Shown here piece after piece: positions 1 through 28,126 of a stretch of DNA of 28,126 bases. The position numbers were made by a program, and so were the translations under genes. This DNA comes from a virus. Every line of letters starts with the position of its first letter. Within the stretch, counting starts at the first letter, position 1. The stretch covers positions 1-28,126 of IMG/VR virus record IMGVR_UViG_3300009068_000150. The stretch is one strand, 5' to 3'. Under the pieces are notes generated by a model that worked only from the letters and a program-made list of their open reading frames with translations, searched no databases and was not told the origin of the DNA.

Positions 1-1892
1 CCTGCGCTGTAGGTGTCTATGTAGTCAGTGGTTGTTACTTCAGCGTCAGTAGTGTTGAGCAATAAATATGGATCGTTACCAGCAATAATGCCACGGGCTG
101 AGTCCCACACATACCAGTCTCCACCAGTAGCGTCATTACGTTTTATCAGTACAAATCTAGCCCCACCTGTGAAGCCGCAATCAATTTGCTTAGTAGTTCC
201 ATTTCCTGTGTAGGAGCCTACTTTAGAAACACCAGCGCAAGTGGCAAATAAATATGCAACAAATGTATCGCCTGACCCATTTACTGCCGCTATTCCGCCT
301 ACTGAAAATACAGAAGAAGTTGGTGCGGTACTATTCCAAGTATTTACGTTGTTGGTTTCGCCACCAGTAGAATTAAGATTAATATAATATGCTTCTGGAG
401 TTGTCCCTCCGTTAAGACCTATGTGGTAAACAAACCAAGACGCATTACTTACACTACGTTTTTTAACAATGCACATTTGAGGCGCAACACCCAAGTTGTG
501 TGTTATTGTTCTCGCCGTTAAAGTCCCCGTATAGCAAACCTCATCAAAAAACGATGGGGCTCTCTTCAGAAATTGCGCTACGTATGTATAAGCAAGATTT
601 GTGTAGTCTCCATATGCTGTTCCATAAGTGACACCATCCATATCAAATGAACGAATGTAGTAACCAGCAGTATTGCCTTCTGCGTCTGTGGAGTCAGAAA
701 AAACATATGCAGTACCACCACGCAACCTATCCATCCAAGTAAAGTGAAATCCACCACCGCCGTTGCGTGCTTTTGTTAAAGCTAAATCAGGTGAAAATCC
801 CGCACCCGAAATTACTTGTCCAGCAGTGTTTACTCCGTTATAAGTAATGGTTTTATACACACTTGTACCCGTAGTAGGCACTTTCATCGGGCCACGGCGT
901 ATGGCTATGTAGATGATTGTTCCGTTTGCAGGGCCAGAACCGCTAACACACACAAAACCAGTTGCAGTAGGATAAACATTAGGGCCTCCTGCGGATGATT
1001 CTGCATATGATTGATTTGGATATAGTCTTTGTGAATCTGTGACACTTGCACCACGCATGTTATCTACAAGTTGCCAATTCCCACTTCCAGTTGATTTCCA
1101 AAGAATCCATTGAGGCTCATAACCAAGCGTTGCTGTCCAGTTTCCGCTTGAATCAGTAGAAGCAGACCCACAGCTAATCACATTGTCAGTACCCGTCAGA
1201 CCAAAGCCCCCTGCGTCATGGGCGAATAGGTAGGCTACGTAGGTTGCGCCATTGCCAAATCCAAAATCAGTTAAATTAAAATTAAAAGTTGTACTTGTTA
1301 CGCTATTAGAAAGCGTAAAGTTGGCAGCAGCGTTGGTTTGGTTTAGATAAATTACCTGAGTTGGAATTGAACGGTGGTAAACAAACCAGCCATCTGCTTG
1401 TCCAACACCTTTAATCATAATTACAGCAGGAGCAGACCCTAAGCTATGGTTAATTGTTTGATATCCTGAAGTCCCCGACTGCGTAAACGTCACAACATCA
1501 AAAAACTTAGGCTGCTTGCGGAATGTCCATGAGGCAAAGGTATCACCTGAATTGGTGTAACCCGCTGAGTCTGCAACAACAGTAAAACCATTGGAATTAA
1601 ATGAGGGTGCTCCACCATCGTTGCTACTTGCGCCTGTGGAGTTGGAACTAAGTCTATTTGTTGGCCCCCTAACTGTGTCAATCAAATTATGCTGAAACGC
1701 AGTGGTTCTACATTTAATCCAAACCAATCCACCCTTGGTAGACAAGTCAATGCCATTTGTGATGGTCTGTGTAGAGCCATTACCTGTATACAGATAAGTC
1801 GAGAACACATCCTCAATATACGTTGGCACAACAGCCGCGCCACCGCCGTAGGCATCGTAACTAGCTGCACCGCTTGTAGCTTGTAATGGCAT
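1..1892 (-). CDS. Tail/fibre surface protein, DUF7483-like repeats (3' end outside window)
   Basis: The frame is open from an ATG at 1892 to the left edge, giving at least 630 residues without a stop. The protein is rich in Gly, Thr, Ser and aromatic residues and is built of divergent repeats. A unit with a 'TINHSLGSAPAVIMIK...WFVYHR' pattern near residues 140-235 recurs near 454-553 as 'TITHNLGVAPQMCIVKK...WFVYH', each ending in AYLFA. From about 563 a second unit type begins (VGSYTGNG, then CGFTGGARFVLIKR and DWYVWDSARG). This resembles what I recall as the DUF7483 tail-protein domain of environmental phages. It lies 4 bases after the fibre gene, with AAGG about 10 bases before the ATG. I infer a distal tail or receptor-contact protein. 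The family name is from memory; the repeats are directly visible. Confidence 0.8.
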   Translation of the reverse strand, partial: MPLQATSGAASYDAYGGGAAVVPTYIEDVFSTYLYTGNGSTQTITNGIDLSTKGGLVWIKCRTTAFQHNLIDTVRGPTNRLSSNSTGASSNDGGAPSFNSNGFTVVADSAGYTNSGDTFASWTFRKQPKFFDVVTFTQSGTSGYQTINHSLGSAPAVIMIKGVGQADGWFVYHRSIPTQVIYLNQTNAAANFTLSNSVTSTTFNFNLTDFGFGNGATYVAYLFAHDAGGFGLTGTDNVISCGSASTDSSGNWTATLGYEPQWILWKSTGSGNWQLVDNMRGASVTDSQRLYPNQSYAESSAGGPNVYPTATGFVCVSGSGPANGTIIYIAIRRGPMKVPTTGTSVYKTITYNGVNTAGQVISGAGFSPDLALTKARNGGGGFHFTWMDRLRGGTAYVFSDSTDAEGNTAGYYIRSFDMDGVTYGTAYGDYTNLAYTYVAQFLKRAPSFFDEVCYTGTLTARTITHNLGVAPQMCIVKKRSVSNASWFVYHIGLNGGTTPEAYYINLNSTGGETNNVNTWNSTAPTSSVFSVGGIAAVNGSGDTFVAYLFATCAGVSKVGSYTGNGTTKQIDCGFTGGARFVLIKRNDATGGDWYVWDSARGIIAGNDPYLLLNTTDAEVTTTDYIDTYSA

Positions 1893-1896
1893 CTTT

Positions 1897-3414
1897 TTAA
1901 GCCTTAAATTGTGTGTTGCTTGCTAAGACAGTAAAGGTTGCACTGCCTGTTTTAATGATGAGATAGCGGTAACTATCGATGCCACTTGCATTACCAGCAG
2001 TAGGCGCACCACCCAACCAGCGTGTAGTCACACCTGTAGCAGTGCCATCAACTTGTACAGCACTGTTGTAGTAAGCTGTAGCGCCTTGAGTCACCAAGAA
2101 AGCCACAGTCATTGATTGACCTGTAGACATCAACGTATTCAATGAAGTACCGCTGGAGGCTCTGAAGTTGACAGTCCAGTTAGCACTTGCGTTGCTGGTG
2201 TAGTACAGCACTGACTGTGTGGTGATGTCGTAGTTAATCGTGCCAGTAGCCGCTGTAGCTGAGACTGTTGCTACTTCTGCCGCATCATTCAGAACAATAG
2301 CTGTTGCTGATGATGTTCCTGAGAATGTCTGTGTACCTGTAAATGTGTTGGCAACATTGACAACAGCAATATTAGCCGCCGCCAAAGTGGTTTGACCAGT
2401 ACCACCATTGGCAATTGGCAAAGTACCAGTAACACCTGTAGTTAAAGGCAATCCAGTTGCATTTGTTAACGTACCGCTTGTTGGCGTACCCAATATAGGT
2501 GTAACCAGTGTGGGGCTTGTTGACAATACAGTATTGCCAGAGCCAGTAGAAGTTGTGACTCCAGTACCTCCATTGGCTACTGCCAATGTTCCAGCAAGGG
2601 TAATAGTGCCAGCACTTGTAACTGGTCCACCGCTTGTAGTCAGTCCAGTTGTGCCGCCCGATACAGCCACGCTGGTAACAGAGCCAGAGCCTGGTCCTGT
2701 AAACGCAATTTGAATCGATCCAGCGCCTGGCGTAATGGTCACACCAGAGCCTGCCGTCAAAGATGCCTTAGTCAGAGTATTTCCAGTGCTGTTACCAATA
2801 AGTAATTGACCATCGGTGTAGCTAGTCTGTCCAGTGCCGCCGTTGGCTACTGCCAATGTTCCAGTAACGGCAGTGGCTAAAGGAATGCCTGTCGCCGCAC
2901 CTGTGCCGCCGTTGGCGACTGGCAGAATACCAGTGACGCCGGTGGTTAAAGGAAGTCCTGTGGCATTTGTCAGCACAGCCGCAGAGGGTGTACCCAAAGC
3001 AGGAGTCACCAAGGTAGGTGAATTGGTGAATACCAAATTGCCTGTGCCTGTTTCATCGGTTACAGCGGCGGCTAAGTTTGCACTTGATGGCGTAGCCAAA
3101 AAGGTAGCCACGCCAGTGCCAAGACCGCTAACACCTGTTGAGATCGGCAAGCCTGTGGCATTTGTCAATGTGGCTGATGTCGGTGTGCCAAGCACAGGAG
3201 TTACAAGTGTGGGGCTGGTAGACAATACATTATTGCCAGAGCCTGTACTTGTACCGACACCAGTTCCACCCTTAGTAACTTTTAGAAGTGGACCAGCATC
3301 AAACAATGCGTCAATTAAATCAAGGTCATTGTTGACCTTAGTACCCCAAGTGTTTGAGCTTGCACCTACCTCTGGCTTTGTCAGCAGTAGGTTGGTGGTG
3401 GTGGTATCTGCCAT
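1897..3414 (-). CDS. Repetitive tail fibre protein
   Basis: A 505-residue protein with a short N-terminal head (residues 1-45, [19 protein letters not shown]), which in many phages begins fibre proteins and may attach to the tail. It is followed by low-complexity Gly/Thr/Ser/Val repeats to about residue 342. Three large modules contain [20 protein letters not shown] and TGV.G, and several carry (V/I)ANGGTG. The C-terminal 150 residues are less repetitive ([22 protein letters not shown]) and look like a beta-rich tip domain. A good ribosome site (AAGGAT, spacing about 6) precedes the ATG. It lies 9 bases after the adaptor gene and 4 bases before the next tail gene. No enzymatic motif is visible. 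Beta-helical fibre structure is inferred from composition. Confidence 0.82.
2389..3279. repeat. Imperfect in-frame repeats in the fibre gene
   Basis: The central fibre gene consists of diverged modules of roughly 45-55 codons. The module core, SPTLVTP then LGTP, TNATGLP and TGV, occurs at about residues 65-97, 130-162 and 299-330. Shorter copies of ANGGTG lie around 167, 189, 279 and 335. The bases are similar enough between copies for recombination. The antisense strand of these repeats stays open over long stretches, producing spurious Val/Pro-rich frames. Confidence 0.8.
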
Positions 3415-3423
3415 TTTTAATCC

Positions 3424-4047
3424 TTAACCAAAAGTTTTTGCGCGGGTTAAGAGCTTGCCGCCAGAGGTTGCGCCTCGGTCATCGGCCAACTGCAAATCGC
3501 TCAACGCACGCTCATAAAGAGATGACCACACTGGAATTCTTGCATCGTCTAGCAAATATGGCGCTGCTTGCAAAAGCGAGCCATAGAGGTAAACATCAGG
3601 ACTTGATGTTAAAAGAAAATTGGTGGCTACGCTTGTGGATAGCTTGTTGAGCTTTGCAAAATACACAATCTCTGATGCGTAAGATGCGTCAGGTGTCGGC
3701 ACAAAACGAAACTCAGTGCCAATAACAGTGAAATACTTAGGCCGACCACTTCCAATGTCTATGGTTGACTGCTCATCCAAAGAGTCCATTGTCATAAACG
3801 TCAAAGGCGTGATTGGATTTGTACCAGTCAACTTGAGCGTCCTGACCTCTAGAAAGTCAGCAGGCGTTGATTCAAACTGTGCGTCAATCGTCAAAGTTGT
3901 TCGCGTAAGCATTTGGCGTGTACGCAACTGACGCTCAATTTGAGCCTCGCTCAAAGAGATAAAGTCAGGAATTTGAGTCGTTAGATCAGTCCTGTTCAGC
4001 CAGTCTGCAATGGATGCCTTCAGCTCTGTATATGTAGTAAGTGCCAT
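3424..4047 (-). CDS. Head-tail adaptor-like protein (phage adaptor, gp6-like)
   Basis: A 207-residue protein. I chose the ATG at 4047 (MALTTYTELKASI) rather than the in-frame start 14 codons earlier, because it forms a TAATG overlap with the upstream stop and has a purine-rich site (AGAGGAAAAGG) in front. The N-terminus (YTELKASIADWLNRTDL, then IPDFISLSEAQIERQLR) is typical of podovirus adaptor or connector proteins that dock below the portal. The C-terminal half has LLQAAPYLLDDARIPVW and a helix with YERALSDLQLADDRG, also common in this group. Position after the capsid gene and before the fibres fits a connector role. The assignment rests on remembered family patterns; no structure-level proof is possible here. 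Confidence 0.75.
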   Translation of the reverse strand: MALTTYTELKASIADWLNRTDLTTQIPDFISLSEAQIERQLRTRQMLTRTTLTIDAQFESTPADFLEVRTLKLTGTNPITPLTFMTMDSLDEQSTIDIGSGRPKYFTVIGTEFRFVPTPDASYASEIVYFAKLNKLSTSVATNFLLTSSPDVYLYGSLLQAAPYLLDDARIPVWSSLYERALSDLQLADDRGATSGGKLLTRAKTFG

Positions 4048-4703
4048 TAGGTAACCTTTTCCTCTTCTTGGATTTGACGCATCACCCAAGTATGGTCATG
4101 CTTAAACTCAAACATCCCAATGTGTCCAATTTCTTTAGACACATCATGGTCAACCCATATCTTAAAGCCTGCTTCCCTTGCTTTATTACAAAAGAAAACA
4201 TCTTCTCCAATGTAACCGCGTTTGTCATGTCTCCAAGGTGTTTCAAACCAAGGCTCTGACAACGCCGCAAATACATTGGCCTTAATCAGCATTACGCCCA
4301 TGCCAACCGAGCCAACTTCTTGCAAGCCAGTTGATTCGGGCATCGAATACACCAACTCACGCTCGCCATTTTCTTTGTAAATCTGTGCAGTGGGTCCTGT
4401 AGGCATACGCCGTCTAGCGCAGTTGGTAGCAACAATGTCCACATCATGCGCCAGCAAACGCTCAATCATGTCCTGTGGAAACCGCATATCTGAATCAATA
4501 AAAAGCACATGAGTGCATTTTTCACGCATCGCATCCAAGCACAACTCAGCTCTCTGATTAGCAATCAAAGTACCTTGCGAGATTTTTAAGCTAACAGCGT
4601 CATTGGTGTTTAACGTGTGATAAGCCACCATATTAACTAGGTCATAAGTAAACATGGTGTGAACCATGTCTCTTGCTGGTGTTGCTAACGCAATGTATTT
4701 CAT
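4047..4703 (-). CDS. GT-A type glycosyltransferase in the structural operon
   Basis: A 218-residue protein with the hallmarks of a GT-A fold sugar transferase. The N-terminus is a beta strand (KYIALATPARD), followed by LIANQRAEL near 46-54. THVLFIDSDMRF at 64-75 carries a DXD-type metal/nucleotide-sugar motif (D70-S-D72). GSVGMGVMLI lies near 131-140, GYIGEDVFFC around 163-172 contains the likely catalytic acidic residues, and a conserved His lies in the IGHIG segment near 192-196. No membrane segment or signal is visible, so it should act in the cytoplasm. It overlaps the preceding gene by 4 bases (ATGA) and the adaptor gene by 1 base (TAATG), so it is translated with structural genes. Its substrate, whether virion protein, DNA or host glycan, cannot be told. 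Confidence 0.8.
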   Translation of the reverse strand: MKYIALATPARDMVHTMFTYDLVNMVAYHTLNTNDAVSLKISQGTLIANQRAELCLDAMREKCTHVLFIDSDMRFPQDMIERLLAHDVDIVATNCARRRMPTGPTAQIYKENGERELVYSMPESTGLQEVGSVGMGVMLIKANVFAALSEPWFETPWRHDKRGYIGEDVFFCNKAREAGFKIWVDHDVSKEIGHIGMFEFKHDHTWVMRQIQEEEKVT

Positions 4704-5014
4704 ACTTGTCCTGGTCGTACACGAAAAAATTTATTCTCAGGGTCATTGAGCCAACGCTTCATGTACTCCTGATCTTCCAGCTTACCCTCTGCTTTTAACT
4801 GAGAATATATAGACATAGGAATGCTTGCAACGCGGTGGAATTCACCCTTCCAACCAGCACGTTCATCAACCATGTTGAACTCTTGCTTGTTCTCTTCAAT
4901 GATGTCAGTTATATCCTGTTGCGTCTGAATCGTTGCCTCATCAGTCTCATCGTTGTAGTGCCAGTAGCGCGTGATGCCCTGATCTTTGTCTTCGTTAAAT
5001 ATTCTTTTTTCCAT
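4700..5014 (-). CDS. Hypothetical small acidic protein after the capsid gene
   Basis: A 104-residue, acidic, soluble protein that I cannot assign. It is rich in Glu, Asp, Gln and Trp (RYWHYNDETDEATIQTQQD, then ERAGWKGEFHRVASIP, then WLNDPENKFFRVRPGQV). It contains no Cys and no membrane segment. Proteins of similar look occur between capsid and connector genes in podoviruses, so a minor head or connector role is possible but unproven. The start is odd: the ATG lies only 2 bases after the T-tract of a strong terminator and has no ribosome site at normal spacing; the only GGAG is inside the hairpin stem. The next in-frame Met is residue 48, so no better start exists. Expression may depend on terminator read-through. 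Confidence 0.65.
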   Translation of the reverse strand: MEKRIFNEDKDQGITRYWHYNDETDEATIQTQQDITDIIEENKQEFNMVDERAGWKGEFHRVASIPMSIYSQLKAEGKLEDQEYMKRWLNDPENKFFRVRPGQV

Positions 5015-5016
5015 GT

Positions 5017-5040
5017 AAAAAAGGGGGGATTTCTCCCCCC
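5017..5040 (-). terminator. Rho-independent terminator after the capsid gene
   Basis: Read on the minus strand there are six G, a six-base loop (AGAAAT), six C, then six T. The stem is 6 bp of pure G-C and the T-tract follows immediately. It lies 16 bases past the capsid stop and directly abuts the next gene's start codon. This would let capsid mRNA end here while a fraction reads through to the downstream tail genes. Confidence 0.85.
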
Positions 5041-5056
5041 TCTCCCTTTGCTTCGT

Positions 5057-6019
5057 TTAAGAAGTGATCAAGTCTGCTGCCAGACCATGAGCGTTTTCTG
5101 CCAAGACTTTGTGGCCCCACTCGACCAAAAGCATACGCTTCTCAGCGTCACCAGTCTTTGCCAACTCAGTTTGTTGGTAAGGACGCAGGACAGTCATCTT
5201 TGCATACTCGGGATCAAGCACCCAAGCGTCACGCTCGCGCTGGAAACGGTTGGGAACGACTTGAACTTGACCAAAATCGCTGACGTAAATGTCTGCTGCA
5301 CCAATAATGGTTGCAGGACGATCACCGCCATTGATGTTGTAGCGAGCAGATGCGATGCCAGAGAAACCTGACACGCGTTGCTTGTTGACAGGACCAACCA
5401 TCAAAATCTTAGGTGTACCGCCTTGTGTCCATGTCTTTTGAATCACATTCTTGAGAATGGTTTCAGTGAAAGTACGAACTGTGCCGTCAGTGCGAGCTGA
5501 GTTAGGCAAGGTGGTGTAGCTAGGATTTACGCCGTTGGTGGTGTCATAGTCCACGTTGGTCTTGATGAAAGCCTGCAAAGAGGCAGTTACGCGAGCTGTG
5601 GTGGTGTTACCGGCAACAGCAATGCCGCCGTTCAACATCACAAACTCTTGGTCACGCTTCAACTCAGAACCGCGCTTGGCGATCTGATAAGCCAACTCAG
5701 AACGGCGGCCTGCTTTGTTGACAATTTCTTCAGTGTTCGACAAGACAATAGTCTTGCGTGAAATCTGAGCGTAGTTAGTCAAACGAACAGTAGCTGTGAC
5801 TGAGTTAAAGGTTACATCATCACCTTCCAACTGAGCATTAGCGGCAGCAGAATCTAATGAATCTGTTTGCCATTCAAACAAAGTATTGGTGATGTTTTCA
5901 CGTCCAATGTTGGATGTGTAGGGGGTTTCTTCGGGAGAAATGTTTGTGATCACATTGCTCAAATCTTCACGAATACCCTTTGCAGAGTAGGTCGTGAACG
6001 TGTTCGTTACGATAGCCAT
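5057..6019 (-). CDS. Major capsid protein, SU10/DUF5309 type
   Basis: A 320-residue protein matching the SU10-type (DUF5309) HK97-fold capsid family as I know it. The N-terminus has AKGIREDLSNVITNISPEETPYTSNIG, the family signature, and the next segment covers FEWQTDSL and ARL-like strands (TATVRLTNYAQISRKTIVLS). The long-helix region RRSELAYQIAKRGSELKRDQEF follows, with the C-terminal part (VQVVPNRFQRERDAWVLDPEY, then LRPYQQTELAKTGDAEKRMLLVEW) characteristic of the P-domain and A-domain end. Length is normal for the family. It has a good ribosome site (AAGGAATTAAATC before ATG), lies 11 bases after the scaffold gene and is followed by a strong terminator. Function: forms the icosahedral shell of the head. 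Confidence 0.93.
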   Translation of the reverse strand: MAIVTNTFTTYSAKGIREDLSNVITNISPEETPYTSNIGRENITNTLFEWQTDSLDSAAANAQLEGDDVTFNSVTATVRLTNYAQISRKTIVLSNTEEIVNKAGRRSELAYQIAKRGSELKRDQEFVMLNGGIAVAGNTTTARVTASLQAFIKTNVDYDTTNGVNPSYTTLPNSARTDGTVRTFTETILKNVIQKTWTQGGTPKILMVGPVNKQRVSGFSGIASARYNINGGDRPATIIGAADIYVSDFGQVQVVPNRFQRERDAWVLDPEYAKMTVLRPYQQTELAKTGDAEKRMLLVEWGHKVLAENAHGLAADLITS

Positions 6020-6030
6020 GATTTAATTCC

Positions 6031-7023
6031 TTATTTCAAAAGTTGGAAGATTGCATTGGCCGCATCATCGACACGGCCAGTTTTCGCGACGCGCTGTTGT
6101 GCGCGAACTGCCTCAGTATTATTTGAGATTCGCCCTGCTGCACCAGGCTTGGCAGGCCGAGGGCCGTTGTTTGTCACTGGCTTGATGTTGCCCCTCTTGG
6201 ACATCATCTGGTCGTAGAGTGCCGCCTTACGCAACATCAAGACCGCCCTGTGATCCACCACATTTTTCAGCTCATCTGGCGTGAATCCAATCTTTTGACC
6301 GAATTCAACAAGCAAAGCCTTTTCAGCTTGAGCCTTTTTAGCGTCTTTCCAATCAGGAATAGCCGCCAATAAAGCCTCCTGCTCATGCTGTAATTTCTGT
6401 TGCATGAACTGTGCTTGCTCCTGCTGAGATAACTGATTAAGGCGCTGCTTTTCACTTTGAATAGCCGCCGCCTTCTCTTGGTTGTCACGCATCACCTCGC
6501 GCTGCCGTACCCACTCAATAGGGTCTTCGTTATAAAGACGATCCCAATCAATGTTTGGCTGCGCCACTTGCTGAACCTGTGCTTCTAACGCACTCAATAA
6601 CTGAGCGTATTGCTCACGTTCGGCACGCACTGCCTGCAACTCACCCTCGGTCTGCTTTCGCACCTCGGCAATTTGCTGCGTTTTGCGTGTGTAATCCTGA
6701 GTCCTTGAATATCCCTTTTGAAGCTCCTCTAGCGTCACATCGACTTCTTTGCCGTCAACTTTGACGGAGAAGACTTGTGGCTGTTCTTGCTCCTCGGTTT
6801 CCTCATCTAACTCGGATTGTTCGGTATCTGTTTCGCCGTCAGCCGCGTCTGCATCTGCTGATAACTCCTCGTCTACCGCCGCGCCCTCGTCGGGCGACTG
6901 CGCCTCGCGGTCTTCCTGTTGTCCCTCATCGGGCAGAAATCCCTCAAGTGCATTGGCTGCTTCAGCCACATTCATTGGACCTTGTACTGCACTGCCTGCT
7001 GGCGTTGGTGCGACTGTTTGCAT
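6031..7023 (-). CDS. Scaffold protein
   Basis: A 330-residue protein. The first ~85 residues are extremely acidic and low in complexity (repeated Asp/Glu/Ala, e.g. ELSADADAADGETDTEQSE). A short folded element follows (FSVKVDGKEVDVTLEELQKGYSRTQDYTRKTQQIAEV), a motif often seen in podovirus scaffolds. A long Gln/Glu/Arg-rich coiled coil spans about residues 118-220. The C-terminal part is basic (RPAKPGAAGRISNN, then QQRVAKTGRVDDAANAIFQLLK), fitting a capsid-binding helix. It lies directly between the portal-side gene and the capsid gene, the usual scaffold position. Role: internal assembly core for the procapsid. I see no protease motif in it. Confidence 0.85.
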   Translation of the reverse strand: MQTVAPTPAGSAVQGPMNVAEAANALEGFLPDEGQQEDREAQSPDEGAAVDEELSADADAADGETDTEQSELDEETEEQEQPQVFSVKVDGKEVDVTLEELQKGYSRTQDYTRKTQQIAEVRKQTEGELQAVRAEREQYAQLLSALEAQVQQVAQPNIDWDRLYNEDPIEWVRQREVMRDNQEKAAAIQSEKQRLNQLSQQEQAQFMQQKLQHEQEALLAAIPDWKDAKKAQAEKALLVEFGQKIGFTPDELKNVVDHRAVLMLRKAALYDQMMSKRGNIKPVTNNGPRPAKPGAAGRISNNTEAVRAQQRVAKTGRVDDAANAIFQLLK

Positions 7024-7037
7024 GGTCTATTTCCTAA

Positions 7038-7298
7038 TTAAACAATATTTTTGGTTGCGCGTTCAATGGCACGTTGTGCCACCTTGCCGTTGTCCACCAT
7101 CTTGGTGACCTCAATGCGGAAGTTTTCAATAGCCTTTAGCATTGACCACGCTAACTCGCGTTTTGCGCTTTCTTCAGGTTTACTGGATTCAAAAACCCAA
7201 TATTGGTCATTTCGCATCTTTTCCAAAATTCCCGAAAAGACCTCGTCATTGGCTAATTGGTTAGCTTTTTGGCCTTTGCGTAATGCGTCTTCGTTCAT
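7038..7298 (-). CDS. Hypothetical small helical protein between portal and scaffold
   Basis: An 86-residue protein, mostly charged helix (NEDALRKGQKANQLANDEVFSGIL, later SAKRELAWSMLKAIENFRIEVTKMVDNG). There is no Cys, signal or membrane segment. It overlaps the portal stop by 4 bases (ATGA), so translation is probably coupled to the portal gene. Genes of this size at this place are common in podoviruses with SU10-type capsids. A role as a minor head or connector protein is inferred from position only. Confidence 0.7.
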   Translation of the reverse strand: MNEDALRKGQKANQLANDEVFSGILEKMRNDQYWVFESSKPEESAKRELAWSMLKAIENFRIEVTKMVDNGKVAQRAIERATKNIV

Positions 7299-9493
7299 TG
7301 AACCATTCCATTAAGGTTGATGGATGGCAACTGCTCAACTGGCGGTGCTTGCACTTGACTTGCGGCTTGCACCGCATTCTGTACAAGCGCCGTCTGCTGG
7401 CGCATTGCCTCTCTGTCCATAGCCTGCCGAGCGTCAATCTCAGCAGTGCTAATCTGTGTGCCGTACTTTAACTCTAATTCGTACTTCTTGAGCAGTAAGT
7501 CCTGCGCCAGTTGATCTCTTCGGTAATCATCATCTCTGAGCATCTTCTCGCGTTGCAATTCCAGCTCTGCCGCTTTCTTTTGGATGTCGGCTTGGATAGA
7601 CTGCGCCTGCACTTGCGCCAGCACCTCTTCGGGTGTCGGCTTGGGTTGCTCTTGCGGCATCTGAAAGTCAGCAGGCAACGTGTTGAAGTAGCTGGATGCG
7701 TCCTTGTAGCCAGACAATTCGATGGCTTTTTGCAGTGTGCGGATGTACATTGGCAGTGAGGCGATCTGATTCATTGGTCCAAACTGCGCCATCAGTTGCT
7801 CTTGCTTTTGCATAATGATATTAAGTGCCGCCAACTTCTCGTTGGTGTCACCATTACCCAAACCAATGTTGACATTGACATCCATACTGGCATCCCAAAC
7901 GCGAGGGTCGATCTGTACCCACTCGTTACGCAAACGCACCATTCTTGGTTTATCTTGGTGGGTGGTCATCAGATACAAGATACCCTTAAACAGCTTCTTC
8001 ATGCCCTCGGCCAAGATGCGAGCTTGAAGCTCAAGCCTTGACTGGCTGGCGCTGACAGTGGCAGTTACCGCCGCCTTGGTGGTTGACTGCAACGCATCAG
8101 GGTCTAAACCCATCGCCGCCTTGCTCATGCCGGTGCGGTCTTCGCGCATCTGATCCATGTATTCAAGCATGGGGAATGCGGCCTGTCCAACAAATGGGGA
8201 ACTGAACGCCTGCACCATGCCTGGTGCTCTCATGCGGATGATGGCGCCGGTTTCATTATTTAAAACGTCATCGATATTGACCTGACCCTCAACAATTGCT
8301 GTACGCGGGTGAATGGACTGCGCCAACGAATCCAGCGTATTTCGCATGATCTCTGACTTGATCTCTTGAATGTCATGCGTAATGTCAAAGATCGACATAG
8401 CTTCCAAAGGCGATGTGTGTGGCTCCGGATCGCAAGGGAAGTCCACAAATGGAATATAGCTGGCGGGTAAATTCCGCACCATGGTGTAGCCCGAACCCAT
8501 GCAACAGATTTTCCGCAACTCAGGTATGCCATCACCATCAAAGTCCACGCGCATATACGCTTCGATGTACAAAACCCTACGTTGCATAGGATTCATGCTA
8601 TCCGCAGCGCCAAAGGTGGTGCTTAATGGCTGACGCGCCAAGTACTCGTCATTGCTATCTAAGTCGGTGCTGGAGATGTTCTCTTCAATTTCGTCCTGGT
8701 CGTACCCCATGCCGATCAAGTCAGACACTGTCGCCATCTGTCGGTGGGCAATGATGCCAGCATCATCAAACGATCTCGCCCTGCGATCTAACAACAGCTC
8801 CTCTGGAGGTACGGCCATAATGCGGATGCGGCCATCCTTGGTATTACGTTTGATCTGAACGTCATGCAACATGGGTTGCGGCATCTGCATTGGCAAACCA
8901 GTGACAGGATCGACCTGTGGCTGCATCATCGGCATCGATGGATCAGGATAGCTGACCACAATCTTGACCTCGGCATCCTCTTGCATCAGGATTTGGATCG
9001 TTTGGTCATCCAGCCCCGAATACTGCTCAATCTTGACCTCTTCAACATCTTCCCAGTAGTACTTGGCGATGCCGCACTTACGCACTAAAGAGTCTTTGAA
9101 AATTGCATAAGTGGTCATAAAACCATTGTTGTCGGAGGTAAATATGTAGTTGGCGTAATCAGTCGCCTGCTGTGCGCCAGCCACATCTTCGGGTCCACGC
9201 GGCACATACTCCACTACATTCTCTGTGCTAAAAAAGACTTTCATCAGGCTTGGAAGCATGGCGCTGACAGTGTCGCGCACCTCCATTGCAACCACCTGAG
9301 AGCGCCCCTCTTCCTCGTTACCAAAGGGGTCGCCTCGGTAATACTCAGTCCCCTTGGCGCGGATGGGTGACACATCAGAGTCGATGTAACTGACAGCATC
9401 CTCCAACTCGCCAGAGACAATGCCTTGCAATTCGGTTTCATCCATTGGCTCAATGGCGGCAATGTCGGTGGTAATGTTCATATCGTTAATCAT
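7295..9493 (-). CDS. Portal protein, P22-type
   Basis: A 732-residue protein, the size range of P22-like portals. Typical stretches are the N-terminal EDAVSYIDSDVSPIRAKGTEYYRGDPFGNEEEGRSQ, then DTVSAMLPSLMKVFF, DSLVRKCGIAKYYWE, and the later RTGMSKAAMGLDPDALQSTTKAAV, which is a strong hallmark of the family. A Gln/Pro-rich C-terminal region (from about residue 620) with a coiled coil (LQREKMLRDDDYRRDQLAQDLLLKKYELELK) resembles the barrel region of P22-type portals. It overlaps the upstream DUF6321 gene by 4 bases (ATGA) and has AAGGA about 11 bases before its start. Role: dodecameric DNA gate at one vertex that binds the terminase motor. Confidence 0.93.
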   Translation of the reverse strand: MINDMNITTDIAAIEPMDETELQGIVSGELEDAVSYIDSDVSPIRAKGTEYYRGDPFGNEEEGRSQVVAMEVRDTVSAMLPSLMKVFFSTENVVEYVPRGPEDVAGAQQATDYANYIFTSDNNGFMTTYAIFKDSLVRKCGIAKYYWEDVEEVKIEQYSGLDDQTIQILMQEDAEVKIVVSYPDPSMPMMQPQVDPVTGLPMQMPQPMLHDVQIKRNTKDGRIRIMAVPPEELLLDRRARSFDDAGIIAHRQMATVSDLIGMGYDQDEIEENISSTDLDSNDEYLARQPLSTTFGAADSMNPMQRRVLYIEAYMRVDFDGDGIPELRKICCMGSGYTMVRNLPASYIPFVDFPCDPEPHTSPLEAMSIFDITHDIQEIKSEIMRNTLDSLAQSIHPRTAIVEGQVNIDDVLNNETGAIIRMRAPGMVQAFSSPFVGQAAFPMLEYMDQMREDRTGMSKAAMGLDPDALQSTTKAAVTATVSASQSRLELQARILAEGMKKLFKGILYLMTTHQDKPRMVRLRNEWVQIDPRVWDASMDVNVNIGLGNGDTNEKLAALNIIMQKQEQLMAQFGPMNQIASLPMYIRTLQKAIELSGYKDASSYFNTLPADFQMPQEQPKPTPEEVLAQVQAQSIQADIQKKAAELELQREKMLRDDDYRRDQLAQDLLLKKYELELKYGTQISTAEIDARQAMDREAMRQQTALVQNAVQAASQVQAPPVEQLPSINLNGMVQ

Positions 9494-9783
9494 TTTGCTT
9501 TATTCCTTGCAGATATTGCTTTGGCCTTGGCTCGCGCATCAGCCTTGCTAGATGCACCCCACGCTTTCAAACTTAACAACAAGCGCGTTGGCTCGCCGTC
9601 TTTCATCTCTGGACCTGGCATATTGCCCATTCTCGCAAGGAATGATGCCCTGCGCGGGTTGTCACCACTTTTGACTGGCGCTTTCAGATTCATGCCCTCG
9701 GCCTTGGCACTCGCTCGCCCCTTGGCATTCAAGCCGCCTGATGGTGACTTTCCCTCTTTACGCTGCCACGCTGGTGTTTTCAT
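9490..9783 (-). CDS. Small basic protein, DUF6321-like
   Basis: A 97-residue, strongly basic protein. The opening KTPAWQRKEGKSPSGGLNAKGRASA and the following NLKAPVKSGDNPRRASFLARM match what I recall as the DUF6321 family of phage and metagenome proteins. Function is unknown. The high Lys/Arg and Ala content suggests nucleic-acid binding, which is inference. It sits between a glycosyltransferase gene and the portal gene, with a 4-base overlap into the portal gene. The C-terminal tail (SSKADARAKAKAISARNKAK) is a repeated Lys/Ala helix. Confidence 0.75.
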   Translation of the reverse strand: MKTPAWQRKEGKSPSGGLNAKGRASAKAEGMNLKAPVKSGDNPRRASFLARMGNMPGPEMKDGEPTRLLLSLKAWGASSKADARAKAKAISARNKAK

Positions 9784-9794
9784 ATGGGACTTTC

Positions 9795-10493
9795 TTAATC
9801 CTTAAACCATTCTTCGGCATAGTGCGGCCTGTTCTTGCGTAGCCAAGGCACTGCCTGCTGTATGAGCCTGTTGCCATCCAAGCCAATCGTTTGGCTACCA
9901 ATGTGGTGGACATAGGACCTAGACAAGTAATGATGGAAACCAGCCGCCCTCAAATCCTCACAATGCACATCATCGGAGTACCAATTCAATGGTGGGAACT
10001 TCTGCACTTCCCAAGCATCTCTACCAATCCAGGCAAAGATGGGGCTCAAGCACTCCATCGGCATGATGGCATCTTCATAGGGGTACTTAAAGTAATACAA
10101 CTCCTGATCAAAGGGATTACTGCGAATGTTCTGCACAGGACGCGCCGCGTCACATCTTGCAGACACCCAGCCCACTGGCTCGCCAGTTTCCTGTTTCAAC
10201 TGCGCCACATCTTCCATCAGATAGCGGTAGCTGGTGGGGGTCAGCACAATGTCATCATTGGCGCAAATAACAGAATCAAAGCCATCGGCAAAGGCCTTGT
10301 CCATGATGTCGTTGTAGTCATCACCAAAATTATTAGGCTTGCCAAAGACTTTAAGGTCAGCGTCAAAGCCGCCAATAATTAACTCTGGACCGCGCAAATA
10401 GACAGGAACTTCGGGACAGTACTCGGCAATGCTTGTGAGCATCACCCGCAAACCTTTGCCGTTTACTGTGCTGATGCAAATCGGTGAGATCAC
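9795..10493 (-). CDS. Glycosyltransferase-like protein in the head-gene cluster
   Basis: A 232-residue protein starting with GTG (GTGA overlap with the stop of the preceding small gene). The N-terminal strand (PICISTVNGKGLRVMLTSIAEYCP) and the segment GFDSVICANDDIVLTP around 71-86, with an N-D-D metal site, are typical of GT-A/GT2-like transferases. NWYSDDVHCEDLRAAGF near 170-185 and the following HHIGSQT are the usual acceptor-side acidic and His motifs. It has no membrane segment. It differs in sequence from the other transferase at 4047-4703, so it is not a recent copy. Substrate is unknown. Placement between small basic head-module genes suggests modification of virion or host surface components late in infection, which is inference. 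Confidence 0.75.
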   Translation of the reverse strand: MISPICISTVNGKGLRVMLTSIAEYCPEVPVYLRGPELIIGGFDADLKVFGKPNNFGDDYNDIMDKAFADGFDSVICANDDIVLTPTSYRYLMEDVAQLKQETGEPVGWVSARCDAARPVQNIRSNPFDQELYYFKYPYEDAIMPMECLSPIFAWIGRDAWEVQKFPPLNWYSDDVHCEDLRAAGFHHYLSRSYVHHIGSQTIGLDGNRLIQQAVPWLRKNRPHYAEEWFKD

Positions 10494-10648
10494 TTCTTAG
10501 GCTTCTTCGCTGTCTTTGCGGCCTGCTTGAAATCAGCAGCGGAGGGTGCGGCCTTGCTACCGACTTTGTTCATCTTTTCGCCAGAGCCTGCCGCTATGCG
10601 TTTTTTCTTTGCGGCGATGTTGGCATACAAACCAGGTTTAGTCGCCAT
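10490..10648 (-). CDS. 52-residue basic phage protein
   Basis: A short ORF translating as MATKPGLYANIAAKKKRIA, then AGSGEKMNKVGSKAAPSAAD, ending FKQAAKTAKKPKK. It is very rich in Lys and Ala. Its ATG lies inside the end of the Cys-rich gene (overlap of 11 bases) and its TGA overlaps the GTG start of the glycosyltransferase gene, so it fills the gap exactly. GGAGGACGC in front of the ATG serves as ribosome site. Similar small 'KPGLYANI..KRKRIAAGSGE' proteins occur widely in phages near head genes. Function is unknown; DNA or RNA binding is plausible from charge. Confidence 0.8.
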   Translation of the reverse strand: MATKPGLYANIAAKKKRIAAGSGEKMNKVGSKAAPSAADFKQAAKTAKKPKK

Positions 10649-11153
10649 TGCGTCCTCCGATCTTGATAGTCAACAATGAATCAGGCATATCGTCTTCGGA
10701 CTCCATGTCTTGACCATCACCGCCGTCACCCTCATTAGGACCGCCAACTACCCACGCATCACAGGTACGGCTGGCCGCACACTTGAAGTCAAATATCTCG
10801 CAGTAACCCAAATCAGCCAGCTTGATGGTTCCCCATGGATCAGCCTCATTGCCAATGCCGTCAGCAATGCACTGCTTCAACTTGTCAGACACGTTGAACG
10901 CGGCACAGTTACCGCATCGGCTTTGCTTGGCATCATCCACCGACACATCCCACTGGTCAGCCTTCTTTTTCCAAAAGGAATCATTAGGCAGATTGGGATT
11001 CTCAGGACCATAGGCCGCTGATGTAATCGCCTTGGCGCGATTCTTCAAATTGAGCGTGATGTCCTGAGTAGGCGCTGGACACGCTGCGCTGGTATCTTGA
11101 TAGCCAGCCTCTTGATCCATGGATTGATCCATGGTACGTTTTAAGGTTGCCAT
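10638..11153 (-). CDS. Cys-rich protein, possible HiPIP-like Fe-S fold
   Basis: A 171-residue protein with seven Cys: C25, C80, C83, C95, C118, C125 and C131. The arrangement C-x2-C-x11-C followed by GYCEIF resembles the cluster-binding pattern of high-potential iron-sulfur proteins (CxxC, C, then G-Y/W-C with an aromatic). Three further Cys lie outside that pattern. The N-terminus (ATLKRTMDQSMDQEAGYQD) contains a small duplicated MDQ unit. The C-terminal ~35 residues are Gly/Asp/Glu-rich. It has no signal peptide, so it is cytoplasmic or in the virion. The start forms a TAATG overlap with the DUF6496-like gene. Metal or Fe-S binding is inferred from Cys spacing; zinc is an alternative. Confidence 0.72.
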   Translation of the reverse strand: MATLKRTMDQSMDQEAGYQDTSAACPAPTQDITLNLKNRAKAITSAAYGPENPNLPNDSFWKKKADQWDVSVDDAKQSRCGNCAAFNVSDKLKQCIADGIGNEADPWGTIKLADLGYCEIFDFKCAASRTCDAWVVGGPNEGDGGDGQDMESEDDMPDSLLTIKIGGRNGD

Positions 11154-11347
11154 TACATTTTCCCCTTGGACTTCATGTTTGTAGCAGTACGGCTACCGCG
11201 CATGGGCATCTTTGCCTCACTCATCGCAATGGCAATAGCCTGTTTAGGATTCTTGACTACCTTGCCGCCCTTGCCGCTGTGCAATGTGCCTGCTTTGTAC
11301 TCGCCCATCACCTTGCCAACTTTCTTCTGTGCCTTGGTCATCATCAT
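11153..11347 (-). CDS. DUF6496-like small basic protein
   Basis: A 64-residue basic protein. KVGKVMGEYKAGTLHSGKGG followed by KVVKNPKQAIAIAMSEA is the recognisable core of the DUF6496 family (KKIGKVMHEFK...TLHSG...NRKQAIAIALSEA), found in phages and bacteria. Function is unknown. Three ATG codons stand in a row; the first is best placed relative to AGGAG (7-base spacing). It follows the large terminase by 28 bases on the genome map and ends in a TAATG overlap with the Cys-rich gene. Confidence 0.85.
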   Translation of the reverse strand: MMMTKAQKKVGKVMGEYKAGTLHSGKGGKVVKNPKQAIAIAMSEAKMPMRGSRTATNMKSKGKM

Positions 11348-11375
11348 GATTTCACTCCTTTAAAGAATTAACGAA

Positions 11376-12863
11376 TTATGCAACCCTTGAGAGCTTCCTA
11401 CGCAACGGCTGATTCCACTTTGTAGATACAGCAGAGCCATACATCCCCACAACCGCATCAGACGCAAACGTCAAACAAAACGCATCAGCGCGGTCAGGCG
11501 AGGCCAGTCCACGCTTCCTGATCTCATCCTTACCCTCAATCTGAATCTTGCCGCTAGAAGTAAACGAATACCTCACAGTCGCCAGCTCAGCTATCAAAGC
11601 CTCATCTTTGGGCATAGTACAGTCCCGCAACTCAAGCCAAGCCTTGGCTTTATGCCATAACTCAGCCTTCAAATTACGATAGGTGTTACCCATCGCCGGT
11701 GACTCAGACACGTTAATCCCCCGCGCAGGCAAACCCAACTCCTTGAGCCTGTCCACCACACCAGCACCCAAACCAATTGAATCCACCAATATTTCCTGTG
11801 GGCGCTCACTTGGCGGCAATATCTCATACTCAGCCACCACCGCACCAGTGAGCTGCATCAGATCAAGGTTTTTCCAAGTCTTAATAGACTCGGTAACCGC
11901 ATTCCCCTTGCGCTTGCACAGCGCCGATCTGTCAGAGCCAAAACGCGCAACGTCCAAACCCCACACCAAAGGTGCGTGCTGGCTCGGCGCAACGTCACGG
12001 CTTGTCGCCAATTCCAGTAACTCCATCGGGATGACTGTATCGTCATCACTTCTTGGGAATTCACCCAGCACGCGGATGCGGTAAGCATTACTCTCCTCGC
12101 CGTACCGCGCCTTCATCTCCTCAATGTAAGCCTCGCTAACCCTTGGCGAATCAACGCAGGACACACGCATCGTCACCCAGTCGCTAGCGAGTCGGTTGTG
12201 CGTATCAAAGAAGAAACCGCTGGAACGTACCGGATTGCCAAGCAGTAACGTCACCGCATTGTGGCCGGACATAGAACCAGATGCCGCCTCAAATACCTGT
12301 TCAGGGATACCGCTCGCCTCGTCTCCCACCAGCATCACATGATCTGAGTGAACCCCTTGCAACGCTTCGGGTTGCTCGGCGCGGCTAGTCCTGGCTGAGA
12401 TAAACGCCTCGTTGTTGGCATCTTTCACCTCAATCCTGTCCTGCTTCACCTCCAACTGGTCAGCCAGCATCGGCGGCAGTACCTTTACCCAACGCTTAAC
12501 TTCAGCAAAGAGCGCGTCATACAACTGGCTGCTAGTCGGCGCAGTCACCACCACCTTGACAGGAAATCTCAGAAAGAGATACCAGATCATTGCCCACGCG
12601 CTTGCCGTCGATTTGCCTACGCCATGTCCTGATCTAACCGATATGCGTCTATTGCCTGCGGCGATGTGATTGAGGAACTCTATCTGCCATGGGTCAGGCT
12701 GCGTGTTGAGCACCTCGCGCACAAACTTCACAGGGTTGTTTTTGTAGAGTTTGACGAATTCAACAAATGGGTTATTCGCCACCAAGTCATCAAAAATTTT
12801 TTTCGGGACAGGCTTTGGCGCCACAAGGGGTAGGGGGGTGGGGGTCGCTTTAGGAATGCTCAT
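11376..12863 (-). CDS. terL: Terminase large subunit
   Basis: A 495-residue packaging ATPase-nuclease. The Walker A motif is SGHGVGKST at 78-86; a Walker B-like VMLVGDEA lies at 176-183 and a coupling motif LLLGNP at 206-211. The nuclease domain shows GLDVARFGSD (D304), LVDSIGLGAG (D361) and DRADAFCLTFA (D457/D460), the three acidic positions expected of an RNase H-like terminase nuclease. The Pro-rich N-terminus (TPTPLPLVAPKPVP) looks disordered. The ribosome site is weak (AGG, spacing about 7). The gene is separated from the small terminase gene by a 285-base noncoding region, which is unusual. Role: drives DNA into the procapsid through the portal and cuts the concatemer. Confidence 0.95.
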   Translation of the reverse strand: MSIPKATPTPLPLVAPKPVPKKIFDDLVANNPFVEFVKLYKNNPVKFVREVLNTQPDPWQIEFLNHIAAGNRRISVRSGHGVGKSTASAWAMIWYLFLRFPVKVVVTAPTSSQLYDALFAEVKRWVKVLPPMLADQLEVKQDRIEVKDANNEAFISARTSRAEQPEALQGVHSDHVMLVGDEASGIPEQVFEAASGSMSGHNAVTLLLGNPVRSSGFFFDTHNRLASDWVTMRVSCVDSPRVSEAYIEEMKARYGEESNAYRIRVLGEFPRSDDDTVIPMELLELATSRDVAPSQHAPLVWGLDVARFGSDRSALCKRKGNAVTESIKTWKNLDLMQLTGAVVAEYEILPPSERPQEILVDSIGLGAGVVDRLKELGLPARGINVSESPAMGNTYRNLKAELWHKAKAWLELRDCTMPKDEALIAELATVRYSFTSSGKIQIEGKDEIRKRGLASPDRADAFCLTFASDAVVGMYGSAVSTKWNQPLRRKLSRVA

Positions 12864-12891
12864 GGCGATACCTGTTTGGGTGCTGCATCAG

Positions 12892-12944
12892 CCGCCCCCG
12901 CCGCCGCGAGCAAGGGGGGGCTCGACGCGCCAGCGCCAGGCGCG
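12892..12944. repeat. GC-rich hairpin cluster upstream of terL
   Basis: Perfect arms CGAGC (12907-12911) and GCTCG (12920-12924) enclose an eight-base G-rich loop. Next to it CGCGCC (12926-12931) pairs with GGCGCG (12939-12944) around a seven-base loop. A run of five C at 12895-12899 could instead pair with the seven-G run at 12914-12920. In the minus-strand transcript this would be a structured leader of the large terminase mRNA. No T-tract follows, so it is not a standard terminator. A packaging signal is an alternative. Confidence 0.5.
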
Positions 12945-12978
12945 GCCAGCCACCGGATGCCAGTAAACGGCTGAAAAG

Positions 12979-12987
12979 TTATCCACA
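12979..12987 (+). promoter_or_regulatory. DnaA box 1 (TTATCCACA)
   Basis: An exact copy of the proteobacterial DnaA consensus TTATCCACA, at the start of the AT-rich part of the noncoding region between the terminase genes. Confidence 0.6.
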
Positions 12988-13012
12988 GGTCGATGTGTCT
13001 GTAAGTCATTGA

Positions 13013-13042
13013 TCTATATGCTTTCTTACATGAGACTTACAT
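13013..13042 (-). promoter_or_regulatory. Putative late promoter with two ATGTAAG repeats
   Basis: Reading leftward, a -10-like TATAGA (13018-13013) is preceded by two direct copies of ATGTAAG (13042-13036 and 13031-13025) spaced 11 bases apart, about one helical turn, where a -35 element would be. A related TGTAAG lies in opposite orientation at 13000-13005. There is no TTGACA-like -35, so the repeats could be activator or sigma-factor sites. Transcription would start near 13006 and give a leader of about 140 bases before the large terminase gene. All of this is inference from spacing. Confidence 0.35.
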
Positions 13043-13079
13043 AATCGGCTTAACACGATGACTATTATGTTAACTTTAT

Positions 13080-13088
13080 TGTGGATAA
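13080..13088 (-). promoter_or_regulatory. DnaA box 2 (TTATCCACA, opposite strand)
   Basis: A second exact TTATCCACA copy, on the minus strand, 92 bases from box 1 and in opposite orientation. The AT-rich stretch lies between the two. Confidence 0.6.
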
Positions 13089-13125
13089 CTACAGCGATTC
13101 TGCTCAATAAACAGGCAGTTTGCGG

Positions 13126-13134
13126 TTGTCCACA
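13126..13134 (+). promoter_or_regulatory. DnaA box 3 (TTGTCCACA, one mismatch)
   Basis: Differs from the consensus at one position (G for A in the third base). It lies 37 bases after box 2, still in the noncoding region. Confidence 0.45.
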
Positions 13135-13148
13135 GGCCAGTGTGTACA

Positions 13149-13580
13149 TCATGCGCCATTTTCTGTGGATAAGTCATCGATGACCTCGACATGGCGCAGT
13201 GCCGCCATGCGTAGGTCTTGCACGTTGATGTTGATCTGTTGCGCCTTTTGTAAGCCATAAGTTTTGTTATCCCACCTTTCGGCCAGCCACTGGCGAGTGC
13301 GGATGCGCTGGACATCGCGCTGCGCGTGGTCGACGTCCATGCCGTCAGCGATTTTTATCGTGTCACAAGCCATCAGATCGGCGGCACGCGTGCGCGCGCG
13401 TGTAATCATAGCACCATGATCGTTTTCCTCAATCCAATCGTCTAGCGCACGCTTACCGATGCCTAAGTCGATGCATATATCTGCGATGCTTTTGCCGCTC
13501 TCCACCATGCTGAAGATCATCTCTTCTGGCATCTCATTGAGGAAAGCGACATCACTTCTTCGCTTTGGTGTACCAGCCAT
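13149..13580 (-). CDS. terS: Terminase small subunit
   Basis: A 143-residue DNA-binding packaging protein. Residues 29-52 form a helix-turn-helix (GKSIADICIDLGIGKRALDDWI). A central helical region (MITRARTRAADLMACDTIKIADG) is followed by DVQRIRTRQWLAERWDNKTYG, which is a widespread signature in small terminases with this architecture. The ATG is preceded by AGGGG with 6-base spacing. It starts 2 bases after the stop of a 29-codon ORF. Role: recognises the phage packaging site and recruits the large subunit. The unusual point is the noncoding gap before the large subunit gene, with one DnaA-like box overlapping its 3' end. Confidence 0.85.
   Translation of the reverse strand: MAGTPKRRSDVAFLNEMPEEMIFSMVESGKSIADICIDLGIGKRALDDWIEENDHGAMITRARTRAADLMACDTIKIADGMDVDHAQRDVQRIRTRQWLAERWDNKTYGLQKAQQININVQDLRMAALRHVEVIDDLSTENGA
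13164..13172 (-). promoter_or_regulatory. DnaA box 4 (TTATCCACA, inside terS end)
   Basis: A third exact consensus copy, on the minus strand, in the last codons of the small terminase gene (Leu-Ser-Thr coding stretch), 29 bases after box 3. The cluster therefore extends slightly into coding sequence. Confidence 0.5.
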
Positions 13581-13582
13581 GC

Positions 13583-13672
13583 TTAACCCCTATTTAAAGC
13601 CGTTTTAACGCGCTGGACGATGTCCAGTACCTTTTCCTTGATAAACGCAACTATGAGCTTAATTTGAGCCAT
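13583..13672 (-). CDS. Possible 29-residue amphipathic peptide
   Basis: A very short ORF, MAQIKLIVAFIKEKVLDIV then QRVKTALNRG. It has a good ribosome site (AGAGG, 7-base spacing), overlaps the upstream gene's end by 14 bases and stops 2 bases before the small terminase ATG. The sequence is a probable amphipathic helix with hydrophobic and Lys/Arg faces. It could be a real micro-protein, or simply a translation-coupling leader for the small terminase. No family is recognised. Confidence 0.5.
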   Translation of the reverse strand: MAQIKLIVAFIKEKVLDIVQRVKTALNRG

Positions 13673-14327
13673 TCTTGAACCTCTCCGCTTGTTTGCTGTT
13701 GAACTTGTAGTCCATGGTGTCATTGTCGCTGAAAGTAAGGTCATCAACAAAGTCATCAAAGCCTGTTTCGCCACCGAGCTTATGCTTGTACTTGGTGACT
13801 TGAGCTGTTGGCACAAGCGCCTTGGCTTTGATCAGATGCTGAACTCCTTCATCGGACATGAACACCTCCATCTCCTGCATTGACCAGATGTGATGATTCG
13901 ACAAGTCCTGACGCTGAGTCTGTATCGCTACCGCCTCATTGACTGTTCTGACAATCACCATGGTCTGACCATTTTGCATCTCCCACTCAATCCTCGGTAT
14001 GGATGACGCTGGCTCGCAGCCATCTTCTGTGGCCATCTGATCCAGCACGCCATACGCCCTGATCATTGCCGCCATGCTTGAATCGAACTTCGCCCGATCT
14101 TTGGCCTCAATCGCTTGGTGCAATCTGCTGTTCTGAGTCCAGAATTTCTCCCTCACCTCACTGTTTACCAAAGTACACAGTCGGTTTTCTCCCCATTTCC
14201 TGTCGCTGGCGGCTTTGACTGACTCTAATTCCACCAGCTTTGATTGAACGTGAATTGTCCAAGCGTCTGCCTTTGGGCTTGGCTGCTCCACCACTGGATG
14301 ATGTCTTGCTGTCTTCTTTGTCGCCAT
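13659..14327 (-). CDS. Hypothetical protein upstream of terS
   Basis: A 222-residue soluble protein, not recognised. The N-terminal 20 residues are basic and Pro-rich (ATKKTARHHPVVEQPSPKAD). Residues 25-110 appear helical (WTIHVQSKLVELESVKAASDRKW). The middle contains IEWEMQNGQTMVIVRTVNEA, likely beta strands, and the C-terminus is acidic (DDFVDDLTFSDNDTMDY). The start has a strong ribosome site (AAGGAG, about 8 bases spacing) and lies just downstream of a repeat-rich noncoding block. Conserved hypothetical genes of this size often precede terminase genes, so a packaging or head-assembly role is possible but only positional. Confidence 0.75.
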   Translation of the reverse strand: MATKKTARHHPVVEQPSPKADAWTIHVQSKLVELESVKAASDRKWGENRLCTLVNSEVREKFWTQNSRLHQAIEAKDRAKFDSSMAAMIRAYGVLDQMATEDGCEPASSIPRIEWEMQNGQTMVIVRTVNEAVAIQTQRQDLSNHHIWSMQEMEVFMSDEGVQHLIKAKALVPTAQVTKYKHKLGGETGFDDFVDDLTFSDNDTMDYKFNSKQAERFKNGSN

Positions 14328-14367
14328 CTTTTTTCTCCTTGTCCAAATTAACAGAAGCGGCTGTCAG

Positions 14368-14470
14368 AACAATCAGAAACTACGAGTCTTCTAGACTCTC
14401 GTTTCCGATTCTGATTTCTGATCGTCTGAAGCGTCTGATTTCTGATCGCTTCTGATCGCTTCTGATTGTT
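14368..14470. repeat. TCTGAT hexamer array flanked by 11-bp inverted repeats
   Basis: Between the primase-helicase stop and the next gene, the hexamer TCTGAT occurs at 14410, 14417, 14434, 14441, 14451 and 14461, with TCTGAA at 14425; spacing is 7-10 bases. A 15-base unit occurs twice (14410-14424 and 14434-14448 region), and the last two copies share a ten-base period. The block is enclosed by AACAATCAGAA (14368-14378) and its exact reverse complement TTCTGATTGTT (14460-14470). A long imperfect hairpin lies at about 14376-14405 (GAAAC-t-ACGAG against CTCGTTTC). It resembles iterons or a multi-site regulator target. No CRISPR-like spacers are present. Confidence 0.75.
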
Positions 14471-16574
14471 AGTTGTTAAACTTATACGCCGCCTCACTTG
14501 CCATTTTCGTCATCACATCTTGGTTAAGCCATGCCACTTTGTCGTGATGTCCACCCAAATTCTTCACTTTAAGTCTCCCCTTTGCTGTCCAAATTGCGTT
14601 ATTAATTTGCGTCTTTGTAGCGTCATAGGCACTAGCTTGGAGCTTCAATTCTTCTTTCCAATCGTCAATATTTGCCACTTTTAAGCTCACACCATCAATG
14701 ACCTCATTGAAACCTTTATTCTTAATTGCCCTATATAGTGCAGGCAGCTCATATGGCTGCCATTTGCCGCCATCTTTATTAGCTGGCGGCTTTTTCTCGG
14801 TCATCTTTGCGTGATCTGCTTTGGCTGAATCGCTGGCCTGCACCGCCAGGCTTATGACTGCTTTTGCCAATCCAAGTCCCGCTGGCCTGATCTCCACCTC
14901 CACCATCTCAAAGCCAAATCTAATCCCCTGCTCTCCATCTTTCTGTTTGGTAGTGGTGAGTACGCCTTTCATTTGATCTTCAAACCTTAGTAATTCCAGC
15001 TCTGTATCTACAGCGCCAAGCAGTGAGGAATGACCGCGCAGACCTTTGGCGGCGTCCTTTCCTGAGTGGTGCAGGACCATCAACGCGCAGTTGAGGAATT
15101 CCTGCACCTTACCCATGGCCGTGATGAATGCACCCATATCTTCTGAGCTGTTCTCGTTACCACCGCCGAATGCTCTGGCCAAAGTATCCACAATGGCCAA
15201 TCTGAACTCCATGCCTGTCTGCTCCACCAGCTGCACCACTGCCAGCATCAAGGCGTTGAAGTCCTCGGCGCTGGAACGTAGGTTTAGCTGATGTCTGACT
15301 ATGTATATGGGTGCGCCATCTTCGGTTTGGTGATGCAACTTGCAGGCTTTGATGCGTGCGCCGATACCGCCAAAGCCCTCGCCGGCCAAGTACAGCACCG
15401 CGCCGGTTTGCTTTACTGGCCTACCCATCCAGTTCCTACCTGTGGCGATGGCCTCAGCAATGTCTAGGGCTATGAACGACTTGAATGAGCCAGGCGGTCC
15501 ATAAAGCGCCGTAAAGCTGCCTACTGGTATGACACCCTCAATCAACCACTCGACTGGCTCATCCTGTATTGAGTCCCAAGATTCAATCTTTATCGTCTTG
15601 GCGGGTTTTGGTTTGTCTGCCTGCTTTGGCGGGTCGGATGCGAACTCATGTTCAATTTCTGCCTGTTTCTGTACATAAGAATCCTGATGTGTATAGATTT
15701 CGTCTGTTTTTATACTTAATGCGCTAATCGCCTGTAGCCTTTCGGGAATCGTTACATCATCGACACTGGTGAGCCTTGGCGCCGCCTTGACCAGCGCTGC
15801 CAGCTCCGACCTGCCGCCGCCTGCCTCAATGAACTCGTAGGCGTCATCGCCCTGCTCTTGCAGTCCAAGGTCAACTACCTTGACCGCCTTGGCAATTGGC
15901 AGGATGGCCTCTGCTGCCTTGCGAGCGTATGACCAGCCAGAGATATCGTTGTCCGGCAGTATGACTACGTTAGCGCCAGCAAAGTATTCGGTTATCGCGT
16001 CCGGCCAATGCCCTGCTCCACTGTGAGCTGTGGTGGCGGCCACACCGAGACTAATTAATGCGTCTACGGCTTTCTCGCCTTCAGCCAAGTAAATTATTCT
16101 TCCCGCTGTCTTCGCGTCCAGTAAGTCGGGTAGCTTATATGGGACTATGCGTGCATCACTCAGCGTTGTGTAGCGCTTGCCGTCACTATCTACTTTGTAG
16201 AGCCTATAAGTCTTTCCAGACTCCCCTACACGCAGCCGGTGCTTAACGAATACTGTGACGCGGTCTTCGTCTTGGTATTGCCACTCCTGCTGAAACTCTA
16301 TCTTTGGCAATGGTTTGATGTTGGCAAGTGGATCTGGTCGTTCTTCCAGCTCAGGTAAGAGGTTGCGATCCCTGATGGTTTGGAATACCGATTCCTGTGT
16401 ACATCCACCATGACAGTGGAACAAGGGTTTGCCCTCTTCATCGATGTGTACTGACAGACTGGGATTCTTATCGCCGTTGCCTTTGCCATGCGAAGGCACT
16501 GGGCAACTTGCTACCCATTGGCCGTTGGCTCTCTTGGCGTTGCCCAAGCTCTTGGCTATTTGTTCTGCTTGCAT
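14469..16574 (-). CDS. Primase-helicase (zinc finger, TOPRIM, RepA-like ATPase)
   Basis: A 701-residue replication protein. The N-terminal zinc-finger candidates are C24, H29, C54 and C58 (CPVPSH, then FHCHGGC). A TOPRIM-type primase core shows YLAEGEKAVDAL (E165) and VVILPDNDISGW (D208-D210). The C-terminal half is a RecA/RepA-like hexameric ATPase: Walker A GPPGSFKS at 359-366, Walker B-like LAIVDTLARAFGGG, and MVLHHSGKD and GLRGHSSLLG motifs. Residues 300-325 are a Lys/Pro-rich linker. It makes primers and unwinds the fork; no phage DNA polymerase is seen in the window, so a host polymerase may be used. The start has only a weak purine-rich site (AGAAAGA). It follows the broken acetyltransferase gene by 13 bases. 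Confidence 0.9.
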   Translation of the reverse strand: MQAEQIAKSLGNAKRANGQWVASCPVPSHGKGNGDKNPSLSVHIDEEGKPLFHCHGGCTQESVFQTIRDRNLLPELEERPDPLANIKPLPKIEFQQEWQYQDEDRVTVFVKHRLRVGESGKTYRLYKVDSDGKRYTTLSDARIVPYKLPDLLDAKTAGRIIYLAEGEKAVDALISLGVAATTAHSGAGHWPDAITEYFAGANVVILPDNDISGWSYARKAAEAILPIAKAVKVVDLGLQEQGDDAYEFIEAGGGRSELAALVKAAPRLTSVDDVTIPERLQAISALSIKTDEIYTHQDSYVQKQAEIEHEFASDPPKQADKPKPAKTIKIESWDSIQDEPVEWLIEGVIPVGSFTALYGPPGSFKSFIALDIAEAIATGRNWMGRPVKQTGAVLYLAGEGFGGIGARIKACKLHHQTEDGAPIYIVRHQLNLRSSAEDFNALMLAVVQLVEQTGMEFRLAIVDTLARAFGGGNENSSEDMGAFITAMGKVQEFLNCALMVLHHSGKDAAKGLRGHSSLLGAVDTELELLRFEDQMKGVLTTTKQKDGEQGIRFGFEMVEVEIRPAGLGLAKAVISLAVQASDSAKADHAKMTEKKPPANKDGGKWQPYELPALYRAIKNKGFNEVIDGVSLKVANIDDWKEELKLQASAYDATKTQINNAIWTAKGRLKVKNLGGHHDKVAWLNQDVMTKMASEAAYKFNN

Positions 16575-16587
16575 TTAATTATCTTTC

Positions 16588-17143
16588 TTATGTGATTGAA
16601 AGCAAAAAATCACTTGGGTCATATCTATAAACATTGATGACTCTTTTGCTTGTTTGTTTCCAAGTATTTTTATGAGATATTCCAAATCTTTTAGATATAC
16701 AAATCCAGCCCATAGATTTCCAAAATAAATTAGATTCAAGGTCATCAGCACATCCAGCACTAAAAGCAAAAGTGCCTTGTGTTTTTCCATAGTCAACAAC
16801 AGTATCCAAGAGCAGTCTGCCGCGCAGAAATTTTCTCGCATCAGTCTGCAAACATATTTGTGCAATCTTCGCTTTTTTTACTTATTGCGTTTGGAATACC
16901 AAAACTAGCTAAACAGAATCCAACCAAATCGCCATTGCACTCAATGACAAACAATTTGTCATTACAAACATTGCTCCATCTGTCGCCTGTCTTTATTCCA
17001 GTGATTGCCGCTTCATATGCCATTTTGGGGATGAAACCCAAACTGTGATTTTCTTTTTTAGATAATGAAATGACGTAAACAATGTCTTTTTCAACAGCTT
17101 GCCTAACAACTCCTAAATCAATTGATTCATCCAAATTGTTCAT
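16588..17143 (-). pseudogene. GNAT-type acetyltransferase, frameshifted at an A7 run
   Basis: Two overlapping frames together give one coherent acetyltransferase-like protein. The first frame starts at 17143 (NNLDESIDLGVVRQAVEKD, later GFIPKMAYEAAITG and CNGDLVGFCLASFG) and stops at 16841. The second frame runs KIAQICLQTDARKFLRGRLL, then LDTVVDYGKTQG and CADDLESNLFWKSMGW, stopping at 16588; it carries the acetyl-CoA-binding pattern RxxxxGxxL and the NLFWKSMGW segment. They join at a run of seven A in the message (T at 16873-16879); with six A the frame would be continuous for 184 residues. The gene is AT-rich (15 G/C of 60 bases at 16621-16680) unlike its neighbours, lies just after a terminator and has no clear ribosome site. 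It may be a decayed insert, a sequencing error, or slippage-expressed. Confidence 0.75.
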
Positions 17144-17169
17144 TTTTATGCACTAGTAATATTTAGAGG

Positions 17170-17199
17170 AAAAAAAAGCCTGGGCTTTTACACCCAGGC
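17170..17199 (-). terminator. Rho-independent terminator after the ssDNA-binding protein gene
   Basis: On the minus strand GCCTGGG and CCCAGGC form a perfect 7-bp stem around an eight-base loop (TGTAAAAG), followed by eight T. It lies 17 bases past the stop of the ssDNA-binding-like gene and 26 bases before the acetyltransferase start, so it closes the early replication operon. Confidence 0.9.
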
Positions 17200-17216
17200 G
17201 CGTGACTTACTTCTAT

Positions 17217-17807
17217 TTAGAACATCTCGTCATCTTCAACAGCCGCGGCCATAACTGACTTCTTTGGCGCTGGCGCAGCCTTTGGAGCTGGCGCGGGTGG
17301 CGCTGCTACTTGTGCTGTGTAGTCCTCATCGCTCTGACCCATACCGGCAGGCTTGTCAATCCACGACACAATAGTGAAGTTGGGAATGCGTGTTGTGCCT
17401 TTGCCAATCTTTTCCAACTTGCTGCCTGTGTACTCAAGCACTGGTAATTTGCCTGCATTGGCGGCACGTTGTGCGGCGCATTCGGTGTACATCTTTTCGA
17501 GTCCCATGTTAGGGCCTACGCCACTTGATGACCACTCACAAGTACCGATCTCCTTGTTGTAGAACGTGACGATAAAGCCGCGCTTGTGGTCAGGTGTTGG
17601 CTGTGAGCCTTTGCGTCCAAGCTCTGAATCGGGTTGCCAGTCACGAATGCCGACACCAAGTTGAAGCCAGCCTGTTTGCACACCATCAAGATCAAAGACT
17701 ACTTTCTTGAGTTGGATTTCCTCGCCGAGGCTATTTGTCCAGGCATTTGCTTGTGGGCTAAATCGGATGTAATTACCATTGCCGCCGCCAGATGAGAGAT
17801 TTAACAT
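17217..17807 (-). CDS. Single-stranded DNA-binding-like protein
   Basis: A 196-residue protein. The main part (residues 1-150) looks like a beta-rich OB-type domain (NYIRFSPQANAWTN, IQLKKVVFDLDGVQTGWLQLG, NFTIVSWIDKP). An Ala/Pro-rich linker covers about 167-182, and the C-terminus is acidic and ends in aromatic (EDDEMF), like the tail of bacterial SSB (DDDIPF) and T7 gp2.5, which recruits partners. It is the last gene of the early operon beside a nuclease and a resolvase and is followed by a strong terminator. Role: probably coats single-stranded DNA in replication and recombination. The fold is inferred; the acidic tail is directly seen. Confidence 0.75.
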   Translation of the reverse strand: MLNLSSGGGNGNYIRFSPQANAWTNSLGEEIQLKKVVFDLDGVQTGWLQLGVGIRDWQPDSELGRKGSQPTPDHKRGFIVTFYNKEIGTCEWSSSGVGPNMGLEKMYTECAAQRAANAGKLPVLEYTGSKLEKIGKGTTRIPNFTIVSWIDKPAGMGQSDEDYTAQVAAPPAPAPKAAPAPKKSVMAAAVEDDEMF

Positions 17808-17839
17808 TTTGCGTTTTGCTTTCTAAGTTTGGGTTTGCA

Positions 17840-18949
17840 TTATTGACTCAAGCCACGATCTTTTGCGAGAGTGAGTCCACTTGATACCTTGGCCGTCAAT
17901 GCGTCCAAGATAACTCTTTGATCCTTTGGCAGTAACTTTTCAGCCGCCGTAGGAGAAATTAATTCAGTTTCAAATATCTGTGTATCTGTAAGTCCTGCGT
18001 CAGTAAGAGCCTGACGCGCCGCTGTTGCATCAATCCATTTGCGGCTGGCGCGTTTAGGTTGTAGTTGCCAGCCTGCTATGACTTCGCCTGCTTCCATCTG
18101 CTTGGTGGCGTGTTCTTTGACTGCGTCTATGAACTTCTCCACCAGCGGCGCTTTGTCTAATATGGCGCTGATCTGTGTTGGCGTTAAAGACAACATCACG
18201 TGATGGATGTCATCCTTAGTCATGATGCTGATGTCAGGCTGCGCCGCCACGATGTCGAACTGCTCCTTTTGTGCAGGACATATGTGCTTTGCTGGACACC
18301 ATTGGCAGGCCGATTCTGATGGCGCAAAGCTCGGTGCATCGCTCACAGCGTCATTGATAGCAGGCAGTAGAACCTCTGTCTCCCACACGCCAAGCTCATC
18401 CACGCTCATGCGATGTATGCGCTTCTCGCCATGATGCGGTTGGATTATTTGGAACTCGACTTCTCTTGGTCTTAGGCTGCTATGCAACAACGCACCCAAG
18501 GCGTATATCTTCATCTGTTCGCTGTCAGCATCCACATACCCTCGCCCTGTTTTAAGGTCGGCAATGACCAGCTTGTCCTTAGATATGCCAACGACATCAG
18601 CAGTGCCTTGCAAGCTAAATTGGGGTGTGTCGTAGAGCTTAAAGAGCTGCTCAACCTTAACGTGACCAAGCTCATCTTGCACCGCCCAAATTGCCTGCAA
18701 ATGCTCCAAGGCAAACTCGCAGTTTTCCTCAGTCATAATGATGCCCTCCACCTCTTGGCCGATAAACTTCATGGGGTCGGTGTCGAGCTGGTAACAAGTC
18801 TCGGCCAGCGCGTGAATGGCAGTACCGATTTTGGCGGCCTCGCCTGCTTCTTGGTACGCAACTAGCGTAGACAGCTTGGCGCTGGCAGGGCAAGCGATCC
18901 AACGTGACGCTGAAGATGGCCTAAGTTTTAACTGTTGCTGTTTTGCCAT
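17840..18949 (-). CDS. DUF2800 / Cas4-like PD-(D/E)XK nuclease
   Basis: A 369-residue nuclease-like protein. The opening LRPSSASRWIACPASAKLS, then GTAIHALAE at 42-50, is the standard start of DUF2800/Cas4-type exonucleases. The catalytic core shows GTADVVGI (D118) and VIADLKTGRG (D131, K133). C20 plus CQWCPAKHIC (C215, C218, C224) suggest a 4Fe-4S cluster as in AddB/Cas4 nucleases. It overlaps the preceding small gene by 22 bases and is followed by the ssDNA-binding-like gene. Together they look like a phage recombination module: end-resection nuclease plus ssDNA-binding protein. Whether it acts as an exonuclease on phage or host DNA is not shown. Confidence 0.87.
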   Translation of the reverse strand: MAKQQQLKLRPSSASRWIACPASAKLSTLVAYQEAGEAAKIGTAIHALAETCYQLDTDPMKFIGQEVEGIIMTEENCEFALEHLQAIWAVQDELGHVKVEQLFKLYDTPQFSLQGTADVVGISKDKLVIADLKTGRGYVDADSEQMKIYALGALLHSSLRPREVEFQIIQPHHGEKRIHRMSVDELGVWETEVLLPAINDAVSDAPSFAPSESACQWCPAKHICPAQKEQFDIVAAQPDISIMTKDDIHHVMLSLTPTQISAILDKAPLVEKFIDAVKEHATKQMEAGEVIAGWQLQPKRASRKWIDATAARQALTDAGLTDTQIFETELISPTAAEKLLPKDQRVILDALTAKVSSGLTLAKDRGLSQ

Positions 18950-19155
18950 GATGATCTTTCAATGTGTGTAGAGTTAATTAACAGCGTGTACGCAATCTGT
19001 CGGCATTCGTTACTGACTGCATGACCAAGGTCTTCGGGGTCAAGTAAGCGCTTGATGAATACGATCTGTTGCTGGTTGTCCTTGCGTGTCTGCTCTAGCT
19101 GATTCGCTAAGTAGATGATGTGATCGCGCATGGTTTGGCGTTCTTTGTCATCCAT
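18928..19155 (-). CDS. Hypothetical small protein between resolvase and nuclease
   Basis: A 75-residue charged helical protein (DDKERQTMRDHIIYLANQLEQ, then TRKDNQQQIVFIKRLLDPEDLG). I chose the ATG at 19155, inside the end of the resolvase gene (8-base overlap); a TTG seven codons upstream is less likely. A GGGGG stretch about 7 bases in front may serve as ribosome site. The 3' end overlaps the nuclease gene by 22 bases. No family is recognised. A coiled coil is likely at residues 10-45. Confidence 0.65.
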   Translation of the reverse strand: MDDKERQTMRDHIIYLANQLEQTRKDNQQQIVFIKRLLDPEDLGHAVSNECRQIAYTLLINSTHIERSSWQNSNS

Positions 19156-19633
19156 GACGCAACCCCCAGCAAGCAATCAGCGCCGCATCAGCTCTGCCAT
19201 CATGTTTTTTCAATTTGAAGTAGTCCACGTTGTAGGGGAAGAGCTCCATCGCCCTTGCTCTGGCGCCGTCCTTACCGCCGCTAACGCCCATCGCTTTCAT
19301 CCATGTCTGTGGCGTGATCAGAGTGGCTTTGATTGATCTTGCGGCGATCACTCCCTCTATAGCCCCAAGGCTACGGCCAAAGGAAAAAACGCTGGTAACG
19401 CCTTGGCCAGCCATTGCAAACACCTTTTCAATGTATGCCTCTTCGGGCTTGAACTCATCCAGTATGGCGATTAGCTCTGGAATGCTGATCTGACGCTTAG
19501 TTTTCCCATTGCGGTCTAGCGTGACGCATGGCATATCCACAATTCCTGTGAGGGTTTCGCCTCTCATCATCGCAATTGCGCCGTTAAGTCCAACATCAAT
19601 GCCAATGATCTTGCGCGGTGTGAATGTGGTCAT
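19148..19633 (-). CDS. RuvC-like Holliday junction resolvase
   Basis: A 161-residue RNase H-like protein. The four acidic residues of RuvC are in place: D13 in IGIDVGLNGAIA, E69 in AYIEKV, and D145 and D149 in KKHDGRADAALIACWGLRH. The internal segment GVTSVFSFGRSLGAIEGVIAA, with ITPQTWMKAMG after it, is also typical of phage and bacterial RuvC. Length matches the family. Its ATG overlaps the stop of the HTH gene (ATGA). It would cut branched DNA formed during replication, recombination or before packaging. Confidence 0.9.
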   Translation of the reverse strand: MTTFTPRKIIGIDVGLNGAIAMMRGETLTGIVDMPCVTLDRNGKTKRQISIPELIAILDEFKPEEAYIEKVFAMAGQGVTSVFSFGRSLGAIEGVIAARSIKATLITPQTWMKAMGVSGGKDGARARAMELFPYNVDYFKLKKHDGRADAALIACWGLRHG

Positions 19634-19887
19634 TTGACGGCATCTTCCATGGCTTTGTTGAGGACTATTAGGCGAGCAGATACCAGCGCATCAGCCGCCT
19701 GATCCAAGCGCATCACGCTGCCGTATAGTGGCTCTGTGGTCCCTGACATCCAGCGGGATACCTGCGCCTGATCAATCTCGGCAACGCGGCAGACATCGCT
19801 CATCTTGTAGCCAGCACATTCGACTTTGTAGCGTATAGCGGATAGTGCTTCTTGTGAAACTGTTTTCATGTAGAGTATGTTAACCAT
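19630..19887 (-). CDS. Cro/CI-like HTH regulator
   Basis: An 85-residue small DNA-binding protein. Residues 29-49 (MSDVCRVAEIDQAQVSRWMSG) form a helix-turn-helix of the Cro/CI kind, followed by helices LYGSVMRLDQAADALVS. There is no second domain, so it looks like a Cro-type regulator, not a cleavable repressor. Start choice is uncertain: ATG at 19887 or at 19869; neither has a clear ribosome site, and the putative transcript start lies only about 12 bases before the first ATG. It heads the leftward early operon and faces the plus-strand operon. It probably acts on TTGAC half-sites in the region between the two operons. Confidence 0.8.
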   Translation of the reverse strand: MVNILYMKTVSQEALSAIRYKVECAGYKMSDVCRVAEIDQAQVSRWMSGTTEPLYGSVMRLDQAADALVSARLIVLNKAMEDAVK

Positions 19888-19905
19888 GTTTTGTGAAGAT
19901 GGTCA

Positions 19906-19911
19906 AGTATA
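19906..19911 (-). promoter_or_regulatory. Putative -10 of the leftward early promoter
   Basis: TATACT on the minus strand, about 18 bases upstream of the regulator ATG. A TTGCGC at 19936-19931 with a 19-base spacer is a weak -35 candidate and lies within a terminator hairpin. GTCAA at 19902-19906, reading TTGAC on the minus strand, directly follows the -10 and could be an operator half-site. Confidence 0.35.
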
Positions 19912-19914
19912 GGT

Positions 19915-19946
19915 AAAAAAAAGGGGGTCAGCGCAAGCCAACCCCC
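19915..19946 (-). terminator. Terminator shielding the leftward early operon
   Basis: On the minus strand GGGGGTTGGC pairs with GCTGACCCCC (two wobble pairs) around a four-base loop (TTGC), followed by eight T. It points leftward and lies just upstream of the regulator gene. Minus-strand transcription reaching here would come from the convergent late virion genes ending at 21420, so this terminator would protect the early region from late read-through. Confidence 0.75.
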
Positions 19947-20007
19947 AAAAGGCAACTAGCGAGGAACTTGAAAAACCCCGCTGGTGCTAAGTTTACAAAA
20001 ATAATAG

Positions 20008-20043
20008 TTGACTAACTTGTGTGGCATTTGACAGACAAGTCAA
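20008..20043. promoter_or_regulatory. TTGAC operator-like half-sites at the rightward promoter
   Basis: TTGAC occurs at 20008-20012 and 20028-20032 and in inverse orientation (GTCAA) at 20039-20043. The last two form a perfect palindrome TTGAC-N6-GTCAA that overlaps the -35 of the plus-strand promoter. ACAAGTCAA (20035-20043) also mirrors part of the left site. A fourth half-site lies at 19902-19906 near the leftward promoter. Binding by the neighbouring HTH regulator is inferred. Confidence 0.5.
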
Positions 20044-20055
20044 AAATGATATGAT
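20028..20055 (+). promoter_or_regulatory. Sigma70-type promoter of the rightward small-gene operon
   Basis: A perfect -35 TTGACA (20028-20033), a 16-base spacer and TATGAT as -10 (20050-20055). Transcription should start near 20062, giving a short leader with AAAGGAG (20072-20078) before the first ATG at 20087. Confidence 0.75.
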
Positions 20056-20086
20056 TATTCTGTCATTAATCAAAGGAGACATCGAA

Positions 20087-20224
20087 ATGAACCACACCCA
20101 GCACCCCTACATGGAGCAAGCAAGGCGCTTAGAGCGCCGAGCTGACTCTGCCCTTGACTTCCTCGCCGCCATCGCTATCGGCGTTGGCTTTGCCCTCTTA
20201 CTCGCCGCATGGTGGTCAGCATGA
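20087..20224 (+). CDS. 45-residue single-pass membrane protein
   Basis: First gene of the plus-strand operon. The ATG at 20087 follows AAAGGAG at good spacing; an upstream in-frame start at 20021 would lie within the promoter and is rejected. The N-terminal half is charged (NHTQHPYMEQARRLERRAD) and residues 25-43 (FLAAIAIGVGFALLLAAWW) are a clear membrane segment. A cytoplasmic-in orientation is likely from the Arg residues. Function is unknown; small membrane proteins made early often act on the host, and a holin-like role is a weaker alternative. Its TGA overlaps the next ATG. Confidence 0.75.
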   Translation: MNHTQHPYMEQARRLERRADSALDFLAAIAIGVGFALLLAAWWSA

Positions 20225-20490
20225 GCAAGAAGATGCAAGACGAAATCGACTTAGAAGTCGTGCGCCTCTCACCCCCCAAAGAGACTGCCATTGGCGTGAT
20301 GACTCAGGCCGAGATGGTGCAACTGATCCGCAAGTCTGTTCATTGTGGCGCAGTCATCGGTTGGGCTCACGCCGAGAGATTTACGCGAGAGCGTATGCAG
20401 GGAAAGATCGATCAGCTTGACTATGAGATGAAGTGCATCCAAGAGCGCCTCAAAGACGCCGAGATGGAACTGCTGGCGGTGCAGAAATGA
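20221..20490 (+). CDS. Hypothetical 89-residue helical protein
   Basis: Starts at the ATG that overlaps the previous stop (ATGA); an in-frame start four codons earlier is less likely. Residues 30-60 (MTQAEMVQLIRKSVHCGAVIG) look like a folded helical part, and 62-89 form a coiled coil (MQGKIDQLDYEMKCIQERL). No membrane segment. No known family. It is a soluble early protein, translated in coupling with its neighbours. Confidence 0.75.
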   Translation: MSKKMQDEIDLEVVRLSPPKETAIGVMTQAEMVQLIRKSVHCGAVIGWAHAERFTRERMQGKIDQLDYEMKCIQERLKDAEMELLAVQK

Positions 20491-20645
20491 GAGGCGATTG
20501 GCGCCCCGCCAAGGGTGTAAAGATAACTCTACCAAGCTGGTATGCCAAGGAGTTCAAGTATCCCAAACCAACTGATGTGCAGGCTACATGGCGGCGCTTC
20601 GGTTGGAAACCACCAAGTGAGGCTAAATTATGGAAACTATCCTGA
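20487..20645 (+). CDS. Hypothetical 52-residue Trp-rich basic protein
   Basis: ATGA overlap with the previous gene fixes the start. The sequence is basic and carries five Trp (GDWRPAKGVKITLPSWYAKEF, later ATWRRFGWKPPSEAKLW). It is too small for a standard enzyme; a compact host-interaction or nucleic-acid-binding role is possible. No family is recognised. Its end overlaps the next ATG by 16 bases in another frame. Confidence 0.7.
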   Translation: MRGDWRPAKGVKITLPSWYAKEFKYPKPTDVQATWRRFGWKPPSEAKLWKLS

Positions 20646-20737
20646 TCTTTTTCTTAATCGGCTTATTCGGCATTTTTGTGGTGATCGGCACACTGCTGTG
20701 CCTTGTTCTGTTTTTGCTGGAATGCGAGGTTGAGTGA
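20630..20737 (+). CDS. 35-residue hydrophobic membrane peptide
   Basis: A short ORF beginning METILIFFLIGLFGIFVVIG and ending LECEVE. Nearly the whole chain from residue 4 to 30 is hydrophobic, one membrane helix with an acidic tail. GAGG about 8 bases before the ATG is a usable ribosome site. The stop TGA overlaps the next gene's ATG (TGATG). It is the second tiny membrane protein in this operon. Confidence 0.7.
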   Translation: METILIFFLIGLFGIFVVIGTLLCLVLFLLECEVE

Positions 20738-20892
20738 TGGTGAAAGAGAAGATAGAGCAGGGTAGAGCCATCACAGTGCGCCTCACCCAGTCCGAACACG
20801 CCGAGTACATCAGGCTTGGCGGTGTAAAGTTTTTGAGACTCTTCTTGCAGACAAGTGCAGGCATTCAGAAAGAGATAAAGGAGAAGAAGTGA
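20737..20892 (+). CDS. Small RHH-like DNA-binding protein (51 residues)
   Basis: The start overlaps the previous stop (TGATG). AITVRLTQSEHAEYIRLGGV (residues 11-30) has the beta-strand then helix pattern of Arc/MetJ ribbon-helix-helix proteins, and FLRLFLQTSAGIQKEI gives the second helix. Ribbon-helix-helix is inferred from pattern. It could regulate this operon or bind host promoters. The GTG of the next gene overlaps its TGA. Confidence 0.65.
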   Translation: MVKEKIEQGRAITVRLTQSEHAEYIRLGGVKFLRLFLQTSAGIQKEIKEKK

Positions 20893-21260
20893 AATCTGTA
20901 CGCCTGCCACGCATCATCAATCTGCTTCAGCTTGTCGGATGCACTGCGCCGGAGGTTGCCACCAAGGTGTACTGCACAGAGAGATCAGCTCAGATACTGA
21001 TCAACAGACTGCGCCAGCAAGGTGTCGTACATATACAGGAGTGGCGCAGATCGGGTAATGTTTGGGTGGCGGTGTACAGACATGGCATAGGCACTGATGC
21101 CGCCAAGCCCAAACCTCTGACGGCTCAAGAGAGGCTTAAACGCTGGCGAGCCAAGGAGTCCTTAGACGATCATGCCTTTCGCATGGCCAAGGAAAGAGCA
21201 AAGAAGTGGAAGATCAAGCGCGATCCGCTGGTGGCTGCGCTGTTTGGAGAAGCAAGTTGA
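20889..21260 (+). CDS. Winged-helix-like protein with basic C-terminus
   Basis: A 123-residue protein starting at GTG (GTGA overlap). Residues 1-60 (RIINLLQLVGCTAPEVATKV, then ERSAQILINRLRQQGVVHIQEW) match a winged-helix DNA-binding domain with a recognition helix around 33-45. A Pro-rich hinge (AAKPKPLTAQERLKRWRAKE) leads to a very basic C-terminal helix (AKERAKKWKIKRD). It is probably a transcription regulator or DNA-binding accessory protein of the early operon. The AKPKPLTAQERLKRWR type hinge is frequent in small phage regulators. The target is not known. Confidence 0.75.
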   Translation: MKSVRLPRIINLLQLVGCTAPEVATKVYCTERSAQILINRLRQQGVVHIQEWRRSGNVWVAVYRHGIGTDAAKPKPLTAQERLKRWRAKESLDDHAFRMAKERAKKWKIKRDPLVAALFGEAS

Positions 21261-21448
21261 AAATTATTAACGCAAAATCAATGGAAGAAATTGAGTTAAC
21301 CAAGCTGGAGAGCTTGCTAGCCAATGAATATGCCGACTTATGGTTGGCTAAATTTGGTACGCCACCAAGAGGAATGCATCCAATCCCCAGCAATGTTGCT
21401 GAAGATGAGATAAAGTTTTTTATTTCTTTTTCCGAACATCAGGAATAG
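21257..21448 (+). CDS. Hypothetical 63-residue acidic protein, end of early operon
   Basis: Probable TTG start at 21257, overlapping the previous TGA, with GGAG 7 bases in front; ATG at 21281 is the alternative. The protein is acidic and helical (EEIELTKLESLLANEYADLWL) followed by FGTPPRGMHPIPS. No known family. Its last 29 bases overlap, on the opposite strand, the end of the late virion gene, so the two operons converge here and no terminator fits between the two stops. Confidence 0.65.
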   Translation: MKIINAKSMEEIELTKLESLLANEYADLWLAKFGTPPRGMHPIPSNVAEDEIKFFISFSEHQE

Positions 21449-23012
21449 GCTGATCTTTTTTCCACCAAGGCAGCATTCGTTCTTTGCCTGCAAATACATC
21501 AGCTACATATTTCTGCTGCTCTTTTCGAGTCAATTCTTTACCTAATTGCTGTGCTGACCATGCCGCCTGCTTTTCATAGTTATCAAGCCAATCACCACCG
21601 CCAGTTTTAAGCCCAGTCAATTCCCCAAGGCCAAACCATCTGCCTTCTTGTGCAATAGCGGGATCAAGATTTAATGGTGCAGCAACTTTGCTTTGTAGCA
21701 ATGACTCTAATGCACCATATTCGGTATCTTTGGCTCCACCCTGACCCCAAAAATATGGCCCATATGGTGTTGCATATGATGTACCCGCAGCTTCATGCGT
21801 ATCAAACACATAAGGTCTGAAATTACCTGTTTTGTTTTGGTAGAAAGATGAAATCTTTTGCGCTTGCTTTTCACCGCTTGGGAATCCTTGCTCCAAGAAT
21901 TTTGCAAATGGCGCATAATGTCCTTCCATCATGGAAAGACCACCACCAGTAAGCGCTTTGAATTCATCATGAGCTTTAAGAACATTCTCTTTGGTGATTG
22001 GAATGCCGGCCTGTTCCATTCGCATAATTAGAGAACCAATTGCATTTTCCAATGCAACGCTGTTTTGTGCTGACGCAAAACTTGTTGCGGCCAAGCCTTT
22101 GTTAAATACATCAGGCGCATAATTAGCCTCATCAAGAGCTGCTCGCATTGGCTGATATGACTTATAGAAACCACCGCCAGTAGCGCCCAATCCTCGTTCT
22201 ACTGATCTTGTAATGATGTCCAAATTCTTTGGATTTGACAAGCTCTTAATGTGAGATAGATCAGCTCTTGCTGGAACATATCTATTGATGTCTGCTTGAG
22301 TTACTCCTGGCACACCTCCAATATTTCCTGCTTGGTTCATAACAGACCGATCAAGCAATCCATAACTTGGAGGCGTCCATTGTTGAATTGGCTGATCCAA
22401 TACAGCATTTGCCAACTCATATCGTTGCTGCACTTCACTTGGGATTAGTTTTGTTGCCTCTTGAAGTGAACCAGCCTCACCTTTTCTTACGGCCTTTTGT
22501 CCTGCCTCAAGAATCTTTGTGTAGTCTCTTGCTGTTGCGTTGGCAATATCACCGCCAGTTTTAATGGCCTTGTTTGTTGCCGTCATCCGCTTTGGAAATG
22601 TCTTAATCTTCCCTGGATCAATTACTTGGCTTGTAGTCGCCTGTGCCAAATCACTTAAAAGTCCAGCACCAAATCCACCACGCTCCATCACTTGTGGAAC
22701 AACGCGCTCTGCAAGTCTCTCACCAGCCCTGCCAAGTTGCATTGCTGGCGCTTTCAATGCTCTGACGCCTGGCACTACATCAAGGGCAACCCCAGCAGGG
22801 AATGTTACTTGTGCAACATCAAATGCAGCTTTTCTCTTAGGATCAAATACGCTGTATGCGTTTGCGGTGTCGTATGGCGTGTTTCCTAATAAGCCAGCGC
22901 CAGCGCCATAAATCCTTGGATACTCATCGCGCAAGAAGTCCAGCAATCCGCGAGTACCCTCTGCCGAGTAGTCTGCCGCGCCAAATGGGTCTTGGAAATA
23001 GCTGGTGGTCAT
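21420..23012 (-). CDS. Large virion/ejection-associated protein, unknown family
   Basis: A 530-residue protein, the last of the four late genes on the right. The N-terminus (TSYFQDPFGAADYSAEGTRG) is followed by a hydrophobic-rich part (GVALDVVPGVRALKAPAM). The middle contains long helical stretches, and GATGGGFYKSYQPMRAALDE and SFASAQNSVALENAIGSLI near 280-340. The C-terminal part (WFGLGELTGLKTGGGDWLDNYEKQ) ends in DVRKKK. No enzymatic motif was found. It follows the ejection-type genes with only 3 bases between, and its length and composition fit an internal virion protein. Terminal Lys run may bind DNA. Confidence 0.7.
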   Translation of the reverse strand: MTTSYFQDPFGAADYSAEGTRGLLDFLRDEYPRIYGAGAGLLGNTPYDTANAYSVFDPKRKAAFDVAQVTFPAGVALDVVPGVRALKAPAMQLGRAGERLAERVVPQVMERGGFGAGLLSDLAQATTSQVIDPGKIKTFPKRMTATNKAIKTGGDIANATARDYTKILEAGQKAVRKGEAGSLQEATKLIPSEVQQRYELANAVLDQPIQQWTPPSYGLLDRSVMNQAGNIGGVPGVTQADINRYVPARADLSHIKSLSNPKNLDIITRSVERGLGATGGGFYKSYQPMRAALDEANYAPDVFNKGLAATSFASAQNSVALENAIGSLIMRMEQAGIPITKENVLKAHDEFKALTGGGLSMMEGHYAPFAKFLEQGFPSGEKQAQKISSFYQNKTGNFRPYVFDTHEAAGTSYATPYGPYFWGQGGAKDTEYGALESLLQSKVAAPLNLDPAIAQEGRWFGLGELTGLKTGGGDWLDNYEKQAAWSAQQLGKELTRKEQQKYVADVFAGKERMLPWWKKDQPIPDVRKKK

Positions 23013-23015
23013 GAT

Positions 23016-25127
23016 TTATTGTCCTGCTAAGTTCGATCCGATTATTCCAGTCTGTGCGCCGATATAGCCACCAGTACCAGCGGCGCGTGAACGTGCCTCA
23101 TTCAATCGGCGCAGTGACTCAGACAGATCAAGTAGTTTTTGCTGGTCGCGTGAGAGCAGAATGCGACCCATTTGGTTGCGTACTGCTTCGGGAGTCTTGA
23201 CTTGGCCGAATAGGTTAGAGACTGATGTCAGCATACCTGGAACATTGCCAGTGGCAACCGCCTGACCTGCCTGCATTACTGCTGGTGCGGCATCAAGATC
23301 GACCATTCCAGCAGCGCGTGCCGCTGTCTGCGCTCCACGCCCAGCAGACTCCAATCCTTTAAGCCGAGCTTCTTTAGCAACTGCCGAGGCAAACTGTCGG
23401 AAGTCGTTGCCAAATACAGCCTTGAGTCGCTCTTGCGTTGCAGGCTCTTTCCACATCTTTAGCAGTGATGTCTGACCAGCTTCTGTACCTGTCTTTTGGC
23501 GCAAAGCCTGCAAAGCACCAATGCGGAATGCGTCCATCTCTGACAAAGTCAATCCGCGCAATTCCTGCTTAAAGTTAACAATGTCACCAGTCATAGCCTT
23601 GCGGCCAAGCTCCGCGGCATCCATCATTTGTGATGGTCCTGCCCATTTCTCCATGGCCTGCGCGTATGCAGACTTACCACCAACCTTTGGCGATCTATCG
23701 CTCAATGCCTTAATCAACTCTTGGCGTACATCATCGTATGCAGTAGCCTGCTGACCACTGCCTGATCGTTTGAGACTTTGCGCTGAGTCATACAAAGACT
23801 GCTTCAAAGTATCCAGCACATTCATTGGCACTGGCTGACCAGCCTGTATTTTTGATAGATCAATGGATTGACCAGTTTTTGTGCGATACAGCAATTCAGC
23901 AGCGCCCTGCAATGACTCTGAACGCTTTAACAATTTCATCAATGGCTCATCAACTTGCACCACTGCCTGATCAATGACGTTATAGAAAGGTCGAGATTCG
24001 ATGCGGCGCATTTCACTGAAGTTGTCAATGCTTCGCTGAAACTGTGAGCCTTGAGTGGCTAAAGCGGTATCAGCGGCAGACACAAGACGGCCTGCGCGTC
24101 CAGCTTGGCGCTCTCTGATGGCACGTTCCAAGGCTTGCTTTGTCTCGCCTGGTAGCGTTGCTATGGTGTCCAATAGCTGGCGCAGATTCGCACCACCTAC
24201 ATCAGCCACGCGAGCCTCTGCACCGAGCTTGCCCATGCGAGCCTGCGACATACCCAATGCGCTTTCAAGCAAATCAGGTGGCGTATCGCGCAACAGCGCC
24301 TCGGCCACCTTTTGCTGTGCGTACTGCTCGGCCTTGGCAGGAGAAACCCTTGCAGCGATCTGACGGCCACCAGCACCAAGTATCGACATTACTGGCTGAG
24401 ATATTGGACCTAACACGCCACTAATGGCGGCACTCTTTGCCACATCTTTGCTGATGTCGGCAATGGTTTCACCCTCAGATGAACCAAGACCGCCAATAGC
24501 ACCATAGCCAACGCCAGCAGCACCGGCCTGCGCCATGCGCTGACCCATACCCATGACTTGGCCGGCGGCTGGAGCCTGAGTTAAGTAGTTTTGGAATTGA
24601 GCAAGCCTTGGAGATATGGCCTGAATAGCAGGCGTCACAATGCCGCGGTTAATAGCTTGGCTAACCCTTGCTGGTGCGCTAAATGCCAATGTTGGTAATG
24701 TTGCCGCTGTTTGCAATCCAATAGATGAAAATGGATTTTCTTTGGTGTAGGACTCAGCAGCGCCACGAATAACATCTCTTTGCTCTAGATATGCTTGCTT
24801 TAATGGCTTTCCCTCAGTGATGGCTTTTATTGGCGCAGCAACAAAGCCTGCAATCTCATCATAGAAACCCATAGTTGGGCCTTGCATGGCCGCCAAGAAT
24901 CCTTTTTCTAACTCTGATTTCTTAGCGCCAGATTCATAAGCAGGCGACTTGCGCTCAGACAAAAACTTCAACACCTCTGATGGTGTGTAGTTGTTCTCAA
25001 TGGCGGTGTCGATCTGATTTTTTACATTAGGTAAATCACCCATTCCGCTTGATAGAAACTGAATAATTTCATCATCTTTATAGCCTTCTTGTCTGGCTGC
25101 ATCAATCTGCTTTTTTAAGTCACTCAT
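23016..25127 (-). CDS. Ejection / internal virion protein with tandem N-terminal motif
   Basis: A 703-residue protein. Two tandem copies of a helical motif open it: KKQIDAARQEGYKDDEIIQF at 5-24 and VKNQIDTAIENNYTPSEVLKF at 35-55. This unit, which I know from ends of phage internal virion and ejection proteins, may bind other virion proteins or cleaved cores. A membrane-active-like Ala/Gly-rich region follows (about 105-260; SIGLQTAATLPTLAFSAPARV and GAAGVGYGAIGGLGSSEGET), then long helices and coiled coil. Role: probably released from the capsid to help DNA cross the envelope. The start has AAGGACACC ahead at good spacing and lies 2 bases after the previous stop. Confidence 0.75.
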   Translation of the reverse strand: MSDLKKQIDAARQEGYKDDEIIQFLSSGMGDLPNVKNQIDTAIENNYTPSEVLKFLSERKSPAYESGAKKSELEKGFLAAMQGPTMGFYDEIAGFVAAPIKAITEGKPLKQAYLEQRDVIRGAAESYTKENPFSSIGLQTAATLPTLAFSAPARVSQAINRGIVTPAIQAISPRLAQFQNYLTQAPAAGQVMGMGQRMAQAGAAGVGYGAIGGLGSSEGETIADISKDVAKSAAISGVLGPISQPVMSILGAGGRQIAARVSPAKAEQYAQQKVAEALLRDTPPDLLESALGMSQARMGKLGAEARVADVGGANLRQLLDTIATLPGETKQALERAIRERQAGRAGRLVSAADTALATQGSQFQRSIDNFSEMRRIESRPFYNVIDQAVVQVDEPLMKLLKRSESLQGAAELLYRTKTGQSIDLSKIQAGQPVPMNVLDTLKQSLYDSAQSLKRSGSGQQATAYDDVRQELIKALSDRSPKVGGKSAYAQAMEKWAGPSQMMDAAELGRKAMTGDIVNFKQELRGLTLSEMDAFRIGALQALRQKTGTEAGQTSLLKMWKEPATQERLKAVFGNDFRQFASAVAKEARLKGLESAGRGAQTAARAAGMVDLDAAPAVMQAGQAVATGNVPGMLTSVSNLFGQVKTPEAVRNQMGRILLSRDQQKLLDLSESLRRLNEARSRAAGTGGYIGAQTGIIGSNLAGQ

Positions 25128-25129
25128 GA

Positions 25130-26641
25130 TTATGGTGTCCTTTGAAAGATGTCTGTCAATGGTTTACGCGGTTTATCACCAGCGTTTTGCTTTTTAATAA
25201 TTGATGGGATTGTTGCTTCTTCACCAAGCGCAGTATCAAGATTCTTGAATCCATACGATCCCCCAAAACTCTTGTATTCACCACGTTTTTTGTTGTAAGC
25301 CTGCGCCGTTGCCGCATACAGTTCTGATGACAATTGCTTGAAGTCTTCGCGTTGTGTAGGTGTCAACTTCTCACCTGATGCCCAATTATTGAAATAGTTT
25401 TGCAACCTATCCATTCTTCCTGATGCCGCCATAGCAATACCCAATTCAGTCTCACGCACAACAGAGCCAGGATCAAGCAATTTCATCATCTTTGTAGCGC
25501 CAGCCACATCGCCAATTGGAGTGCCTTGGCTTAAGGCTGTATTGACTTGTTTATACGCTGTCTGCATATCGTTAAAGTCTTTGTAGATAGGCTCATTCTT
25601 AAATGCGCCACCGAGCTTCATTTCATTCTCAAAGCCTTTTTGTCCACCTGTCATATCAACAGGCACAGTGACGCTTGTTTTAGGCGCAATCTGCTCTCGG
25701 AACTGACCAACAGCACTAATTCCAGCAGGACCCTGACCGGCCAATGGTTTTCCAGTAATGTATTCAACAGCGCGAATATCTTGTGACTGTGGTTCGTATG
25801 GTGCAACGCCTGCGGCAATTCTGCTTTGACCTTTTTTGTTGTACTGCACCATCACAGTTTTGCCATCAATAACCATTGGCGTAGGCGTACCAAACTCTTC
25901 AGCGCCCAAGTCAGCGGGTATGACAGAGGCAGGAATTGGACCTTGCTTTGTTGGATAGTAATATCTTCCATCTTCGGCTTTAAATGCTTGACCAGTAATA
26001 TCAGGTGGTTGCATCAACTCTAAGAGCTTTGCCCGACCTTCTTTGGCTGGCATTGTTCTGAGTAAATTTCTTTGCATGGGGCTCAAAGAAGATAGGCCAC
26101 CTTGCTGTTGTATACCAGCAGGCATTGGCTGACCAATCATTGATTCACGCTGTGGGGTTGGGCCAAGTCCATATTGAGCAACAGGCAATGCCGCCGCTTG
26201 CATTCCTGTCATTGCACCGCCAGCCGCTGGCGTTTGAGCAAACATATCTTCATAAGCCTTTTGCTCAGCCACTTGCCGCCTGTACTCATCCAGCTTTTGC
26301 TTAGTCAGCAACTGAGCCATAGCCCCCTGCTGCGCCTGCTGATAACCCTGCTGACCACCAGCGAGTCCTGCGCCAAGTATCTGCATAAAACTGCGAGGTA
26401 CTGTGCTTGGTGCGCTTGCCTGTGACGCGGCAATCGCCGCTTGCAACAGAGCCTGACGATTCATCTGCGCGGTCTGAGCTGGTGTTAAGTAGTCTTCCAA
26501 GCCAGTAGCACCGCCGCCACCGCCAAATATCTCACCAAGTAAGCCTGAGAATGCCCGATCTTGACCACCACCTCTGATGGGGAGTGGTGCAAATTCAGTT
26601 GGCATATTTAGAAACGCCATATTTTCTTCGTATGTTGACAT
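25130..26641 (-). CDS. Internal virion/ejection-type protein, Gln-rich
   Basis: A 503-residue protein. The ATG at 26641 (MSTYEENMAFLNMPTEF) follows AAGGA with 7-base spacing and is chosen over an in-frame start 17 codons upstream that would overlap the previous gene. Residues 40-130 are Gly/Gln/Ala-rich (FGGGGGATGLEDYLTPAQ, then GAGLAGGQQGYQQAQQGAMAQ). The C-terminal half is more ordered (VGQFREQIAPKTSVTVPVDMTGGQKGFENEMK; DPGSVVRETELGIAMAASGRM; FKQLSSELYAATAQAYNKKRGEY). RETELGIA near 400-415 is common in podovirus ejection and core proteins. It lies 10 bases after the Gly-rich gene's stop and 2 bases before the next start. Confidence 0.75.
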   Translation of the reverse strand: MSTYEENMAFLNMPTEFAPLPIRGGGQDRAFSGLLGEIFGGGGGATGLEDYLTPAQTAQMNRQALLQAAIAASQASAPSTVPRSFMQILGAGLAGGQQGYQQAQQGAMAQLLTKQKLDEYRRQVAEQKAYEDMFAQTPAAGGAMTGMQAAALPVAQYGLGPTPQRESMIGQPMPAGIQQQGGLSSLSPMQRNLLRTMPAKEGRAKLLELMQPPDITGQAFKAEDGRYYYPTKQGPIPASVIPADLGAEEFGTPTPMVIDGKTVMVQYNKKGQSRIAAGVAPYEPQSQDIRAVEYITGKPLAGQGPAGISAVGQFREQIAPKTSVTVPVDMTGGQKGFENEMKLGGAFKNEPIYKDFNDMQTAYKQVNTALSQGTPIGDVAGATKMMKLLDPGSVVRETELGIAMAASGRMDRLQNYFNNWASGEKLTPTQREDFKQLSSELYAATAQAYNKKRGEYKSFGGSYGFKNLDTALGEEATIPSIIKKQNAGDKPRKPLTDIFQRTP

Positions 26642-26651
26642 GTCGTTTTCC

Positions 26652-28126
26652 TTAAGTAGTTCTTGGCTGGTTTGGCTGCAACAGACTGCCAATGTAAGCG
26701 CCAGTCAGTCCACCTGATAGCAAACTACCAGCAGTATTGTTGTACAAGGGCTGAGAAGTTGTGCCACCAACATTCGCAGGTTGGAGCCCTAATGCGCCGC
26801 TAGTGATAGCCAAACGCTCTTGGCCAAGGTTACGCAACGCATCAAGTCTTGCTTGCTCCAACGCAGTGCGGGTAGTGCCAAGACCCAATGAAGTCTGCAA
26901 TCCTGCAACGTCCATGGGACGCGCTGCCAGTCCAAGGTTGGCGGCTTGCGTGTAGCCAGCAGAGCGCAACTGTGCGGCAGTGTTAGCCGCTTGGCGCATT
27001 GCCGCCTCGTTGGTCATGCCTGAGACAACAGCTTGGCGTGAACCGCCAAACGCTCTAGCAGCAGTTGCCCGATCTCTGTTTGCCTGCTCCTGCATCAGTC
27101 GAGCGCGTTCAATGTCACCCAAAGCACCCTGCACTACTTGAGTTTCGTAAGGGTTGTAGAACTTCTCAATATCAGCCGCGCCAAATGGTGTCATGCCGAG
27201 GTTGTAGAGCTGTTGCTCTGCGCCGGTGTACATTGCGCCAGGCTGTGCAATTTGTCGCGCCTCTAAACCAGCCGCCGTCTGTTTGGCTCTCTCAAGGTTA
27301 GCTAAGTACTCTGCCTTAATCTGAGGGTCGATGCTTGATGTAGTGGTGGTTGATGTGGGTTTATTTTTGTCATCAAGCGCAGTAAGAACTGTGCCAAGCA
27401 CTGTGCCTGTAATAGTTGGATTTTTTATTGCTGCATCTATCAAACCAGTAATACCACCAGTACCAATGCCTGTGCCTCCAAGATTAATGCCAGTACCTGT
27501 ACCGCCAAGATTAATGCCAGTACCTGTACCGCCAGTAGTAATGCCAGTCCCTGTACCTCCACCGCCAGTAGTAAGGCCGTAATCAACGCCAGTACCTGTG
27601 CCAACACCTGTACCGCCAGTAGTAATTCCTGTACCTGTACCAGCGCCACCACCAAGACTGTAATCAACGCCAGTACCAACACCAGCACCAGCGCCAGAAC
27701 TAATACCTGTATTTATTGCATTAAGTGCTGTACCTAGTCCTGCGCCAATAGCGCCAGCTCCTGCTGATCCAGCAGTTAGACCAAGACCTCCACCAGTAGT
27801 GGCGGCAAGATTGAGTCCAGCTCCAGGAGCGGCAGTAAGTCCAAGACCGCCACCCCCAAGACTTAAACCTGTGCCACTACTTGCGCCAGCACCGCCTCCC
27901 AAACTACCAAGATTACCAGCGGCATAATTACCGAGTAATCCAGCTATGATCATTGGGGCAAACTCAGTACCTAATTCCTTGATCATGCCTCCCAAACTAC
28001 CATCACTCTGCTTACTTAAATCAAAGACTCCATAATCAATAATCTCGCCCTTTGCATTAATTCTTGGTGAAGAGACTATGTTTGGTTGATTTGGGTCGGT
28101 TGGTAAATAATCTCCACCAGCAAGCC
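26652..28126 (-). CDS. Gly-rich internal virion/ejection protein (5' end outside window)
   Basis: The reading frame stays open past a TTG at 27995 to the right edge, adding LAGGDYLPTDPNQPNIVS and PRINAKGEIIDYGVFDLSKQ before SDGSLGG, so the true start is outside; 490 residues are visible. A long Gly/Thr/Ala low-complexity region with repeated GTGTGI units spans the first half. The second half is helical: ARQIAQPGAMYTGAEQQLY, FYNPYETQVVQGALGDIE, RAFGGSRQAVVSGMTNEAAMRQ. The FGGSRQAV pattern is widespread in podovirus ejection or DNA-transfer proteins. It heads the visible part of a four-gene virion operon. Confidence 0.8.
   Translation of the reverse strand, partial: LAGGDYLPTDPNQPNIVSSPRINAKGEIIDYGVFDLSKQSDGSLGGMIKELGTEFAPMIIAGLLGNYAAGNLGSLGGGAGASSGTGLSLGGGGLGLTAAPGAGLNLAATTGGGLGLTAGSAGAGAIGAGLGTALNAINTGISSGAGAGVGTGVDYSLGGGAGTGTGITTGGTGVGTGTGVDYGLTTGGGGTGTGITTGGTGTGINLGGTGTGINLGGTGIGTGGITGLIDAAIKNPTITGTVLGTVLTALDDKNKPTSTTTTSSIDPQIKAEYLANLERAKQTAAGLEARQIAQPGAMYTGAEQQLYNLGMTPFGAADIEKFYNPYETQVVQGALGDIERARLMQEQANRDRATAARAFGGSRQAVVSGMTNEAAMRQAANTAAQLRSAGYTQAANLGLAARPMDVAGLQTSLGLGTTRTALEQARLDALRNLGQERLAITSGALGLQPANVGGTTSQPLYNNTAGSLLSGGLTGAYIGSLLQPNQPRTT
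27480..27533. repeat. Perfect 27-bp tandem repeat inside the Gly-rich gene
   Basis: Two identical adjacent copies of a 27-base unit (27480-27506 and 27507-27533) encode the nine-residue unit GGTGTGINL on the minus strand. More diverged copies extend to about 27680 (GGTGTGITT, GTGTGVDYG). Copy number could vary by slippage or recombination without shifting the frame. Confidence 0.85.

Follow-up and report, generated by a model that had tools for sequence, protein, structure and literature searches.

In this study, we believe with moderate confidence that the noncoding gap between the two terminase genes of a freshwater phage is a host-run replicon module, in which a putative DnaA/IHF origin is combined with a candidate XerCD site at the packaging end of the genome. 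DnaA boxes and a dif-like Xer site are crowded together in this gap (12864-13148, 285 bp) and the adjoining end of the small terminase gene; they are conserved in relatives, keep a fixed spacing, occur together in other viral records and lie beside the terminase genes. The elements of the gap are predicted docking sites for host DnaA and, very probably, for XerCD. The same layout in many distantly related phages suggests that the host starts the copying of the phage DNA and closes it into circles.

The window, that is, the whole stretch of DNA that was analysed, is the 28,126 bp virus record of a podovirus-like phage. It encodes portal, head and scaffold proteins, an Sf6-like small terminase (TerS), the large terminase (TerL), an AAA_25 primase-helicase, an exonuclease and a RuvC-like resolvase. 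In the near-complete relative G002, the portal and head proteins are SU10-like, and no integrase, tyrosine recombinase or DNA polymerase was found among its Pfam hits (48 proteins, 18 Pfam families matched). Several relatives assemble with overlapping ends into circles of about 34-38 kb. The gap DNA had no meaningful similarity to isolated phages or to plasmids. In the region, no Rfam family or tRNA was found, and there were no iterons except the DnaA boxes and a 12-bp repeat beside box D. The features are listed in Table 1.

Table 1. Features in and around the TerS-TerL gap of the window; the conservation of a box is its identity to the window over nine columns in the relatives.
Feature	Position	Strand	Remarks
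DnaA box A, TTATCCACA	12979..12987	+	exact match; offset -74 from Xer-site core; conservation 0.72
DnaA box B, TTATCCACA	13080..13088	-	exact match; conservation 0.80
DnaA box C, TTGTCCACA	13126..13134	+	conservation 0.93; the +73 box, common to several lineages
DnaA box D, TTATCCACA, within terS 3' end	13164..13172	-	exact match; conservation 0.98; the +111 to +113 box, common to several lineages
dif-like Xer site: XerC arm GCTTAACACGA, centre TGACTA, XerD arm TTATGTTAACT	13048..13075	+	28 bp, 11-6-11
IHF-like site GATCAATGACTTA (12/13 of WATCAANNNNTTR)	13002..13014	-	sequence match only
C7...G5 inverted repeat, putative packaging/terminus element	12895..12920	-	from position in relatives and phiM5 counterpart
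Small terminase gene (TerS, Sf6-like)	13149..13580	-	PHROG 1482, 2.7e-14; Pfam Sf6_terminase, 4.1e-13
Large terminase gene (TerL)	11376..12863	-	PHROG 2, 1.2e-47
Primase-helicase, RepA-type AAA_25 domain	14469..16574	-	profile matches

The whole window contains four TTRTCCACA, all inside 194 bp; three are exact TTATCCACA, with no others in the window. The original prediction, which named three exact TTATCCACA and one TTGTCCACA within 194 bases on both strands, was therefore confirmed. Its placement of the boxes in the noncoding gap holds for three of them, and box D is part of the last codons of the small-terminase ORF. Under a second-order Markov model of the window, the chance expectation was a mean of 0.56 TTRTCCACA per window, and none of 1000 simulated windows put two of them within 194 bp.

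We recovered 78 distinct TerS-TerL gaps from relatives, and boxes were counted on 76 of them, each extended to include the final 60 bp of terS. The boxes and their spacing recur in these 76 distinct relatives, with two boxes in 5 regions, three in 37 and four in 34. When 20 records were searched whole, the great majority of TTRTCCACA sat in the TerS-TerL gap. Neither of the two objections foreseen at the outset, equal box density elsewhere and lack of conservation in relatives, was borne out. Box A is the least conserved of the four. One box varies among the relatives in strand and place (162-, 158+ and 171+) and is always still a box. A box that moves or flips strand yet stays a box points to selection on the box itself, and argues against an RNA hairpin or the plain inheritance of sequence.

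Further boxes were seen outside the gap in some relatives. Five of them with a TerL about 76% identical (L271, L273, L265, L268 and L278) have an extra two or three TTATCCACA boxes on the same strand, roughly 1.2 kb upstream of the module and about 2.1-2.3 kb upstream of TerL. The closest database relative (L315, MW202879) has two TTATCCACA at 3059-3067 and 3179-3187, 120 bp apart, beside the primase gene and upstream of terS, and no dif-like site was seen there.

Alignment of the relatives revealed a strongly conserved noncoding dyad, the Xer-like site, in the AT-rich segment between the boxes. An Xer site has been defined as two 11-bp arms with partial dyad symmetry around a 6-bp centre (PMC5357621), and the phage site has this structure. 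TTATGTTAA, which forms the XerD-arm core of proteobacterial dif, is found in its right arm. The dif-like site is present in 76 of the 78 distinct gaps, with mismatched versions in the other two, and is single copy in each record except where contig ends overlap. Its XerD arm (conservation 0.93) is better conserved than its XerC arm (0.82), and the centre is the least conserved part (0.68). The same order has been reported for proteobacterial dif (PMC2731167), and we counted this agreement in favour of its identity as an Xer site. In 9 of 9 phage records, this site was the best match to the Burkholderiales dif consensus. In a single genome, the dif score is unexceptional, since 8 of 100 simulated windows reached the same score.

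IMG/VR was then scanned with the Xer-like pattern AYACRANNNNNATTATGTTAAS, which is free of DnaA information; at least 120 stretches were obtained and 117 sites were examined. Among the matches listed, 102 of the 117 sites had a TTRTCCACA within 400 bp, and the box density fell from 6.48 per kb at up to 200 bp from the site to 0.047 per kb beyond 400 bp, a 137-fold difference. At least 189 distinct modules, with site and boxes in common phase, fell into 33 clusters below 60% ungapped identity; because the clustering was ungapped, this number may overstate how distant some of the clusters are from one another. Measured from the site, the box offsets across clusters are about +73, +89 and +111 to +113, among the matches listed. 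In the reverse search, a dif-like site was found in only 2 of 97 other viral loci detected by a DnaA-box pair, which indicates that the association runs from the Xer site to the boxes and not the reverse. DnaA-box clusters are commoner in viruses than the combined module. Many viral contigs (L433-L529) have DnaA-box clusters and no dif-like site, one of them (L503) with as many as 19 boxes in roughly 600 bp, and some of these contigs may be plasmid or host DNA.

The placement of the module was compared using four TerL query groups, two of which are about 30% identical to each other and one of which has no BLAST similarity to the TerL of the window. TerL was downstream of the module and read away from it in all 89 modules with TerL on the contig, at a distance of 66-2430 bp (among the matches listed). 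In the same 89 modules, again among the matches listed, the Xer site pointed in the TerL direction in 42 and in the opposite direction in 47. TerS precedes the site in three TerL groups (61/61) and follows it in the fourth (19/19), among the matches listed; in the TL_411 lineages, the module is before TerS, not after it. We speculate, though we hold it to fall somewhat short of probable, that this is a mobile module common to tailed phages with different terminases. It would pair a host-DnaA origin with a host-XerCD site located at the end of the genome, and injected DNA would be circularised by the machinery that handles host chromosome dimers, in place of a phage recombinase or of cohesive ends.

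The centre of the site is TGACTA or TGNCCA in the phages and varies among relatives, and has only partial homology to the TGTATA of most sampled Burkholderiales chromosomal dif, a group that may differ from that of the host. This may speak against the alternative that the Xer site is an attachment site, at which host XerCD integrates the phage at the chromosomal dif as in IMEX-type lysogeny, with the boxes serving the excised or episomal form. IMEX phages do carry a dif-like attP and use host XerCD (PMC5357621; PMC2731167), the Pfam hits of G002 include no integrase, and the XerD arm resembles Burkholderiales dif. However, the site pattern was absent from 300 Burkholderiales genomes (again, the host may belong elsewhere), and a search of 84,980 species genomes found only two TerL relatives (64% and 31% identity), both on short contigs. 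The constant placement of the site by the terminase genes is also against it. We regard integration at dif as unlikely; this explanation has been weakened and is less likely than the host-run replicon.

The original prediction also described an AT-rich segment between the boxes. This is right for the middle, where the GC content is 33.7% at 12988-13079 (1.3 percentile of the window) and 30.5% at 12998-13079 (0.8 percentile), but not for the gap as a whole, which is not AT-rich (52.3% GC). The IHF-like sequence ATCAANNNNTTR was found in the regions of 74 of 76 relatives against an expected 0.07 per 300 bp, a figure that overstates independence because the sequences are kin. The GC-skew switch predicted at the site was absent, and both the window and complete relatives showed a monotonic skew; the skew test is weak for a small phage, since nearly all genes point one way. 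One part of the window (19900-21400) has a positive GC skew and small + strand ORFs, unlike the rest, with no notable family matches, and is possibly a control region.

The original prediction proposed that the boxes are an origin or titrate DnaA. A DnaA-type site by an AT-rich segment and the packaging genes was supported; the Xer site (the best conserved element), the IHF-like site and the C/G repeat had been missed, and with these elements the gap reads as a module for origin and recombination together, where an origin or DnaA titration had been proposed. Titration as such would need no fixed phase of the boxes to the Xer site, the IHF site or the AT-rich middle. We think it improbable that the boxes serve as a sink for DnaA, or as a switch through which DnaA controls terminase transcription, with no origin and with an Xer site for multimer resolution only. 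Several boxes could titrate DnaA, and the module is directly upstream of the terminase genes; against a switch, no promoter-like or terminator-like match to consensus was found in the region.

All 50 modules with the TerL group of the window have the C/G-rich inverted repeat, at 62-176 bp downstream of the Xer site, versus just 4 of 39 with other TerL groups (among the matches listed). In phage phiM5 (MF074189), whose TerL is 54% identical, the counterpart lies at 315-344, so that 13 bp separate its end from that of the annotated terminal repeat (1-357). Judging from phiM5, the one annotated relative, which itself has no module, the C/G element would mark the packaging end for the terminase group of the window, and the DnaA/Xer module would lie just inside the redundant DNA. 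We do not claim a stable hairpin at the repeat, because its single-stranded DNA folds no better than shuffled sequences. A C run of the CCCCCTACCCC type was also seen near the terL start (12826-12850 of the window), and many relatives have one just past the C/G inverted repeat.

Contig ends were about fourfold in excess near the Xer site, with 17 of 71 lying no more than 200 bp away versus 4.3 expected (L316-L432, among the matches listed); they fall on either side of it, and their offset is not fixed. This excess could reflect assembly breaks, microdiversity or true ends, and we did not take the contig ends as physical termini. A 2.86-kb end overlap in G328 was likewise rejected as a measured terminal repeat, since it is 97.3% identical and looks like an assembly overlap of strains.

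The least probable explanation is that the element in its entirety serves as a packaging (pac/cos) site, with the 9-mers and the 28-bp dyad bound by terminase or another phage protein. In its favour are the position between TerS and TerL, the C/G element at the phiM5 terminal-repeat border and the example of lambda cos, which also has repeated sites and an IHF site. Against it, the repeats equal the DnaA consensus exactly, usual A/G variation included, and the boxes and the dyad are found with four groups of TerL, whose DNA specificity need not be the same. The C/G element is bound to one terminase group and the module to four, so it is the C/G element, not the box module, that fits packaging.

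From this anatomy we infer that DnaA, IHF and XerCD bind, that the site acts as an origin and that the genome is circularised, in the following manner. Host DnaA would bind the TTRTCCACA boxes, and bending by IHF would help it to open the AT-rich middle, on which the phage primase-helicase could load and host polymerase could start copying. Host XerC and XerD would bind the 28-bp dif-like site. The position of the module at the packaging end, between TerS and TerL and by the C/G element that marks the phiM5 terminal repeat, implies that the terminally redundant DNA of each packaged linear genome may include the site. XerCD could then circularise the injected genome by joining the two site copies, and would later keep the replicating circles monomeric. 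The precedents of P1 and pSC101 make each of these steps plausible.

The reading as a host-run module is favoured by a box cluster that is beyond chance, unique to the gap and conserved in 76 relatives, by an 11-6-11 Xer site with co-occurring boxes in shared phase and TerL always downstream, and by the circular assemblies, the lack of integrase and DNA polymerase hits in G002 and the phiM5 repeat border at the C/G element. Against it, we counted the missing skew switch, the unexceptional dif score in one genome, the centre unlike Burkholderiales dif, the contig ends at no fixed offset, phiM5 without boxes or a convincing site, and the placement in TL_411. The use of host Xer by phages is known mainly from the integration of filamentous and related elements. 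If the reading is true, the origins and genome ends of uncultured freshwater phages could be found by a simple rule, phage replication would be tied to host DnaA activity and thus to the growth state, and infection is predicted to depend on XerC and XerD.

In a literature search that covered few subscription papers, we found no description of a combined DnaA-origin and Xer-site module in a tailed phage. The Sinorhizobium phage phiM5 resembles the window in its related TerL and in a C/G inverted repeat directly upstream of TerL, but differs in that it has no DnaA boxes and no convincing dif-like site. The plasmid pSC101 is similar in that its origin has a DnaA box and an IHF site and it also carries psi, a site for host XerCD. 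The psi site has the XerD core TTATGTTAA and a centre ending in CCA. It has been described as an Xer site (PMC5357621). Unlike pSC101, the phage has several boxes, its sites are interlocked in a stretch of 194 bp, and no iterons were found beyond the boxes; the replicon here is a tailed phage, and the module is at the terminase genes.

The IMEX phages CTXphi, VGJphi and TLCphi, and other filamentous phages that integrate at dif, also have a dif-like site and no integrase of their own (PMC5357621, PMC2731167). The DnaA-box arrangement of the module is not described for them in these two papers (PMC5357621, PMC2731167). IMEX phages integrate and are filamentous or satellite elements, whereas no integrated copy was found here in the 300 Burkholderiales genomes.

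Phage P1 has an oriR with DnaA boxes, and its lox-Cre system near the packaging start circularises redundant linear DNA. The circularisation of P1 is cited in PMC11437467. Like P1, the phages studied here combine a putative phage origin with DnaA boxes and a candidate site for site-specific recombination, with a packaging start deduced from phiM5 only; in P1, however, oriR and lox-Cre are not one compact module. P1 encodes Cre, whereas the Pfam hits of the relative G002 include no tyrosine recombinase, so host XerCD would act in place of Cre.
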